DNA of 64,000 nt. Origin: Streptomyces iranensis (GTDB lineage: Bacteria > Actinomycetota > Actinomycetes > Streptomycetales > Streptomycetaceae). Both the position numbers and the translations under genes were made by a program. Positions 1 to 64,000 of the stretch are shown here, in pieces (within the stretch, counting starts at the first letter, position 1; each line of letters opens with the position of its first letter). The stretch is taken from NCBI RefSeq assembly GCF_017874715.1, contig NZ_JAGGLR010000003.1:124001-188000 (forward strand). The letters run 5' to 3'. The notes beneath the pieces were generated by a model. It did no database searches. It was not told where the DNA came from and saw only the letters and a program-made list of their open reading frames with translations.

Positions 1-428
1 GTGTCGGCCAGCGCCATCGCCGCGTCGCAGCCCGACGGCAGCATCAACCCGTACAGCAGCTGGTTGACGGTGAGTTTGTCGCCGGTCTGCAGGTCCGCCG
101 TGCTGGCACCGGACTTGGTCACATAGTCGCGGTACTCCTGCTTGATGGTGACCTGCTTGTTGAGGTCCAGGCCTCGGGAGTCGAGCACCACGAGGGCAGT
201 CATGATCTTCGTGGTGCTCGCCATCGGACGCTTGGTGTCGGCGTCCTTGGCCATCAGCTCCTTGTTGGAACCGGTGTCGAGCAGGTACGCGCCCTTGGCG
301 CTGACCTCCGGTGGCGGTTCGGCCGAAGCCTGGGCCATTGCCACCGGGACCGCGATCGCTACGACCACCGTGGACGCGACCGCCGCGACTCTCCAGCGGC
401 GGGTCACGGTTCCACGACGTTTATGCAT
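1..428 (-). CDS. D-alanyl-D-alanine carboxypeptidase (S11, PBP5-like), partial
   Basis: Serine peptidase of family S11, expected to trim the terminal D-Ala from peptidoglycan stem peptides outside the membrane. Only the first 142 codons are present; the gene continues past base 1. The ATG at 428 follows a GGAGGG ribosome site. Residues 1-35 form an Arg-rich signal peptide ending near AQASA. The catalytic SxxK tetrad is STTK at residues 71-74, inside MASTTKIMTA. The second active-site motif reads SGC (132-134) where the textbook motif is SxN; I believe this variant occurs in other actinomycete members but cannot check it. The KTG motif and any C-terminal membrane anchor lie outside the window. 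Confidence 0.9.
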   Translation of the reverse strand, partial: MHKRRGTVTRRWRVAAVASTVVVAIAVPVAMAQASAEPPPEVSAKGAYLLDTGSNKELMAKDADTKRPMASTTKIMTALVVLDSRGLDLNKQVTIKQEYRDYVTKSGASTADLQTGDKLTVNQLLYGLMLPSGCDAAMALAD

Positions 429-641
429 TCGCCCTCCGTTTCGCTTGTTGAGGTGTGTTTCGGGCGAGCGCATCGTCTCACCAGGCGAAAATCGGCCATG
501 CTCCGGGGTGGCGGACACGCGGTGTCTTTGGGGAAACAACTAGTGTCCGGACCACCGCTGTTGACTCGATGGCGGGTTCGGGGCAGCCAAGTGCGGCCCT
601 GAACGCGCGCCCGCCGATCCACGATCTGCCACACTCATGGT

Positions 642-1568
642 GTGAACCGGACACTCGATCACGATGCGCTGCGCGGACGTGTCGCCGTGGTGGCCGGGGC
701 GACCCGTGGCGCCGGGCGCGGTATCGCGGCAGCGCTGGGGGAGGCCGGCGCGACCGTCATCTGCACCGGACGCAGCAGTGTGTCGGGCAGGGGCGGGTCG
801 GACTACGACCGGCCCGAGACGATCGAGGAGACGGCCGAGCTCGTCACGCGGCTCGGTGGCACCGGTGTCGCCGTACGGACCGACCACCTCGACCCCGGGC
901 AGGTCGGGCGGCTCGCCGAGCGCATCCGCCACGATCACGGCGGCATCGATGTGCTGGTCAATGACATCTGGGGCGCCGAGCGGCTCAAGGGCGGGCCCGC
1001 CGACTGGAACACCCCGATCTGGGAGCACAGCCTCGAGGACGGACTGCGCATCCTCCGGCTCGGGCTCGACACCCACCTGATCACCTCCCACCACCTGCTG
1101 CCCCTGCTGATCGGCAAGCCGGGTGGCCTGCTCGTGGAGATGACCGACGGCACCGCCGCGTACAACGCCGACCGGTACCGCATCTCGGTCTTCTACGACC
1201 TGGTGAAGACCGCGGTGAACCGGCTGGCCTTTTCCCAGGGCCACGAGCTGGCGCCGCACGGGGCGACGGCGGTCGCCATCACACCGGGCTGGCTGCGCTC
1301 GGAGATGATGCTGGACGCGTACGGCGTCGGCGAGGACAACTGGCGCGACGCGTTGCTCCCGGGCCGTGGCGAGGGCCGCCCGACCGCCCCCGAAGCCTTC
1401 GCGTCCTCCGAGTCGCCGCGCTACGTCGGCCGCGCCATCGCCGCGCTGGCTGCCGACCCCGGCCGGGCGAGGTGGAACCAGCGATCGGTGAGCTCGGCCG
1501 AGCTCGCCCGGGAGTACGGATTCACCGACACCGACGGCTCGCAACCCGACAGCTGGTCCGCGGCCTGA
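642..1568 (+). CDS. SDR family oxidoreductase, DHRS1-like
   Basis: NAD(P)-dependent short-chain dehydrogenase/reductase of 308 aa; substrate unknown. Seen: Rossmann nucleotide-binding motif AGATRGAGRG at residues 18-27, the NDIWG segment in place of the usual NNAG, and a YxxxK active-site pair in FYDLVKTAVNRLA. The Rossmann variant and NDIWG resemble the DHRS1-type subgroup rather than classical SDRs. The GTG at 642 is the only sensible start; an ATG at 637 is in another frame. It stands alone between the divergent carboxypeptidase and the convergent zinc-finger gene, so context gives no substrate clue. Confidence 0.87.
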   Translation: MNRTLDHDALRGRVAVVAGATRGAGRGIAAALGEAGATVICTGRSSVSGRGGSDYDRPETIEETAELVTRLGGTGVAVRTDHLDPGQVGRLAERIRHDHGGIDVLVNDIWGAERLKGGPADWNTPIWEHSLEDGLRILRLGLDTHLITSHHLLPLLIGKPGGLLVEMTDGTAAYNADRYRISVFYDLVKTAVNRLAFSQGHELAPHGATAVAITPGWLRSEMMLDAYGVGEDNWRDALLPGRGEGRPTAPEAFASSESPRYVGRAIAALAADPGRARWNQRSVSSAELAREYGFTDTDGSQPDSWSAA

Positions 1569-1668
1569 AACGGCCGGGGCTGGGGTGCGGTCTCCCTGGG
1601 TCGGGGCGCGGCCTCCCTGGCCGCAGGCGGCCGCCCACCGAGCGCCCCTCCGCCCGGCCCCCAGCCGC

Positions 1669-2064
1669 TCAGCGGGGGTGCGCGGTCGCGCAGCGTACGC
1701 AGGTGGTCGCCGAGGGACGCGCCTCCAGGCGCTCCGCCGGGATCGGCTCGCCGCACAGCTCGCACCGTCCGTAGGCGCCTCGGTCCAGCCGTTCCAGCGC
1801 CTCGTCCAGGGCGGTCAGATGATCGCGGGCCTGGGCCAGCAAGGCGGCGACATGGGCTCGCTCGAAGGCGGTGCTCGACCCCTCCGGGTCGTGCTCGTCA
1901 TCCACTGCCACCAGGGCGTTCGACGCGACGATCGCGTCGAATTCACGGTTCAGGGCAGCGATCCGCGCACTGGTCTCGGCACGCTCGGCCGCCAGCCGTT
2001 CGCGGATGGCTTCGCGCCCGGCCGGAGGGAAAGCGGCATCACCATCACCGGATGAATCGCTCAT
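1669..2064 (-). CDS. TraR/DksA-type C4 zinc-finger protein
   Basis: Small (131 aa) protein of the DksA/TraR zinc-finger family. The C-terminus holds four cysteines in two CxxC pairs (C101/C104 and C122/C125, CELC and CVRC) expected to bind one zinc. The N-terminal two thirds are charged and helical, consistent with the coiled-coil hairpin such proteins insert into the RNA polymerase secondary channel. Whether it binds polymerase is inference; many actinomycete members are uncharacterised. Start ATG at 2064; another ATG at 2073 would add three residues. It ends convergently with the SDR gene. Confidence 0.82.
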   Translation of the reverse strand: MSDSSGDGDAAFPPAGREAIRERLAAERAETSARIAALNREFDAIVASNALVAVDDEHDPEGSSTAFERAHVAALLAQARDHLTALDEALERLDRGAYGRCELCGEPIPAERLEARPSATTCVRCATAHPR

Positions 2065-2153
2065 GCCCGGCATAACCGCGGCGCGCCCGGTCCGCATTCC
2101 GGTTGTCGGCCTTCCCCGGAGGTCTTGACGGCTCCCGGGCTCGATGCAATGGA

Positions 2154-2167
2154 TGGGAGCGCTCCCA
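2154..2167. promoter_or_regulatory. CebR-type operator
   Basis: Perfect 14-bp palindrome TGGGAGCGCTCCCA, 57 bp before the mannanase start. It equals the consensus known for CebR, the LacI-family cello-oligosaccharide repressor of Streptomyces. A TTGACG hexamer at 2125-2130 could be the -35 element, which would place the operator just downstream of the -10 region and so in a repressing position. No cebR gene is in the window. Confidence 0.8.
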
Positions 2168-2224
2168 AATCGACCGTGCGTCCACCGTACGGGCGCCATC
2201 ACGCGCTCACTCCTTGGAGTCATG

Positions 2225-3568
2225 ATGAGACGGAAGAGATCCTTGGCCGCCTTACTGGCCTTATTGGTCAGCCTCTTCGGGATCGCGGGTCTCGGCCGGA
2301 CCGCCCATGCCGAGCCGGCCCGCCGACAGGCCCCCGTGGCCGCGGGCCTGCACATCGGCGACGGCCGCCTGCTGGAGGGCAACGGCAACGAATTCGTCAT
2401 GCGCGGTGTCAACCACGCCCACACCTGGTATCCGGGCGAGACGCGGTCGCTGGCCGACATCAAGGCCCTGGGCGCCAACACCGTCCGGGTCGTCCTCTCC
2501 AACGGACACCGCTGGACCAGGAACAGCCCCGAGGACGTGGCCGCCATCATCGCCCAGTGCAAGGCCAACCGGCTCATCTGCGTGCTGGAAGTGCACGACA
2601 CCACCGGCTACGGCGAGGATGCCGCGGCGGCCACGCTCGACCAGGCGGCCGACTACTGGATCGGCCTCAAGGGCGTGCTCACCGGCCAGGAGGACTACGT
2701 CATCGTCAACATCGGCAACGAACCGTGGGGCAACACCGACCCGGCCGGCTGGACCGCACCCACCGTCGCCGCCGTCCAGAAGCTGCGCAACGCGGGGTTC
2801 CAGCACACCATCATGGTGGACGCCCCCAACTGGGGGCAGGACCTGCAGAACGTGATGCGCACCAACGCGCGGACCGTCTACGACGCCGACTCCACCGGCA
2901 ACCTGATCTTCTCGATCCATATGTACAGCGTCTATGACACGGCGCAGGAGATCACCGACTATCTGAACGCCTTCGTGGACGCCGGGCTGCCCATCCTCAT
3001 CGGCGAGTTCGGCGGCCCCGCCGACCAGTGGGGCGATCCGGACGAGAACACCATGATGGCCACCGCCCAGCGGCTGAAGCTGGGCTATCTGGCCTGGTCC
3101 TGGAGCGGCAACACCGATCCCATCCTGGACCTGGCCACCGACTTCGACCCGGCCAGGCTCACCGACTGGGGCAAGCGCGTCTTCGACGGCCCCGACGGCA
3201 TCGCCGAGACCTCCCGCGAGGCCACCGTCTACGGCGGCGGCTCCGGCTCCGGCTGCTCGGTCGGCTACCGGGTGGCGGGCGAATGGGGCGGTGGCTTCCA
3301 GGGCGAGATCACCATCCGTAACACCGGCACCGCCGCGCTCACCGGCTGGACCCTTGGATTCAGCTTCGCCAACGGTCAGACCATCACCAACATGTGGGGA
3401 GGCGCGCCGCGGCAGAGCGGTGCCGCGGTGACCATCACCCCCGCCTCGTACACCGCCACCATCCCCGCCCGTGGGTCGGTCACCCTCGGCTTCACCGCCG
3501 GTAAGGGCGCCACCAACGCCGCGCCGACCGCCTTCACCCTCAACGGCGGCGCCTGCGCCACCGGCTAG
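2225..3568 (+). CDS. secreted beta-mannanase, GH5 with C-terminal CBM2
   Basis: Extracellular endo-1,4-beta-mannanase (GH5, subfamily 8-like) that cuts mannan or glucomannan backbones. Residues 1-29 form a signal peptide (MRRKRS, hydrophobic core, AHA). The catalytic domain spans about 40-330 and contains MRGVNHAHTWYP, the acid/base Glu in NIGNEPWG (about E166) and the nucleophile Glu in LIGEFG (about E261). A Gly/Ser linker near 338-344 leads to a CBM2 domain (about 345-447) that should bind cellulose or mannan. ATG 2225 sits 5 nt after GGAG; ATG 2222 is possible. The CebR-type box upstream suggests induction by cello-oligosaccharides. Resembles Streptomyces lividans ManA from memory. Confidence 0.92.
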   Translation: MRRKRSLAALLALLVSLFGIAGLGRTAHAEPARRQAPVAAGLHIGDGRLLEGNGNEFVMRGVNHAHTWYPGETRSLADIKALGANTVRVVLSNGHRWTRNSPEDVAAIIAQCKANRLICVLEVHDTTGYGEDAAAATLDQAADYWIGLKGVLTGQEDYVIVNIGNEPWGNTDPAGWTAPTVAAVQKLRNAGFQHTIMVDAPNWGQDLQNVMRTNARTVYDADSTGNLIFSIHMYSVYDTAQEITDYLNAFVDAGLPILIGEFGGPADQWGDPDENTMMATAQRLKLGYLAWSWSGNTDPILDLATDFDPARLTDWGKRVFDGPDGIAETSREATVYGGGSGSGCSVGYRVAGEWGGGFQGEITIRNTGTAALTGWTLGFSFANGQTITNMWGGAPRQSGAAVTITPASYTATIPARGSVTLGFTAGKGATNAAPTAFTLNGGACATG

Positions 3569-3730
3569 CGCCGGGGAGGGCACCGGGAATGTGAGGCAGT
3601 CGTGGAATGTTAAACTAATTACGCGCAACCCCGTGCCCGGCGTCGGCCAGATCCCCCCCGTGCTGGCCGGCGCCGTTCCCGTCGGTGCGTGAATCGGCGC
3701 GTGGATCAGCGCGTGGATCAGCGCGAGCAC

Positions 3731-4849
<1,119 letters not shown>

Positions 4850-4919
4850 TGTGTCGCTCTCCAGACGTGTCGCTACGAGGAGGCTTCCCCCGGAGCCTCG
4901 AAAGTGTGAGTCTGAAAGG

Positions 4920-4950
4920 TACAGTTTTCATGGCGTAAACTGCAACTGTA
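4920..4950. promoter_or_regulatory. nested inverted repeats, likely Rrf2 operator
   Basis: In the divergent spacer between the OYE gene and the Rrf2 gene, TACAGTT (4920-4926) pairs with AACTGTA (4944-4950), and CAGTTT (4922-4927) pairs with AAACTG (4937-4942). The element lies about 70 bp upstream of both starts in a locally AT-rich patch that should also hold the promoters. Confidence 0.55.
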
Positions 4951-5027
4951 TCGATTGCTTTTTGGGCGAGGGCGGAACGGCGCCGTCGAGTAGGCTGTGC
5001 CCCGATCCGCTGGCGGAGGTGGCGAAG

Positions 5028-5477
5028 GTGCTGGACATCCGGTTCTCGCGTGCGCTCCAGGTGATGCTGTTCCTCGCCGTGGCCGCCGAGAACGGGTCCG
5101 GGCCGCTGAGCTCCGCCGAGCTGGCCCACAAACTCAACGCCAACCCGAGCCTGGTCCGGAAACTCCTCGTCCCGCTGACGGACGAGGGGCTGGTCGTCTG
5201 CGCCAAGGGCCGTACCGGTGGGGCGCGGCTGGGGCGGCCGACCGACCGGATCACCCTGGCCGAGATCTACCGCTGTGCCGTCGGCGACAAGCCCCTGTTC
5301 GCCCCCTCGCCGGGGGCGGAGCCCGTGTGCCCGGTGACCGCGCACGCCGGTGAGTACTTCGCCACGCTCACCGCCGAGGCCGAGGAAGCGGTCCTCGAAT
5401 CGCTGGGCGACCGCACGCTCGCGGACGGCGTGGATGAACTGCGCAGCCTCTGCACAGGCCACGCCCGGCAGGGCTGA
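5028..5477 (+). CDS. Rrf2 family transcriptional regulator
   Basis: Winged-helix regulator of 149 aa. N-terminal DIRFSRALQVMLFLA, ELAHKLNANPSLVRKLLVPL (helix-turn-helix) and GRTGGARLGRP (wing) fit the Rrf2 family. Cysteines are present but not clearly in the IscR-type Cx5Cx5C cluster, so Fe-S binding is uncertain. The GTG at 5028 was chosen because GGAG lies 9 nt upstream; GTG 5019 is an in-frame alternative but too close to that site. Divergent from the Old Yellow Enzyme gene, which it probably represses together with itself. Confidence 0.83.
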   Translation: MLDIRFSRALQVMLFLAVAAENGSGPLSSAELAHKLNANPSLVRKLLVPLTDEGLVVCAKGRTGGARLGRPTDRITLAEIYRCAVGDKPLFAPSPGAEPVCPVTAHAGEYFATLTAEAEEAVLESLGDRTLADGVDELRSLCTGHARQG

Positions 5478-5540
5478 TCCGATCCGGACCGACGTGGCCG
5501 TGCCGGCTCCTCATCGGCTGCCGCTCCCGGGGACGGCACC

Positions 5541-6464
5541 CTACTGGGCCGGAAGGCCATCGCCCCCGTCCGGCTCGGACATGGCCGCGCGGCGCAGATG
5601 TTCGGCGAGTGCCGCGGTGGCGGCGGACGAGGCGCGGGCCTTCGTTCCCCAGGCCAGCAGATGGTGGCGGCGCGCCCAGGGATCGCGGAGGTCGCACACG
5701 TCGAGTGGATGGTACGGGGCGATGGCCCGGCGTGGCACGACGGCGAGTCCGACACCGGCGGCCGCGAGGGCGACCAGGGTGTTGAGGTGGCCGACGGTGG
5801 TGCGGTAGCGCACCGCCGGAGCGTGCGGACCCAGGTTCTTCTCGATCGAGCGTCGCAGCGAGGATCCGGCGTCGAGCCCCACGAGCGGATGCTCGGCCAC
5901 CTCGCTGTAGGTGACCTCGGTGCGCCCCGCGAGGATCCCGCCGCACTGGCCGATCACCACCAGTGAGTCGTCGCCGAGGGGCTCCGTGGTGAGACCGCAG
6001 TCGCGGGCTTCGCGGTCGAGGACGACGCCCAGGTCCGCCTCGCCGTCGGCGAGCATCCGCACGGTGCGCGGGGTGCGGCTTTCGGACACCTCGACATCGA
6101 CGTCCGGGTGTGCGCGGAGGAACGAGACCAGGGCCCGTGGCACCAGCCGGTGCATCGCGGAGCCACCGGCCAGCAAGGCCAGCGGGGCGGTCGGCGGCCG
6201 GGCGTAGCTCGCCACGGCGCTTTCCAGCCGCGCCGTCCGGTCGAGCACGTCCCGTGCGTGGCGGGCCAGTGCCGTCCCCGCCGGGGTGGGACGCACGCCC
6301 CGCCGTCCGCGGATCAGCAGGTCCACGCCCGCGTGGTGCTCGAGCGAGCGCACCCGCGCGCTGGCCGACGGGAGGCTCAGATGCATCCGGCGAGCGCCCG
6401 CCGTGATCGAGCCCTCCGCCACGATGTGAAGGAAGAGCCGCAGGTCGTCCAGGTCATACCGCAC
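5541..6464 (-). CDS. LysR family transcriptional regulator
   Basis: LysR-type regulator of 307 aa: N-terminal winged helix (DLDDLRLFLHIVAEGSITAG, then SLPSASARVRSLE as recognition helix) and a C-terminal periplasmic-binding-like effector domain. GTG at 6464 gives MRYDLDDL, the usual LysR N-terminus. It diverges from a TauE/SafE permease 84 bp away, and the spacer holds an AAGGC-AGA-GCCTT palindrome at 6477-6489 that could be its site. The permease is therefore the most likely target. Effector unknown. Confidence 0.87.
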   Translation of the reverse strand: MRYDLDDLRLFLHIVAEGSITAGARRMHLSLPSASARVRSLEHHAGVDLLIRGRRGVRPTPAGTALARHARDVLDRTARLESAVASYARPPTAPLALLAGGSAMHRLVPRALVSFLRAHPDVDVEVSESRTPRTVRMLADGEADLGVVLDREARDCGLTTEPLGDDSLVVIGQCGGILAGRTEVTYSEVAEHPLVGLDAGSSLRRSIEKNLGPHAPAVRYRTTVGHLNTLVALAAAGVGLAVVPRRAIAPYHPLDVCDLRDPWARRHHLLAWGTKARASSAATAALAEHLRRAAMSEPDGGDGLPAQ

Positions 6465-6548
6465 CCTGAAGAGCCTAAGGCAGAGCCTTGGGGCGGCTAC
6501 GCGGATCACGCATTGTGGACCCACGGGCCATGGGGCGATGCTCGGCGG

Positions 6549-7310
6549 GTGTCCGAGACAGTGCTTGTTCTGCTGGCGGGTGTGGCCGCCGGGGCGTTGA
6601 ACGCCATCGGGGGCGGGGGCACGTTCGTGGCGCTCCCCGCCCTGGTGGCGGCCGGTCTGTCCCCCGTGACGGCGAACGCGTCCTCGACCGTGGCCCTCGT
6701 CCCCGGGAGCGTGGCCAGCGCGTGGGTGTACCGGCGCGATCTGGCCCCGGTCGGGGACACGTCCACGCGGGCCCTGACGGCGGTCAGTGTGATCGGTGGC
6801 GGGCTCGGTGCCGGTCTGCTGCTGGCGCTGCCCGCGGTGTCGTTCGACGCCGCGGTGCCCTGGCTGCTCGCCTTCGCCACGGTGGTCCTCGCCTTCGGGC
6901 GCCGCGTCTCCCGGGCGGTGAGCGAGGCGAGGGGCCATGCAGTCGGCATGAGCCCCCGGGCCGTCCTGGTCGGCCAGTTCCTCCTCGCCGTGTACGGCGG
7001 ATACTTCGGCGGTGCCGTAGGCATCATGATGCTGGCCGTGTGGAGCATCGGCCTCGGCCTCGACACCTCGACCGGCAATCCGATGCGGGTGGCCCAGATC
7101 ACGGCCATCTACCTCAGCGCGACCGGACTGTTCCTGATCGCCTCGGACGCGCTGGGCGCACCGCGTCTGCTCGCCGCCATGCTGGTCGGGGCGGTGGCCG
7201 GTGGTGTGGCCGGGGCGCGGATCGCCCGCCGTCTGCCCGCGTGGCTGCTGCGGGGCGTCATCCTGACCACCGCCGTGACCATGACCGTCCTGTATTTCCT
7301 GCGGGGCTGA
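6549..7310 (+). CDS. TauE/SafE family membrane permease
   Basis: Integral membrane protein of 253 aa with about eight hydrophobic segments in two homologous halves. The first half opens with AGVAAGALNAIGGGGTFVALPAL and the second with LLAVYGGYFGGAVGIMML; glycine-rich repeats of this type define the TauE/SafE (sulfite or sulfonate exporter-like) family. Substrate not deducible. GTG 6549 gives the shortest natural N-terminus before the first membrane segment. Convergent with the beta-lactamase gene (12 bp apart) and divergent from a LysR gene that may control it. Confidence 0.85.
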   Translation: MSETVLVLLAGVAAGALNAIGGGGTFVALPALVAAGLSPVTANASSTVALVPGSVASAWVYRRDLAPVGDTSTRALTAVSVIGGGLGAGLLLALPAVSFDAAVPWLLAFATVVLAFGRRVSRAVSEARGHAVGMSPRAVLVGQFLLAVYGGYFGGAVGIMMLAVWSIGLGLDTSTGNPMRVAQITAIYLSATGLFLIASDALGAPRLLAAMLVGAVAGGVAGARIARRLPAWLLRGVILTTAVTMTVLYFLRG

Positions 7311-7322
7311 GGACGCGGCCCG

Positions 7323-8279
7323 TTACGACATCGTGTCGGCCACCACGGACGCCGCGTCCGCGATCAGCTTATTGTCGAACGGGGTGTCCTTGTCACCGCG
7401 GTACGACATGATCGCCACCACGAGGGGAGCGGCGTCGGGCCGCCACACCACGGCGATGTCGTTGCGGGCGCCGTAGTAGCTGCCGTTTCCGGTCTTGTCG
7501 CCGACCTGCCAGCCCTTGGGCATTCCGGCCCTGATGAGCTCGTCCCCGGTGGTGTTGGTCCGCAGCCACTTCGTGAGCTGTGCGCGCTCTCCCTTGCCGA
7601 GGACATCGCCGAGGACGAACGCGCGCAGGTCCTTGGCCATCGCCCGCGGGGTGCTGGTGTCATGCGTCTCGCCCGGCACCCATCGGCTCAACTCCGGCTC
7701 GATGTTCTCCATTTGGATGACGTCGTCGCCGAGCTTCTCGAGGGTGGCGTCGAGCCCCTTGGGCCCGCCGAGCTCGTCGAGGAGCAGGTTCGCCGCCGCG
7801 TTGTCGCTGTAGCGGACGGCGGCGTCGCACAGCGCGCCCAGGCTCATCCCGGTGTCCACGTGCTTCTCGGTCACCGGGGAGTAGTCGACCAGATCGTCCT
7901 TGGAGTACCGGATCACCCGGTCCAGCCCGCTCAGCTTGTACTTCCGCAGCACGGCACCGGCGGCCAGCGCCTTGAACGTGGAGGCGAAGGCGAACCGTTC
8001 GCCATCGCGGTACGCCACCTCGTGTCCGGTGCCGGTGTCGATCGCGTAGACCCCCAGATGCGCGTCGTAGGAACGCTCCAGCTTCTTGAACTCGCCGGTG
8101 GCCGCCTTCGCGTCCGCGCCCGTACTCGCCGTACCGGCCCTCTCGGCGGAGGTGGACGAGGAGCTCGACGGCCCCGACGTGTCCGAGGAATCCCCTTCGC
8201 TACAGGCCGTCAGCGGGACGAGCAGCGCGAGCGTGGCGAGCGCGCTGACAGCGGTGTGCCGGGCACGGGTGAATCGCAT
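7323..8279 (-). CDS. blaL: class A beta-lactamase, lipoprotein
   Basis: Secreted, lipid-anchored class A serine beta-lactamase (318 aa) that hydrolyses penicillin-type antibiotics. Signal peptide ends in lipobox LTAC with Cys26 as lipidation site, followed by a Ser/Thr-rich linker. Catalytic motifs: STFK (Ser70 and Lys73, Ambler numbering), SDN (130-132) and KTG (234-236, [10 protein letters not shown]). The omega-loop reads EPELS, so Glu166 is present but residue 170 is Ser instead of the usual Asn. ATG 8279 has GGAGG 8 nt upstream; ATG 8309 would give a poorer signal peptide. Divergent from BlaA- and BlaB-like genes, as in the inducible S. cacaoi blaL locus. Confidence 0.92.
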
Positions 8280-8424
8280 GGTCCGAACCTCCGGTTGGGT
8301 CCCCGTCATGCGGAGCGCACACGGGATGGGATGACCGGGCCCCCCTTCCGGGCCGTGGTCATGGCGTTGGGATCACCCTCGCCGTCGGGCGGCTATGCGG
8401 TCCAATACGTTCATGCGCTTCTTC

Positions 8425-8439
8425 ATGCTGATCTGGCAT
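8425..8439. promoter_or_regulatory. LysR-type binding site (T-N11-A)
   Basis: Interrupted palindrome ATGC-N7-GCAT in the spacer between the beta-lactamase and the BlaA-like gene, 11 bp before the regulator start. It contains the T-N11-A core of LysR-type sites (T8426, A8438). Known LysR behaviour predicts autorepression here plus activation of the divergent beta-lactamase. Confidence 0.6.
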
Positions 8440-8450
8440 AAAGTGCGGCT

Positions 8451-9368
8451 GTGGATCTGGTGGGAGTGTGCCGGGCGTTCGTCAGCGTGAGCGAGCGGGG
8501 AAGTTTCACCGTCGGGGCCGCCGTCGCCCGGATGTCGCAGTCGGTGGCCAGCCGTCGCGTGGCCGCGCTGGAGGAGCGCTTCGGGGAGCAGCTCTTCGAG
8601 CGCACCTCGCGGCGCGCCGTCCTCACCCCGTTCGGGCGGGAGATGCTCCCGGTGGCCAGACAGCTCGTACAGGCGGCCGATGTGCTGCTGCACGAGGCGG
8701 AGGCGGCCAAGCGCAAGCCATGGCGGCTCGCGGTGCCCGGCATCTGCTCCACGGCCGGTCTCGCCCACCTCGTCGCCGAGGCGCGGGGGCACGGGGTCAC
8801 CCTCGATCTCCGCGTGGCGGCGCCCGCGCGGCGCCTGGAGCTCATCCACGCACAGCAGGTACGGGCCGCCCTGCTCGCGGTGCCCGCGGACGAGGCCACG
8901 TGGTCCGTGCCGCTCGGGCTCGCCGGAGTGCGGGATCCCGGTGTGCGGCGGGTCTATCTCGAGACGTTGCGGGTCGGCCGGTCCGCTCGGGGCCCGGCCC
9001 GCCGGATATGGATCCAGCCGGAGGACGATGTGCCGCACATCCGCGACCCGCTCACCAGGTTGCGCGACGCGGTCGGTCTGCGGCCCGCGCAACTCGTGGC
9101 CGCCACCGATCTGACGACCGCCGCCGCCGAAGTCCTCTGCACCCGCGACCTGTTGCTGTGCTCTCCCGCGCAGGCCGGGGAACTCGCCCTGAAGTGGCGG
9201 CCCATCGGTGAGATCGCGCTCAGCCGGGGGTTCGCCCTCGCCGCCGCGGCGGACGGCAATCCCCAGCACCTCGAAGGGCGCCTGGGCGGCGCCATCGCCC
9301 GCTGCCTCGGCGCGGGCACCGGGGAATCGCGTACACAGGCGGACACCGCGGAAGGAGCCGAGGCATGA
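8451..9368 (+). CDS. blaA: LysR-type beta-lactamase regulator, BlaA-like
   Basis: LysR regulator of 305 aa with N-terminal winged helix (GVCRAFVSVSERGSFTVGAA, SQSVASRRVAALEERFG) and a C-terminal effector domain. The GTG start at 8451 is the second codon-sized signal after the ATGC-N7-GCAT element. It overlaps the next gene by 4 bp (ATGA) and diverges from a class A beta-lactamase. This gene order, LysR activator plus serine-active-site partner divergent from beta-lactamase, matches blaA-blaB of Streptomyces cacaoi, where both are needed for beta-lactam induction. The symbol rests on that synteny and on family membership. Confidence 0.82.
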   Translation: MDLVGVCRAFVSVSERGSFTVGAAVARMSQSVASRRVAALEERFGEQLFERTSRRAVLTPFGREMLPVARQLVQAADVLLHEAEAAKRKPWRLAVPGICSTAGLAHLVAEARGHGVTLDLRVAAPARRLELIHAQQVRAALLAVPADEATWSVPLGLAGVRDPGVRRVYLETLRVGRSARGPARRIWIQPEDDVPHIRDPLTRLRDAVGLRPAQLVAATDLTTAAAEVLCTRDLLLCSPAQAGELALKWRPIGEIALSRGFALAAAADGNPQHLEGRLGGAIARCLGAGTGESRTQADTAEGAEA

Positions 9369-10267
9369 GCACCGAGGCGCTGCTGAGCGATCTGCGCGGG
9401 CAGTTGCGCGACGGCGGCCTGCATGGCTGTCTGCTCGTACGGGACCTCCACACGGGGGATGAGGTGGGGATCGACCCGGACACCCAGCTGCCCTCCGCCT
9501 CCCTGGTCAAGGTCCCGCTCGCACTGGCCACCATGGAGCGCGTCCGGCGTGGCGAGCTCGACGGAGCCACGATGCTCGATGTGCCACCCGGGCGGATCAC
9601 CACGCCCGGCCCCACCGGGCTGAGCCGGTTCCGCCACCCCGTCCGGATCGCGGTCGACGATCTGCTCTATCTGAGCACCTGTGTGAGCGACGGAACGGCG
9701 GCCGACGCGCTGTTCGACCTCACCCCGCCCGCCCAGGTGGCCGAGATCCTCCATGAGCTCGGGCTGCGTGGCATCACCGTCCGGCACGGTATGCGCGAAC
9801 TGAGCGAAACTCCCGTGGAGCGCTTCGACGCCGCGCAGGTGCATCTCGCCCACGCCCTCGCCATCGACGCCGGCACCAGCGGCCGCGGCCATCGGGTGCC
9901 GCAACTCGACACCACCCGAGCCAACACCGGCAGCGCGCGCGCCTGGGTGGAACTGCTCCAAGCACTGTGGACACCGTCGAAAATCCACCCCGAAGTGGCG
10001 CTGCGCGTACGCGACCTCATGGCCCACAACGTGCTGCGGCACCGGCTGGCCCCGGACTTCAGCTCCGACGCCACCACCTGGTCCTCCAAGACCGGCACCC
10101 TCCTCAACCTCCGCCATGAGATCGGGATCGTCGAGCACTCCGACGGCCAGGTGTTCGCCGTCGCCGTGCTCACCGAGTCGCTGGTGCCCGCCAATGTCCA
10201 GCCCGGCGCCGAGGCCCTGATGGCGCAGGTGGCCCGCACTCTGCGGGACCACCTCCGGCAGCTCTAG
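9365..10267 (+). CDS. blaB: BlaB-like penicillin-recognising regulatory protein
   Basis: Cytoplasmic relative of class A beta-lactamases (300 aa, no signal peptide). It keeps SLVK (Ser46, Lys49), SDG (108-110) instead of SDN, and KTG (242-244), but I see no counterpart of the Glu166 omega-loop in the region HGMRELSETP. In S. cacaoi the protein BlaB with the same motifs is required for beta-lactamase induction and has no measured beta-lactamase activity. Role here by analogy: partner of the BlaA-like regulator, perhaps sensing a cell-wall fragment. Translation is coupled to the upstream gene through the ATGA overlap. Confidence 0.83.
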   Translation: MSTEALLSDLRGQLRDGGLHGCLLVRDLHTGDEVGIDPDTQLPSASLVKVPLALATMERVRRGELDGATMLDVPPGRITTPGPTGLSRFRHPVRIAVDDLLYLSTCVSDGTAADALFDLTPPAQVAEILHELGLRGITVRHGMRELSETPVERFDAAQVHLAHALAIDAGTSGRGHRVPQLDTTRANTGSARAWVELLQALWTPSKIHPEVALRVRDLMAHNVLRHRLAPDFSSDATTWSSKTGTLLNLRHEIGIVEHSDGQVFAVAVLTESLVPANVQPGAEALMAQVARTLRDHLRQL

Positions 10268-10322
10268 GCCGGAGGTGGTGACCAGCCCGGGGCGGCCGGT
10301 CACCAGCCATGGCCCACCACGG

Positions 10323-11078
10323 TCAGAGAGTGCGGCCGAAGAGGTCGAGCAGGGCCTCCCAGTGACGTTCGGCGGCCTCGGCGTCGTAGGCGGAGGTGTC
10401 GGCCTGGGTGTAGCCGTGCTGAGCGCCCGTGTAGACCTCGGTGCGGTGGCGGACCCCGGCCTCGTTGAGGGCCTTGTCCAGGCGCTCGATCTGCTCGGGG
10501 GGAAGGGCGTGGTCCTGGTCCGCGTGTCCGAAATACAGCTCGGCGGTGACCTGCCCGGCCACCGTGTGCGGGCTGTCCGGCGCCTCCGTGGCCAGGTAGG
10601 CACCGTGGAAACCGGCCGCCGCGGCGACACGACCGGGGTGCGTTCCGGCGGTCCGCAGGGCCAGCCCGGCGCCCAGGCAGTAGCCGGTGAGGCCCACGGG
10701 CCCGTCGGTGGCCTGCGCGCAGGAGGCCAGCCAGTCGAGATAGGTGCCGGCGTCGCGCATGGCACGCTCGGGAGTGAGCTCGCCCGCCATCGGGGCGATG
10801 TGCTCGAAGACCGCCGAACGCGCCGCCGGGTCGAGGAAGTCGGGCAGCTCCACCACGGGAGCGCGCCCGTGGCGGTAGAACACGTTGGGCACCAGCACGG
10901 TGTAACCGGCCGCGGCCAGACGGTCGGCCATCCCCCGCAGACGGGGCCGGAGGCCGAACGCGTCCATGTAGAGCAGAACGGCCGGATGGCGGTCGGTGTC
11001 GTCGGGATGGGCCAGATAGGCATCGGCGATGCCGTCCTGGGTGGGGATGTCCACGGCTGTTCCGCGCACTGCGGCCAT
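10323..11078 (-). CDS. dienelactone hydrolase family protein
   Basis: Alpha/beta hydrolase of the dienelactone hydrolase family, 251 aa. The nucleophile is Cys134 in GYCLGAG, with the acid in FGHADQDH and the histidine in GAQHGY, giving the expected Cys-Asp-His triad. N-terminal AVLLYMDAFGLRPRLRGMADRLA is typical of the family. The real substrate is often unknown, since many members are general carboxylesterases. ATG 11078 follows AGGAA at a normal distance. Monocistronic; separated from the exonuclease gene upstream by strong hairpins. Confidence 0.88.
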   Translation of the reverse strand: MAAVRGTAVDIPTQDGIADAYLAHPDDTDRHPAVLLYMDAFGLRPRLRGMADRLAAAGYTVLVPNVFYRHGRAPVVELPDFLDPAARSAVFEHIAPMAGELTPERAMRDAGTYLDWLASCAQATDGPVGLTGYCLGAGLALRTAGTHPGRVAAAAGFHGAYLATEAPDSPHTVAGQVTAELYFGHADQDHALPPEQIERLDKALNEAGVRHRTEVYTGAQHGYTQADTSAYDAEAAERHWEALLDLFGRTL

Positions 11079-11266
11079 GTGGGGGTTCCTTTCTTCCATG
11101 CACATTCCATGCACACCGGACGGCGCGCGAGCACCGCCGAGCAAGATCTCCGGGCTCTCCGGCCCATCGTGCCACTCGCTGTCGGCGCGTCGGACGCCAC
11201 TCCCGCCGATGGCCGATTCGCTCCACCTGCGGCGGGCTGTTCCCCTCCCCGCCCCTTCCCGAAACT

Positions 11267-11328
11267 GGGGCTCCGCCCCAGACCCCGGGGCCTGGGCGGA
11301 GCCCCTGCCATGCGGCTTCGCCGCATGG
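11267..11328 (-). terminator. paired hairpins after exonuclease gene
   Basis: Two stem-loops directly downstream of the exonuclease stop. GGGGCTCCGCCC (11267-11278) pairs with GGGCGGAGCCCC (11294-11305), then CCATGCGGC (11308-11316) pairs with GCCGCATGG (11320-11328) around a TTC loop. Strong GC stems without a U tract are the usual terminator style in Streptomyces. The first stem is also a sequence often dispersed in Streptomyces intergenic DNA. Confidence 0.65.
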
Positions 11329-11343
11329 TCCGCCGGGCGCTCC

Positions 11344-11946
11344 CTAGAGGTACCCCTCGGGCAGGGCGGCCCCACCGGCGCGGACGTGTTCGATCGCCGC
11401 GGCGATCGAATAGCAGTCGAAGAGTGCCGAATGCTCCTTGCCGGCCGCGGGTTTGGGCAGGCCGAGTGCTTCCCACAGCCGACCGGAATTGGTCGAGGCC
11501 GTTATCGGCGCGATGGTGTTCAGCCATGGCCGGATATTCAGGAAGGGGGTGGTGAGAAAGCCGTTCTTGACCTCCTCGCCGCGGGCTCGGGCCCACCCCA
11601 CGTTCTCCCCGAGGACGACCATGTCATTGCCGTAGGAGAGGGCGGACTGCCCCCGGCAGAAGGCCAGGAAGTCGCCGATCGCCTCGGCGGGGGCGACTCC
11701 CTCGCGGTCCACGGTCTGCTGGTCGATGCCCGTGAGGCCGGTGAAGAACGGGGACAGCCGAGGATTGACCACCGGTCTGACCAGCGCCTCGTATTCCTCG
11801 ACAACGGAGTAGGCGTCAGCGGAGGAGTCGGTGCTGATGCGCAGCGCGCCGATCTGGACGATTTCGCGAAGCTGCCCCGGTTCCGACCAGTCCTGCTCGA
11901 GTGCTTCCGGCCATGTGGTGAACTCAAGGTCGAACACGACAAACAT
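11344..11946 (-). CDS. DEDDh-family 3'-5' exonuclease
   Basis: DnaQ-like exonuclease domain protein of 200 aa. Exo I motif VFDLEFTTW supplies the metal-binding Asp and Glu, SYGNDMVVL gives the Exo II Asp, and EHSALFDCYS gives the Exo III His and Asp (DEDDh type). It could act in RNA trimming or DNA repair, and nothing around it narrows the choice. ATG 11946 gives a start immediately before FVVFDLEF. A TTG at 11952 has better spacing to the GGAGAG site and is possible. Followed by strong terminator hairpins. Confidence 0.8.
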   Translation of the reverse strand: MFVVFDLEFTTWPEALEQDWSEPGQLREIVQIGALRISTDSSADAYSVVEEYEALVRPVVNPRLSPFFTGLTGIDQQTVDREGVAPAEAIGDFLAFCRGQSALSYGNDMVVLGENVGWARARGEEVKNGFLTTPFLNIRPWLNTIAPITASTNSGRLWEALGLPKPAAGKEHSALFDCYSIAAAIEHVRAGGAALPEGYL

Positions 11947-12066
11947 CGACAAACGGTCTCTCCTCGATGTGCGGTGGGGGCGAACGAACCGTACGAGTCG
12001 CTGCGCAGGAGGCTACTCCTCCGTGCACGGCCATTGACGCCGACGGTCGCCAGTCCTACCGTCAGG

Positions 12067-12099
12067 TTCGATTTCACGGTCAACGTACGAAATATCGAA
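12067..12099. promoter_or_regulatory. imperfect palindrome before arabinofuranosidase gene
   Basis: TTCGATTTC (12067-12075) faces GAAATATCGAA (12089-12099). The arms are complementary apart from an extra AT in the right arm. It lies 49 bp before the GH54 start, in an AT-rich patch likely to carry the promoter, so it is a candidate operator. The regulator is not identifiable. Confidence 0.4.
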
Positions 12100-12147
12100 C
12101 CAGCAATGACATGGCCCTGACATTCACACACGAGGAAGGGCATCACC

Positions 12148-13704
12148 ATGAAGGTTCTTTCGGGTCTCACGAGGGTGAGAAGAGCGCTGCTGTCGGTGGG
12201 TGCGACAGCGACCCTCGTCCTCGGGCTCCTGGCCGGTGGCTCAGGCACGTCCCAGGCCGCGGCCTCCCTGCCGTGCGACATCTACGCCGCGGCCGGTACG
12301 CCCTGCGTGGCCGCGCACAGCACCACCCGGGCCCTCTACGCCTCCTTCAACGGCCCGCTCTACCAGCTGAAACGCGCATCCGACAGCGCCGTGACCGACG
12401 TGGGAACGCTGACGGCGGGCGGCTACGCCGACGCCGCCCGGCAGGACTCCTTCTGCGCCGGAACCACATGCGTCATCAACGTCATCTACGACCAGTCGCC
12501 GCGCCACAATCACATGCCCATCGAACCGGCCGGTACCGCGGGCCCCGCCAACTCCGGTGTGCCCGCCGACGCGTTACCCGTGACCGCGGGCGGCCACCAG
12601 GTCTACGGCGCGTCCTTCTCCGGGCGCATGGGCTACCGCCACACCGCGGCCTCCGGTGTCGCCGTCGACGGCCGGCCCGAGGGGATGTACATGGTCACCT
12701 CCGGCACCCATGTCAATGGCCTGTGCTGCTTCGACTACGGCAACGCCGAGGTGCGGATCGCCGACACCGGCAACGGCCACATGGACGCCATCAACTTCGG
12801 CACGGAGTGCTGGTTCCCGCCGTGCAGCGGATCCGGGCCCTGGGTGCAGGCGGACCTGGAGAACGGCCTGTTCCAGTCGGACAGCGGCTACAGCGAGAAC
12901 CCCTCGAACACCGGTAACTCCGCGCCCTTCGTCACCGCCCTGCTGAAGAACAACGGACAGAACTACTTCGCCCTCAAGGACGGCAACGCCCAGTCCGGCA
13001 GGCTCACCACCCAGTACGCGGGTCCTGAGCCGTCCAGGCCGGGCTACTCACCGATGCACCAGGAGGGCTCCATCGTCCTCGGCACCGGCGGCGACAACAG
13101 CAACGGGTCCATCGGCTCATTCTTCGAGGGCGTGATGACCAGCGGTCTGCCGACCGACGCGGCCGACGACGCGGTGCAGGCCAACGTCGTCTCCGTGGGC
13201 TACGGCGCGCCCAGCCCCGTGGCGGGCGGCACCCTCAACGCGGGCTCCACGACCTCCCTGCGCGCCACCACCCCCGGCTACACCGACCGCTATGTCCGCC
13301 ACCAGGCCAACAGCGCCGTCACCTCCGTGGTGTCCTCCGGGAGCTCCGCACTCGACAAGGGCGACGCGTCCTGGATCGTGCGCCGTGGCCTCGCCAACGC
13401 CTCCTGCGTTTCGTTCGAGTCGCGCAACTACCCCGGCGACTTCCTGCGCCACTACGACTACCAGCTGCTCCGGCAGCCGATGGACGGCACCGCAGTCTTC
13501 CGGGCCGACGCCACCTTCTGCCCCCAGACCGGCAAGAACGGCCAGGGCACCTCGTTCGCGTCCTACAACTACCCCGACCGGTTCATCCGCCACTACGAGA
13601 ACAAGGTCTACATCGCCTCCAACGGAGGGTCCAACCCCTTCGACAGCGCCACGTCGTGGGCCGATGACGTGAGTTGGCGGGTGTCCGCGCCCTGGACGCC
13701 ATAG
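12148..13704 (+). CDS. secreted alpha-L-arabinofuranosidase, GH54 with CBM42
   Basis: Extracellular enzyme (518 aa) removing arabinofuranosyl side chains from arabinoxylan or arabinan. Signal peptide of about 38 residues (RRALLSVG, hydrophobic core, SQAAA). The GH54 domain (about 40-350) starts with LPCDIYAAAGTPCVAAHSTTRALY and contains FFEGVMTSG, whose Glu matches the GH54 nucleophile known from fungal AbfB. The C-terminal CBM42 (about 365-518) shows its beta-trefoil repeats as YPGDFLRHYDYQL and YPDRFIRHYENKV, which bind arabinose side chains. GAGGAAGG precedes ATG 12148. Single gene, no transporter nearby. Confidence 0.93.
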   Translation: MKVLSGLTRVRRALLSVGATATLVLGLLAGGSGTSQAAASLPCDIYAAAGTPCVAAHSTTRALYASFNGPLYQLKRASDSAVTDVGTLTAGGYADAARQDSFCAGTTCVINVIYDQSPRHNHMPIEPAGTAGPANSGVPADALPVTAGGHQVYGASFSGRMGYRHTAASGVAVDGRPEGMYMVTSGTHVNGLCCFDYGNAEVRIADTGNGHMDAINFGTECWFPPCSGSGPWVQADLENGLFQSDSGYSENPSNTGNSAPFVTALLKNNGQNYFALKDGNAQSGRLTTQYAGPEPSRPGYSPMHQEGSIVLGTGGDNSNGSIGSFFEGVMTSGLPTDAADDAVQANVVSVGYGAPSPVAGGTLNAGSTTSLRATTPGYTDRYVRHQANSAVTSVVSSGSSALDKGDASWIVRRGLANASCVSFESRNYPGDFLRHYDYQLLRQPMDGTAVFRADATFCPQTGKNGQGTSFASYNYPDRFIRHYENKVYIASNGGSNPFDSATSWADDVSWRVSAPWTP

Positions 13705-13753
13705 GAGGCCGCAGGGCGACCTGGCCCGCCGTAGGACGGTCCCGGGGGAGTCC

Positions 13754-14524
13754 TCAGTCGCGCAGGCTCATGCCGCCACAGACCGACCACACCTGGCCGT
13801 TGACCCACTCGGCGTCGTCCGAGAGGAGAAACGCCACGGTGCCCGCCACGTCCGCGGGCTCGCCCAGCCGCGGACTGCGGGCGATCTTCAGCGCCATGGC
13901 CTGCAGCCGCTGGTCGTCCCGCTGCTTCTGGGTGTCGCCCATGACCAGCCCGGGTGCCACGGCGTTGCAGCGGATGCCCTCCTTGCCCCAGCGGGAGGCG
14001 ATATGGCGGGTCAGCGCGTTGATCCCGGCCTTGGAGGCGGCATACGCGGGACGCCGGGGCTCCCCTCCCCAGGCCGCGCCGGAGGAGGTGTTCACGATCA
14101 CGCCGCCGCCCTGGGCCAGCAGCCGCGGGATGACCGCCCGGCAGGTGAGGGCGTAGCCCAGCAGATTCACCTCATGGGTGCGCCGCCACACGGCCGGGTC
14201 CATCTCCAGCAGATCGGTGTCCCGGCCCAGGTGCTCGTCCGAGAGGTCGGCGCCGACGTTGTAGAGCCCGTCGACCCCGCCGAGTTCGGCGGCGGCCCGG
14301 TCGATCAGCGCGCCGATCGACTCCTCGTCGGCGAGGTCGAACGGGACGGCGACCGCGGTGCCGCCGGCCTCGGCGACGCGCCGGGCGGTGGCCTGCGCGC
14401 CCGTGAGGTCGATGTCGCCGACGACGACCGAGGCACCTTCCCCGGCGAGCCGCTCGGCCGTGGCGGCGCCGATACCGGTGGCGCCACCCGCGATGACGAT
14501 CCTCTTGCCCTGAAGTCCCCGCAT
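13754..14524 (-). CDS. SDR family oxidoreductase
   Basis: Classical short-chain dehydrogenase of 256 aa. Rossmann motif AGGATGIGAA at residues 11-20, acidic GDIDL after the second strand (suggesting NAD preference), YNVGAD in the NNAG position, catalytic Ser in NTSSGAAWGG, and YAASK. The C-terminal ending LLSDDAEWVNGQVWSVCGGMSLRD fits 3-oxoacyl-ACP-reductase-like or sugar/steroid dehydrogenases. Start ATG 14524 with a GGGAGAGAGG site. Upstream on the same strand lies an aldo/keto reductase, separated by a hairpin, so they are probably not cotranscribed. Confidence 0.88.
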   Translation of the reverse strand: MRGLQGKRIVIAGGATGIGAATAERLAGEGASVVVGDIDLTGAQATARRVAEAGGTAVAVPFDLADEESIGALIDRAAAELGGVDGLYNVGADLSDEHLGRDTDLLEMDPAVWRRTHEVNLLGYALTCRAVIPRLLAQGGGVIVNTSSGAAWGGEPRRPAYAASKAGINALTRHIASRWGKEGIRCNAVAPGLVMGDTQKQRDDQRLQAMALKIARSPRLGEPADVAGTVAFLLSDDAEWVNGQVWSVCGGMSLRD

Positions 14525-14616
14525 GCCTCTCTCCCACCGGCAGAGGTCTGGAACCGACAAAAGCACGCGTCATCATTCCACGATGAGGCTCGATAGTCTC
14601 CTGCCCGGACGACCGT

Positions 14617-14645
14617 GTGCGGGGCGGCCGGTGGCCACCCCGCAC
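14617..14645 (-). terminator. terminator of aldo/keto reductase gene
   Basis: GTGCGGGG (14617-14624) pairs perfectly with CCCCGCAC (14638-14645), with an inner GGCC-GGT-GGCC stem. It begins 7 bp after the aldo/keto reductase stop on the reverse strand. Confidence 0.65.
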
Positions 14646-14652
14646 CGGTGTC

Positions 14653-15534
14653 TCAGGAGAATGTGCCGAGCTCGACCCGGTCGGGGTCGGGCCCGCCGCG
14701 CGCCCCGGTGTCGAGCGCGTCGATGGCGGCCACCTCATGGGGGGTCAGGGAGAAGTCGAAGATCCCGATGTTCTCCGCGATGCGGTGGGGTTTGACCGAC
14801 TTCGGGATGGCGCACAGGTCGTGCTCGACCTGCCAGCGCAGGATGATCTGGGCCGGGCTCTTGCCGTACTTCTCGGCGAGGCCGGTGATGGTGGGCTCCT
14901 GGAGCGGATCCCTGGCCTTGTCCGCGCCTTCGCCCCCGTAGCGGCTCACCCCGCCGATGGGCGACCAGGACTGGGTGAGGATGCCATGGCGGACGTCGAA
15001 CGCGCGCAGCTCGGGCTGGCTGAAGTTCGGGTGCAGCTCGACCTGGTTCACGGCGGGCACGACCTCGGTGCGCGCCATGAGGTCGGTCAGGTGTCCGGGG
15101 GTGTGGTTGCATACGCCGATGGCCCGCACCCGGCCGTCGGCCAGCAGCTTCTCGGCCGCCTTGTACGAGGCCACCGTGGTGTCGTACGCGGACGGGACCG
15201 GCCAGTGCAGCAGATACAGGTCGAGGTGGTCCAGGCCCAGCTTGGTGAGGCTGGTGTCGAAGGCCCGGAGGGTGGAGTCGTAGCCGTAGTCGGTCAGCCA
15301 CAGCTTGGTGATGACGAAGATGTCCTCGCGGCCGATGCCCGAGCGGGCGATGCCCGCACCGACCTCCTTCTCATTGCCATAGGCGGCCGCGGTGTCGATC
15401 AGGCGGTAGCCGTCCTCGATCGCGGTCGTCACCGCGGGGACGGTCTCGTCGGGCGGGCTCTGGTAGACACCGAGGCCGAGGGCGGGCATCCGCACGCCGT
15501 TGTTCAGGGTCAGAAGCGGGGCTGGTCCATTCAT
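14653..15534 (-). CDS. aldo/keto reductase
   Basis: NADPH-dependent aldo/keto reductase of 293 aa, TIM-barrel fold, of the 2,5-diketo-D-gluconate reductase-like group. Catalytic tetrad: Asp and Tyr in DTAAAYGNE, Lys in VITKLW, His in LYLLHWPVP. The NADPH-phosphate-binding IPKSVKPHRIAEN is present near the C-terminus. Start ATG 15534. Likely physiological role is reduction of aldehydes or keto sugars. It is monocistronic with its own terminator. Confidence 0.92.
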   Translation of the reverse strand: MNGPAPLLTLNNGVRMPALGLGVYQSPPDETVPAVTTAIEDGYRLIDTAAAYGNEKEVGAGIARSGIGREDIFVITKLWLTDYGYDSTLRAFDTSLTKLGLDHLDLYLLHWPVPSAYDTTVASYKAAEKLLADGRVRAIGVCNHTPGHLTDLMARTEVVPAVNQVELHPNFSQPELRAFDVRHGILTQSWSPIGGVSRYGGEGADKARDPLQEPTITGLAEKYGKSPAQIILRWQVEHDLCAIPKSVKPHRIAENIGIFDFSLTPHEVAAIDALDTGARGGPDPDRVELGTFS

Positions 15535-15740
15535 ACGGGATCCTTGGGTGAGTCGGAGACCGGCGGGCCCACCGCCGATGCCGTGGCCCCGGCACCGGGC
15601 AGAGCCCGCTCGTACTGCGACAGGGGTTCCCAAAGACGGGCCGCTCGCTCCCTCCGCACCCCGAACGTCACCACGTTGCCGCGATCAGGGAGCCGTGCCC
15701 GGCCTCCGAGGCCGCCACTCCACCCTCGTAGGGCGGTGGA

Positions 15741-16613
15741 TCACGGTGGCGAGCTGTTCTCACCGACCGTCATGTCCTGCGTGCCGATCACCGAGAGAAG
15801 CTCCAGCTGAGCGGCGCCCTCGGTGCCGGGCGGGGCGCTGAACCACAGCAGCCGCTGGTGGCCGTCCTCGCTGAACAGGGAGTGGCAGTCCAGCTCGATG
15901 ACGCCCAGCGAGGGGTGGACGATGCGCTTGTGGTCGGTCCGCCGGAGGGCCACATCATGGGTGTCCCAGAGGGCGGTGAACTCCTCGCTGCGGCGGCGGA
16001 GCGCCGCCACCAGCCGCCGTACCTCGGAGTCGCCGCCGCGCCGGGCGGCGACGGCCTGGAGGTCTGCCACGAAGACCCGGGAGTGGTGGGAGTGGTCCTC
16101 GGGCGGGTAGATCCCACGGGCGTCCGGATCGGTGAACCAGCGGTAGACGAGGCTCGCCGCGGGGCCGCGCACCGCCGGGGGACGGCCGATCAGCGCCGCG
16201 GCCAGCTCGTTCTGCACGAGCGTCTGGTGCAGATCGGTGATGACCTGGGCGGGGGTGGTGGTGAGCCGGTCCAGCAGGCCGAGCAGGGCCGGCTGGACCT
16301 GCGCGGCCGGGCCGTGCGTCGCCGGGGGAACGGGACGGTCGGCGAGGTGGAACAGATGGTCACGCTCGTCGCCGTTCAGCCGCAGCGCCCTGGCGAGCGC
16401 GGTCAGCACCTGGGCGGAGGGCTGGGCGCCGCGACCGCGCTCCAGCTCGGTGTAGTAGTCCGCGGACAGCCCGGCCAGCTGGGAGACCTCCTCGCGCCGC
16501 AGGCCGGGCACCCGGCGCCGCGGACCGGCGGGCAGACCGACGTCGGCCGGGCGGATGCGGTCGCGCCGGGACTTCAGGAACGCGGCGAATTCGGAGTGGT
16601 TCACGCCTCCCAT
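15741..16613 (-). CDS. XRE-type regulator with MmyB-like ligand domain
   Basis: Transcription factor of 290 aa. Residues 5-80 hold an XRE helix-turn-helix (RREEVSQLAGLSADYYTELERGRGAQPS). The rest matches the MmyB-like ligand-binding domain, with LNGDERDHLFHLA, NELAAALIG, YRWFTDPDARGIYP and HPSLGVIELDCHSLFSEDGHQRLLWFSAPPG. In Streptomyces such regulators are usually divergent from an SDR or other redox gene, as here (189 bp to the SDR at 16803), and probably control it. ATG 16613 was taken; the GTG at 16604 is too close to GGGAGG. Ligand unknown, possibly a fatty acid. Confidence 0.88.
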   Translation of the reverse strand: MGGVNHSEFAAFLKSRRDRIRPADVGLPAGPRRRVPGLRREEVSQLAGLSADYYTELERGRGAQPSAQVLTALARALRLNGDERDHLFHLADRPVPPATHGPAAQVQPALLGLLDRLTTTPAQVITDLHQTLVQNELAAALIGRPPAVRGPAASLVYRWFTDPDARGIYPPEDHSHHSRVFVADLQAVAARRGGDSEVRRLVAALRRRSEEFTALWDTHDVALRRTDHKRIVHPSLGVIELDCHSLFSEDGHQRLLWFSAPPGTEGAAQLELLSVIGTQDMTVGENSSPP

Positions 16614-16802
16614 GGTCGCTTGTGCCGGTGAGCCGAGCCAGGGGCTGACAACCCCTGGGTGGAGAGAGCCGTGGCTGGCCCGGCGATCCCGGCCCAAGCT
16701 GGAAACACCGAAGGGGCACGGCGGCCAACGACGCCGGTGCCCCGGGGGCCACGGCCCGTACGCCGTGGCATCCAACCGCCGGCACATGCCCCAGGAGTCT
16801 CC

Positions 16803-17570
16803 ATGTCACCCCAGGAAACCGCACCCCAGCACCCCACCGACCGGCCCCGCGTCGCCATCGTCACCGGAGGGTCCCGCGGTATCGGCCACGAGGCGGTGAA
16901 GCGGCTGGCCGCCGACGGACACGCCGTCGTGATCGGCTACGCGGGCCACCGCGAACCGGCCGAGGCCGCCGCCAAGGACATCACCGCCGCCGGTGGCCGG
17001 GCCGTCGCCGTCCAGGCCGACGTCGCCGACGAACAGCAGGTGGCCGCGCTGTTCGACACCGCGGAGTCCGAGTACGGCGGTGTCGACGTCGTCGTCCACG
17101 CGGCCGGCCGGATGTATCTGGCCCCCATCGCCGAGCTGGACCTCGCCGAGCTGGACACGCTGCACCGCACCAACATCCGCGGCACCTTCGTCGTCGCCCA
17201 GCAGGCCGCCCGCAGGATCCGCGGCGGCGGGGCGCTCATCACCTTCTCCACGTCCATCGTGGGCCTGGCCCTCCCCGCCTACGGCGCCTACAGCGCCAGC
17301 AAGGGAGCGGTCGAGGCGCTCACCTTGATCCTGGCGCGCGAGCTGCGCGGCCGGGACGTCACCGTCAACACCGTGGCCCCCGGCCCCACCGCCACCGACC
17401 TGTTCCTCGACGGCAAGGACGAGGAGACCATCGCCCGGATGGCGGCCCAGCCCCCGCTGGAGCGCCTGGGCACCCCCGCCGACATCGCCGAGGTCGTGGC
17501 CTTCCTCGCCTCCCCGGCCGGCCACTGGGTCAACGGTCAGCGCGTCCGCGCCAACGGCGGCATCGTCTGA
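16803..17570 (+). CDS. SDR family oxidoreductase, FabG-like
   Basis: Classical SDR of 255 aa. TGGSRGIGHE binds the nucleotide, VHAAG replaces NNAG, and FSTSIVGLALPAYGAYSASK carries the catalytic Ser, Tyr and Lys. C-terminal FLASPAGHWVNGQRVRANGGIV is typical of 3-oxoacyl-ACP-reductase-like members. ATG 16803 has GGAG 6 nt upstream. First gene of a three-gene run (SDR - SDR - tautomerase, gaps 47 and 58 bp) divergent from the XRE/MmyB-like regulator. Confidence 0.9.
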   Translation: MSPQETAPQHPTDRPRVAIVTGGSRGIGHEAVKRLAADGHAVVIGYAGHREPAEAAAKDITAAGGRAVAVQADVADEQQVAALFDTAESEYGGVDVVVHAAGRMYLAPIAELDLAELDTLHRTNIRGTFVVAQQAARRIRGGGALITFSTSIVGLALPAYGAYSASKGAVEALTLILARELRGRDVTVNTVAPGPTATDLFLDGKDEETIARMAAQPPLERLGTPADIAEVVAFLASPAGHWVNGQRVRANGGIV

Positions 17571-17617
17571 CCACCGCCGCACAACCGCTTCCTCCTTCTC
17601 TCGCCCGTAAGGACGCC

Positions 17618-18526
17618 ATGCCCTCCGAAACACCCACGACCATCCTGGTCACCGGGGCCTCCAGCGGCTTCGGGGCGCTGACCGCACGCGCCCTGGCCCA
17701 CGCAGGCCACACGGTCTACGCCGGGATCCGGCAGCCGGATGCCCGCAACGCCCCCGCGGTGGCCGAGCTGACCCGCTACGCCACCGACCACGACGTCGAC
17801 CTGCGCGCCGTGGAGCTCGACGTCACCTCGCAGGACTCCGCCGACGCCGCCATCGCCCGCGTCCTGGCCGACCGGAACCGGCTGGATGTGATCGTCCACA
17901 ACGCCGGACACATGGCCACCGGCCCGGCGGAGGCCTTCACCCCCGAGCAACTGGCCCATCTGTACGACGTCAACGTCCTGGGCACCCAGCGCGTCAACCG
18001 CGCCGCGCTACCGCATCTGCGGGCCCGGGGCGAGGGGTTGCTGGTGTGGATCGGCAGCTCCAGCACCCGCGGTGGCTGCCCGCCCTTCATCGGGCCCTAC
18101 TTCGCCGCGAAGGCCGCCATGGACGCCCTCGCCGTCAGCTACGCCGCCGAGGTGGTCCGCTTCGGCATCGACACCGCGATCGTCGTCCCCGGCGCCTTCA
18201 CCTCGGGCACCAACCACTTCCGCCACGCCGGCGCGCCCACCGACACCGACCGCACCGCCGCCTACGACAAGCGCTACGGCACCCTGCTGGCCGATCTGGA
18301 CCAGCGGCTGGCCGCGCTGATCCCGCCGGACGCGGACGCCGCGCACGTCGCCGACGCCGTCGTACGCCTGGTGTCCCTGCCGGCCGGTGCCCGCCCGCTG
18401 CGCACCCACGTAGACCCCAGCCGCGACGGCAGCGAAGTCGTCTCCGCGGTCGCCGACCGCGTCCGCGCCGAGTTCTTCCGCCGGGCCGGGCTGGACGATC
18501 TGCTCACCACGGGCAGCTCACTGTAA
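17618..18526 (+). CDS. SDR family oxidoreductase
   Basis: Second SDR of the run, 302 aa. Motifs: TGASSGFGALTARAL, HNAGHMATGPAE, catalytic IGSSSTRGG and YFAAKAAMDALA (YxxxK). The Gly-Phe-Gly variant and the long C-terminus resemble SDRs annotated as ketoreductase-like or retinol-dehydrogenase-like. Preceded by CGCCATG with GTAAGGA upstream. Translated in the same direction as its neighbours and probably cotranscribed with them. Substrate unknown. Confidence 0.9.
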   Translation: MPSETPTTILVTGASSGFGALTARALAHAGHTVYAGIRQPDARNAPAVAELTRYATDHDVDLRAVELDVTSQDSADAAIARVLADRNRLDVIVHNAGHMATGPAEAFTPEQLAHLYDVNVLGTQRVNRAALPHLRARGEGLLVWIGSSSTRGGCPPFIGPYFAAKAAMDALAVSYAAEVVRFGIDTAIVVPGAFTSGTNHFRHAGAPTDTDRTAAYDKRYGTLLADLDQRLAALIPPDADAAHVADAVVRLVSLPAGARPLRTHVDPSRDGSEVVSAVADRVRAEFFRRAGLDDLLTTGSSL

Positions 18527-18584
18527 TCACACCCGCATCGCACCCTCGAACACACCGAAATCCCACGTACGAAAGAGAACGACC

Positions 18585-18800
18585 ATGCCCTTCGCGAACT
18601 TCAAGGTCCCTGCCGGATCGCTCGACGAGAAGCAGAAGGAGGAGATCGTCACCCGTGCCACCGAGCTGTACGTCGAGATCTACGGTGAGCGCGCCCGCGC
18701 CACCACCCTGGTCCTGGTCGAGGAGGTCACCGACGGCGGCTGGGGCATCGGCGGCAATGTCCTGACCCTCGCCATGCTCCAGCAACCACCCGGCAACTGA
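18585..18800 (+). CDS. 4-oxalocrotonate tautomerase family protein
   Basis: Small protein of 71 aa. After removal of Met1 the N-terminal Pro (MPFANFKVPAG) would be the general base of tautomerase-superfamily enzymes. The helix DEKQKEEIVTRATELYVEIYGERAR and the strand TTLVLVEEVTDGGWGIGG match the 4-OT fold. Probable keto-enol tautomerase acting with the two SDRs; the actual reaction is not deducible. RBS GAAAGAGA precedes ATG 18585. Last gene of its operon, followed by a terminator. Confidence 0.85.
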   Translation: MPFANFKVPAGSLDEKQKEEIVTRATELYVEIYGERARATTLVLVEEVTDGGWGIGGNVLTLAMLQQPPGN

Positions 18801-18821
18801 CACCACCGGACCCCCAGGGCC

Positions 18822-18874
18822 CCGGCGTCCCCTCCTCCCCCGGGGGACGCCGGATTTCCCCCGGGGGACGCCGG
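18822..18874 (+). terminator. terminator plus perfect 18-bp direct repeat
   Basis: CCGGCGTCCCC (18822-18832) pairs with GGGGACGCCGG (18843-18853) to form an 11-bp stem 21 bp after the tautomerase stop. An 18-bp unit, TCCCCCGGGGGACGCCGG, occurs at 18836-18853 and again at 18857-18874, so a second alternative stem can form. Likely terminator of the SDR-SDR-tautomerase operon. Confidence 0.6.
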
Positions 18875-18892
18875 GCCACTCGGGCCGGACTT

Positions 18893-19181
18893 CCTGGAGA
18901 CCGGCGCCGACCCGGGCGGCCTCGGCGTCGCGCTGGGCGACGAGCGAGGCATGGGCCGGGGCCCCATCATCAGATCGACCCGGCCGTCCGCCAGGTGCTG
19001 GAGCATGGCGAACGCCTCGGCGATCCTCACCGGGTCGTTGGTGGTGATCAGCGTGGTGGAGGTCGAGAGGGTCAGCCGCTCGGTGCGCGCCGCGACGTAC
19101 CCGAGCATGGTGGTGGGGGGAGGACGGCACGAACGGTGGGTTGTGGTGCTCGCCGGTCGCGAAGACGTCGTCGCGCGCTAG
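18893..19181 (-). pseudogene. remnant of luciferase-like (LLM) flavin monooxygenase
   Basis: Recognisable F420/FMN luciferase-like protein pieces split over frames. One frame reads ATGEHHNPPFVPSSP (to about 19116). After a one-base shift at the G run 19115-19120 it continues as MLGYVAARTERLTLSTSTTL, then NDPVRIAEAFAMLQHLADGR and VDLMMG (to about 18962). Beyond that the frame is lost again and no further LLM motif appears. Intact family members have about 330 aa; only about 75 codons survive here. It lies directly downstream of the P450 on the same strand, so it may be the relic of a former partner gene. The single-base shift could be a sequencing error, but the missing remainder could not. 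Confidence 0.7.
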
Positions 19182-20491
19182 CTCGCCGTGACCGGGGCGG
19201 CGCTGAACGTGACGGGCAGCGAATCCAGGCAGCGGTACCAGAGCGAGTCCACCCATCTCAGCTCGTCGGGCGCGACCGCCAGCGTCAGGTCCGGAACCCG
19301 GTCCAGCAGTACCTCGATCGCCGTCTCCGCGATGATCCTGGCCGTCTCGGGACCGCCCGCCGGGCAGCCGTAGTCGCCGCCGCTGAACGCGACATGGGAG
19401 TGGTTCCCGGCGTGGCCGACGGGGGTGTCGGGCCACAGCAGCGGATCGGCGTTGGCGGCGGCCAGGCCGAGGACGACGAGGTCGCCGGCGTGGATGCGCC
19501 GGCCGCCGAGGTCGGTGTCGCGGGTGGCGTACCGCCCGATGAGGTTCTGCAGCGGGGAGTCCGCCCACAGCACCTCGTTCATGGCCTCGCCGATGCTGCG
19601 GCGGTTGCCCGAGAGGGTCATGGCGAAGCGCTCGTCGGTGAGCATCAGCCGGAGGGTGTTGCCGATCCAGTACGAGGTCAGCGGCAGCGCCGCCGCCATC
19701 AGCACCATGACGTCCGCGATGTGCTGCTCCTCGGTGAGGTCCGGGGTGTTCAGGATGAACTGCGAGGTGAGGTCGGGGCCCGGTTCCTCGCGCTTGGCCC
19801 GCACCAGCTCCGTCACATACGCGGCGACCCGCTGCTGACCGGCGATGGCCTCCTCGTTGGCGAGGAACGACACGGTCAGCCCCGCCGCCAGGGCCTCCAG
19901 CCCGGCCTCGTCCGCGGACAGGCCGAACAGCTCGGCCGTGGCGAGGGTGGGCACCGAGTAGATGTAGTCGTACACCAGATCCGCCCTGCCGCTCGCGGCG
20001 AACTTGTCGATCAGCTGATCGGCGAACCGCTCGCAGTGGCCGCGCAGCAGGAAGGGATCGATCGTGGCGAGGGCCTCGCCGGCCGCCGTCGCGCGCCGCT
20101 GGTGCTCCTCGCCCTCCGTGAAGGTCATCATCGGGCTGTACGCCACCCACGGCATCAGCGGCCAGTCCGGCGGCACGTTGTCCCAGCCGTTCCAGCGGCG
20201 CGGGTCCCGGCCGAACGTCTCGGTGTCGGACAGCACCTGACGGGTCTCGCGGTAGCCGAGGACGAACCAGGCGTCGATGTCGCCTTCGAGGAGAACCGGC
20301 GCGACCGGTCCGCTGTCCTGCCGTATCCGCCGGTAGGTCTCGTCCGGGCGGCGCTGGAAATCCGGCCCGTACAGCCGCGCGGCGTGGGCGGGGCAGCCCG
20401 GGGGCGGCGCGTCAGGTGCGTCAACCGCGTCCGGCGCGTGCTGCGGGGCCGGTGTGTCCTGGCTGTCCTGGTCGTCCTGGAGGTTCGTCAC
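19178..20491 (-). CDS. cytochrome P450 lacking ExxR, CYP157-like
   Basis: Soluble P450 of 437 aa. The heme loop is FSGGDYGCPAG with axial Cys376 (normal pattern FxxGxxxCxG, His replaced by Tyr). The K-helix, normally ExxR, reads EVLW (306-309), and the I-helix reads AAALPLTSYW with only the Thr of the oxygen-binding motif. Loss of the ExxR Arg is documented for the actinomycete CYP157 family, so this is probably a real P450 of that kind. GTG 20491 with GAGGAAG upstream was chosen over TTG 20494. N-terminus is Asp/Pro/Ala-rich and disordered. No ferredoxin, reductase or conservon genes adjoin it. Confidence 0.85.
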   Translation of the reverse strand: MTNLQDDQDSQDTPAPQHAPDAVDAPDAPPPGCPAHAARLYGPDFQRRPDETYRRIRQDSGPVAPVLLEGDIDAWFVLGYRETRQVLSDTETFGRDPRRWNGWDNVPPDWPLMPWVAYSPMMTFTEGEEHQRRATAAGEALATIDPFLLRGHCERFADQLIDKFAASGRADLVYDYIYSVPTLATAELFGLSADEAGLEALAAGLTVSFLANEEAIAGQQRVAAYVTELVRAKREEPGPDLTSQFILNTPDLTEEQHIADVMVLMAAALPLTSYWIGNTLRLMLTDERFAMTLSGNRRSIGEAMNEVLWADSPLQNLIGRYATRDTDLGGRRIHAGDLVVLGLAAANADPLLWPDTPVGHAGNHSHVAFSGGDYGCPAGGPETARIIAETAIEVLLDRVPDLTLAVAPDELRWVDSLWYRCLDSLPVTFSAAPVTAS

Positions 20492-20941
20492 CAATGGTCT
20501 TCCTCGGAGCGGCGGGCCTACGGGGATGCCGGGAGGCTAACAGCATCCGCTGCGGCAGGCGGGCCCATCGCGTAATGCGGGGCTGCCGTGAATGCGTGAA
20601 TACTTCCGTGAATTCGACGAGAGAAATGCGATTACGGGTTCCGGACACTGTCGGGGATCGGGTGGCCGTCGCCGCGCGGGAGAGGGTGGCCGTTGACGCG
20701 CGTTGACGTGTCGGAATTCCTCGTTCAATGCGGCAAACCACCCATTCCGCTTCTATCGAAAAGGGCAGCCCAGCAGCCGCGAGGTGATTTTCCGTACCGC
20801 GCCGGGGGCGCCATGTCTGGCCGGATAGCGTTCTGACCACCTGCGGGATCTTGGCGTGCGCACTTCATCACGCGATACGGTGCGCCCGGGATTTCACCGG
20901 GGGCATCCGCTCCCTGTCCCGATCAAAAATTGGGGGGACTG
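20492..20941. other. 450-bp intergenic region
   Basis: Divergent spacer between the P450 and the secreted protease. It is visibly richer in A and T than the flanking genes and holds several short open frames without ribosome sites or recognisable products. It must contain the promoters of both genes. A GTTGACG motif occurs twice (near 20693 and 20703). No other structure was found. Confidence 0.5.
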
Positions 20942-21919
20942 GTGCAGATACGCAAGGTCGTTTTAGCGGCCGGCGGAGCGGTTTTCGCGTTCGCCCTGAC
21001 GATTCCGGCGGCCGCGTCCGCCGATTCGCACAGCACCGTCATACGCAGCGCGGACACCGCGGTGTCCACGCACAAGAGTGCCGCGCCCCGCTCATCCGCG
21101 GAGTCCGCCGAGAAATACTGGACCCCGCAGCGTATGCGCAGAGCCGTCGAGGCCGACACGCCCACCGACGCCAAGGCGTCGCGGAAGGCGGCCATCGACG
21201 CGGCGGCCGAACCCGCTCAGCTCGCGAAACCGCAGAAGGCCACATCGAAGAAGGCCCGCGGGGTGCGGATCGCCACCTCGATCGTGCAGGGCAAGGTCTT
21301 CTTCCACAACCCGACCAACGGTGGCGACTACGCCTGCTCCGCCGCGGCGGTCAACAATCCCACGAAGAACATGGTGTTCACCGCGGGGCACTGCGTCCAC
21401 GGTGGCGCCGGTGGCACCTGGGCCACCAACTGGGTGTTCGTGCCCGCGTACTACAACGGCTCGCGGCCGTACGGAACCTGGTCCGCCAAGACGCTGACCG
21501 CGTTCAACGGCTGGATCAACAACAGCGATCTGAACTACGACATCGGCGTGGTCAACGTGTGGGACAACGGCGCCGGCAAGCTGGTCAACACCGTCGGCGG
21601 CATGGGGCTCGGCTACAACTACGGGTACTCCAACACCGTGACCGTCTGGGGCTATCCGGCCGCCTTCGGCTACGACGGCGAAGTGCCCTATGTGTGCCAG
21701 AACATCCCCACGTGGCAGGACGGCTCCCGGGTGCAGAACGGGTGCACCATGGTCGAGGGCGCGAGCGGCGGCCCCTGGCTCCGGGACTACAACGAGACCA
21801 CGGGCCTGGGGACCGAGATCGGCGTCACCAGCACCCGGACCGATCCGCCCGCCTACATCGACAGCCCCTACTTCGACAACAAGATCCAGACGATCTACGA
21901 CAACACCGCCAACGGCTGA
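20942..21919 (+). CDS. secreted trypsin-like serine protease with propeptide
   Basis: Extracellular S1-type (V8/trypsin-like) peptidase, 325 aa. Signal peptide residues 1-28 (ALTIPAAASA). A propeptide of about 80 residues contains EKYWTPQRMRRAVEADTPTD. The catalytic domain shows His in VFTAGHC, Asp in LNYDIGVV and Ser in EGASGGPWL. GTG 20942 follows a GGGGGGA site; TTG 20930 would lie inside that site. A small gene 112 bp downstream repeats the propeptide motif, and a kinase/regulator pair follows, so the cluster may couple proteolysis to signalling. Confidence 0.92.
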   Translation: MQIRKVVLAAGGAVFAFALTIPAAASADSHSTVIRSADTAVSTHKSAAPRSSAESAEKYWTPQRMRRAVEADTPTDAKASRKAAIDAAAEPAQLAKPQKATSKKARGVRIATSIVQGKVFFHNPTNGGDYACSAAAVNNPTKNMVFTAGHCVHGGAGGTWATNWVFVPAYYNGSRPYGTWSAKTLTAFNGWINNSDLNYDIGVVNVWDNGAGKLVNTVGGMGLGYNYGYSNTVTVWGYPAAFGYDGEVPYVCQNIPTWQDGSRVQNGCTMVEGASGGPWLRDYNETTGLGTEIGVTSTRTDPPAYIDSPYFDNKIQTIYDNTANG

Positions 21920-21982
21920 GCACCACACACGGCGGTCGGCCGGGGCCCCGCACTCAGGGGCCCCGGCCTCCGGCATCCGTAG

Positions 21983-22032
21983 CCCCACCATCGGGAGAGA
22001 ACGTCAGCCCCCACCATCGGGAGAGAACGTCA
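21983..22032 (+). repeat. tandem 24-bp leader duplication carrying the RBS
   Basis: The 24-bp sequence beginning CCCCACCATCGGGAGAGA occurs at 21983-22006 and again at 22009-22032, identical in both copies and offset by 26 bp. Each copy carries the ribosome site GGGAGAGA. The second copy ends on the A of the ATG at 22032; after the first copy the next bases (GTCAGCC) give no start codon. Confidence 0.8.
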
Positions 22033-22310
22033 TGCGCCCGCTCACCGCAGTGCTCATCACCGCGGCGGCCGTGGGAACCGGCATCGTCGCGGTCCTCGCC
22101 GTCACCGCCCGGGGCGACGACACCGGCGATCCCCCCGCCCCGGACACCCCACGGACCCATCGCGCGGATCCGCCGGACCCCTCGTACTGGACACCGGAGC
22201 GGGTGCGCGACGCACGGCCCGCGCCGATGCCCACCGACCCGGGCCAGAGCCGGGGCGCGGGCCCGGACGCTGGGCCCGGCGCGGGAGGCGGGCGGCAATC
22301 GCCGCCGTAG
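22032..22310 (+). CDS. small membrane-anchored protein with protease-propeptide motif
   Basis: Protein of 92 aa with one N-terminal membrane segment (residues 4-24, AVLITAAAVGTGIVAVLAV), an acidic Pro-rich linker, and the segment SYWTPERVRDARPAPMPTD at about 50-68. That segment matches the propeptide of the neighbouring protease (KYWTPQRMRRAVEADTPTD) in spacing and most conserved residues. There is no protease domain, and the C-terminus is Gly/Ala/Pro-rich. The gene ends in TAG directly abutting the GTG of the histidine kinase, so translation is probably coupled. Possible roles are a tethered pro-domain that chaperones or inhibits the protease, or a substrate or sensor part of the two-component system. 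All of these are inference. Confidence 0.7.
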   Translation: MRPLTAVLITAAAVGTGIVAVLAVTARGDDTGDPPAPDTPRTHRADPPDPSYWTPERVRDARPAPMPTDPGQSRGAGPDAGPGAGGGRQSPP

Positions 22311-23624
22311 GTGCGTAATGTGGCGCGGGTGCGAATAGCTGTGTCCTCCGGCCGGCGCGCCGGTTATCGACGTTGGCCGGGGCGGATCGTGATCGCCGCG
22401 CTGGCGCTGTGGTTCCTCTTCTCCGTCTACCAGGACGTGCGGGAACGGCTCGTCCTCGACCCGGACTTCGACACGGAGGCGTTCGCCGGGGACTGGGTCC
22501 CGATCGGTTCCGGAGTCCTGGCCGGGGCGATGGCCGTGCTGGCCGTCGTGCGCGATGTCCGATGGGTTCCGCGGGCCGCTCTGGTGGCCTGTGCCGGAAC
22601 CTTCGCGGCCACGGTGGCCTACCACCTGATGCCGGTGAACATGGTGACCAGCGAGTCCAGCGGCACCGAACTCATGGGGTTGCTGTTCCTCCTCGCCGTG
22701 GCGGTGCGCCGCTGCACGCCCTGGTGGGCCCTGGCGTCCGTGGCGGCGATGAGCGTCAGCGTGTTCTCCATCCCGCTCCTGCGGGACACCGATCCCGGTG
22801 ACTTCTCCGACAACACCGCGCTGTTGCTGGCGCTGGCCTTCGTCTGCGGGCTGGTGCTGCGGCTCTACGACGTCCAGCAGGAGCGCACCGGACAGCTGGT
22901 GCGGCAGGAGGAACGGCTGGCGCTGGCCCGGGACCTGCATGACACCGTGGCCCACCAGGTGACCGCCATCGTGGTGCAACTGCAGGCCGTGCGCCATGTC
23001 ACCGGGCGGGGCACCCCCGACCCGCAGGCGCTGAACGAGATGCTCGAGGCCGTCGAGCACGCGGGCGGCGAGGCGCTGACATCGATGCGGCGCCTGGTGG
23101 GCTCGATGCGCGGTGACGAGACCCCGCGGCATCCGGAGAACCTGGGCGAGGTCCTGACCCGCATCGTGGACGAGGCACGGGGGACGGGGCTGCCGGTCCG
23201 GCTGGACCTCGGGCGGGATCTGCCGGAGGACGTACCGGCGGAGGTCACCGGAGGGCTGAGCCGGGTCCTTCAGGAGGCCCTGACCAACGCCCAGCGCTAT
23301 GCGCGCGGAGTGCGGTCGGTGGATGTGTCCGCCCGGGTGGCGGCACACCATGCCGAACTGGTCGTGGAGGACGACGGACACGGCTCCCCGTCCGGACACC
23401 GCGGCAGCCTCGGCCGGCTCGGCGGCGGCTTCGGCATCATGGGCATGCGGGAGCGGATCGAGCTGCTCGGCGGCGCCTTCGAGGCGGGCCACCGCGCCGA
23501 AGGCGGATGGCGGGTCCGCGCCTCCGTACCGCTGCGCCCCGACGAGGCCGCGCGCAACCCGCGAACACGTGGGCGGCATGCCATACGAACCGGGTTGCGG
23601 CTACGGGAGGGCAGGACGGCATGA
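22311..23624 (+). CDS. sensor histidine kinase (HisKA_3 type)
   Basis: Membrane sensor kinase of 437 aa. About six membrane segments occupy residues 25-195 (IVIAALALWFLF first, ALLLALAFVCGLVL last) with little extracellular sequence. The phosphoacceptor is in ALARDLHDTVAHQV (HisKA_3). The ATPase domain shows the N box in LQEALTNAQRYA and the G boxes in VEDDGHGSP and GGFGIMGMRERIELLGG. The GTG at 22311 abuts the stop of the small upstream gene; the 3' end overlaps the regulator gene by 4 bp (ATGA). With the ABC exporter downstream it resembles NarL-type systems for envelope stress or antimicrobial resistance. Confidence 0.9.
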   Translation: MRNVARVRIAVSSGRRAGYRRWPGRIVIAALALWFLFSVYQDVRERLVLDPDFDTEAFAGDWVPIGSGVLAGAMAVLAVVRDVRWVPRAALVACAGTFAATVAYHLMPVNMVTSESSGTELMGLLFLLAVAVRRCTPWWALASVAAMSVSVFSIPLLRDTDPGDFSDNTALLLALAFVCGLVLRLYDVQQERTGQLVRQEERLALARDLHDTVAHQVTAIVVQLQAVRHVTGRGTPDPQALNEMLEAVEHAGGEALTSMRRLVGSMRGDETPRHPENLGEVLTRIVDEARGTGLPVRLDLGRDLPEDVPAEVTGGLSRVLQEALTNAQRYARGVRSVDVSARVAAHHAELVVEDDGHGSPSGHRGSLGRLGGGFGIMGMRERIELLGGAFEAGHRAEGGWRVRASVPLRPDEAARNPRTRGRHAIRTGLRLREGRTA

Positions 23625-24271
23625 CCATACGCATCCTGGTCGCGGACGATCAGCATCTGGTGCGGGCCGGGTTCCGCATGGTGCTGTCGGCCGAGCCCGA
23701 CATGGAGGTGGTGGCCGAGGCCGCCGACGGGGCCTCGGCCCTGTCCCTGGCCCGCGAGACCCAGCCGGATGTGTGCCTCGTGGACATCCGGATGCCGCCG
23801 CCCGACGGTCTGGAGGTCACCCGCCGGCTGGCCGGCGGCGGTCGGCCCGGAGCCCCGAAGGTGGTCGTGGTCACCACCTTCGATCTCGATGAGTATGTGT
23901 ACACGGCGCTGTCGAACGGAGCGTCCGGTTTTCTCCTGAAGGACGCCGGTCCGGCACTGCTGACCGAGGCCGTGCGGGCGGCCGTCCGCGGAGACGCCAT
24001 GGTCGCCCCGCAGATCACCCTCCGGCTGCTCCAGCACTTCACCAAGAGCCGGCGGCGCGCCGCACATGAGCCGGCCGAGCCGCTGACCGACCGCGAGGAG
24101 GAGGTCATCCAGGGCATCGCCCGCGGACTGACCAACCCGGAGATCGCCGCCGAGCTGTACATCGCGCCCAGCACGGTCAAGACGCATCTGGGCTCGGTCC
24201 AGGCGAAGCTGGGCCTGCGCAACAGGGTCGAGATCGCGACCTGGGCCTTCCGCACGGGGCGTGCGGAGTAG
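23621..24271 (+). CDS. NarL/FixJ response regulator
   Basis: Response regulator of 216 aa. Receiver domain: acidic pocket ADDQHLVRAG, phosphoacceptor Asp in CLVDIRMPPPDG, Thr in VVTTFD, Lys in FLLKDAG. The LuxR-type helix-turn-helix reads LTDREEEVIQGIARGLTNPE with STVKTHLGSVQAKLGLRNR. Cognate partner of the kinase immediately upstream, with which it overlaps. The ABC genes 156 bp downstream are the obvious targets. A TCCCCCGATCGGGGGA palindrome at 24288-24303 lies between. Confidence 0.93.
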   Translation: MTIRILVADDQHLVRAGFRMVLSAEPDMEVVAEAADGASALSLARETQPDVCLVDIRMPPPDGLEVTRRLAGGGRPGAPKVVVVTTFDLDEYVYTALSNGASGFLLKDAGPALLTEAVRAAVRGDAMVAPQITLRLLQHFTKSRRRAAHEPAEPLTDREEEVIQGIARGLTNPEIAAELYIAPSTVKTHLGSVQAKLGLRNRVEIATWAFRTGRAE

Positions 24272-24287
24272 CGGTCCCGCGGCGATC

Positions 24288-24303
24288 TCCCCCGATCGGG
24301 GGA
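24288..24303. promoter_or_regulatory. 16-bp perfect palindrome before ABC genes
   Basis: TCCCCCGATCGGGGGA, perfectly self-complementary, lies 17 bp after the response regulator stop and 125 bp before the ABC ATPase start. It may be the binding site of that regulator or a short terminator; the position fits either reading. Confidence 0.4.
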
Positions 24304-24427
24304 TGCGGCTCCGGATGGTCGGGGGATCCGCGCGGGGGCGGCCGGGCGGGAGGCTGATGGGCGTCGCCATCCGCGGCGACGCCCTCCGCCACGAGGGCCA
24401 TCCACCGAGCGATCACCGAGGATCGGC

Positions 24428-25192
24428 ATGCACGCACACCAGCCCCCTTCCGCCCCGGAGTCCTACGCGGCCCACGCCACCGATCTGACGAAGGTGTACG
24501 GCACGGGGGACACCCGTGTGGTGGCCCTCGACGCGGTCACGGTCGGCTTCGGCAAGGGGCGGTTCACCGCGATCATGGGTCCGTCCGGTTCCGGGAAGTC
24601 CACCCTGATGCACTGCATGGCCGGGCTCGACTCGCCGTCCTTCGGCTCGGTCCGCCTCGGTGACACGGAGATCGCTTCCCTGAACAACCGTCAGCTCACC
24701 CGGCTGCGCCGCGACCGCGTCGGCTTCGTCTTCCAGGCGTTCAACCTGCTGCCCACCCTGAGCGCCCTGGAGAACATCACCCTCCCCATGGACATCGCGG
24801 GCCGCAAACCGGAGCGGGCCTGGCTGGAGAGCATCATCCGGACCGTCGGCCTGGCCGACCGGCTCGGCCACCGGCCCGCCCAGCTCTCCGGCGGCCAGCA
24901 GCAGCGCGTCGCCGTCGCCCGCGCGCTGGCCGGGCGGCCCGACATCGTCTTCGCCGACGAGCCCACCGGCAACCTCGACTCCCGCAGCGGCGGCGAGATC
25001 CTCGAGTTCCTGCGCGGTTCCGCGAGCGCGCTGGGCCAGACGGTCGTGATGGTCACTCATGACCCCGTCGCCGCCTCCTACGCGGACCGCGTGGTGTTCC
25101 TCGCCGACGGCCGCGTCGTCGACGAACTCCACGCGCCGACGGCCGAGGCCGTCCTGGAGCGCATGGGCCGCCTGACCCCGGCGCACGCCTGA
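24428..25192 (+). CDS. ABC transporter ATP-binding protein (MacB/LolD family)
   Basis: ATPase subunit of 254 aa. Walker A GPSGSGKST, Q-loop FVFQAFNLLPTLSALEN, signature LSGGQQQRVAVARALAGRP, Walker B IVFADEPTGNLD, and the H-loop in VMVTHD. The sequence pattern places it in the LolD/MacB group that works with FtsX-type permeases. The next gene, 78 bp on, is such a permease, and a kinase/regulator pair precedes it, so this is probably an inducible exporter or lipid/peptide-handling complex in the membrane. Confidence 0.94.
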   Translation: MHAHQPPSAPESYAAHATDLTKVYGTGDTRVVALDAVTVGFGKGRFTAIMGPSGSGKSTLMHCMAGLDSPSFGSVRLGDTEIASLNNRQLTRLRRDRVGFVFQAFNLLPTLSALENITLPMDIAGRKPERAWLESIIRTVGLADRLGHRPAQLSGGQQQRVAVARALAGRPDIVFADEPTGNLDSRSGGEILEFLRGSASALGQTVVMVTHDPVAASYADRVVFLADGRVVDELHAPTAEAVLERMGRLTPAHA

Positions 25193-25270
25193 CGCCCGCG
25201 CCCCGTACGCCCGACGCCCGCCCCGCTCCCCGAGCACCTCACACCCGGCACCCTCCCGGAAGGCCGCCCC

Positions 25271-27802
25271 GTGTTCCGTACCGCCCTGCGCAACGTCCTC
25301 GCGCACAAAGCCCGCCTGCTGATGACCATGCTCGCCGTCCTGCTCGGCGTCGCGTTCGTCGTGGGCACCCTCGTCTTCACCGACACCGTCGGAAACGCCT
25401 ACAAGGAGCGCTTCCTCACCACCCTGCGCGATGTCTCGGTCCAGGCCACACCGCCCTACGACGAGAAGGCCGGCGAGCGCGGAACGGTGGCGGAGGACAC
25501 ACTGCGGCGCCTGCGACGGCTGCCCGGCGTGGCGTCCGTCACCGGCTCCGTCGAGGGGTCCGCCGCCGTGGCCGCGAAGGACGGCCACCCGCTCGGCGAG
25601 GACCATGTCACCGCGGGGGGCAACTACTTCCCCCAGGACGACGGCAAGGACACCCGCCACCCGCTGACCGCCGGGCGCGCCCCCACCGGGCCCGAGGAGG
25701 TGCTGCTGGACACCGCCACCGCCGACGCGGGCGGCTACCGGGTCGGCGACACCGTCCGGCTGGCCGTCGACGGACCGGTGCTGCACAAGAAACTCGTCGG
25801 GATCGTCCGCACCGACGACACCCACGGCTCCGGCGGCACTCTGGCGCTCTTCGACGACGCCACCGCGCAGAAGCTGTTCCTGAAGCCCGGCCGGTACGAC
25901 GGAATCACCCTCGAGGCCGGCCGCGGCACCTCCGAGGCGAAGCTCGCGGCCGAAGCGCGCCATCTGCTGCCCGGGGACTCCGACATCAGCACCGGGGCGC
26001 AGCTGCGCGAGCGGCAGCGGACCGCGGCCGCCGAGGGGACGAAGGGGCTCAGCCAGGTGCTGCTCGTCTTCGCGGCCATCGCCCTGTTCGTCGGCATCTT
26101 CGTCATCGGCAACACCTTCACCATGCTCGTCACCCAGCGTTCGCGGGAGATGGCCCTGATGCGGGCCGTCGGCGCCGAGCGCCGCCAGGTGACCCGCTCC
26201 GTCCTCATCGAGGCCGGAATGCTGGGGCTGTGCGCGGGCGCCGCGGGATTCCTCCTCGGCATCGGCGTGGCCATGGGCATCAGGCAGCTGTTCGCGTCCA
26301 CCGGATCCGGTCTGCCGGACGGGCCGTTGGTCGTCTCGCCCAGCACCGTACTGATCTCGTTCCTGGTGGGCGTCGTCGTCACCATGCTCGCCGCCTATGT
26401 GCCCGCCCGCCGCGCCGCCGCCGTGCCTCCCGTGGCCGCCATGTCCGCGATCCACACACCCCCGCCCGTCCGTGGCCTCCGGAGGCGCAACGCGATCGGC
26501 GTCGCCCTGATCGCGATCGGTGTGCTCGGCGTGGTGTACACGGCGTCCAGCGGCGAGCAGGGCAGGACCATCGTGCTCCTCCCGGCCGCCCTGCTGCTCA
26601 TCGGCATCATCGTGGTGACACCGGCGCTCTCCGGCCCGGCCGTCGACCTGGCCGGACCCCTGCTGCGCCGCTTCGGCGTCCCGGGCACGCTGGCGCCGCG
26701 CAACGCCCGGCGCAACCCCCGGCGCACCGCCTCCACGGCCTCGGCGCTGATGATCGGGCTGTCCCTGGTCACCGGGCTCACGGTGGTCGCGGTGTCCGCC
26801 ACGACATCGCTGCACGAGCGGGCCGAGAACTCCGTCACGGCCGACTTCGAGATCTCGTCGAAGAACAGCGGCCACCTGCCCGCGTCGGTCCACGACACCC
26901 TGGCGAAGTCCTCGGCCGTGACCTCCTCCAGCCCGCGGCGCCAGGGCGCCGTACGGATCGGCGGCGACGAGGTGACCCTGACCGGTGTGAACCCCCGGAC
27001 CATCGGCGACCTCCTCGGCCCGAGCTTCGTCTCGGGCTCGTTCGCGGCCCTGGGCTCGGGCGGAGGCAAGAGCCTGCTGATCGACACCTCCATCGCCGAC
27101 ATCCACGGATGGAGCACGGGACAGCGGGTTCCGGTGGTTTACGACGACGGCAGCCGGGGCTCACTGGAGATCGGCGGCGTCTACCACGACGACGAATACC
27201 TCCCGTCCACCATGATGCCGCTGGCCACGCTGCAGCCCCATCTGAAGGAGATCGAGGACGCCTCGGTCCTGGTGCGCACCAAGGCCGGTGACGGCGACAC
27301 GGCACGGCGTTCCCTCCAGCGCACGCTCGACCAGAACCCGGTTATCCAGGTGCGGAACACCGACGACCTGGCCGATGCGGCCGGTGGCGAGGCCATCACA
27401 CTGCTTCTCAACGTGCTCTACGGGCTGCTGGCCATGGCGGTGGTGATCGCGGTCCTGGGAGTCGTCAACACCCTCGCGATGTCGGTGTTCGAGCGCACCC
27501 GTGAGATCGGGATGCTGCGCGCGGTGGGGCTCCAGCCCGAGCAGACGAAGCGGATGATCCGTCTGGAGTCCGTGCTCATCTCGCTGTTCGGGGCCCTTCT
27601 GGGCATCGGCGCGGGCATCTTCCTCGGCTGGGCCGCGGGCAAGCTCGCGTCCGGCAGCATCCAGGGGTACGAGATGGTCATCCCCTGGGGCCGTATCGCC
27701 GTGGCACTCGCGGGCGCCGCGCTCGTCGGAGTGGTCGCCGGACTCTGGCCCGCCCGCCGGGCGGCCCGGCTGAACATCCTCACGGCCCTCAAGGCGGACT
27801 GA
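25271..27802 (+). CDS. FtsX-like ABC transporter permease
   Basis: Large permease of 843 aa with two FtsX units. One N-terminal helix (ARLLMTMLAVLLGVAFVVGTLVF) is followed by an extracellular MacB-type domain (about 40-250), three helices, and a middle part with further helices. A second extracellular domain (about 520-690) precedes the C-terminal three helices (ITLLLNVLYGLLAMAVVIAVLG onward). RSREMALMRAVGAERRQV and ERTREIGMLRAVGLQPEQT are the two cytoplasmic coupling loops. GTG 25271 follows GGAAGG. Works with the adjacent ATPase. The substrate is unknown; export of lipids, peptides or drugs is typical for the family. Confidence 0.93.
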   Translation: MFRTALRNVLAHKARLLMTMLAVLLGVAFVVGTLVFTDTVGNAYKERFLTTLRDVSVQATPPYDEKAGERGTVAEDTLRRLRRLPGVASVTGSVEGSAAVAAKDGHPLGEDHVTAGGNYFPQDDGKDTRHPLTAGRAPTGPEEVLLDTATADAGGYRVGDTVRLAVDGPVLHKKLVGIVRTDDTHGSGGTLALFDDATAQKLFLKPGRYDGITLEAGRGTSEAKLAAEARHLLPGDSDISTGAQLRERQRTAAAEGTKGLSQVLLVFAAIALFVGIFVIGNTFTMLVTQRSREMALMRAVGAERRQVTRSVLIEAGMLGLCAGAAGFLLGIGVAMGIRQLFASTGSGLPDGPLVVSPSTVLISFLVGVVVTMLAAYVPARRAAAVPPVAAMSAIHTPPPVRGLRRRNAIGVALIAIGVLGVVYTASSGEQGRTIVLLPAALLLIGIIVVTPALSGPAVDLAGPLLRRFGVPGTLAPRNARRNPRRTASTASALMIGLSLVTGLTVVAVSATTSLHERAENSVTADFEISSKNSGHLPASVHDTLAKSSAVTSSSPRRQGAVRIGGDEVTLTGVNPRTIGDLLGPSFVSGSFAALGSGGGKSLLIDTSIADIHGWSTGQRVPVVYDDGSRGSLEIGGVYHDDEYLPSTMMPLATLQPHLKEIEDASVLVRTKAGDGDTARRSLQRTLDQNPVIQVRNTDDLADAAGGEAITLLLNVLYGLLAMAVVIAVLGVVNTLAMSVFERTREIGMLRAVGLQPEQTKRMIRLESVLISLFGALLGIGAGIFLGWAAGKLASGSIQGYEMVIPWGRIAVALAGAALVGVVAGLWPARRAARLNILTALKAD

Positions 27803-27823
27803 GGCGCGTCGCGGCCGGAGCTG

Positions 27824-27863
27824 CTCGCGGCGGCGCGGGCGCGGGGCGACGCGCCGCCGCGAG
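27824..27863. terminator. bidirectional terminator between convergent genes
   Basis: CTCGCGGCGGCGC (27824-27836) pairs perfectly with GCGCCGCCGCGAG (27851-27863) around a 14-nt loop. It lies in the 68-bp gap between the FtsX permease and the convergent serine hydrolase. Confidence 0.7.
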
Positions 27864-27870
27864 GCGCGGC

Positions 27871-29052
27871 TCAGGGGCTGCCGTAGGCCGCCACCATGAT
27901 GTTCCGCACCACCGTGCTCATCTCCTGGCCCTTGGCGTTGGTGGAGTTGACGCTGTAGACGAGGGTGCGCGAGCCGTCGCGGGTGGAGACGATGCCGGTG
28001 TTGTAGCCCCAGCGGCTGCCCGACTTCCCCCACACCTCACGGCCGCCCAGCTTCTTCATCGAGAGGCCGACCGAGTACGCGGCCGGGTCGCCGGTGGAGA
28101 AGTCCGCCACCTTCGGCAGCGTGAACATCTCCCGCAGCAGCGGGCCGCGCACCACCCGCCCCTGGAACAGGGCCTTGGTGAACCGCTCCAGGTCCGCCGT
28201 GGTCGAGATGATGTCCCCGGCCGCCCAGCCGTCCGTCGGCCCCCACACCGACACATCGCGCAGCCCGGTCGTGCCGTCGGCCAGCCGCATCGTCTGGTAG
28301 CCGTGGTTGTGCTCCCCGGCGATGTGCGGATCCGTCCCCGGGAGGTAGGTGTCGCGCAGGCCCAGGGGCTTCAGGATCCGGTGGGTCACCTGGTCCTCGT
28401 ATGTGTCGCCCGTGATCCGCTCGATGATCAGAGCGGCGATGGTGTAGCCGATGTTCAGATAGTGCTGCTTCTCGCCGGGCGCGAACTCGCGCTTCTTCGC
28501 GGTCGCCGAGCGGACCATCTCCTCGGGGTCATGGATCCGGAAGCGGTCGGCGTACCACTCCTCGACCGTGCCCCCGGGGACATCGGCGGCCGGGATGCCG
28601 TGCGTGTGATTGAGCAACTGCCGTACGGTGACCTTCCCGTACGACGCCGGGATCAGCTCCGGCAGATACGAGCGAGCGGTGCGGTCCAGGTCGAGCGTGC
28701 CCTCGGCGGCCAGCTGGAGGGCGACCGCGGCCGTGAAGACCTTGGTCACCGATCCGGCGCGGAAGCGGCCCGCCGGATCGGCCGGCCGGTTGGTCGTCAG
28801 GTCGTGCACGCCCGAACTGCCTCTCCAGACGCCCTCGGTGCCCCCGACCCGTACCAGCGCGGCCGTGGCGTCGCTCGTCGGCAGATCCGCGATGGCGGCC
28901 TCCAGCTCGGGAATCCCGGATCGTGCGGAGGCCGTGGCGGGCGAGGTGTCCGCGGGCGACGAGGTGGCCGCGAGGGCCGGCGGCACCGCCGGGCCCGCCA
29001 CGACGCCCAGGACGAGCGCCGCGGCCAGCAGGGTGCGGCTGGTGCTCTTCAT
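27871..29052 (-). CDS. secreted serine hydrolase, beta-lactamase class C/S12 family
   Basis: Exported protein of 393 aa from the S12 family (D-Ala-D-Ala carboxypeptidase, esterase or class C beta-lactamase fold). The signal peptide ends near PALAATS. Motifs: SVTK (Ser nucleophile and Lys) in FRAGSVTKVFTAAVALQLA, the Tyr-x-Asn motif in HYLNIGYTIAAL, and KSG in VWGKSGSRWGYN in place of KTG or HxG. It more likely acts on D-amino-acid peptides or esters than as a resistance beta-lactamase. ATG 29052 has GGAG 8 nt upstream. Located 96 bp downstream of a kinase/regulator pair on the same strand, so it may belong to that regulon. Confidence 0.9.
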   Translation of the reverse strand: MKSTSRTLLAAALVLGVVAGPAVPPALAATSSPADTSPATASARSGIPELEAAIADLPTSDATAALVRVGGTEGVWRGSSGVHDLTTNRPADPAGRFRAGSVTKVFTAAVALQLAAEGTLDLDRTARSYLPELIPASYGKVTVRQLLNHTHGIPAADVPGGTVEEWYADRFRIHDPEEMVRSATAKKREFAPGEKQHYLNIGYTIAALIIERITGDTYEDQVTHRILKPLGLRDTYLPGTDPHIAGEHNHGYQTMRLADGTTGLRDVSVWGPTDGWAAGDIISTTADLERFTKALFQGRVVRGPLLREMFTLPKVADFSTGDPAAYSVGLSMKKLGGREVWGKSGSRWGYNTGIVSTRDGSRTLVYSVNSTNAKGQEMSTVVRNIMVAAYGSP

Positions 29053-29148
29053 GGTCAACTCCAGTGGAATGAGCTGTTGTTCTCGGTGGCTCCATCCTGG
29101 TGACCGGCGGTCCGGTGCGGATCGCCCGCGCGAGCGGTGTTCCGGGGG

Positions 29149-29859
29149 TCAGTTCCTCGCCGACGCGGGGGAGGAGCCGGGCCGGGCCGCTCCCCCGGGC
29201 GGGGGATCCCCGGCGGTGATCAGGCCCGTCTCATAGGCGCAGATCACCGCCTGGATCCGGTCCCGCAGCCCCAGCTTGGCGAGCACATTGCCGACATGGG
29301 TCTTGACCGTGTGATCGCTGACGACCAGCTCCGCGGCGATCTCGGCGTTCGACAGCCCCCGCGCGAGCAGCAGCAGCGTCTCCCGCTCCCGTCCGGTCAG
29401 CGCGTCCAGCCGGGGGTCGGGCGGCCGTGGCCGGGCGGTGGCCCGGGTGTACTGCTCCACCAGACGCCGGGCCACCGACGGCGCGAGCAGCGAGTCGCCC
29501 CGCGCCACCACCCGTACCGCGTGCACCAGATCGTCCCTGCGTACGTCCTTGAGCAGGAAGCCGCTCGCGCCCGCGTGCAGCGCCTCGTAGACATACTCGT
29601 CGGAGTCGAAGGTCGTCAGCATCACCGTCCGGCAGGCGCCGGACGCGGCGATCTCGCGGCATGCCTCGATACCGTCCACACGTGGCATCCGGATGTCCAG
29701 CAGCGCCACATCGGGCGTGTGCCGCCGCACCGCCTCGACGGCCTCGGCCCCGTCGCCCGCCTCCGCGACCACCTCGATGTCCGGCTGGGCGTCAAGGATC
29801 ATGGCGAAGCCGCTGCGCACCAGCTCCTGGTCGTCGGCCACCACCACCCGGATCGTCAA
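29149..29859 (-). CDS. NarL/FixJ response regulator
   Basis: Response regulator of 236 aa. Receiver: VVADDQELVRSGF, phosphoacceptor Asp in ALLDIRMPRVDG, LTTFDSDEYVYEAL, FLLKDVRR. LuxR-type output domain LTGRERETLLLLARGLSNAE and SDHTVKTHVGNVLAKLGLRDR. Starts at TTG 29859, which overlaps the kinase stop (TTGA), a sign of coupled translation; no better in-frame start exists. The Pro/Gly/Ala-rich tail of about 20 residues is probably disordered. Confidence 0.92.
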   Translation of the reverse strand: MTIRVVVADDQELVRSGFAMILDAQPDIEVVAEAGDGAEAVEAVRRHTPDVALLDIRMPRVDGIEACREIAASGACRTVMLTTFDSDEYVYEALHAGASGFLLKDVRRDDLVHAVRVVARGDSLLAPSVARRLVEQYTRATARPRPPDPRLDALTGRERETLLLLARGLSNAEIAAELVVSDHTVKTHVGNVLAKLGLRDRIQAVICAYETGLITAGDPPPGGAARPGSSPASARN

Positions 29860-31001
29860 CGCGCCACCTCCGCCGCGGAGGGTACGGGGAGACGGACCCG
29901 TACCTCGAAGCCCCGACCGTCCGGGCCCGGCCCGGTGACCGCCGTACCGCCGTGCGCCGCCGCCCGTTCACGGACCCCGATCAGACCGTGGCCGCCACCG
30001 GAACCGGGCTGCGGTCCGCGCCCGTCGTCCAGCACTCGGATGTCCACCGCGCCTTCGCCATAGTTGAGTTGGACGGAGACACCGCGGGCCGCCGCGTGCT
30101 TGACCACGTTGGTCAGGGCCTCCTGGACGATCCGGAAGACGCTCGCCCCGGTGGCCTCCGGCAGTGCCCGCACGGCCCCCGCCGACTCGTACGCCACCTC
30201 GAGGTCACTCGCCCGTATCCGGTCGAGCAGCTCGGGCAGACCGGCCAGGCCCGGTTGCGGCTCACGCGGGGCGCGGTCCGGCTCATCGGCCTCGCGCAGC
30301 ACACCGAGCATCCGGCGCAGCTGGGCCATGGCGTCCCGGCCCGTGGCGGAGATGGCGTCGAATGCGGCCTCGGCCCGCTCCGGGGCCGTCCGCACCGCCA
30401 CCGGACCGGCCTCCGCCTGCACGATCATCAGGCTCACCGCATGGGAGAGGATGTCGTGCATCTCCCGTGCGATCCGCGCCCGTTCGCGCGCGGCGGCCCG
30501 CTCCGCCTCGATCCGGTGCTCCCGCTGCCGGGCATCGGTCAGCCGCCCGAAGACATAGGCCGCCGCGAACACGAAGAGGGAGAAGGTCAGCTCACGCGCC
30601 GTCCGGGTGTTCAGCCACACGGACACCGGCACGGCGACCGTCAGCAGACCCCCGGCGACCAGCCGCTGCCACGGCGGTGAAACGGCGGCGATCGTGTAGA
30701 TGACGACGAGCCCGGTGTACGGCAGCGGCTGCCCGGGGCCCTCCAGCGCCAGCTTGTACAGCGCGCTGGTCGCGACGATCGCGGTCAGCGCGGCGAGGGG
30801 AGCGCGCCGCCGCCAGATCAGGGGGACGACGGTGAGTGTGGTCAGCCCGTAGGCGGGCCAGGTCGCCGGCTCCAGATCGGGTGGGCGTGGCACCACGAAC
30901 GGCATCGTCATGGCCGCCTGGACCAGGAGCGCGATCCCGATGTCCACGGCCTGGGGGTGGGCTGCTCCCAGCGCCCGCCCCCGCTCCCACCACCCCCGCA
31001 T
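29856..31001 (-). CDS. sensor histidine kinase (HisKA_3 type)
   Basis: Membrane kinase of 381 aa with about four to five N-terminal membrane segments (residues 18-145). The dimerisation/phosphoacceptor motif is RIAREMHDILSHAVSLMIVQAEAG; the ATPase domain has IVQEALTNVVKHA and VLDDGRGPQPGSGGGHGLIGVRERA. Forms a two-component system with the overlapping response regulator. It begins only 18 bp after the TetR stop, so DUF1348 protein, TetR, kinase, regulator and serine hydrolase could share one transcript. Confidence 0.92.
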   Translation of the reverse strand: MRGWWERGRALGAAHPQAVDIGIALLVQAAMTMPFVVPRPPDLEPATWPAYGLTTLTVVPLIWRRRAPLAALTAIVATSALYKLALEGPGQPLPYTGLVVIYTIAAVSPPWQRLVAGGLLTVAVPVSVWLNTRTARELTFSLFVFAAAYVFGRLTDARQREHRIEAERAAARERARIAREMHDILSHAVSLMIVQAEAGPVAVRTAPERAEAAFDAISATGRDAMAQLRRMLGVLREADEPDRAPREPQPGLAGLPELLDRIRASDLEVAYESAGAVRALPEATGASVFRIVQEALTNVVKHAAARGVSVQLNYGEGAVDIRVLDDGRGPQPGSGGGHGLIGVRERAAAHGGTAVTGPGPDGRGFEVRVRLPVPSAAEVAR

Positions 31002-31019
31002 GAGACTGGATGGTAACGG

Positions 31020-31616
31020 CTACGCCCTTGATCGTGACGGCTGTGCCCTTGACGGTGACGGCGGTGCCGCCTCGAGCAGGACGCGTGCGGCCGCTTTCGC
31101 CTGATGCGCGGGTTCGGCGCTGCCGGTGATCGCCGCGGTGGTGATGGCGCCCTCGGCCAGCAGGGCCAAGTGGTCGCCCAGCGAGGCCGGTTTGCCCGCG
31201 GCCGCCGTCAGCTCGGCGAGATAGCGGAAGAACGCCTCCTTGTGCGCGCGTGCCGTCTCGGCGACGGCCGAGGAGGTGGCGCCGAGTTCCCCGAAGGAGT
31301 TGCTGAAGGCGCAGCCGCGGAAGTCCGGCTCGCCGAACCACTCGTGGAGCCAGTCGAAGACCGCCAGGATGCTCTCCTCGGGGGTGGCCTGAGAATCGGC
31401 GTACGCGGCCAGCTTCTGGCGCCAGCGGACGTCGCGCCGCCGCAGATACGCCTGTATGAGCTCTCCCTTGGACGGGAAGAGCTGGTAGAGCCGCTTGAGG
31501 GAGACGCCTGACGCGGAGCGGATCTCGTCCATGCCCACCGCCTGGATGCCCCGTCCGTAGAACAGGGTCTCGGCCGCGTCGAGGATCCGGAGCTCCGCGG
31601 TTTCGGGACTGATCAT
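31020..31616 (-). CDS. TetR family transcriptional regulator
   Basis: TetR-type repressor of 198 aa. N-terminal helix-turn-helix ILDAAETLFYGRGIQAVGMDEIRSASGVSLKRLYQLFPSK followed by the all-helical ligand domain (DWLHEWFGEPDFRGCAFSNSFGELG is recognisable in this subgroup). The C-terminus ends in a Ser/Arg/Pro-rich tail encoded by short degenerate repeats. GGAGAG precedes ATG 31616. It lies 42 bp downstream of the DUF1348 gene, whose promoter carries two matching palindromes, the likely operators. Confidence 0.9.
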   Translation of the reverse strand: MISPETAELRILDAAETLFYGRGIQAVGMDEIRSASGVSLKRLYQLFPSKGELIQAYLRRRDVRWRQKLAAYADSQATPEESILAVFDWLHEWFGEPDFRGCAFSNSFGELGATSSAVAETARAHKEAFFRYLAELTAAAGKPASLGDHLALLAEGAITTAAITGSAEPAHQAKAAARVLLEAAPPSPSRAQPSRSRA

Positions 31617-31658
31617 GTCATTGCTCTCCTGGTGTCCGGCCGGTCAGCGGCCGAGGTC

Positions 31659-32132
31659 TCAGAGGCCGAGGTCGCTCAGCCCGGGGTGGTCGTCGGGGCG
31701 GCGCCCGAGCGGCCAGTGGTACAGGCGCTCCGACTCCTCGATGGGGAGGTCGTTGATGCAGGCGTAGCGCAGGCGCATCAGACCGTTGTCGTCGAACTCC
31801 CAGTTCTCGTTGCCGTAGGAGCGGAACCAGTTGCCGGAGTCGTCGTGGGATTCGTAGGCGAAGCGTACGGCGATGCGGTTGCCGTCGAAGGCCCACAGCT
31901 CCTTGATGAGCCGGTAGTCCAGCTCCCTCGCCCACTTTCGGGTGAGGAAGGCGACGATCTCCTCGCGCCCGGTGACGAACTCCGCGCGGTTCCGCCAGCG
32001 CGAGTCGACGGTGTAGGCCAGGGCGACCTTCTCCGGGGCACGGGAGTTCCAGCCGTCCTCCGCCAGCCGGACCTTCTCGATGGCGGTCTCGCGGGTGAAC
32101 GGGGGGAACGGAGGACGTGCGGCGTCGGTCAT
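31659..32132 (-). CDS. DUF1348 (NTF2-like) protein
   Basis: Protein of 157 aa with the conserved DUF1348 pattern: [81 protein letters not shown]. These are NTF2/SnoaL-like cone-shaped folds; their biochemical role is not established. GAGGAG precedes ATG 32132. It is the first gene of a reverse-strand run with a TetR regulator next, and its upstream region holds two palindromes that should bind that regulator, so it is probably induced by the TetR ligand. Confidence 0.88.
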
Positions 32133-32160
32133 GTCGACTCCTCGAGTCGTGGAGGGGGAA

Positions 32161-32215
32161 GGAGAGAACGAGCATTCTCTCCATCGGGTACGACACTAGG
32201 AGAACGATGGTTCTC
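32161..32215. promoter_or_regulatory. two related palindromic operators (TetR-type)
   Basis: Site 1: GGAGAGAA (32161-32168) pairs with TTCTCTCC (32175-32182). Site 2: GAGAACGATGGTTCTC at 32200-32215. Aligned on 16 bp, site 1 reads GAGAACGAGCATTCTC and site 2 GAGAACGATGGTTCTC, sharing GAGAACGA and TTCTC. Their centres are 36 bp apart, 30-80 bp upstream of the DUF1348-TetR transcript. Confidence 0.7.
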
Positions 32216-32344
32216 ACGCAAGTGCCGACCCACCGCCGACCCGCCGCCGATCCGGTGACAGGGGGTGGTGATCACGCTTTCCGATGGCGGTGGGTACCGT
32301 GCGAGCGGGAAGTACCGTGCTCGACGACAAGGCAGGGGACCGGC

Positions 32345-33718
32345 GTGTTGATCGATGATCTGCGGCAGGAGCTGCCGGAGGGCCGGATGGTCGAGGACCC
32401 CGGTGTCGCCGCCGGTTTCGTCCACGACGAGGCGGAGTGGGCGCCGTACGGCACACCCCGCGTGGTGGTGCGGCCACGTACGGCGGCGGAGGTGCGCTCC
32501 GTGGTGCGGGCCTGCGTACGGCACGGCGTTCCGCTGGTCACCCGGGGCGCCGGCACCGGTCTCTCCGGCGGTGCCAACGCCGTCGAGGGCTGTGTGGTGC
32601 TCTCCACCGAGGCCATGGACACCATCCACGAGATCGACCCCGTGGAGCGCCTCGCGGTCGTCGGACCCGGGGTGGTCAACGACGATCTGCGGGCCGCCTG
32701 CGCCGAGCGGGGGCTGTGGTACCCGCCGGACCCGGCGAGCGCGCCCTGGTCCACCATCGGTGGCAATGTGGCGACCAACGCGGGCGGGCTGTGCTGTGTG
32801 AAGTACGGCGTCACCCGCGACTATGTGCTCGGCCTGGAAGTGGTGACCGGCACCGGTGAGCTGGTGCGGCTCGGCCGCAGGACCGCCAAGGGCGTCGCCG
32901 GGTACGACCTGGCGGGTCTGATGGTCGGCTCCGAGGGCACCCTGGGAGTGATCACCGAGGTCACGGTGCGGCTGCGGCCGCGGCGCGAGGCGGAGCGCAC
33001 GGTCGCCGGATACTTCTCCTCCGTCGTGGCGGCGGGACACGCGGTCGCCGCGATCGGGGCCGCGGGGCTCACCCCGTCCGCGCTGGAGCTCATCGACCGG
33101 CACTGCCTGGCGGCCGTCGACAAGTGGAAGAACATGGGCCTGTCCGTCGACGCGGACGTGGTGCTCCTCGGGCGTACGGACGCCCCGGGCCCGGCGGGCG
33201 CGCAGGAGGCAGAGCGCATGCTCGCCTGTTTCGAGGAGGCGGGGGCGACCTGGGCCGCGCAGTCCACGGACCAGGAGGAGGCCGACGCGCTGTTCGCGGC
33301 CAGGCGGCTCGCCTACCCGGCGCTGGAGCGGCTGGGCCCGGTGCTCACCGAGGACGTGTGCGTGCCCAAGGCGGCCGTACCGGAGATGCTGGCGCGCATC
33401 GAGCGCGCCGCCACCCGCCATGACACGCTCATCGCCAACATCGCCCACGCCGGTGACGGCAACCTCCATCCGCTGCTGATCACCCAGCCCGGCGACACGG
33501 CGGCCCGGGAGCGGGCCCAGGCCGCCTTCCACGAGATCATCGCGGACGCCATCGACCTCGGTGGCACGGTCACCGGTGAACACGGTGTGGGCCTGCTGAA
33601 ACGGGACGGTCTGGAGCGGGAGCTGGCCCCGGCCGTTCTGGACATGCACCGCGCGGTCAAGGCGGCCCTCGACCCGCACGGCATCCTCAACCCGGGCAAG
33701 GTCATCGCCCGCGGCTGA
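32345..33718 (+). CDS. FAD-linked oxidase, glycolate oxidase GlcD/D-lactate dehydrogenase-like
   Basis: Flavoprotein of 457 aa oxidising a 2-hydroxy acid (glycolate, D-lactate or 2-hydroxyglutarate). FAD-binding PCMH domain: VTRGAGTGLSGGA, STIGGNVATNAGG, GLMVGSEGTLGVITEV. C-terminal oxidase domain: TEDVCVPKAAVPEML, NIAHAGDGNLHPLL with metal/substrate-binding His, GTVTGEHGVGLLK, HGILNPGKV. GTG 32345 has GGGGA upstream; the neighbouring TTG is less likely. No GlcE/GlcF subunits follow, so the electron acceptor is unclear. Single-gene unit divergent from the DUF1348 operon. Confidence 0.9.
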   Translation: MLIDDLRQELPEGRMVEDPGVAAGFVHDEAEWAPYGTPRVVVRPRTAAEVRSVVRACVRHGVPLVTRGAGTGLSGGANAVEGCVVLSTEAMDTIHEIDPVERLAVVGPGVVNDDLRAACAERGLWYPPDPASAPWSTIGGNVATNAGGLCCVKYGVTRDYVLGLEVVTGTGELVRLGRRTAKGVAGYDLAGLMVGSEGTLGVITEVTVRLRPRREAERTVAGYFSSVVAAGHAVAAIGAAGLTPSALELIDRHCLAAVDKWKNMGLSVDADVVLLGRTDAPGPAGAQEAERMLACFEEAGATWAAQSTDQEEADALFAARRLAYPALERLGPVLTEDVCVPKAAVPEMLARIERAATRHDTLIANIAHAGDGNLHPLLITQPGDTAARERAQAAFHEIIADAIDLGGTVTGEHGVGLLKRDGLERELAPAVLDMHRAVKAALDPHGILNPGKVIARG

Positions 33719-33791
33719 GCACATGGCGGGGGACGTCGCGGACCACGCACACCGGGCGACACCTGAAAACCCCGAGAGACAAGAGATACCC

Positions 33792-34598
33792 ATGCCACAC
33801 ACCGACGTCCCCCAGCAGGCCAGCGGCCACGCCCGCGCACTGGACGGCACCCTCCTCGCCTACCAGCGCCAGGGCACGGGAGCGCCGCTGGTGCTCCTGG
33901 CGGGCCAGGCCAACAACCACCACTGGTGGGACGGCATACGGGCGGACTTCCACGCCACGCACTCCACCCTCACCATGGACTGGCGCGGCACGGGGGAGAG
34001 CGGAAAGCCCGACCAGCCCTATGCGACACGGGACTTCGCCGACGATGTGATCGCCGTCCTCGACCATCTGGGCGTCGAGTCCGCCGATCTGTACGGGACC
34101 TCCATGGGAGGACGGGTCGCCCAGTGGGTCGCCGCCCGCCACCCGGACCGGATCCGGCGGCTCGTCCTCGGCTGCACCTCCCCCGGCGGGCCACGGGCGA
34201 CGGAGCGCGACATGGCGGTACGGCGCTCCCTGGCCCAGGCCGACGCGCGGGCGGCGAGGGAGGCGCTGATCGACCTCATGTACACCCCGGACTGGCGGTC
34301 CGGGCACCCCGGGCCGTATACGACCCTCGGCGACCCCGGCATGCCCCCACACGCCCGGCGGCGCCATCTGGTGGCCAGCAATGAACACGACGCCTGGGAC
34401 GTCCTCCCGCTGATTGCCGCGCCCACGCTGATCCTGCACGGAGCGGACGACCGGCTCACCCCGGCGGCCAACGCACCGCTGCTCGCCTCCCGCGTCCCCC
34501 GGGCGCGGACGCACGTTTTCGAGGGTGCCAGGCACGGCTACTTCGAGGAGTGCCGCCCGGAAGCGGGGGCGATCGTGTCGTCGTTCCTCACCGACTGA
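33792..34598 (+). CDS. alpha/beta hydrolase
   Basis: Alpha/beta-fold hydrolase of 268 aa. Oxyanion region LLAGQANNHHWW, nucleophile elbow GTSMGG (Ser), acid in LHGADDRLTP, and His in GARHGYFEE. MDWRGTGESGKPDQPYATRDFADDVIAVLDHLGV is typical of the 3-oxoadipate enol-lactonase/peroxidase-like group; the substrate is unknown. ATG 33792 follows an AAGAG-type site. The 3' end overlaps the convergent MFS gene by 11 bp. Confidence 0.9.
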   Translation: MPHTDVPQQASGHARALDGTLLAYQRQGTGAPLVLLAGQANNHHWWDGIRADFHATHSTLTMDWRGTGESGKPDQPYATRDFADDVIAVLDHLGVESADLYGTSMGGRVAQWVAARHPDRIRRLVLGCTSPGGPRATERDMAVRRSLAQADARAAREALIDLMYTPDWRSGHPGPYTTLGDPGMPPHARRRHLVASNEHDAWDVLPLIAAPTLILHGADDRLTPAANAPLLASRVPRARTHVFEGARHGYFEECRPEAGAIVSSFLTD

Positions 34599-35922
34599 CA
34601 GGCCTTCGCGGGTGGGGGTCGGCGGTGCGCTGGTCCTGGCGTATCTCCGTGGTGGTGCCGCGCGGTGCGATGTGGGCGCGCAGGGACACCACCGTGAGCA
34701 GGGCCAGGGCCGTGCCCACGAGCGGCACGGTGAAGGCGGCGCTCGCGCCGAAGCCGTCCGCCATCTGCCCGCCCGCCGTCACCGCGGCGGCCTGCCCCAG
34801 CGCGACCGAGCCGGTCAGCCAGGTGAACGCCTCCGTCCGGGAAGCGGCCGGGACCAGCGCCTCCACCAGGGTGTACCCGGTGATCAGCGCCGGTGCGATG
34901 CACAGGCCCGCCAGCAGCCCCAGCCCGCCCAGCGGCAGTGGCGCGGACACCGCCCACAGCGTCGAGCAGATCAGCGTCAGCGCGGCGTAGGCGGTCAGCA
35001 GCCGCCGTCGCGGGGAGGTGCGCCAGGCGATGGTGCCGCAGGCCACGCCGGCGAGCATGTTGCCCGCCGCGAACACGCCGTACAGCACACCGTTCAGGCC
35101 CGGTTGACCCTGTTCCTGGGTGAAGGCGGTCAGGGCGACCTGCATCCCGCCGAAGACCGAGCCGATGCCCAGGAAGGCCACGGCCAGGACCCGTACACCC
35201 GGTACGGGAAGGGCGGAGGCGTGCCGCCCCCGCGCGTCCGCCCGCGCCGGGCCCGGCGGTGGCGCGGTACGGCGCCGGGCCGCGAAGAGCAGCCCGCCCA
35301 CCAGCGTCAGCGCGGCCTCCGCGATCAGGCCGGAGGCCGGGTGTACGGCGGTGCTCGAGGCGGTGGCGAGGACGGGACCGATGACGAACGTGAACTCGTC
35401 CGTCACGGACTCGAACGCGGCCGCGGTCGCCAGCAGCGGATGGCGTCCCGGGCGCGGTCCGGATCCGCCCGGCCCGCCGTCCCCGAGGGCGGCCGCCCAG
35501 CGGGCCCGCACCATGGGCCCGACCTGCGGGACGGAGGCGCCCGTGGGCACCGCGGCGGCGATCAGCGCCCACAGCGGCGCGTGGGCCAGTGCGAGCGCCG
35601 TCAGCAGGGCCGCGGCCGCCGCGTGGAGCAGCACCCCCGGCACCAGGACCGCACGCTGCCCGTGGCGGTCGGCCAGTTTGCCGCTCTGGGGCGCGAACAG
35701 CGCCATGGAGACGCCGGTGACGGCCGCGACCGCACCGGCGACACCGTACGACCCGGTGGTGTGGCGCAGCAGGAGCACGATGCTGATCGTCAGCATCGCG
35801 AACGGCTGCCGGGCGGCGAACCCGGGCAGCAGGAAGGTCCATGCGCCCGGGGTGCGCAGCAGTTGCCGGTAGCCGACGCGCTGTACGGGGGGAGGGGTGT
35901 CGCTGGAGACCGCGGATGCCAC
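34588..35922 (-). CDS. MFS transporter
   Basis: Major facilitator superfamily permease of 444 aa with about 12 membrane helices. The A-motif loop between helices 2 and 3 reads SGKLADRHGQRAVL; other features are FAARQPFAMLTISIVLLL at the N-terminus and VAFLGIGSVFGGMQVALTAFTQEQGQ in helix 7. It resembles small-drug or sugar efflux MFS of actinobacteria. Long GC-rich insert (GDGGPGGSGPRPGRHP) in the central region. Start ATG 35922. No regulator directly adjacent. Confidence 0.87.
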   Translation of the reverse strand: MASAVSSDTPPPVQRVGYRQLLRTPGAWTFLLPGFAARQPFAMLTISIVLLLRHTTGSYGVAGAVAAVTGVSMALFAPQSGKLADRHGQRAVLVPGVLLHAAAAALLTALALAHAPLWALIAAAVPTGASVPQVGPMVRARWAAALGDGGPGGSGPRPGRHPLLATAAAFESVTDEFTFVIGPVLATASSTAVHPASGLIAEAALTLVGGLLFAARRRTAPPPGPARADARGRHASALPVPGVRVLAVAFLGIGSVFGGMQVALTAFTQEQGQPGLNGVLYGVFAAGNMLAGVACGTIAWRTSPRRRLLTAYAALTLICSTLWAVSAPLPLGGLGLLAGLCIAPALITGYTLVEALVPAASRTEAFTWLTGSVALGQAAAVTAGGQMADGFGASAAFTVPLVGTALALLTVVSLRAHIAPRGTTTEIRQDQRTADPHPRRPVSR

Positions 35923-36162
35923 GGCCGACGCCTTTCCGCCGCCTGGTAGCGCACCCGGGCCGGCATGGCGGAGTGCGCCGAGAGCTGTCCTCTCGCGCTG
36001 GACCGGGGTAGATACCGGGTCCGCGCCGATCAGGGGGCTTGAGGGACCGCGGCCGCCGAGCGGTCGCGCCAGCTCTGCGTCAGGCAGAGTGGTTCGTTGC
36101 TTGCGGGCTCATCGTACAGGGGGAGCCGCCACCTCGCCGGTGACGGCCTGTCCCGTGCGCGG

Positions 36163-36954
36163 TCAGGTGCCGGGCAGGGGCCGGACGGTGAGGATCTGCT
36201 GGGCGTGGCCGACCGGACCGCGCAGATCGTGCAGCACGGTGCTGGTGATGCCCTGGCCGGTACCGCCGAAGGTGACCGTGGTGTCCAGCCCGGTCCAGCG
36301 GCCCTCGGGCTGCCGGTGGAGGTGGATGGTCAGGTCGACGTTGGGGAACATCCAGGCCGTGGGCGACTGCCGTACGGCGATGCCGTTGGCGGTGTCCACG
36401 AGCGCGATGTACGAGGCCAGCGGGGTGCTGGTCTGCCCGGCCACCAGATCGAGCGGGGTGGAGACCCAGAGGGTCGCGCGGCCCGGCTCGCGCGGCGCGA
36501 GCGGACGGGAGTCCAGGGAGGCGATGTACCCGCCGGGCCACAGCGAGGCCATCGCCCAGGGGTCGAGCTTCTCGGGAGAGATGAGCCGGTCCCCGGCGCC
36601 ACCGGCCACGGACGCGGTGTCCACTTCGGCGAGGAGCCAGGCGCGCGCCCGGACCACGGGACGGTCGGCGATGAGCACCACGGCCTCGAGGAGTTCGATG
36701 GTGCGGCCGGGCCGGATGGTCTCCACCCGGATCTCGCACTCGTCGAGGGCGAGGCGCCCGAGGATGTCGAAGCTGATCCGGCCGAGCAGCAGCCCGGTGT
36801 GCGGACGGGTGGCGAGGTGGCGCTCGATGGCGTGGACGATGAGCCCGCCGAGCGGGCTGAAGTGCTGTTCGTCGGTGCTCCAGGCACCACTGACGTGGGA
36901 GGTGGGCTTGTAGCGGTGCTCGTCGATCGGCTCGTAGTAACTGTCGGTCGTCAA
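36163..36954 (-). CDS. TesB-like acyl-CoA thioesterase family protein
   Basis: Double hot-dog protein of 263 aa similar to TesB/acyl-CoA thioesterase-like proteins. N-terminal half contains HFSPLGGLIVHAIERHL and GRISFDILGRLALDECEIRVETIRPGRTIEL; the second half contains TAWMFPNVDLTIHLHRQPEGRWTGLDTTVTFGGTGQGI, a typical acyl-CoA thioesterase segment. Start is TTG 36954 with AGGAGAAG at a good distance. Divergent from a YceI-family gene across a spacer with two CAAG palindromes, so both are probably controlled together by a MarR-type factor. Confidence 0.82.
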   Translation of the reverse strand: MTTDSYYEPIDEHRYKPTSHVSGAWSTDEQHFSPLGGLIVHAIERHLATRPHTGLLLGRISFDILGRLALDECEIRVETIRPGRTIELLEAVVLIADRPVVRARAWLLAEVDTASVAGGAGDRLISPEKLDPWAMASLWPGGYIASLDSRPLAPREPGRATLWVSTPLDLVAGQTSTPLASYIALVDTANGIAVRQSPTAWMFPNVDLTIHLHRQPEGRWTGLDTTVTFGGTGQGITSTVLHDLRGPVGHAQQILTVRPLPGT

Positions 36955-36990
36955 CGGGGGCTTCTCCTCGGGGGGAACATCGCAGACACT

Positions 36991-37025
36991 TACTCAAGAT
37001 CCTTGAGTATCTGCTCTTGATCAAG
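36991..37025. promoter_or_regulatory. two CAAG palindromes in divergent promoter
   Basis: TACTCAAGATCCTTGAGTA (36991-37009) is a perfect inverted repeat with a 3-bp centre, followed at 37016-37025 by CTTGATCAAG. Both contain CAAG/CTTG half-sites typical of MarR-family operators. They lie between the thioesterase (reverse) and YceI (forward) starts. No MarR gene is adjacent; the nearest regulator is HxlR at 37.8 kb. Confidence 0.65.
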
Positions 37026-37064
37026 GGTTGCATCATCCCCTAAGTTGAAATAACAACAGGTGGC

Positions 37065-37721
37065 ATGAACCTGTTCAGCCGCAGTACCGCCCGCCGCGCG
37101 ATCGCCAGCGCCGCACCAGCGGCCCCCACTACGCGGGCGACGTCCGGCGCCGTCGCTCTGCCGGATCCCGGCCTCGCGGCTCTCACCGGAGAGTGGATCG
37201 TCGACCCGGCGCACAGCCGGATCGGATTCTCCGTCCGGCACGCCATGGTGAGCACGGTGCGTGGCGCCTTCACCGAGTTCGAGAGCCGACTCTACTTCGA
37301 CGGCCGCGACCCGCGCCGTTCCCGGGCCGAGGTCCTGCTGTCCACCGCCAGTGTCCAGACCGGTGTCGAGCAGCGCGACGACCACTTGATGGGCCGGGAC
37401 TTCCTGGACGCCAGAAACTTCCCGCACATCCGGTTCATCAGCACCGCCGTGCAGGTCGCGGGTCCGGACGTCTACCGCATGGCCGGGGACCTCACGATCA
37501 GAGATGTCACCCGCCCCGTCGTCCTGGAGCTCACCTACATCGGACATGTCACGGACCCCTTCGGCTACCAGCGGGCGGGCTTCGACGGCACGACCACCAT
37601 CAACCGCTCCGAATGGGGGCTCACCTACAACGCCAAACTGGCCGAGGGCGGCGCCCTGGTGAGTGAGAAGGTCCGCCTCCAGTTCGACATCGCCGCCATC
37701 CGCACCGCCCCCACCGCCTGA
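37065..37721 (+). CDS. YceI family protein
   Basis: Lipocalin-like YceI-fold protein of 218 aa; such proteins bind isoprenoid or other long lipids. Seen: GEWIVDPAHSRIGFSVRHAM, VRGAFTEFESRLYFDG, QRDDHLMGRDFLDARNFPHIRF, GDLTIRDVTRPVVLEL, FDGTTTINRSEWGLTYNA, which are the family hallmarks in order. The first 30 residues (NLFSRSTARRAIASAAPAAP) are an Ala/Arg extension without a clear signal peptide. Divergent from the thioesterase gene, with shared palindromic operators. Confidence 0.92.
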   Translation: MNLFSRSTARRAIASAAPAAPTTRATSGAVALPDPGLAALTGEWIVDPAHSRIGFSVRHAMVSTVRGAFTEFESRLYFDGRDPRRSRAEVLLSTASVQTGVEQRDDHLMGRDFLDARNFPHIRFISTAVQVAGPDVYRMAGDLTIRDVTRPVVLELTYIGHVTDPFGYQRAGFDGTTTINRSEWGLTYNAKLAEGGALVSEKVRLQFDIAAIRTAPTA

Positions 37722-37807
37722 CCGGGCCCGGACCAGGGCGCCCTCTCGTTCCGCGAGGAGGGTGCTGAGGGGGGGGCTGGGCGGCGGCGGCAGGGGAACC
37801 GGCGCCG

Positions 37808-38182
37808 TCACATCGGCTTCGCGGCCGTGGTGGTGAGATCCAGATTGTCCTCCACCCACAGACGCAGATTCCTGAGCGGGACGGACGCGCTGTGGCCCAG
37901 GGAGGAGAGCTCGTACTCCACATGGAGCGGAACGGCCGGGTAGACGGTCCGCTCCACCAGCCCGGCGTCTTCGAGCCGCCGCAGTGTCTGGGTGAGCACC
38001 TTGGGGCTGACCCCCTGAAGCCGGCGCTGCAGCGCGCCGAATCGGAGGGGGCCGTCCTCCAGGGCGCCGATGGCCAGCGCCGACCATTTGTTCGCCAGCA
38101 GGTCCAGCATGGCGCGGCACGGGCACTGGGCCTCGTACACATCATGATGGGCGTGCTGGCCCGTGTGGCATCGCGTACTCAT
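37808..38182 (-). CDS. HxlR family transcriptional regulator
   Basis: Winged-helix regulator of 124 aa. CPCRAMLDLLANKWSALAIGAL, LRFGALQRRLQGVSPKVLTQTLRRLEDAGLVERTVYP and HVEYELSSLGHS are the standard HxlR segments. N-terminal cysteines (CHTGQ and CPC, at about 5, 20 and 22) could sense thiol-reactive compounds, as in some HxlR proteins. Divergent from a quinone-oxidoreductase-like gene. The spacer carries two inverted repeats, the likely binding sites. Confidence 0.9.
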   Translation of the reverse strand: MSTRCHTGQHAHHDVYEAQCPCRAMLDLLANKWSALAIGALEDGPLRFGALQRRLQGVSPKVLTQTLRRLEDAGLVERTVYPAVPLHVEYELSSLGHSASVPLRNLRLWVEDNLDLTTTAAKPM

Positions 38183-38209
38183 GGAGGAGACCTTCCGGGC
38201 TGCTTCGTA

Positions 38210-38260
38210 CTACCCAAAAGGTAGCAGTGTCCCTTGTGGGTAACCAGGTCCCTGAGGTTA
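38210..38260. promoter_or_regulatory. two inverted repeats, HxlR operator candidates
   Basis: CTACC-N5-GGTAG at 38210-38224 and TAACC-N10-GGTTA at 38241-38260, in the 138-bp spacer between the HxlR gene and the divergent oxidoreductase. The shared TACC/AACC half-sites support one regulator acting on both promoters. Confidence 0.55.
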
Positions 38261-38320
38261 GCGTGCGAGCACGTTCGGAGATCGGGCGTGAGAGATACGG
38301 ATGAGCTCAGGAGGCAACAC

Positions 38321-39289
38321 GTGTCCAGGTCCATGATGCGTGCGGTGGTACAGGACGCGCCCGGCGGCCCGGAGGTGCTGCGCGTCGCGGAGGTCGCGCG
38401 GCCGGAACCGCTGCCCACCGAGGTGCTGGTGCGGGTGCACGCCGCCGGCGTCAACCCGGTCGACTGGAAGACCCGTCAGGGCGGCGGTATGGCGGGCGTG
38501 CTGGGCGAGCCGCCGTTCACCCTGGGCTGGGACGTCTCCGGCGTGGTCGAGGAAGTCGGGTTCGGGGTGACCACGCTGGCCCCCGGCGACGAGGTGTACG
38601 GGATGCCGTGGTTCCCCCGTCAGGCGGGCGGCTACGCGGAGTTCGTGACGGGCCCCGCCCGGCAATTCGCCCGTAGGCCCGCCACGTTGAGCCATGAGGC
38701 GGCGGCCGCCGTGCCGCTGGCGGCGCTGACGGCCTGGCAGATCCTGGTGGACACGGCCAAGGTGGAGGCCGGCCAGCGGGTTCTGGTGCACGCCGCCGCC
38801 GGTGGCGTCGGGCACTTCGCCGTCCAGTTCGCACGGCACCTGGGGGCGACGGTCGTGGGGACCGCCCGGGAGAGCCGCCATGAGTGGCTCGGCCGGCTCG
38901 GAGCGGCGGAACTGATCGACTACACCAAGCAGCGCTTCGAGGACACGGTCGGGAACGTCGATGTGGTGATCGACCTGCTGGGAGAGGAGTACGACGCCAC
39001 CAGCACCCGTTCCCTGGAGGTGCTCGAGAAGGGGGGACTGCTGGTGGCCGTCCCCGGTGGCGTCAGCCCCGAGCTGCGGGAGGCCGCGGACGCCCGCACC
39101 GTGCGCACCAGCCCCTTCCTCGTCGAGCCGGACGGCGCCGCCCTGACCACCATCGCCGGGCTGATCGACCAGGGCGCGGTGGAGGTCGAGGTCGAGGAGG
39201 TCTTCCCGCTCGAGGAGGCCGCCCGCGCCCACCGCCAGGGGGAGGACGGCCACACCCGCGGCAAGCTGGTGCTCCGCACCGGCGCCTGA
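38321..39289 (+). CDS. NADP-dependent medium-chain oxidoreductase, quinone reductase-like
   Basis: Zinc-free MDR enzyme of 322 aa of the quinone oxidoreductase group. Seen: VRVHAAGVNPVDWKTRQG, LGWDVSGVVEEVG, AVPLAALTAWQILVD, the NADPH-binding HAAAGGVGHFAVQFAR, and GLIDQGAVEVEVEEVFPLEEAARAH. Zinc-binding cysteines are absent. Start GTG 38321 has AGGAGG six bases upstream; the ATGs at 38333 and 38336 are inside. Probably an electrophile-detoxifying reductase controlled by the divergent HxlR protein; a NIPSNAP gene follows 72 bp later. Confidence 0.9.
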   Translation: MSRSMMRAVVQDAPGGPEVLRVAEVARPEPLPTEVLVRVHAAGVNPVDWKTRQGGGMAGVLGEPPFTLGWDVSGVVEEVGFGVTTLAPGDEVYGMPWFPRQAGGYAEFVTGPARQFARRPATLSHEAAAAVPLAALTAWQILVDTAKVEAGQRVLVHAAAGGVGHFAVQFARHLGATVVGTARESRHEWLGRLGAAELIDYTKQRFEDTVGNVDVVIDLLGEEYDATSTRSLEVLEKGGLLVAVPGGVSPELREAADARTVRTSPFLVEPDGAALTTIAGLIDQGAVEVEVEEVFPLEEAARAHRQGEDGHTRGKLVLRTGA

Positions 39290-39361
39290 CCGTTCCCCGG
39301 CCGACGGCCGACGGCCGAGGCCACTTCGCACCACCCGTCACACCAGCCTGAGGAGACGCGC

Positions 39362-39682
39362 ATGTTCTACGAGATCCGCCGCTACCAGACCAGGCCCGGC
39401 CGCCGGGAGGAATGGGTCGGCTTCATGGAGGAGGTGGTGATCCCCTTCCAGACGTCGCGGGGGATGGACGTCATCGCCTCGTTCGTCGACGAGGAGGACC
39501 CCGACGGCTATGTGTGGCTGCGGCGCTTCGCCGACGAGGCGGAGCGGGTGCGGCTCTACGAGGCCGTCTACCAGAGCGAGCGGTGGCAGCAGGAGATCGG
39601 CCCCCGGGTCGACGAACTGCTGTTCCGGGAGAAGATCCAGGTCACGCGGGCCGTGCCCACGCCCGCGTCCGGGCTTCGCTGA
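39362..39682 (+). CDS. NIPSNAP family protein
   Basis: Small protein of 106 aa with a dimeric alpha/beta-barrel (NIPSNAP) pattern: FYEIRRYQTRPGRREEWVGFMEEVVIPFQ, VDEEDPDGYVWLRRFADEAERVRLYEAVYQSERW, and RVDELLFREKIQVTRAVPTPAS. The biochemical role is unknown; such genes often sit next to redox enzymes, as here. It follows the quinone-reductase-like gene on the same strand and ends at strong terminator hairpins. Confidence 0.9.
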   Translation: MFYEIRRYQTRPGRREEWVGFMEEVVIPFQTSRGMDVIASFVDEEDPDGYVWLRRFADEAERVRLYEAVYQSERWQQEIGPRVDELLFREKIQVTRAVPTPASGLR

Positions 39683-39703
39683 CCCGCGACGGCGCCACCA
39701 GGG

Positions 39704-39785
39704 GGACGGCGTCAAGCCGGTGACGCCGTCCACGGCCCCCGAAATCACACGGCCCGCCCGGAACCACACGGCTCCGGGCGGGCCG
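39704..39785. terminator. two strong hairpins between convergent genes
   Basis: GGACGGCGTC (39704-39713) pairs with GACGCCGTCC (39722-39731), and CGGCCCGCCCGGA (39750-39762) with TCCGGGCGGGCCG (39773-39785). Both stems are perfect. They separate the NIPSNAP gene from the convergent MFS gene, one stem for each direction. Confidence 0.75.
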
Positions 39786-39793
39786 CGCCGGAG

Positions 39794-41149
39794 TCACCCG
39801 GAGACGGTCCGGACGGGGGCGGGCGCGGCGGCCTCGGCCCCGCCACGGCCGCTGCCCCGGCGGAGGAAGTAGACGCCGACGGTGGCGAGCAGCGAGGCCG
39901 CGGAGAGCGCATAGAGGCCGCCGTTGGTGCCGCCCGTCGTCTCCTCCAGATAGCCGAAGAGGGCGGGGGAGACGAAGCCGCCGAGGTTGCCGAGGGAGTT
40001 GACGACGGCGAGCCCCGCGGCCGTGACCTTGAGGTCGAGCGTGGACTGGGCCAGCGGCCAGAAGAGGTTGGCGGCGCATTTGCTGCCGACGGCGGCCAGG
40101 GTGACGGCCGCGAGCCCGAACCACGGGGAGCCCAGGGTGGCGAGGAAGGTGCCGATGGCGGACAGCACCAGCACGATGGCGAGGTAGGGCCGACGGTCCG
40201 GCACGCGGTCGGTGTAGCGGCTCATCGTGTACATCGCGATGACCGCGCAGATCCACGGAATGGCCGTGAGCAGCCCGATCTGGAAGGACGAGAGCCCGCC
40301 GATGTCGTCCACCAGGCTCGGCAGCCAGAAGGTGATCGCGTATCCGGTGAGCGCCATGGCGAAGAACACGCCGGTCAGCAGCGCCACCTGGGGGTGGACC
40401 ACCAGCCGCAGCCTGGACACCTGAGGTTCGCGGCTGCGCGCCTCGCGGTCCCGCTCGACCGCCGCGCTGGGGGCGGCCTTCTCGTCGCTGCTCAGCCAGC
40501 GGGCGTCCCTGATCCGCGAGACGAGGAAGAAGGCGGCGACGAGGCCCACGGTGATGGAGAGGGTGCCTTCCAGTGCGAACATCCACCGCCAGCCCGCGAA
40601 TCCGCCCAGGCCGTGCATTTCCAGCAGCGCGCCGCTGATGGGGCCGGTGACGATGTAGGCGGTGGCCGAGCCGCCGAGGAAGATGGCGCCGGCGCGGCCG
40701 CGCGCGGAGTCCGGCAGCCAGGTGGTGAGGTAGTACATCACACCGGGGAAGAACCCCGCCTCCGCGATGCCCAGCAGGAACCGCAGCACGTAGAAGGAGG
40801 TGGCCCCCGTCATGAAGCACATGAGGACGGTCACCGCGCCCCAGCTGATCATGATCCGGGTGAGCCAGACACGGGCGCCGAAGCGCTCCATCAGCATGTT
40901 GCTGGGGACTTCGAGCAGGGCGTAGCCGATGAAGAACAGCCCGGCGCCGAGCCCGTAGGCCGCGCTTCCGATGCCGATGTCGGCCTTGAGGTCGTCCTGG
41001 ACGAAGCCGACGTTGGTGCGGTCCATCTGGTTGACCACGAGCATGATGACCAGGATGGGCATCACACGTCGCAGAAACTTGGTCACGGACCGTTGGACGA
41101 GCTCCGAGGAGGCGGCCGCGTCGCGGTCGGGGGCGGGGGGATTCACCAT
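39794..41149 (-). CDS. MFS transporter, anion:cation symporter (sugar acid) type
   Basis: Twelve-helix MFS permease of 451 aa similar to ACS-family carriers for hexuronates, glucarate, tartrate or phthalate. Seen: VVNQMDRTNVGFVQDDLKADIGI (helix 1), FFIGYALLEVPSNMLMERFGARVWLTRIMISWG, and RFLLGIAEAGFFPGVMYYLTTWLPDSARGRAGA. These are hallmark ACS segments. ATG 41149 was selected for AGGAGA nine bases upstream; the ATGs at 41173 and 41179 lie within an operator palindrome. Divergent from glucarate dehydratase with matching operators, so it probably imports glucarate or galactarate. Confidence 0.92.
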   Translation of the reverse strand: MVNPPAPDRDAAASSELVQRSVTKFLRRVMPILVIMLVVNQMDRTNVGFVQDDLKADIGIGSAAYGLGAGLFFIGYALLEVPSNMLMERFGARVWLTRIMISWGAVTVLMCFMTGATSFYVLRFLLGIAEAGFFPGVMYYLTTWLPDSARGRAGAIFLGGSATAYIVTGPISGALLEMHGLGGFAGWRWMFALEGTLSITVGLVAAFFLVSRIRDARWLSSDEKAAPSAAVERDREARSREPQVSRLRLVVHPQVALLTGVFFAMALTGYAITFWLPSLVDDIGGLSSFQIGLLTAIPWICAVIAMYTMSRYTDRVPDRRPYLAIVLVLSAIGTFLATLGSPWFGLAAVTLAAVGSKCAANLFWPLAQSTLDLKVTAAGLAVVNSLGNLGGFVSPALFGYLEETTGGTNGGLYALSAASLLATVGVYFLRRGSGRGGAEAAAPAPVRTVSG

Positions 41150-41167
41150 GGCGGCTCTCCTCGCTTC

Positions 41168-41183
41168 GTTCATGTACATGAAC
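41168..41183. promoter_or_regulatory. palindromic operator, MFS side
   Basis: Perfect 16-bp palindrome GTTCATGTACATGAAC, 19 bp upstream of the MFS start. The half-site arrangement GTTCA-N6-TGAAC recurs, slightly degenerate, before glucarate dehydratase (41341-41356). Confidence 0.65.
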
Positions 41184-41340
41184 CCACTGGCAGTGGGGTG
41201 CAGACCTTACGATCGGCCGTTCCCTCGGTCAATGACTCCGGAAGCAGCAATTCCACGCGGAATCACATGAGTTGTGATGGGCGTTTTGGCTGCTCCTCGG
41301 TGGGGCAGCCCCCTTGATAGGGTTCACGCACCTACCATCT

Positions 41341-41356
41341 GTTCAACCATATGAAT
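41341..41356. promoter_or_regulatory. palindromic operator, dehydratase side
   Basis: GTTCAACCATATGAAT, nine bases before the glucarate dehydratase start. It shares GTTCA-N6-TGAA with the perfect palindrome at 41168-41183, which suggests one regulator acts at both ends of the divergent spacer. Confidence 0.55.
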
Positions 41357-41364
41357 GGACGTCG

Positions 41365-42639
41365 ATGTCTGACGGAGCACCCCTGCGCATCACGGATGTC
41401 ACCATCACCCCCGTCGCCTTCCGCGACCCGGCCCTGCTCAACTCCGTCGGCGTCCACGAGCCCTTCGCGCTCCGCTCGATCGTGCAGATCCACACCGACG
41501 CGGGCCTGACCGGGCTCGGCGAGACCTATGCGGACGAGCTCCACCTGGAGCGCCTCACGGCCGTCGGGCAGGAGATCGTCGGCCTGGACGCCTTCGCCAC
41601 CGAGGAGCTGCACCAGCGCGTCCAGCGGGTCATCGACCGCGTGGGCGGCTCCGGCGGCTCCGGGCTCACCGGCATGATCACCACCAGCAGCACCGTCGAC
41701 CGCGTCGTCTCCCCGTTCGAGGTGGCGCTCCTGGACATCCAGGGCAAGGCCATCGGCCGCCCGGTCAGCGACCTGCTCGGCGGCGCCGTGCGGTCCGCCG
41801 TCCCGTTCAGCGCCTACCTCTTCTACAAGTGGGCCGCCCACCCCGGCCAGGAGTCCGACGAGTGGGGCGAGGCCCTCGACCCCGACGCCATCGTGGCGCA
41901 GGCCCGCCGGATGGTGGACGACTACGGCTTCACCGCGATCAAGCTGAAGGGCGGCGTCCGGCCCCCCGAGGAGGAGATCGAGGCGATCCGGGCGCTGCGC
42001 CGCGCCTTCCCCGGCCATCCGCTGCGCCTGGACCCCAATGCCGTCTGGACGACGGAGACCTCGGTGAAGGTCGGACGCGCGCTCGAGGGCGTGCTGGAGT
42101 ACCTGGAGGACCCCACCCCCGGGATCGACGGGATGGCCGCGGTCGCCCGCGAGGTCCCCATGCCGCTGGCCACCAACATGTGCGTGGTCGCCTTCGACGA
42201 GCTGGCCCCCGCGGTGGCCGCCGACGCCGTCCAGGTCGTCCTCTCCGACCACCACTACTGGGGCGGGCTGCGCCGTTCCAAGCTGCTCTCCGGCATCTGC
42301 GACACCTTCGGCATGGGCCTGTCCATGCACTCGAACTCGCACCTGGGCATCAGCCTGGCCGCGATGACCCACCTGGCCGCGGCCACCCCGAACCTCACCT
42401 ACGCCTGTGACACCCACTGGCCGTGGAAGACCGAGGACGTGATCGTGGACGGCGCGCTGACCTTCGTGGACGGCGCGGTGCCCGTGCCGGGCGCCCCCGG
42501 CCTGGGCGTGGAGCTGGACCCCGACGCCCTGGCGCGCCTGCATGAGCAATACGTACGGTGCGGACTGCGCAACCGCGATGACACCGGGTACATGCGGCGC
42601 TTCGACCCGTCCTTCCAGGCGGACCTCGCCCGCTGGTAG
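41365..42639 (+). CDS. glucarate dehydratase family enzyme
   Basis: Enolase-superfamily dehydratase of 424 aa that should convert D-glucarate (or L-idarate) to 5-keto-4-deoxyglucarate. Seen: PVAFRDPALLNSVGVHEPFALRSIV, the KxK catalytic lysines in FTAIKLKGG, metal ligands in RLDPNAVWT (Asp and Asn) and EYLEDPTPG (Glu), NMCVV, and the His base in MHSNSHLGISLAAMTHLAAA. ATG 41365 lies in weak ribosome-site context, and GGAC precedes it. Divergent from a sugar-acid MFS carrier with shared operators. Downstream aldolase genes are not in the window. Confidence 0.92.
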   Translation: MSDGAPLRITDVTITPVAFRDPALLNSVGVHEPFALRSIVQIHTDAGLTGLGETYADELHLERLTAVGQEIVGLDAFATEELHQRVQRVIDRVGGSGGSGLTGMITTSSTVDRVVSPFEVALLDIQGKAIGRPVSDLLGGAVRSAVPFSAYLFYKWAAHPGQESDEWGEALDPDAIVAQARRMVDDYGFTAIKLKGGVRPPEEEIEAIRALRRAFPGHPLRLDPNAVWTTETSVKVGRALEGVLEYLEDPTPGIDGMAAVAREVPMPLATNMCVVAFDELAPAVAADAVQVVLSDHHYWGGLRRSKLLSGICDTFGMGLSMHSNSHLGISLAAMTHLAAATPNLTYACDTHWPWKTEDVIVDGALTFVDGAVPVPGAPGLGVELDPDALARLHEQYVRCGLRNRDDTGYMRRFDPSFQADLARW

Positions 42640-42805
42640 CCCGCCGCCACCGCGGCTCACCTCCCGCGATACCTCGATTGAAGGAGGCCGGGCTCGGTCA
42701 CCTGATGTACCCGGATTTCGGCTAAGCGTACGAAGCTGCAGGCCAGGGCCTCTTCATAGCCTCTGAGGGACGGAAAAGACGCCGAACCCCGGAAGTGCTT
42801 AAGTC

Positions 42806-44731
42806 TTGTCTGCTACTGCTCCTCGCGTACGGATCACCCCTGACCGGACCGACCGCCGCCGCCGGCGCATGGTGGGCGCGGCGGTCGCGGCCGGACTGAC
42901 CCTGGGCGCCCTGGCCGCACCCGCGGCGGGCGCCGTGGACCACCACGCGCGGCACGGCGCCGGGACGGCCGCTCCCAAGGCCGACACCGGCTCGCCGGTG
43001 CGGGTGAACCAGGTCGGCTATCTGACCCACGGCCCCAAGAAGGGCACCGTGGTCACCCCCGCCACCAAGCCGCTGACCTGGACGCTCCGGGCCGCCGACG
43101 GCACCGGGCGGGCGAGCGGCACCACCACCCCCGCGGGCGTGGACCCCAGCTCCCGGCGACACGTCCAGACCTTCGACTTCAGCAGGGTCACGGATGCGGG
43201 CGAGGGGTACACCGTCACCATCGACGGGAAGAAGAGCGAGCCGTTCGCCATCGGTGACCACCTCTACGACTCGCTGCGGAGCGACGCGCTCGCGTACTTC
43301 TACCACAACCGCAGCGGCATCAAGATCGACGCGGACCTCGTGGGCTCCAAGTACGCCCGTCCCGCGGGCCATGACAAGGCGGCCCCGCACCGGGGCGACA
43401 CCGACGTCCCGTGCGTCAAGGGCGAGTGCGACTACCGCCGGAATGTCGCCGGTGGCTGGTACGACGCCGGTGACCAGGGCAAGTACGTCGTCAATGGCGG
43501 TATCTCGGTGGCCCAGCTGATGTCCGCGTACGAGCGCACCCGCACCACCAAGGGCGTCGACGCCGCGTCGATGGGCGACGGCAGGCTCCGGGTGCCCGAG
43601 CGTGGCAACGGCGTCCCGGACATCCTGGACGAGGCCCGCTGGGAGATGGAATTCCTCCTTCGCATGCAGGTGCCGAAGGGCGAGCCGCTCGCCGGTATGG
43701 CGTTCCATAAGGTGCACGACAAGCAGTGGACCGGCTTCCCGACCCGGCCGGACCAGGACCGGCAACAGCGTGAGCTGCACAAGCCGTCCACCGCGGCCAC
43801 GCTCAACCTGGCGGCGTCCGCCGCGCAGAGCGCCCGGCTGTTCAAGTCCTACGACCCGGAGTTCGCCGCCCGCTGTCTGCACGCGGCCCGTGCCGCGTGG
43901 GACGCGGCCAAGGCACATCCGAAGATCTACGCCAGCGACAAGGACTCCACGGGCGGCGGTGCCTACGGGGACCGGTACGTCGGCGACGAGTTCTACTGGG
44001 CCGCGGCCGAGCTGTTCATCACCACCGGCGACCACGGCTACGCGAAGGCGGCGCTCGACTCGCCGCTGCACCGCGACGCGGGCGCGCTCTTCCCGCGCGG
44101 CGGCGGCATGTCGTGGGCCTCGACCGCGGGCCTCGGAGCGCTGGACCTGGCCACCGTCCCCAACAAGCTCACCGAGCGGCAGCGCGCCGAGGTGCGCGCG
44201 ATGGTGACGAAGGCCGCCGACCGCTACGCCGCGGACTCCGCCAAGTCGGCCTACGGCGTGCCGTACGCGCCGAAGGGCGGCAAGTACGAGTGGGGCTCCA
44301 ACAGCCAGGTGCTCAACAACATGATCGTGCTCGCCACCGCGCACGACCTGACGGGCAAGGACCGCTACCTCGACGCGGTGCTCCGCGGCATGGACTATCT
44401 GCTGGGCGGCAATCCGCTCAACCAGTCCTATGTCACCGGCCACGGCGAACGGGACTCGCACAACCAGCACCACCGCTTCTGGGCCCATCAGCGTGACCAC
44501 CGGCTGCCGCATCCGGCGCCCGGCTCGCTGGCGGGCGGCCCGAACTCCGGGCTCCAGGACCCGGTGGCCAGGAAGAAGCTGAAGGGCTGCGCCCCGGCGA
44601 TGTGCTACACCGACAGCCTGATGGCGTTCTCCACCAACGAGATCACCATCAACTGGAACGTCCCGCTGGCCTGGATCGCCTCGTACGTCGACGGTCTGGG
44701 CGGCGGCGCGGCGGAGCAGCCCGCGCGCTGA
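42806..44731 (+). CDS. secreted endoglucanase, GH9 with N-terminal Ig-like domain
   Basis: Extracellular GH9 cellulase (or exo-glucosaminidase-like member) of 641 aa. Signal peptide: TDRRRRRMVGAAVAAGLTLGALAAPAAGA. A CelD-N type Ig-like domain (about 63-150, VRVNQVGYLTHGPKKGTVV) precedes the (alpha/alpha)6 barrel. Catalytic landmarks are GGWYDAGDQGKYV (nucleophile-assisting Asp), HNQHHRF, and DSLMAFSTNEITINWNVPL (acid Glu). No CBM or linker follows. The start is TTG 42806, needed to keep the charged n-region of the signal; ATG 42869 would remove it. Unlike the mannanase, no CebR-type box is seen upstream. Confidence 0.9.
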   Translation: MSATAPRVRITPDRTDRRRRRMVGAAVAAGLTLGALAAPAAGAVDHHARHGAGTAAPKADTGSPVRVNQVGYLTHGPKKGTVVTPATKPLTWTLRAADGTGRASGTTTPAGVDPSSRRHVQTFDFSRVTDAGEGYTVTIDGKKSEPFAIGDHLYDSLRSDALAYFYHNRSGIKIDADLVGSKYARPAGHDKAAPHRGDTDVPCVKGECDYRRNVAGGWYDAGDQGKYVVNGGISVAQLMSAYERTRTTKGVDAASMGDGRLRVPERGNGVPDILDEARWEMEFLLRMQVPKGEPLAGMAFHKVHDKQWTGFPTRPDQDRQQRELHKPSTAATLNLAASAAQSARLFKSYDPEFAARCLHAARAAWDAAKAHPKIYASDKDSTGGGAYGDRYVGDEFYWAAAELFITTGDHGYAKAALDSPLHRDAGALFPRGGGMSWASTAGLGALDLATVPNKLTERQRAEVRAMVTKAADRYAADSAKSAYGVPYAPKGGKYEWGSNSQVLNNMIVLATAHDLTGKDRYLDAVLRGMDYLLGGNPLNQSYVTGHGERDSHNQHHRFWAHQRDHRLPHPAPGSLAGGPNSGLQDPVARKKLKGCAPAMCYTDSLMAFSTNEITINWNVPLAWIASYVDGLGGGAAEQPAR

Positions 44732-44751
44732 CCCGGCCCGGCCGGAACACG

Positions 44752-44789
44752 CCGCCGCCCACCCGCGCTCGGGCGCGGGTGGGCGGCGG
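44752..44789. terminator. 17-bp perfect hairpin between GH9 and argG
   Basis: CCGCCGCCCACCCGCGC (44752-44768) pairs perfectly with GCGCGGGTGGGCGGCGG (44773-44789) over a TCGG tetraloop. It lies in the 76-bp convergent gap and should stop transcription from both sides. Confidence 0.85.
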
Positions 44790-44807
44790 ACCAGGGAAGC
44801 GGGGAGG

Positions 44808-46291
<1,484 letters not shown>

Positions 46292-46346
46292 GGCTCCCTG
46301 GTGATGGCCTTGATCCACACCTCCCTCCCCGGCGCGAAGGCGGGGG

Positions 46347-48536
46347 TCACGAGGCGGTCAGATACGCCTCCACCTCACTGACCTGGGCCGCCGGCCAGCC
46401 GGTGTTGCCGGTGACGTTGAGCCTCAGATATCGCACATTCGTGCCGTCGGGCAGGGCGACGGTGACCTTGTTGCCGGACGCCGGGTCGAAGCGGTAGCCC
46501 TGCGAGCCCACCACCGTCGAGTACGAGGAGCCGTCGGCGCTGCCCAGCACGGACAGGGTCTGGGTGCGGGCGCCCCACGCCGACGAGGGCGGCAGCTTCA
46601 GCACCAGCCGGCGGACCGCCTGGCCGGCGCCGAGGTCCACGGTCAGGGCCTGCGGAAAGGCGTTGTTGGCCGACTCCCAGTAGGTGTTCGCGTCGCCGTC
46701 GACCGCCTTGCCGGGGGTGTAGACGTCTTGGGAGCCGGTCGCGGTGGCCGGGCGGCCCTTGGCGAGGTTGCGGCCCGGCTCGGGATCCGGGTTGCCCTGG
46801 CCGGGCTGCGGCCAGCTGGCACAGTCCGACCAGGTGCTGCTCCAGCCGGAGTTGCCACCGCCGTCGGTGAGGGCGAAGGTGCCGGAGCCGGACGGGTAGG
46901 GGCAGTTGTAGACGCCCGCCGCGCCGACGCTGGACGCCGTGACATCGCTGAACTTCGCCGCCCCCTGCGCCTCGGCCTGGACAACGACCGTTCCGGGGTT
47001 GGTCACGGTCGCGCCGGACACATTGACGTTCTTGACCGGGTAGCCCCTGCCGCCGCCGGAGACGAACTCGAAGGCGCTGTACGGGCTGTCGGTGACGGTC
47101 GTGTTGGTGATGTTGACCGTGGCCTCGATCGCGCTGTCGTAGGAGTCGACGCGCAGGGCGCCCATCGGGTGGTTCCAGTTGGGGTTCATGGCGCCCGCGC
47201 GGACCAGTGTGTTGCCGTCGACCGTGATCGTGCCGGCCAGCGGGTGGAACGGGTCCATGAACTTCTGGTTGGAGATGGCGATACCACTGCCGAGGGCGTT
47301 GGTGTCGGAGATGAGGTTGTTCTTGACGGTGATGTCCGTACCGCCGTAGATCGCGATGCCGTTGGCGAGGTTCGGCTGCGAGATGGTGTTGCCCTCGAAG
47401 CTGCTGTTGGTGTCCGGCGAGTTCAGCGACCACATGGCGAGTGCGTCGTCGCCCTGGTTGCGCAGGAAGTTGTTCCGCACGCGTACGTTCTTCGCGGTGC
47501 CGTTGAGGTTGAGGCCGTCGGCCGTCATGTCCAGGAAGCGGTTGTTCTCGACCACGAGGTTGTCGTTGTTGCCCATCAGCCACAGACCGACCTTCAGGTG
47601 CTGCAGCCACATGCCGGACACACTGGAGCCCGGACCGAGCGAGCCGTTGACGAAGTTGTCCGGGTTGGAGTCGACGCGCTCGGTGACCTCGCCGATGACC
47701 GCGAAGTCCTTGATGTGCACGTTGCCGGAGGAGCTGGACTGGTCGATGAACCGCGAGGTGTGCACCACGGAGTGCCAGCCGCCGGCGCCCTGGAGGGTGA
47801 CGTGTCGGACACCGTTCAGCGAGGAGGTGAGCTTGTAGTCACCCGGCGGGATCCAGACCACTCCGCCCTGGGCGGCGGCGATGGCGTCCCGGAACGCCTG
47901 GGTGGAGTCGCCCTGCCCGCTGGGGTCGGCGCCCTTGGAGGTGACGGACACCGATCCGGCGGGCTGGGAGGCGGCCGCCGCGACCTGCTCGAAGTCGGCC
48001 ACGTCCACGGTGACCTGGGTGTTCGCCGCCTCGAAGGCGATCTTGTCACCGGCCTGGACCTCTCGGCCGAGCAGCACCCGGGCGTTGTCGTAGAGGTGGT
48101 GGGTCTTCGACCCCGCGATCCAGCTGGTGTCCACGTACGAGTACTTGGACGTGACCGCGATGGTCTTGGCCAGCTTGGTGCCGTTGACATAGACGTTCAG
48201 CGTGCCCGACTGGCCGTCGGGCACGCTGTAGGCCACGTTCACCGCGTTGGCCGCGCGCGGTGCGGTGAACTCCACGCGCTGCCCGGCGGCGAGGCGGACG
48301 GCCTGCCGCCCGGACGCCTCGGAGGCGAGCGTGCCCTGGGTGAAGTCGGGGCCGATCTTCGTCCCCGTGGTGCTGGCCGACTCGGCCTCGGCCGAGGTGA
48401 ACGGCAGGGAGGCACCCGCGGCCGCGTGCGCGGCCGTCGGGGTCAGGGTGACGAGCATGCCGGCCGCGAGGGCGACGGCCGCGCCGATCGCCGACAGGCG
48501 TTTGGTGGATGCCGATGCGGTACTGCTGCGGTGCAT
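46347..48536 (-). CDS. secreted alpha-1,3-glucanase/mycodextranase, GH87, with carbohydrate-binding domains
   Basis: Extracellular beta-helix glycosidase of 729 aa. Signal peptide 1-39. Residues 45-185 form a CBM6/35-like domain (FTSAEAESASTTG, QAVRLAAGQRVEFTAP). The GH87 right-handed helix (about 195-560) contains the three Asp found catalytically important in GH87: D340 in MTADGLNLNG and D363/D364 in NQGDDALAMWS. After a Pro/Gly linker, a discoidin-like CBM32 occupies about 590-729 (NLAKGRPATATGS, AVDGDANTYWES). GH87 enzymes cut alpha-1,3-glucan of fungal walls and dental or bacterial mutan, or nigeran. It is the last gene of an ABC/GH13 operon, 54 bp after the alpha-glucosidase. Confidence 0.82.
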   Translation of the reverse strand: MHRSSTASASTKRLSAIGAAVALAAGMLVTLTPTAAHAAAGASLPFTSAEAESASTTGTKIGPDFTQGTLASEASGRQAVRLAAGQRVEFTAPRAANAVNVAYSVPDGQSGTLNVYVNGTKLAKTIAVTSKYSYVDTSWIAGSKTHHLYDNARVLLGREVQAGDKIAFEAANTQVTVDVADFEQVAAAASQPAGSVSVTSKGADPSGQGDSTQAFRDAIAAAQGGVVWIPPGDYKLTSSLNGVRHVTLQGAGGWHSVVHTSRFIDQSSSSGNVHIKDFAVIGEVTERVDSNPDNFVNGSLGPGSSVSGMWLQHLKVGLWLMGNNDNLVVENNRFLDMTADGLNLNGTAKNVRVRNNFLRNQGDDALAMWSLNSPDTNSSFEGNTISQPNLANGIAIYGGTDITVKNNLISDTNALGSGIAISNQKFMDPFHPLAGTITVDGNTLVRAGAMNPNWNHPMGALRVDSYDSAIEATVNITNTTVTDSPYSAFEFVSGGGRGYPVKNVNVSGATVTNPGTVVVQAEAQGAAKFSDVTASSVGAAGVYNCPYPSGSGTFALTDGGGNSGWSSTWSDCASWPQPGQGNPDPEPGRNLAKGRPATATGSQDVYTPGKAVDGDANTYWESANNAFPQALTVDLGAGQAVRRLVLKLPPSSAWGARTQTLSVLGSADGSSYSTVVGSQGYRFDPASGNKVTVALPDGTNVRYLRLNVTGNTGWPAAQVSEVEAYLTAS

Positions 48537-48590
48537 GTGCTGATCCCTTCATGGTGGGGGTGGTGGGATAGCGCGGTGCGGGGTGGCGCC

Positions 48591-50189
48591 TCAGCGGAGC
48601 AGCCAGGCCGCCGTGTCCCGCGGAAGGCGGCCCCGGTCGTCCAGCGGGCCGCTGCTGAGCAGAAGCCGGGAGGTGCCGTCCAGCTCGGCGGGGGCGTCCG
48701 CGAGGTTGACCACGCAGACCAGGCCGTCCTCACGGGCGAAGGCCAGGACACCGTCGGCCGAGGGGAGCCAGGTCAGCGGCCCGTCGCCGAAGCCGGGGGT
48801 GGCGCGGCGGATGCGGATCGCCGCGCGGTAGAGGCCGAGCATCGAGCCCGGGTCCGCCGTCTGCAGATCCGCCGCGTACACCGCCCAGTGCGCGGGCTGC
48901 GGCAGCCACGGCTCCTCGCGCGAGCCGAAACCGGCGTACGGCCCCTCCGCTGCCCACGGCAGCGGCACCCGGCAGCCGTCGCGGCCCGGGTCGGTGCCAC
49001 CGGAGCGGAAGTGCATCGGGTCCTGGATGCGGTCGCGGGGGATCTCGGCCTCGGGCAGGCCCAGTTCCTCGCCCTGGTAGACATAGACCGCGCCGGGCAG
49101 GGCCAGCGACAGCAGGGCGGCGGCCCGCGCCCGCCGGGTGCCGAGGGCGAGGTCGGTGGGGGTGCCGAAGACCTTGGTGGCGAAGTCGAAACCGGTGTCC
49201 TCGCGCCCGTAGCGGGTGACCGTGCGGGTCACGTCGTGGTTGCACAGCACCCAGGTGGCCGGAGCGCCCACCGGAGCGTGTTCGGCGAGCGTCTCGTCGA
49301 TCGACGTCCGCAGCCGCCGGGCGTCCCAGGGGCAGGCCAGAAAGGAGAAGTTGAAGGCGGTGTGCAGCTCGTCGGGGCGCAGATAGCGGGCGAAGCGCTC
49401 GCTGTCGGGCAGCCACACCTCGCCGACGAAGACACCGCCGTACTCGTCGGCCACGCCGCGCCAGGAGCGGTAGATGTCATGGAGCTCGTCGAGGTCGACG
49501 TACGGATGCGGATCGCGGCCCTCGACGAAGTCGGGCAGCCGGGGATCCTTGGCCAGCAGGGCGGCCGAGTCGATGCGCACCCCCGCGACACCCCGCTCGA
49601 ACCAGAAGCGCAGGATGTCCTCGTGCTCCTGGCGTACGGCCGGATGAGCCCAGTTGAGGTCCGGCTGCTCGGGGGCGAACAGATGCAGATACCAGTGGCC
49701 GTCCGGCAGCCGGGTCCACGCCGGGCCGCCGAACTCCGACGTCCAGTCGTTGGGCGGCAGTTCACCATGGTCGCCGCGGCCCGGACGGACGTGGAAGAGC
49801 TCGCGCTCGGCGCCGCCCGCGAGGGCGGCCCGCCACCAGGGGTGCTGGTCGGAGACGTGGTTCGGCACGATGTCGACGATGGTGCGGATGCCCAGCTCGC
49901 GGGCCTCGGCGATGAGCTTCTCCGCCTCGGCCAGGGTGCCGAAGGCCGGGTCGATGGCGCGGTAGTCGGCGACGTCGTAGCCGCCGTCCTTCATGGGCGA
50001 CTGGTACCAGGGGCTGAACCACAGCGCGTCGACGCCGAGTTCGGCGAGGTACGGCAGCCTGGCGCGGACGCCCGCGAGGTCGCCGGTGCCATCGCCGTCC
50101 CCGTCGGCGAAGCTGCGCACATACACCTGGTAGATGACGGCGGAGCGCCACCAGTCGTTCGGTGTCCGGGCAGGGGTGGGCTGGGCCAC
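48591..50189 (-). CDS. cytoplasmic alpha-glucosidase, GH13
   Basis: GH13 enzyme of 532 aa without signal peptide, like AglA or oligo-1,6-glucosidase. Seen: VIYQVYVRSFADGDGDGTGDL, the DIVPNHVSDQHPWW region, nucleophile Asp in GVAGVRIDSAALLAK, acid/base Glu in GVFVGEVWLPD, and transition-state Asp in LCNHDVTRTVTRYG. Expected to release glucose from imported short alpha-glucosides; in this operon alpha-1,3-linked nigero-oligosaccharides are the natural guess. The GTG start at 50189 lies 30 bp after the MalG-type permease stop. Transcribed together with transporter and GH87. Confidence 0.92.
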   Translation of the reverse strand: MAQPTPARTPNDWWRSAVIYQVYVRSFADGDGDGTGDLAGVRARLPYLAELGVDALWFSPWYQSPMKDGGYDVADYRAIDPAFGTLAEAEKLIAEARELGIRTIVDIVPNHVSDQHPWWRAALAGGAERELFHVRPGRGDHGELPPNDWTSEFGGPAWTRLPDGHWYLHLFAPEQPDLNWAHPAVRQEHEDILRFWFERGVAGVRIDSAALLAKDPRLPDFVEGRDPHPYVDLDELHDIYRSWRGVADEYGGVFVGEVWLPDSERFARYLRPDELHTAFNFSFLACPWDARRLRTSIDETLAEHAPVGAPATWVLCNHDVTRTVTRYGREDTGFDFATKVFGTPTDLALGTRRARAAALLSLALPGAVYVYQGEELGLPEAEIPRDRIQDPMHFRSGGTDPGRDGCRVPLPWAAEGPYAGFGSREEPWLPQPAHWAVYAADLQTADPGSMLGLYRAAIRIRRATPGFGDGPLTWLPSADGVLAFAREDGLVCVVNLADAPAELDGTSRLLLSSGPLDDRGRLPRDTAAWLLR

Positions 50190-50219
50190 GGTGGGAGCCT
50201 TTCTGTCGAGGGGGCGGTG

Positions 50220-51095
50220 TCAGCCCTTCGTGCTGCCCGCGCTGATCCCGGCGATGATGTGCCGCTGGAAGACGAGGAACAGCGCGACCATCGGGATGCT
50301 GGCGATGACCATCGCGGCGATGAGCACGGTCAGCTGGATGTTCTGCGACAGCTGGACGAGTGCCACGCTGATCGGCTGCTTACCGGTGTCGGAGAAGACC
50401 ATCAGCGGCCACAGGAAGTCCTGCCACACCGCCACCAGCGCGAAGATCGACACAACGCCGAGCACCGGACGCGACATGGGCAGCACGATCGACCACAGGG
50501 TGCGAAGCCGTCCGGCGCCGTCGATCTCGGCGGCCTCCAGGACATCGCGCGGGAGCTGGTCGAAGAACCGCTTGAGGAGATAGAGGTTGAAGGCGTTCGC
50601 GACGGCCGGCAGCCAGATCGCGAGCGGGTCGTTGAGCAGGCTGGTGTGGATCAGCGGCAGGTCGGCGACGGTCAGGTACTTCGGCACGACCAGCGCCTGG
50701 GCCGGGACCATCAGCGTGGCCAGGATGCCACCGAGGATCACCTTGCCGAAGGCGGGCTTCAGCCTGGACAGGGCGTAGGCGGCGGCCGTGCAGAAGACCA
50801 GCTGGAACAGCCAGGCCCCGGCCGCCTGGACCACCGTGTTCCACAGGTGCTGCGGAAGCTGCATCAGGTCCCAGGCGTCGCCGTAGCCGCTGAGGTGCCA
50901 CTGCTCGGGGACGAGGGTGGGCGGGGTCTTCGCCACCTCGTCCGGCGACTTCATCGCACCGGTCACCATCCAGTAGACGGGGAAGAGGAAGGCGATCGCG
51001 AACAGCACCACCACGGCGGTGAAGACCGTCCAGTAGACGGCCCGGCCACGGGGGCGGGCCAGGGTGGCGGGGGAGACGAGGGTCCGGGTGCTCAT
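50220..51095 (-). CDS. sugar ABC transporter permease (MalG type)
   Basis: Inner-membrane permease of 291 aa with six helices. The cytoplasmic EAA loop EAAEIDGAGRLRTLWSIVLPMSRP contacts the ATPase. N-terminal helix AVYWTVFTAVVVLFAIAFLFPVYWMVTGAMKSPDE is typical of the second permease in carbohydrate CUT1 systems. Its ATG overlaps the stop of the upstream permease by 4 bp (ATGA). No ATPase gene is in the operon, which in Streptomyces points to the shared ATPase MsiK. Confidence 0.94.
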   Translation of the reverse strand: MSTRTLVSPATLARPRGRAVYWTVFTAVVVLFAIAFLFPVYWMVTGAMKSPDEVAKTPPTLVPEQWHLSGYGDAWDLMQLPQHLWNTVVQAAGAWLFQLVFCTAAAYALSRLKPAFGKVILGGILATLMVPAQALVVPKYLTVADLPLIHTSLLNDPLAIWLPAVANAFNLYLLKRFFDQLPRDVLEAAEIDGAGRLRTLWSIVLPMSRPVLGVVSIFALVAVWQDFLWPLMVFSDTGKQPISVALVQLSQNIQLTVLIAAMVIASIPMVALFLVFQRHIIAGISAGSTKG

Positions 51096-52048
51096 GCGTC
51101 GTCCTCCCCGGAGCGGGTCAGCCGCAGATAGAGGGCGGAGAAGGCGCCGAGCAGCACGAGCAGCATCACGCTCAGCGCGCAGGCGCCACCGAAGTCGTTG
51201 TAGAGGAAGGCGTACTTGTAGATCAGGTAGAGGACGGTGACCGTGGCGTTCTCCGGGCCACCACCGGTGATCACGAATGGCTCGGTGAAGACCTGCATTG
51301 TCGCGATGATCTGCAGCAGCATCAGCATGAGGATCACGAACCGCGTCTGGGGGATCGTGACGTGGCGGATGCGCTGGAGCAGGCTCGCACCGTCGAGTTC
51401 GGCCGCCTCGTACAGCTCACCGGGGATGGACTGCAGCGCCGCCAGGTAGATCAGGACGGTGCCGCCCATATTGGCCCAGGTGGCCACGGCGACGAGGGAG
51501 ATCAGGGCGGTGTCGGCGCCGTTGGACCAGTTCGAGGTGGGCAGGTGCAGGAAGCGCAGCGCCTCGTTGGCCAGCCCGGCGCCCGGGTCGTAGAACCACT
51601 TCCACAGCAGGGCGCTGACCACCGGCGGGATCATCACCGGCAGATAGACCACGACCCTGAAGAACGCCTTGGCGTGCCGGAGTTCATTGAGTACGAGGGC
51701 GAGCAGGAACGGGATCGCGAAGCCGATGAGCAGCGCCAGCAGGGTGAAGGTGAGGGTGTTCCGCCAGGCCGCGGTGAACTCCGGATCGTGCAGGACACGG
51801 GTGAAGTTGGCGGTGCCGACCCATTCGGGGGACGAGCCGGGCGTGTACTTCTGGAAGGCGATCACGACCGCACGGATCGCCGGGTACCAGGAGAACAGCG
51901 CGAAGCAGATCAGGCCGCCGAGGAGGAAGCCATAGGCCCGGACCTGATCGGCGAGACGGCGCCGCCCCCGACCCCCCGCCGGGGGCGGCGCCTGCACGGG
52001 GTGGACGGCGATCGCCTCGGCGGGCGGCCGCGCAGCGGTCCTGGTCAT
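51092..52048 (-). CDS. sugar ABC transporter permease (MalF type)
   Basis: Permease of 318 aa with six membrane helices after a Pro-rich cytoplasmic N-terminus. EAA loop ELYEAAELDGASLLQRIRHVTIPQTR. RAYGFLLGGLICFALFSWYPAIRAVVIAFQKY and ITGGGPENATVTVLYLIYKYAF are typical for the CUT1 first permease. It starts 4 bp after the binding-protein stop and overlaps the second permease, so the three transport genes form one translational unit. Confidence 0.94.
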   Translation of the reverse strand: MTRTAARPPAEAIAVHPVQAPPPAGGRGRRRLADQVRAYGFLLGGLICFALFSWYPAIRAVVIAFQKYTPGSSPEWVGTANFTRVLHDPEFTAAWRNTLTFTLLALLIGFAIPFLLALVLNELRHAKAFFRVVVYLPVMIPPVVSALLWKWFYDPGAGLANEALRFLHLPTSNWSNGADTALISLVAVATWANMGGTVLIYLAALQSIPGELYEAAELDGASLLQRIRHVTIPQTRFVILMLMLLQIIATMQVFTEPFVITGGGPENATVTVLYLIYKYAFLYNDFGGACALSVMLLVLLGAFSALYLRLTRSGEDDA

Positions 52049-52052
52049 CGGG

Positions 52053-53396
52053 TCAGCCCCGGGCCAGAATGTTGTCGATCTTGTCGGAGGCTTCCTTCAG
52101 CAGCTGGTCGATATCGGCGTCCTTCTTGGTGAGGACGGCGGAGACGGCCCCGTCGAGTACGGAGTAGATCTGCTGGGCGTGCGGCGGCTCGATCTTCATC
52201 CGCAGCTTCTGATTGCCGTCGAGGAAGGTCTGGTAGTTGCCCACGGGGACATTGGCGTTGGCCTTCTTGATCTGCTGGTCCCTGGCGTCCGCGGCGCCGG
52301 TGAACAGCCGTGGCTCGGGCAGGCCCACCGGAGCGTTCTGTTTCTTGGCGCGGACGTAGTCGCCGAGGAAGCCCTTGCCCGGGGTGAGGAACATGTGGTC
52401 GAGCCACTTGAGGCCGGCCCGGATCTGGGCGGGCGTGTCCTTCTTCTGGAACATGTAGCCGTCGCCGCCGATGAGCGTGCCCTCGCCGCCGGGCATGGGG
52501 GCGATGGCGAGGTCCTTGTAGTTGCCGCCCTTCTCCTTCACCAGGATGGGGAGGTTGTCGGGCGCGGCCAGGTACATGCCCAGCTTGCCGGAGCCCATCA
52601 GCTGCTGGGCGTCGTTGATGACCAGGAGCTGCTTGCTGCCCATCGAGTCGTCCACCCAGCGCATGTCGTGGAGGTTCCGCAGCACGGCCCGCGCCTCGGG
52701 GGTGTCTATGGTGGCCTTCTCGCCGTCCGCGCTGACGACGTCGCCGCCCTGTGAGTACAGCTCGGCGGTGAAGTGCCAGCCTCCCTGGTTCTGGGCGCTG
52801 TAGTCCGCGTAGCCGACCGTGCCATCGCCCAGCTCGGCGATCCTCTTGGCGTCGGTGCGGACCTCCTCCCAGGTCATCGGGGGTTTGTCGGGGTCGAGTC
52901 CGGCCTTCTGGAAGAGCTTGCGGTTGTAGATCAGACCCATTGAGTAGCCGGTGCGCGGGATGCCGTAGATCTTGCCGTCGACCGTGTAGATGTCGCGCAG
53001 CTGCTTGCTGAGGGTGGAGTAGCTCTTCAACTCCTTGACGTACGGAGTGAGATCGGCCGCCTGGTTGATGTCGACCACGTGTCCGGCGTCGGTGAAGTAC
53101 GTGTAGAAGACGTTCTCCATCTGGCCGCCGGCGAGCTTGGCGTCGAACGTCTTCGGGTCCTGGCAGGGGAACGCGTCATGCGCGACGACGTCGATGTCCG
53201 GGTTCTGCTTCTCGAAGGAGGCGATGTCCTCCTCGAAGAACCTGCGGTCGACCTTGGCGCTCTTGGGCGGCATGCAGTTGACCGTGATGCGCGTCTTTCC
53301 GCCCGCCGAGCCGTCGCCCGACCCGCCGCAGGCGGTGAGGGCGAGGGAGAACGTGCTGAGCGCGATGAGAGTACGACGGAACCCGGTGCTTCTCAT
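52053..53396 (-). CDS. extracellular sugar-binding lipoprotein
   Basis: Solute-binding protein of the CUT1 ABC transporter, 447 aa. The signal peptide ends in lipobox LTACGG (lipidated Cys at about 23). Typical class I binding-protein segments: FEKQNPDIDVVAHDAF, KIYGIPRTGYSMGLIYNRKLFQKAGLDPDKPPMTWEEV, and TLIGGDGYMFQKKDTPAQIRAGLKWLDHM. The ATG at 53396 has GAGGGG eight bases upstream. First gene of the five-gene alpha-glucan operon. Its specificity is inferred from GH13/GH87 neighbours as an alpha-gluco-oligosaccharide, probably alpha-1,3-linked. Confidence 0.93.
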   Translation of the reverse strand: MRSTGFRRTLIALSTFSLALTACGGSGDGSAGGKTRITVNCMPPKSAKVDRRFFEEDIASFEKQNPDIDVVAHDAFPCQDPKTFDAKLAGGQMENVFYTYFTDAGHVVDINQAADLTPYVKELKSYSTLSKQLRDIYTVDGKIYGIPRTGYSMGLIYNRKLFQKAGLDPDKPPMTWEEVRTDAKRIAELGDGTVGYADYSAQNQGGWHFTAELYSQGGDVVSADGEKATIDTPEARAVLRNLHDMRWVDDSMGSKQLLVINDAQQLMGSGKLGMYLAAPDNLPILVKEKGGNYKDLAIAPMPGGEGTLIGGDGYMFQKKDTPAQIRAGLKWLDHMFLTPGKGFLGDYVRAKKQNAPVGLPEPRLFTGAADARDQQIKKANANVPVGNYQTFLDGNQKLRMKIEPPHAQQIYSVLDGAVSAVLTKKDADIDQLLKEASDKIDNILARG

Positions 53397-53614
53397 GGGT
53401 GGACCCCTCTGTACAGGAGCAGGGAAGCCCCACGGCCGCGAGCGGGGCGCACACAACCGTGAGTGCGCCGCACACTCAAGCACCGACGACATCGGCCCGC
53501 AAGATGTCGCGTAGATTCTGTAATTATTCAACTGCATTGCGAATGGGGTGGATTGAGCCTGCCGACCGCCTCTCGGCCGCCTTTTTGATCACCCCTCGAC
53601 GGCCCTCCGCTCTC

Positions 53615-54613
53615 TCACTCCCGTGGCGCCTGGGCGGTGGAGCCGCGCACCACCAGCTCCGGCTCGAACAACAGCTCCTCGGCGGGTACGGCCACCCCGC
53701 CGATCCGCGCGTTCAGCACCTCCACCGCCGCCCTGCCCATGGCCTCGATGGGCTGGCGGACGGTGGTCAGCGGCGGCTCGGTGCAGTTCATGAACGCGGA
53801 GTCGTCGTAGCCGACCACGGACACCCGCGACGGCACGCCGAACCCCTTGCGGCGCGCGGCTCGTATCGCGCCCAGGGCCAGCGGGTCGCTGGCGCAGATG
53901 ATGCCCGTGACGCCCCGGTCGATCAGCCGGGAGGCCGCGGCGTGGCCGCCCTCGATCGAGAAGATCGCACGGGCCACGAACTCATCCGAAAGGTGGCCGG
54001 CGATCGCCCGCGCGGCGGCCAGCTTGCGCGCCGAGGGCATGTGGTCACCGGGCCCGAGCACCAGTCCGATCCGCTCGTGGCCGAGGGAGGCCAGATGCCG
54101 CCACGCCTGCTCCACCGCCACGGCGTCGTCGCAGGAGACAGCCGGGAAACCGAGGTGCTCGATGGCCGCGTTGACCAGCACCACCGGGATGTTGCGCTCG
54201 GCGAGCTGCCGGTAGTGGCCATGCTCCGCGTCGGCCTGCGCGTACAGCCCGCCCGCGAACACCACCCCGGAGACCTGCTGTTGCAGCAGCAGGGCTACAT
54301 AATCGGCCTCCGAGACCCCGCCCTTGGTCTGCGTGCAGAGCACCGGAGTCAGTCCCAGCTGGGCCAACGCCCCGCCGATGACCTCGGCGAACGCCGGGAA
54401 GATGGGGTTCTGCAGCTCGGGCAGCACCAGCCCCACCAGCCGGGCCCGGTCGCCCCGCAGCTGCGTGGGCCGCTCATAGCCGAGGACGTCCAGCGCGGAC
54501 AGCACCGCCTGCCGGGTGGCTTCGGAGACCCCGGGCTTGCCGTTGAGGACCCGGCTGACCGTGGCCTCGCTGACACCGACCTTCTTCGCCACTTCAGCAA
54601 GTCGTCGCGTCAT
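53615..54613 (-). CDS. LacI family repressor of the alpha-glucan operon
   Basis: LacI/GalR regulator of 332 aa. N-terminal helix-turn-helix RLAEVAKKVGVSEATVSRVLNGKPGVSEATRQAVL; the hinge and sugar-binding domain follow (ARLVGLVLPELQNPIFPAFAEVIGGAL, VSVVGYDDSAFMNCTEPPLTTVRQPIEAMGRAAV). It lies on the same strand, 218 bp upstream of the binding-protein gene, with its own promoter carrying GCAAG repeats. Predicted to repress the operon and itself until an alpha-gluco-oligosaccharide binds. Similar in layout to MalR and AglR systems of Streptomyces. Confidence 0.92.
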   Translation of the reverse strand: MTRRLAEVAKKVGVSEATVSRVLNGKPGVSEATRQAVLSALDVLGYERPTQLRGDRARLVGLVLPELQNPIFPAFAEVIGGALAQLGLTPVLCTQTKGGVSEADYVALLLQQQVSGVVFAGGLYAQADAEHGHYRQLAERNIPVVLVNAAIEHLGFPAVSCDDAVAVEQAWRHLASLGHERIGLVLGPGDHMPSARKLAAARAIAGHLSDEFVARAIFSIEGGHAAASRLIDRGVTGIICASDPLALGAIRAARRKGFGVPSRVSVVGYDDSAFMNCTEPPLTTVRQPIEAMGRAAVEVLNARIGGVAVPAEELLFEPELVVRGSTAQAPRE

Positions 54614-54617
54614 GCAC

Positions 54618-54650
54618 GCAAGCGTAGCGCAAGAATTGCAAGTCGCTTGC
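54618..54650. promoter_or_regulatory. clustered GCAAG half-sites, LacI operator
   Basis: GCAAG occurs at 54618-54622, 54629-54633 and 54638-54642; the last forms a perfect inverted repeat GCAAG-TCG-CTTGC with 54646-54650. The cluster starts 5 bp upstream of the LacI gene start, fitting autorepression. Repeated CTTGCAG-like elements are known before malE/malR in Streptomyces. Confidence 0.65.
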
Positions 54651-54694
54651 GTAGCGGGGGCGTAGAAGGTGCGAGACCCGGCGGCGGCTCCGGA

Positions 54695-55126
54695 TCAGGA
54701 GCCGAGCCGGCCGCCGGTCAGCCGTGCCAGCGGGCCGCGACGACGAGCCGCGCGCCTGCGCAGGACGACCGCGGTGGTGGTGCCCGCCGCGGCGGCACCG
54801 GCACCGGCGACAGCTGCCAGAACCTTCCGTGTCTTGATCGTCATCCAGGCCGAACCCGCCGCCGCGGCCGCCTTCTTGGGCGCCTCGGTGGTCACGGCAC
54901 GACCGGTGGTCACGGCCTTCCCAGCGGCCACTTGAGCCTTGTCGGCGGCGACATGAGCGGTGTGCGCCGCGGCCGTCGCCGCGCCGGCCGCGGCGGTCTT
55001 CGCCGTGGTCTCCGCCTTGCCCGCGGTGTCCTTGGCCTTTTCCGCGGTCTCCTTGGTCTTGGTGGCGGTGGCCTTCGCGTTCACGTTTGTGCTCCGGGTA
55101 GTGTGTGCGTTCTTCTTCTCGGTCAT
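54695..55126 (-). CDS. Ala/Lys/Thr-rich low-complexity membrane protein
   Basis: Unrecognised protein of 143 aa. Residues 1-85 are a long, almost purely Ala/Lys/Thr/Glu amphipathic region with irregular 11-residue periodicity (TKTKETAEKAKDTAGKAETT), like LEA or apolipoprotein-type helices. A hydrophobic stretch (VLAAVAGAGAAAAGTTTAVVL, about 104-124) and an Arg-rich end (RRRAARRRG) follow, as for a tail-anchored protein. Start ATG 55126 (MTEKKN). It sits between the YcnI-like gene and the LacI gene on the same strand. The function is unknown; a desiccation, DNA-binding or membrane-surface role is speculation. Confidence 0.72.
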   Translation of the reverse strand: MTEKKNAHTTRSTNVNAKATATKTKETAEKAKDTAGKAETTAKTAAAGAATAAAHTAHVAADKAQVAAGKAVTTGRAVTTEAPKKAAAAAGSAWMTIKTRKVLAAVAGAGAAAAGTTTAVVLRRRAARRRGPLARLTGGRLGS

Positions 55127-55203
55127 GTTCACCGCGTTACCACTCGACCCGACAGCAAACCCGCGCACTGCTCGGCGTGGCGAGGACCCCGACGGCCCTC
55201 GGA

Positions 55204-55851
55204 TCATTCGGTGTCCGACCCGCCCGACCCGCGCCGCTGCTGGAACAGCACAAACCCTCCGGCCAGGGCGAACAGACAGACGCCGATGATGATGCCCACG
55301 GCGGGCCACGCGGATCCGCCGTCCGAGGCCGCGGTCTTCGAAGGCTTCTTGCCGTCCTCGAGCTTCAGCAGCGGGGCGGGATTCTCCGGCTCCGGCTCTC
55401 CGGCGCGGGCCACCTCGATCCACCGGGACACCTTGCCGCCCTCGTAGGTGTCCACGGTTTTGAAGGCCAGCGATGTGGCGTCGGGCAACTGCCGGACGAC
55501 AACGCTGTGTTCGGCGCTCTCGCCGGGTGCGAGCGCCGGGCCGCCGACGGAGTAGCCATCATCGGTGGGCTTCAGCTTCCAGCCCTTCGGCGCCTGCTTC
55601 AGCTTCACATCGCCGGGGTCGATGCCCTTGGGCAACACGGTCCGGATCTCGGTGAAACCGGCCCCCTCGTCCTCCGCCTCCGACTCGAACGTCAGCGTGA
55701 CGTTATTCGCCAGGGCGCGGGAGTCGGAGGCGCTCACCTCGGTGTGGGCCAGGGCGGGGGCCGCCGTGGCGAGGACGAGCGCCGAGGCGGCGACGGCCAG
55801 GGCGCCGATCCGCCGCGGCCGCGGACGGGACGGCGGACGATGTGCTTTCAC
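55204..55851 (-). CDS. YcnI-like DUF1775 protein
   Basis: Exported protein of 215 aa. Signal peptide (RRIGALAVAASALVLATAAPALA) is followed at once by HTEVSAS, so the mature N-terminus begins with His, the copper ligand of YcnI proteins. The DUF1775 domain contains FTEIRTVLPKGID and KQAPKGWKLKPT, including the conserved Trp. The C-terminus has one membrane helix (AVGIIIGVCLFALAGGFVLFQ) and a basic tail. The usual partners CopC/CopD are absent here. GTG 55851 has GGAGAG in front. Confidence 0.87.
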   Translation of the reverse strand: MKAHRPPSRPRPRRIGALAVAASALVLATAAPALAHTEVSASDSRALANNVTLTFESEAEDEGAGFTEIRTVLPKGIDPGDVKLKQAPKGWKLKPTDDGYSVGGPALAPGESAEHSVVVRQLPDATSLAFKTVDTYEGGKVSRWIEVARAGEPEPENPAPLLKLEDGKKPSKTAASDGGSAWPAVGIIIGVCLFALAGGFVLFQQRRGSGGSDTE

Positions 55852-55960
55852 GGTATCTCTCCTCGTCCAAGGGGCGGACACCCGAACCTCCTCACCGGTC
55901 ACCCGGCGCGCTCACCAGGTGCGTTCACATTCCCCGGTACGTACGGTCCGGGCGTGACGT

Positions 55961-56080
55961 TCAGCGTCGGTCGCGCAGTGTCCGGGACAGTTCCTCCTCG
56001 GTGAGCGGCCGGGGCGCGGGTCCGGCACCGGGCTTCGTCTCGGCGACGTTCGCCGGGCTCTTGTTCTCGGTCGTCGTCAT
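55961..56080 (-). CDS. 39-residue peptide of unknown function
   Basis: Short ORF starting at ATG 56080 with AAAGG nine bases upstream, 43 bp after the DHA2 exporter stop and on the same strand. The peptide begins MTTTENKSPANVAETKPG, has a Pro/Gly/Ala middle and ends in a charged helix LTEEELSRTLRDRR. It has no Cys, no signal peptide and no membrane segment. Codon use looks like the neighbours. It may be a real small protein cotranscribed with the exporter, or chance; I do not recognise a family. Confidence 0.5.
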   Translation of the reverse strand: MTTTENKSPANVAETKPGAGPAPRPLTEEELSRTLRDRR

Positions 56081-56123
56081 GAGAGTGAACCTTTCGCTGG
56101 TGGTGGTGGTGCGGAGGCGGCGA

Positions 56124-57614
56124 TCAGGCGGTGGTGACCGGTGCGGCGGGCGGATTGGCGTTCCGTGGCATGGCGGGGGGCCGGGGCTTCCGCGCAGGTC
56201 CCCGCAGTACGGTGAACGCCACCGCGAAGGCCGCCACGATGAGCCCCGTTCCAACGGCGAAGGCCAGGTGATAGCCGCCGGTCAGCGCCTCGGCCTGACT
56301 CTCGCCCCGGGTGAGCAGGGCGTCCGTGCGGGAGGCGGCCAGGGTGGACAGCACTGCGACGCCCAGTGCCATGCCGATCTGCTGGGTGGTGTTGAACAGC
56401 CCGGAGACGAGCCCGGCGTCGTCCTCCTTCGCGCCGGACATTCCAAGGCTGGTCAGCGCCGGGAGCGCCAGCCCGAAACCGGCGGCGAGCAGCATCACCG
56501 GGAGGAGGTCGGGAACGTACCGGGCGTGCACGGGGACGCGGACGAGCAGGCCGAGCACCCCGGTCAGGAGGGCCAGCCCGGTCAGCAGTACCGCGCGGTC
56601 GCCGAAGCGGGCGCTGAGCCGCGCCGAGACGCCGAGGGACACCGCGCCGATGGCGATGGCGGCCGGGAGCATGGCCAGGCCGGTTCTGGTGGCGTCGTAC
56701 CCCAGCACATTGCGCAGATAGAGGGCGACCAGGATCTGGAACGAGAAGAGCGCGGCCACCATCAGGAGCTGGACCAGATTGGCCCCCGCCACCCCGCGCG
56801 ACCGCAGGATCCGCAGGGGCATCAGCGGGGTGCGGGCAGTGGCCTGGCGGACCAGGAACAGGGCGATCAGGACGATCGAGACGGCGCCGAGGGCGAGTGT
56901 GTGCGCCGCCGTCCAGCCGTAGTCCGCCACCTTGACCACGGTGTAGATGCCCAGCATCAGCCCGGCCGTGACGAGCAGGGCGCCGAGGACATCGGCGCCG
57001 GCCGCGAGGCCCGGCCCGCGGTCGGCGGGCAGGACGGGTATGGCGACCGCGAGCGTCAGCAGCCCGATCGGCAGATTGATCAGGAAGATCCAGTGCCAGC
57101 CGAGCGCGTCGGTGAGGAGGCCGCCGAGCACCTGGCCGATCGACGCTCCGGCGGCGCCGGTGAAGCTGAACACGGCGATCGCCTTTGACCGTTCGGCGGG
57201 TTCGCTGAAGAGCGTGACGAGGATGCCCAGGCTGACCGCCGAGGCCATCGCGCTGCCGACCCCCTGGAGGAAACGTGCGGCGATCAGCGTCGCGGGGGAG
57301 ATGGCCACGGCCGCGAGCAGCGAGGCCGCGGTGAACACCGCGGTGCCGGCCAGGAATACGCGCTTGCGGCCGATGAGATCGCCGATGCGGCCGCCGAGCA
57401 GCAGCAGACCGCCGAACGCGATCAGGTAGGCGTTGACGACCCAGCTGAGCCCGGCTGGGGAGAATCCCAGATCGCTCTGGATGGCGGGCATGGCCACGGT
57501 CACGATGCTGCCGTCGAGGATCACCATCAGCATGCCGGTGGCGATGACCCCGAGGGCCAGTTGGCGTGAAGGGGGAACGCGGGGAGACGCCGGTTCGGAA
57601 GAGGTGGCGGACAT
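56124..57614 (-). CDS. DHA2-family MFS drug exporter
   Basis: Multidrug exporter of 496 aa with about 14 membrane helices (EmrB/QacA type). Motif D1-like ILDGSIVTVAMPAIQSDLGFSPAGLSWVVNAYLIAFGGLLLLGGRIGDLIGRKRVFLAG at the N-terminus, and FLQGVGSAMASAVSLGILVTLF and GASIGQVLGGLLTDALGWHWIFLINLPIG in the middle. Expected proton-driven efflux of amphipathic drugs. A MarR gene lies 117 bp upstream on the same strand and is the likely repressor; a 39-codon ORF follows. Confidence 0.94.
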   Translation of the reverse strand: MSATSSEPASPRVPPSRQLALGVIATGMLMVILDGSIVTVAMPAIQSDLGFSPAGLSWVVNAYLIAFGGLLLLGGRIGDLIGRKRVFLAGTAVFTAASLLAAVAISPATLIAARFLQGVGSAMASAVSLGILVTLFSEPAERSKAIAVFSFTGAAGASIGQVLGGLLTDALGWHWIFLINLPIGLLTLAVAIPVLPADRGPGLAAGADVLGALLVTAGLMLGIYTVVKVADYGWTAAHTLALGAVSIVLIALFLVRQATARTPLMPLRILRSRGVAGANLVQLLMVAALFSFQILVALYLRNVLGYDATRTGLAMLPAAIAIGAVSLGVSARLSARFGDRAVLLTGLALLTGVLGLLVRVPVHARYVPDLLPVMLLAAGFGLALPALTSLGMSGAKEDDAGLVSGLFNTTQQIGMALGVAVLSTLAASRTDALLTRGESQAEALTGGYHLAFAVGTGLIVAAFAVAFTVLRGPARKPRPPAMPRNANPPAAPVTTA

Positions 57615-57731
57615 GCGGGCACTCCTGTCAGTAGGCGCGACAGGAGTGACCGTAGCAGATGGTTTTGTTGCAGACTATTTGTTTCGGCCCTACCTGAGCG
57701 GCCGCGTGACGGCCGCGCGAGTGTCTCCGCT
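57615..57731 (-). promoter_or_regulatory. promoter region of the DHA2 exporter
   Basis: AT-rich spacer between the MarR gene and the exporter. Near 57655-57685 the reverse strand carries TCTGC twice, about 17 bp apart (AGTCTGCAAC and CATCTGCTAC), next to an AAACAAAT patch. The exporter therefore probably has its own MarR-controlled promoter rather than only read-through. Confidence 0.4.
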
Positions 57732-58220
57732 CTACTTCTCGCGCTGCCGCGCCCTCCGGGTCGGGCGGGGGCTCTCGGTGGGCGTGGCCAGATGCCCCTC
57801 GGACAGCCGGGTCAACGCACATACCAGTGCGGCGCGTTGGGTCTCGGGGAGCGCTGTCAGGGCCTCGCGGTGGACGCGGTCCACGATCTCCTGGCTCCGC
57901 TCGGCGATCCGCGCACCCTCCTCGGTGACCGCGATGATCCGGGCCCGGCGATCCTGGGCGGAGGCACGCCGCTCCGCGAGGCCCGCCTTCTCCAGGGCGT
58001 CCACCGTCACCACCATCGTGGTCTTGTCCATGTCGCCGATCTCGGCGAGCTGCGCCTGGGTGCGCTCCTCCTCCAGGGCATGGACCAGTACGCAGTGCAT
58101 CCGCGACGTCAGCCCGATCTCGGCGAGCGCGGCCGACATCTGGGTGCGGAGGACGTGGCTGGTGTGGTCGAGGAGGAACGACAGGTCGGGTTCGGTCTTG
58201 GTGGGCGCCATGGCGGTCAT
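57732..58220 (-). CDS. MarR family transcriptional regulator
   Basis: Winged-helix regulator of 162 aa. LTSRMHCVLVHALEEERTQAQLAEIGDMDKTTMVVTVDALEKAGLAERRASAQDRRARIIAVTEEGARI contains the recognition helix and the wing with the DRRAR motif. Start ATG 58220, with a second ATG at 58211 possible. The tail is Arg/Pro-rich. It precedes the DHA2 exporter, a classical MarR/exporter pair in which drugs relieve repression. Confidence 0.92.
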   Translation of the reverse strand: MTAMAPTKTEPDLSFLLDHTSHVLRTQMSAALAEIGLTSRMHCVLVHALEEERTQAQLAEIGDMDKTTMVVTVDALEKAGLAERRASAQDRRARIIAVTEEGARIAERSQEIVDRVHREALTALPETQRAALVCALTRLSEGHLATPTESPRPTRRARQREK

Positions 58221-58315
58221 GTGGCCCAGGGTAACAATTCGATCCGTACTGGATTATCCGGAACAGTCCATCCGGGCAGGCGGGGGGCCAGGAGGCTGGG
58301 GGACCGGGGCGGGGG

Positions 58316-59170
58316 TCAGCCGTTGCGGTAGAGAGTGGTGAGCAACTCGACCGCGGTCTGAGTGGCGGGGTGCGGGTCGTCCCGCCACCAGGCGAGGCGT
58401 ACCGCGATCGGCTCGGCGTCGCGGACCGGCCGGTAGGCGATTCCGGGCCTCGGATACTGGTTGGCGGTGGACTCCGCCGTCATCCCGACGCAGCGGCCCG
58501 CGGAGATCACGGTGAGCCAGTCCTCCACGTCGTGGGTCTCCTCCGTGGCCGGCCGGGAGTCGGGCGGCCACAGCTCCGCGGTGGTGGTGCCGGTCCTGCG
58601 GTCGACCAGCAGGGTGCGCCCGCTGAGGTCGGCAAGCCGGACCGAGCGGCGCCTGGCCAGCGGGTCGTCGGCGGCCACGGCGCACAGCCGCCGCTCCAGC
58701 CCGACGATGGCGGAGTCGAAGCGGCGCTCGTCGAGCGGTCTGCGCACCACGGCGAGGTCGCAGGCGCCCTCCGTCAACCCCGCGGTGGCGGAATTGACGC
58801 GGACGAGGTGCAGCTCCGTCTCGGGATACGCCTGGGCCCAGCGGCGCTGGAAGGCGGGGGTGTGGCGGCCGAGCGCGGACCAGGCGTAGCCGATCCGCAG
58901 ATGGGCGTGGCCCGATACGGCCTCCCGGATCAGGCCGTCCACCTCGGCCAGCACCCGCCGGGCGTGTGCCACCACGCGCAGCCCGGTGCCCGTCGGGGTC
59001 ACCTCGCGGGAGGTGCGCCGCAACAGCCGTGTGCCCAGGGCGCGTTCGAGCGCGGCCACGGCCCGGGACACGGCCGCCTGGGAGACGCCGAGCGCGATGG
59101 CGGCGTCGGTGAAGGTGCCCTCGTCGACGATCGTGACGAGGCAGCGCAGTTGCCGCAGCTCCACATCCAT
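58316..59170 (-). CDS. LysR family transcriptional regulator
   Basis: LysR-type regulator of 284 aa. MDVELRQLRCLVTIVDEGTFTDAAIALGVSQAAVSRAVAALERALGTRLLRRTSREVTPTGTG is a canonical LysR DNA-binding domain; the effector domain follows. ATG 59170. Divergent from an EamA/RhtA-type exporter with 68 bp between the starts, so it most likely controls amino acid (threonine/homoserine-like) or metabolite efflux. Confidence 0.92.
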   Translation of the reverse strand: MDVELRQLRCLVTIVDEGTFTDAAIALGVSQAAVSRAVAALERALGTRLLRRTSREVTPTGTGLRVVAHARRVLAEVDGLIREAVSGHAHLRIGYAWSALGRHTPAFQRRWAQAYPETELHLVRVNSATAGLTEGACDLAVVRRPLDERRFDSAIVGLERRLCAVAADDPLARRRSVRLADLSGRTLLVDRRTGTTTAELWPPDSRPATEETHDVEDWLTVISAGRCVGMTAESTANQYPRPGIAYRPVRDAEPIAVRLAWWRDDPHPATQTAVELLTTLYRNG

Positions 59171-59238
59171 ACGCCCAGCGTATAGATAGGGCGCCGGACG
59201 CATTTTGCGCATGCATGGGCCGGGCGCACGATCGACGC

Positions 59239-60234
59239 ATGCGACTCGCCCCCGCGTCACGCACCCCGTTCCCACGAGCGACGGAAACCGCGCACCGGAC
59301 CGTGCCGACCCCTGCCGGCTCCGACCCGGGGCCGGTCCTGGACTCGGGCCTGGACCCGGGCCTGGAGCAGGGCCCGGCCTCTGACCTTGATCGGCGGCCG
59401 ACCGGACGGCGGTTCGCCGGGGTGGCCACGATGATCGGCAGCGGGCTGTCCAACCAGACCGGTGCCGCGATCGGATCCCAGGCCTTCCCCGCCATCGGCC
59501 CGGTCGGGGTCGTCGCCGTCCGCCAGTACGTGGCCGCGATCGTCCTGCTGGCCGTCGGCAGGCCCCGGCTGCGGAGCTTCACCTGGTGGCAGTGGCGGCC
59601 GGTGGTGGGGCTCGCCGTGGTGTTCGGCACCATGAATCTGTCCCTGTACAGCGCCATCGACCGCATCGGCCTCGGCCTGGCGGTGACCCTGGAGTTCCTC
59701 GGCCCGCTGTGCATCGCGCTCGCCGGCTCTCGGCGCCGCGTGGACGCCTGCTGTGCGCTCGTCGCGGCGGCCGCCGTGGTGGCCCTCATGCGCCCGCGGC
59801 CCTCGGCCGACTATCTGGGCATGGGGCTGGGGTTGCTGGCCGCCGTGTGCTGGGCGTCGTACATCCTGCTCAACCGCGCCGTGGGGCGGCGAGTCCCGGG
59901 CGCCCAGGGGCCGGCGGCGGCCGCGGGGATCTCCGCGCTGATGTTCCTGCCGGTCGGGATCGCCGTCGCCGTCCACCAGCCGCCGACCGTGAGCGCCGCG
60001 GCGTACGCCATCATCGCGGGCGTCCTCTCCTCTGCCGTGCCGTACCTCGCGGACCTGTTCACGCTGCGCCGCGTGCCCGCCCAGGCGTTCGGGCTCTTCA
60101 TGAGCGTCAACCCCGTCCTGGCCGCACTGGTCGGCTGGGTCGGCCTGGGGCAGAGCCTGGGATGGACGGAGTGGACCAGTGTGGGCGCCATCGTCGCGGC
60201 CAACGCGCTGAGCATCCTCACCCGGCGCGGGTGA
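59239..60234 (+). CDS. EamA/DMT exporter, RhtA-like
   Basis: Drug/metabolite transporter family protein of 331 aa with ten predicted helices in two EamA halves. NLSLYSAIDRIGLGLAVTLEFLGPLCIALAGSRRRVD is the segment characteristic of RhtA-type threonine/homoserine exporters, and the second half contains VPYLADLFTLRRVPAQAFGLFMSVNPVLAALVGWVGLGQ. A Pro/Asp-rich cytoplasmic N-terminus of about 55 residues is unusual for the family. ATG 59239; ATG 59215 would add eight residues. The divergent LysR gene probably regulates it. Confidence 0.88.
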   Translation: MRLAPASRTPFPRATETAHRTVPTPAGSDPGPVLDSGLDPGLEQGPASDLDRRPTGRRFAGVATMIGSGLSNQTGAAIGSQAFPAIGPVGVVAVRQYVAAIVLLAVGRPRLRSFTWWQWRPVVGLAVVFGTMNLSLYSAIDRIGLGLAVTLEFLGPLCIALAGSRRRVDACCALVAAAAVVALMRPRPSADYLGMGLGLLAAVCWASYILLNRAVGRRVPGAQGPAAAAGISALMFLPVGIAVAVHQPPTVSAAAYAIIAGVLSSAVPYLADLFTLRRVPAQAFGLFMSVNPVLAALVGWVGLGQSLGWTEWTSVGAIVAANALSILTRRG

Positions 60235-60298
60235 CCAGCGGGGGTGGCCCGGCGCATCGGATGGCCTGGACCTGGGGGCGGAGGCGCGCTCCGCCCCC

Positions 60299-60356
60299 AG
60301 GCCACCGCTCAGGCGGCGTCAGGCCACCGCTCAGCCCGCGTCAGGCCACCGCTCAG
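60299..60356. repeat. three tandem 22-bp repeats over a stop codon
   Basis: AGGCCACCGCTCAG recurs at 60299, 60321 and 60343, each followed by a nearly identical GC-rich octamer, giving a 22-bp period. The third copy contains the stop codon (60353-60355) of the reverse-strand nucleotidyltransferase, so the array looks like amplification of its 3' end. It lies downstream of both flanking genes. Confidence 0.75.
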
Positions 60357-61114
60357 CCCGTGGCCTCGAACAGCGCCTCCGCCGCGGCGATCGCCTCGGC
60401 CAGGGCGGTGGGCTCCGGCCGCAGCTCCGCCACGATCGTGTCGACGGTACGCAGGTCCGCCCGCTGGAGGAGCCGCTTCTCGTTGGTCACCCACTCACCG
60501 CGCGCCGCCAGCACCGCGTGCGCCGTCTGCAGGGCGGCGGTCGCCACCGCCCCCGCGACCTCGGTGGCCTGGCCACGTGCCACGTACGCGGCCGAGGCGT
60601 ACCGCAGAGTCAAGGCCGCGCGCCCGCGCCACGCAGGGGGCGCCGCCTCACGCAGCGCCCCCGGGTACTCGGGCCGGGGCAGAGTGCCCCGCAGCACCTG
60701 GTTGAGGGCGAGTTCGGCCACCACCAGATAGCTGGGGATGCCCGCGAGGTGGAACATCAGCGGCTCCCAGTGGAAGCGGCCCTGCCGCGACTCGGCGAGT
60801 TCGTGTTCCACCACCTCGAGGTCGCGGTAGTGGATGTCCACGCGCCGTCCGTCGACGGTCAGCCAGGCGCCCCCGTTGAAGACACCACCGCCCCACTCGC
60901 CGAGCTCGGAGACCTCGCCCTCCCAGCCGACGGCCCGCAGCGTGGCCGGGTCGAAGCCGCCCCGGTAGTACAGGGCCAGGTCCCAGTCGCTCTCCGGGGT
61001 GTGGGTGCCCTGCGCACGCGAGCCCCCGAGGGTGACGGCGTGTACGGCGGGCAGGGCGGCGAGCCGTTCGGCGACATCGTCGAGGAACATGTCGTCGGTC
61101 ATCTCGTCGGTCAT
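60353..61114 (-). CDS. nucleotidyltransferase domain protein
   Basis: Pol beta-superfamily nucleotidyltransferase of 253 aa. The catalytic loop is VTLGGSRAQGTHTPESDWDLALYY (GS motif with two Asp) and the third acid is in RRVDIHYRD. The C-terminal helical domain (SYLVVAELALNQVLRGTLPRPEYPGALREAAPPAWR) resembles aminoglycoside- or substrate-binding domains of putative adenylyltransferases. The target molecule is unknown; antibiotic inactivation is possible but unproven. ATG 61114 is taken, with ATGs at 61102 and 61090 as alternatives. The stop lies inside a 22-bp repeat array. Confidence 0.83.
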   Translation of the reverse strand: MTDEMTDDMFLDDVAERLAALPAVHAVTLGGSRAQGTHTPESDWDLALYYRGGFDPATLRAVGWEGEVSELGEWGGGVFNGGAWLTVDGRRVDIHYRDLEVVEHELAESRQGRFHWEPLMFHLAGIPSYLVVAELALNQVLRGTLPRPEYPGALREAAPPAWRGRAALTLRYASAAYVARGQATEVAGAVATAALQTAHAVLAARGEWVTNEKRLLQRADLRTVDTIVAELRPEPTALAEAIAAAEALFEATG

Positions 61115-61314
61115 ACGGATTCCGATCGTGTGAAGTGGATGACGGGTGCCGCGGGCACACCGAACACACGCCGGAGCACAGGCTCTGACGGCGGCGTTCA
61201 TACGGATCGGTGTGCCGGGTCATCACTCCATGACGCCGACCTTACCGCCCCCGCCAGGGAACCCACGGCGGGGGAACACCGATGGACGGCGGGGCGGTAC
61301 GGACCAGGGGTGGA

Positions 61315-62373
61315 TCAGCCCTTCACCAGGCCCAGACGGAACAGGCTCTCCGCGGTGTCGAGGATCGTCGTCACCGGGTCGCGCGGGGTCCAGCCGAACA
61401 CGGAACGCGCCTTCTCGGTGCGCAGGATCGGTACCCGCTCCGTCACGCCGACCGCCTTCCGCGCTCGGTCGTCGTCGAACTCCCGCGTGGGCACCCGGGC
61501 GGCGCGCTCGCCGAGGTGCTCGGCCAGCACCCGGGCGATCCACAGGAAGCTGACGGCCCGGTCGCCGCTGGCGAGGAAGCGCTGGCCGGCCGCGGCGGGA
61601 TGTGTCATGGCCCGGAGGTGGAGCTCGGCGACATCGCGTACGTCCACCATCCCGAAGTGTGCGCGGGGGACGGCCGACATCGCCCCCTCCAGCATCGCCC
61701 GGACGTGTTCCGTGGAGGCGGACAGCCGGGGGCCGAGTGCCGGACCGAAGATGCCGGTCGGGTTGATCACCGTCAGTTCGAGGCCGTCCCCCTCCTTCGC
61801 CACGAAGTCCCAGGCGGCCCGCTCCGCGATGGCCTTCGAGCGGATGTAGGGCGGGTTGTCGTCCTCGGGGTCGGTCCAGTCGCTCTCGTCGTACTCGTCA
61901 CCGTCCTTGTGGCTGTACCCCACCGCGGCGAACGAGGACGTCATCACGAGCCGCTTCACACCGTGGTCCCGTGCGGCCCTCAGCACACGGAGGGTGCCGT
62001 CCCGCGCGGGGACGATCAGCTCGTCGGCGTTGTCCGGCTGGACGGAGGGGAACGGTGACGCGACGTGGTGGACGTGCGTACACCCCGCCATCGCGTCGTC
62101 CCAGCCGTCATCCGCGGTCAGGTCGGCGCTCACGATGTCGAGCCGCCCGCCGGGATCGACACCGGAGGCCGCGACGGCCGACCGGACGCTCGCGGCGGCG
62201 CTGCTTTCCCGGCCGTGCGAACGGACCGTGGTGCGGACCCGATGGCCGCTCCGCAGCAGGCCGCTGATCACATGGGTGCCGAGATAGCCGCTGCCTCCTG
62301 TCACCAGGACGAGTTCGCCACCACCGGCGTCGGCACCGGCGTCAGCGGGCATGGGGATCGTCTTGCCTTCCAT
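61315..62373 (-). CDS. NAD-dependent epimerase/dihydroflavonol-reductase-like enzyme
   Basis: Extended SDR of 352 aa. The nucleotide-binding motif is VLVTGGSGYLGTHVISGLL, followed by VRTTVR; HVASPFPS, MTSSFAAVGYS and the active-site YIRSKAIAERAAWDF (YxxxK) identify the dihydroflavonol-4-reductase/aldehyde-reductase group. ITVINPTGIFGP-like sequence (VINPTGIFGPALG) fits substrate binding. ATG 62373. It lies 35 bp after a MerR gene on the same strand and is its probable target, suggesting reduction of a toxic aldehyde or ketone. Substrate not known. Confidence 0.9.
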   Translation of the reverse strand: MEGKTIPMPADAGADAGGGELVLVTGGSGYLGTHVISGLLRSGHRVRTTVRSHGRESSAAASVRSAVAASGVDPGGRLDIVSADLTADDGWDDAMAGCTHVHHVASPFPSVQPDNADELIVPARDGTLRVLRAARDHGVKRLVMTSSFAAVGYSHKDGDEYDESDWTDPEDDNPPYIRSKAIAERAAWDFVAKEGDGLELTVINPTGIFGPALGPRLSASTEHVRAMLEGAMSAVPRAHFGMVDVRDVAELHLRAMTHPAAAGQRFLASGDRAVSFLWIARVLAEHLGERAARVPTREFDDDRARKAVGVTERVPILRTEKARSVFGWTPRDPVTTILDTAESLFRLGLVKG

Positions 62374-62408
62374 GGTTTGCTCTGTATTCCTTTCCCGAAC
62401 GGTTTCTG

Positions 62409-62867
62409 TCACAGCGCGTCCATGACGTCCATGAGCTCGTCGATCGCCTGCCGCTCCGCGTCGGCGTCGGCGCGCTCCCGTGCGTCCCACATGTCCGCTT
62501 TGAGTTGTAGATAGCGCAGGCGCACCTTCATGAGCGCGATCTCCTGCTCCAGGCGGTCCGCGTTGCGCTGGAAGAGGTCGCGCAGCGGAACCACGCCCTG
62601 CGCGCCCTCGTCGAGGAGGCTGAGGTAGGCACGCATGTCCCGCACGCTCATGCCGGTGGATCTCAGACACCCCAGCGACCTGATCGTCTCCACCACGCGG
62701 GGGTGGTAGCGCCGGTGGCCACTGTCCCGGTCCCGGTCCACCGCGGGGATCAGGCCGATCTTCTCGTAGTAGCGCAGTGTCGGCTCGGAAAGGCCGCTCA
62801 GCCTCGATACCTGCTGGATGGTCATCGGGGAGCCCCGGACCTCGGTCTCTGTCTCTGTCGCCGTCAT
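62409..62867 (-). CDS. MerR family transcriptional regulator
   Basis: MerR-type regulator of 152 aa. TIQQVSRLSGLSEPTLRYYEKIGLIPAVDRDRDSGHRRYHPRVVETIRSLGCLRSTGMSVRDMRAYLSL is the winged DNA-binding domain, followed by the dimer coiled coil (LEQEIALMKVRLRYLQLKADMWDARERADADAE). No metal-binding cysteines appear at the C-terminus, so it is of the AdhR/small-molecule type. ATG 62867 was preferred over GTG 62885, because the operator-like palindrome covers that GTG and a -10 element places transcription start near 62867. Cotranscribed with the reductase downstream. Confidence 0.87.
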   Translation of the reverse strand: MTATETETEVRGSPMTIQQVSRLSGLSEPTLRYYEKIGLIPAVDRDRDSGHRRYHPRVVETIRSLGCLRSTGMSVRDMRAYLSLLDEGAQGVVPLRDLFQRNADRLEQEIALMKVRLRYLQLKADMWDARERADADAERQAIDELMDVMDAL

Positions 62868-62882
62868 ATGTCGAGCATCCGA

Positions 62883-62907
62883 CACTTGAAGCGCTTGAGG
62901 TCAAGTG
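62883..62907 (-). promoter_or_regulatory. MerR-type operator/promoter
   Basis: CACTTGA (62883-62889) is an exact inverted partner of TCAAGTG (62901-62907). On the reverse strand TTGACC (62904-62899) as -35 and GATGCT (62879-62874) as -10 are 19 bp apart, the long spacing typical of MerR-activated promoters, with the palindrome inside the spacer region. Confidence 0.6.
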
Positions 62908-62918
62908 AGCGCTCGCGA

Positions 62919-64000
62919 TCAAGTGGGACGGTCGGCGTTCCGCGCCGCCGCGGCGACGGCGGACGGGGGAGCGGTCGCGCCGGGGCGCCTTCCGGCCGTG
63001 GCGATGGGGACGTCCCGCATGAGGAGCAGTGCCCCGAGGGCGAGGAGCCCGGCCGCGCCGCCGCTCCAGGCGACGGTGGAGCCGATGGCTGTGGCGGTGG
63101 GCGCGGCCGCGCCGGAGTGGCCGATCAGGGACTGGGCACTGGCCAGGCCGACCGCGCCACCGATCTGCTTGGTGAGCGCGGAGCCCGCGGTGGCGGTGCC
63201 CATGTCCGCACGCGGGACGGCGCTCTGGGTGGCGATGGTGAGCCCGCCCATGGCCGGTCCGGCGCCGAGCCCGACGAGCAGCAGCAGAACGGACGTCAGC
63301 GCGAGAGGTGTCGTGGCCCGCAGGGCGACGAAGGCGGCGGTACCGGCGGTGAGCAGCCCCGCGCCGATCAGGAGGACCGGCTTGACGTGCCCGCTGCGCA
63401 GCACGGTGGCGGCGGTGAGCCGGTTGCCGAGGGTCATGCCGATGAGCAGGGGGAGCAGCAGCAGACCGGAGGCGGTGGCCGAGTGGCCGCGGATGTGCTG
63501 GAAGTACAGCGGCAGGAAGATCCCCACCGGCAGCGCGGCGACCTGGAAAAAGAAACCGGCGGTCAGCAGGGCGGTGTAGGTGCGGTGCCGGAACAGCCGC
63601 AGGGGCAGGACGGGGACGGCGGCCCGCCGCTCGACCGGTATGAGCGTGGCGAGCAGCACCAGACCGCCGAGCAGACAGCTCAGCACGGCCGGGTCCGTCC
63701 AGGAGGGCGCGTGTCCGGCTGTCGCGTTCCCCTTGAGGCTGAGGCCGGTCAGCGCGAGGGAGAGCCCGGCGGCGAGCAGGAGGATCCCCGCCACGTCGAG
63801 TCGGCCGGACGGCCGGGTGGCGGGACGGCGGTCGGGCAGGGCCAGGGCGATGACGGCGCCCGCGGCCAGCCCGAGCGGGAGGTTGAGCCAGAACGCCCAG
63901 CGCCAGCCGATGTGGTCGGCGAGTAACCCGCCGAGGAGCGGGCCGCCCACCATGCCCAGGATCATCATGGCGGCCATCGCCGTCTGCATCCGGATCAGCC
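62919..64000 (-). CDS. DHA2-family MFS transporter, N-terminus outside window
   Basis: C-terminal 360 residues or so of a 14-helix MFS exporter of the EmrB/QacA group; the start lies beyond base 64000. Seen: MMILGMVGGPLLGGLLADHIGWRWAFWLNLPLGLAAG (motif C region of helix 5-6) and the later helices up to LLALGALLLMRDVP. QSAVPRADMGTATAGSALTKQIGGAVGLASAQSL is typical of the family. It ends 12 bp before the MerR operator on the same strand, so it is upstream of the MerR-reductase operon but probably separate. Confidence 0.9.
   Translation of the reverse strand, partial: LIRMQTAMAAMMILGMVGGPLLGGLLADHIGWRWAFWLNLPLGLAAGAVIALALPDRRPATRPSGRLDVAGILLLAAGLSLALTGLSLKGNATAGHAPSWTDPAVLSCLLGGLVLLATLIPVERRAAVPVLPLRLFRHRTYTALLTAGFFFQVAALPVGIFLPLYFQHIRGHSATASGLLLLPLLIGMTLGNRLTAATVLRSGHVKPVLLIGAGLLTAGTAAFVALRATTPLALTSVLLLLVGLGAGPAMGGLTIATQSAVPRADMGTATAGSALTKQIGGAVGLASAQSLIGHSGAAAPTATAIGSTVAWSGGAAGLLALGALLLMRDVPIATAGRRPGATAPPSAVAAAARNADRPT

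Follow-up and report, generated by a model that had tools for sequence, protein, structure and literature searches.

Which of its two neighbors does a small open reading frame serve when it lies between a gene for a secreted protease and one for a sensor kinase? The question is posed by Streptomyces iranensis, in which a 92-residue protein is encoded at such a position of the window, our term for the whole 64,000-nucleotide stretch of DNA analyzed (contig NZ_JAGGLR010000003.1, positions 124,001 to 188,000; Table 1). The original prediction, whose interval started at position 21983, ~50 nt 5′ of the small-ORF ATG, suggested that this protein is a membrane-tethered protease propeptide without a protease, acting as a chaperone, an inhibitor, or a cleavage-sensing partner of the two-component system.

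Table 1. Features of the locus in window coordinates
Feature	Position	Strand	Basis or detail
Secreted chymotrypsin-fold (S1) serine protease, 325 aa	20942..21919	+	GTG 20942; stop 21917-21919
Docking element of the protease propeptide (predicted), residues ~40-75, with KYWTPQRMRR	21059..21166	+	AlphaFold2 block pLDDT; 36-protease alignment
Terminator-like hairpin, 12 bp, no T run	21938..21968	+	Between protease and small gene
23-nt tandem repeat before the small gene	21984-22006, 22010-22032	+	Read directly; holds ribosome-site-like GGGAG
Stand-alone pro-domain protein (putative)	22032..22310	+	ATG 22032, TAG 22308-22310, 92 aa
Hydrophobic segment, residues 8-24 of the small protein: signal anchor or signal peptide	22053..22103	+	Hydropathy
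Predicted docking segment of the small protein (target: mature protease), residues ~34-72	22131..22247	+	AlphaFold2, S. rugosispiralis orthologue pair; dN/dS
HisKA_3 sensor histidine kinase	22311..23624	+	Pfam HisKA_3, HATPase_c; judged outside the protease/pro-domain module
NarL-type response regulator	23621..24271	+	Pfam Response_reg, GerE; overlaps kinase stop by ATGA
ABC ATPase	24428-25192	+	3′ of the kinase and regulator genes
FtsX/MacB-type permease	25271-27802	+	Downstream of ABC ATPase

The local description proved accurate. The protease ends 112 nt upstream of the small ATG, and the small protein lacks a catalytic domain and has a single hydrophobic segment, which is its most hydrophobic stretch (Kyte–Doolittle mean of 2.36 over 17 residues). 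C-terminal to this segment, SYWTPERVRDARPAPMPTD (22182-22238) matches KYWTPQRMRRAVEADTPTD of the neighboring protease propeptide (21113-21169), as had been proposed, with 11 of 19 residues in common. A DNA pattern for YWTP[EQ]R, limited to CGN arginine codons, has just two matches in the 12-Mb genome, one in the protease propeptide and one in the small ORF, 1.07 kb apart; the reversed-pattern control returned 0 matches. The small protein matched no Pfam family up to an E value of 1, and thus neither I9 nor I29, and no NCBIfam family. Partial repeats are also present in some orthologues (G135, G422) at the site of the 23-nt tandem repeat that precedes the gene.

The neighboring protease is organized as a signal peptide followed by a propeptide and a catalytic domain. 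Its sequence matches the Pfam family Trypsin (PF00089) at 22 bits (cutoff, 20.6) and Trypsin_2 at 26.2 bits, under the 27.6 cutoff of the latter, and carries the catalytic motifs TAGHC and GASGGPW. The closest solved sequences in a PDB search were Anisep (3wy8, E 4e-27) and AL20 (3cp7, E 6e-26), to which the predicted model aligned with VIA Z scores of 32.2 (214 residues, 1.7 Å) and 30.8, respectively, in keeping with a chymotrypsin fold. For a second model, the 50 Foldseek matches listed fit protease folds. We found no known fold for the docking segment by VIA-align, which covers model residues 72 to 298 well and the remainder barely.

The shared motif is characteristic of this type of protease. 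Searching 121 Streptomyces genomes with a DNA pattern for YWTx[EQ]RM gave 24 places in 20 genomes (1 with the reversed control), which by translation comprised 21 S1 protease propeptides, 2 small stand-alone proteins, and 1 unrelated enzyme that resembles HemW. Because 21 of the 24 places are S1 protease propeptides, we regard YWTPERM as a propeptide signature. The W, T, R, M, and A of the motif are invariant across 36 aligned proteases, mostly actinobacterial, and W, T, and R across 15 aligned stand-alone copies, where V, T, or I replaces M in some; both sets were picked by the motif, so this invariance is partly a selection effect. In two of the proteases (L081:6019-7977 and L037), the YWTPERM segment and the catalytic domain are separated by a long stretch, which in a near relative, L079, is a Lys/Gln/Pro-rich repeat. 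A homologue from Amycolatopsis circi (L131:8001-8783) keeps the YWTPERM propeptide and apparently lacks the catalytic His and Ser motifs (TSASC, ALGGPW); judging from these residues, it is a possible pseudoprotease.

A collection holding one genome per species (84,980 species) yielded 235 pattern matches, of which 53 loci were listed and confirmed. Thirty-three of these have a stand-alone copy and 19 the protease only; the single unclear case, a Kaiserbacteria MAG with the motif inside a 333-aa frame, was left unclassed (L132). In 20 of these 33 loci, the stand-alone copy immediately follows a motif-bearing protease, in support of the protease link in the original prediction. The remaining 13 loci had no protease match, one of them (L124) being truncated by a contig end. 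Paired arrangements occur in species as varied as Actinomadura hibisca, Micromonospora rosaria, and Schaalia georgiae (L113). Copies lacking a protease have mixed flanks, encoding MarR, AMP-binding, FAD oxidoreductase, sigma factor, MFS, or tRNA synthetase proteins or proteins assigned to no family.

Two further surveys gave comparable mixtures. Among 392 Streptomyces genomes, we found 6 intact copies in the clade of the window, 1 remnant (G292), and 15 other motif-bearing copies, of which 10 are directly behind a same-strand protease, 1 is beside an opposite-strand protease, and 4 have no protease within ~1.5 kb. This search covered 35 places: 9 represent the clade and the G292 remnant, and those left out of the 15 were motif-less loci (L042, L043, L046, L049-L052, L054), a protease propeptide, and two places that had no locus. 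The order-level scan matched 38 of 197 genomes. The 29 loci read, drawn from the matches that had a locus other than that of the window itself, comprised 19 proteases, 1 unrelated protein, and 9 small copies. Of the small copies, L153-L155 are behind a protease, L156 and L161 adjoin an opposite-strand one, and L157, L159, L162, and L168 have no protease nearby. The genome sets apparently overlap (G335/L083, G369/L089, G412/L092, G430/L119, and probably G189/L107), so their counts are not summed.

Most copies follow a common plan, with a short and often basic N-terminus, a hydrophobic segment, a variable linker, a YWTPERM-like motif, and a tail reading xAxPAPMP or a variant thereof, after which the protein ends. 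Many stand-alone copies contain a PAPMP-like stretch, as do few of the 36 aligned proteases. Judged by these shared features, the short proteins form an unnamed family. In the open-license literature, no mention of the YWTPERM motif was found, and stand-alone, trans-acting, or membrane-anchored YWTPERM pro-domains in bacteria were absent among the matches listed. Several members depart from the plan. The copy in Streptomyces sp. F63 (L085:7938-8168) has no hydrophobic segment and no protease in its locus and is possibly a remnant after protease loss. L048, L053, and L162 form a subgroup with an SVxRETKSPEEIRxYWTPER-like sequence, some Cys-containing tails, and no protease within ~1.5 kb, while L047, L156, and L161 are variant copies adjoining an opposite-strand protease homologue. 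Two proteobacterial MAGs (L118:7896-8207 and L101) bear YWTPERM on short signal-peptide-like proteins, with no S1 protease in the locus.

A gene this small could be a functionless by-product, either a duplicated propeptide or a decayed protease copy, and its breakage or loss in four clade genomes (G292, G147, G396, G399) and its frameshift beside an intact protease in S. violaceusniger NBRC 13459 would fit such an origin. The substitution pattern argues otherwise. Over eight clade sequences, dN/dS was 0.56 for the whole small gene and 0.04 at codons 46 to 69, compared with 0.42 for the linker, 0.55 for the tail, and 1.98 for codons 1 to 28, the hydrophobic part, where synonymous changes are few. 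In the clade of the window, constraint is therefore concentrated on the motif. For comparison, dN/dS was 0.21 for the protease and 0.33 for the kinase (10 sequences), and five small genes of the S. scabiei type gave 0.43. Size and plan are also the same in different actinomycete families. Decay from a full protease, the circumstance named beforehand as fatal to the proposal, is ruled out by the stop shortly after the motif tail, the lack of any catalytic remnant after the motif in the translated copies, and the low motif dN/dS, and a functionless gene of either origin is highly improbable.

The immediate surroundings of the gene are compatible with a kinase partner. Its TAG directly abuts the kinase-frame GTG at 22311, as originally described, an exact abutment that depends on the start picked, since further in-frame GTGs lie at 22320 and 22329. 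On the other side, the RNA of 21920-22031 folds at -52.2 kcal/mol (z -2.57), and a comparable stem, once bulged, appeared in all eight clade sequences folded. Given the hairpin after the protease and the abutment on the kinase, expression of the small gene may be coupled to that of the kinase in this clade. Elsewhere the gap between protease and small gene varies: in L081, L082, L083, L089, and L091, it spans 21 to 46 nt by our choice of start and folds weakly, and in L088, L090, L129, L098, and L092, it folds strongly.

These features would suit the proposal that the two-component system uses the small protein as an accessory or cleavage-sensing subunit: stop abuts start in the clade, a hairpin parts the small gene from the protease, and a single transcription unit may span the small gene, the kinase, and the regulator. 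The wider distribution argues against it. Only four of the 33 stand-alone loci adjoin this kinase, and all four belong to one clade (S. rugosispiralis, S. niphimycinicus, S. sabulosicollis, and S. violaceusniger); the other 29 have no homologue of it in stored flanks of up to 8 kb at an E value of 1e-5. A homologue search beside kinases and proteases therefore upheld the protease link and confined the kinase link to a single clade, and a general role for the small gene as a neighbor of kinases was rejected. Pfam likewise returned no sensor-kinase match among the 8 flanking genes of 7 paired loci, which include one opposite-strand HATPase_c_2 protein (L088). A distant kinase and regulator lie ~7 kb from the protease in one protease-only locus (L125, Actinomadura barringtoniae).

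Within the clade, the small gene follows the protease. At an E value of 1e-60 or below, the kinase has homologues in 11 of 392 Streptomyces genomes, 10 of them at 86 to 100% identity. Among these 10 close orthologues, all six protease-bearing genomes keep the small gene, none of the four protease-less genomes keeps it intact, and it was never found intact without the protease; since the two genes lie side by side, single deletions could explain their joint loss. Intact small-gene orthologues were identified in G135, G055, G422, G204, G189, S. rugosispiralis, and S. sabulosicollis. The four protease-less genomes (G292, G147, G396, G399) offer best protease matches of 34 to 40% identity rather than an orthologue. 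Differing 3′ remnants of the small gene persist in G292 and G147, both of which also have the downstream ABC genes; in G396, the kinase start directly adjoins sequence otherwise located upstream of the protease; and in G399, the kinase is now preceded by the counterpart of window gene 18585-18800, which we take to be tautomerase-like. All four retain the regulator and a kinase frame without stops, indicating that the kinase can do without the small gene. Neither a protease nor a convincing small gene appeared in the 9 kb read at a more distant kinase homologue (G283, 53 to 54% identity). With adjacency restricted to one clade and no joint conservation with the kinase, the accessory-subunit part of the original prediction finds no backing, and we give it little probability; from its distribution, the two-component system appears to be a lineage-specific neighbor. 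In S. violaceusniger NBRC 13459 (L117:7850-8126), where protease and kinase are intact, a frameshift in a C-rich run interrupts the small gene ahead of the motif, reflecting either a sequencing error or pseudogenization.

Structure prediction points back to the protease. An AlphaFold2 model of the window proprotease (residues 28 to 325, 36 alignment rows) had a mean pLDDT of 83.9, and successive ten-residue blocks of the propeptide scored 38, 71, 89, 96, 77, 34, 34, and 55, with the 96 belonging to KYWTPQRMRR. Because a short confident segment sits between disordered stretches, the model suggests that this segment packs on the catalytic domain. The S. rugosispiralis small gene lies in frame behind its protease, and docking in trans was modeled by reading through the stop (code 4) to join mature protease and small protein with the propeptide omitted. 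In this artificial chain, in which the stop is read as Trp and the segment is tethered to the enzyme, residues 284 to 322 (small-protein 34 to 72) gave block pLDDT values of 74, 90, 91, and 88 from an alignment in which 5 rows cover the tail and small-protein rows from outside the clade were not used. The linker and hydrophobic segment scored ~28 to 31 and the flanks ~30 to 43. A helix at PERVRD and strand pieces appeared at nearly the same offsets from Tyr as in cis. As predictions judged by pLDDT, these models support the idea that the stand-alone segment docks at a site of the kind used by the propeptide segment. They also bear on the idea that the motif is a shared docking tag for a third protein, such as a translocon helper or an activating protease, that handles proprotease and small protein alike. 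Occurrence of the motif in different protease subgroups and in stand-alone copies with no protease nearby would accord with such a tag, but AlphaFold2 folds the motif with the protease domain itself, both in cis and from the tail, and we consider a third-party tag improbable.

The role assigned to the hydrophobic segment determines where such docking would occur. The segment is present as predicted, and tethering is likely, although the segment could also be a cleaved signal peptide, which hydropathy cannot separate from an anchor. Were it cleaved, the motif peptide would be released as a soluble inhibitor or foldase, and some members do have plausible signal-peptidase sites (e.g., TATAA before PPP in L033), while the proteobacterial MAG members L101, of unsure strand, and L118 begin with signal-peptide-like segments. 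In several others, the hydrophobic stretch is followed at once by Trp-Arg, Leu-Arg, or Val-Arg and no cleavage site is shared, and the lipobox-like LAVGC of L038 would itself tether the protein. A released peptide is therefore unlikely, and a membrane anchor with the motif outside is the likely arrangement.

Taken together, we consider it probable, by a fair margin over an even call, that the small protein is a stand-alone, probably tethered pro-domain that acts in trans on the neighboring protease as an inhibitor, chaperone, or tether. Motif identity, conservation, genomic pairing, joint absence, and predicted docking support this reading computationally, and from them we infer binding in vivo, retention at the membrane, and an inhibitory or chaperoning effect. 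In this scheme, the docking segment of a YWTPERM-type propeptide would have been separated from its protease and placed on an N-terminal hydrophobic segment, and protease and small protein would meet outside the membrane. There the small-protein segment would occupy the site of the protease's own propeptide segment, with the extra PAPMP-like stretch perhaps adding the contacts needed when no covalent link exists. The enzyme might then be assisted in folding, held back, or restrained near the membrane. We slightly prefer inhibition because the proline-rich PAPMP end of many copies could lie along the enzyme uncut.

A broader proposal is more tentative, and we place it a little short of an even call: actinobacteria, and perhaps other bacteria, may possess a class of membrane-anchored, trans-acting S1 pro-domains with a docking segment of ~40 residues, which would catch a secreted protease at the external face of the membrane and either hold it in an inactive state or aid its folding, while unpaired copies would act on proteases encoded elsewhere. 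If so, many Streptomyces would protect themselves from, or position, a secreted protease by means of a membrane-fixed piece of propeptide. The YWTPERM motif would gain a testable function, small orphan genes beside proteases would be explained, and the arrangement could be useful for making such proteases in Streptomyces hosts.

Known systems resemble this locus in part. Anisep and AL20 share the fold of the neighboring protease, and alignment with their solved chains begins only at model residue 79 or 83, past the motif segment; motif-bearing genes are present in the Arthrobacter group (L102, L105, L111). The N-terminal pro-residues of pro-Esp from Staphylococcus epidermidis, which has a V8-like fold, have been studied structurally (6q12, 6q24, 6u1b), and these entries align from model residue 44 or 79 onward rather than over the motif segment. 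CseA and LpqB are membrane-associated proteins encoded beside actinobacterial kinases. Unlike them, the S. iranensis-type small protein is associated across species with a protease rather than with the kinase. The I29 cysteine protease inhibitors CTLA-2alpha, crammer, and BCPI are free-standing relatives of protease propeptides (PMC4089206, PMC3551606); their partners are cysteine proteases, whereas the S. iranensis protein has no Pfam I29 match. The closest parallel in genetic arrangement is SUB1-ProM of Plasmodium, a stand-alone subtilisin propeptide-like protein encoded beside the protease gene and described as a potent, selective inhibitor (PMC6993865). Both small proteins resemble a protease propeptide, lack a catalytic domain, and have genes linked to the protease, in our case at 20 of 33 loci. 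SUB1-ProM is eukaryotic and has a subtilase propeptide fold, with no membrane segment mentioned in the text consulted; the S. iranensis protein is bacterial, is paired with an S1-type protease, and combines a short predicted strand-and-helix segment with a hydrophobic segment that is likely an anchor. Inhibition by SUB1-ProM is proven, while the S. iranensis pair is known from sequence, with one predicted docking in an artificial chain of its S. rugosispiralis orthologues. Stand-alone propeptide-like inhibitors are already known, and the YWTPERM small-protein family would be a new addition to them.
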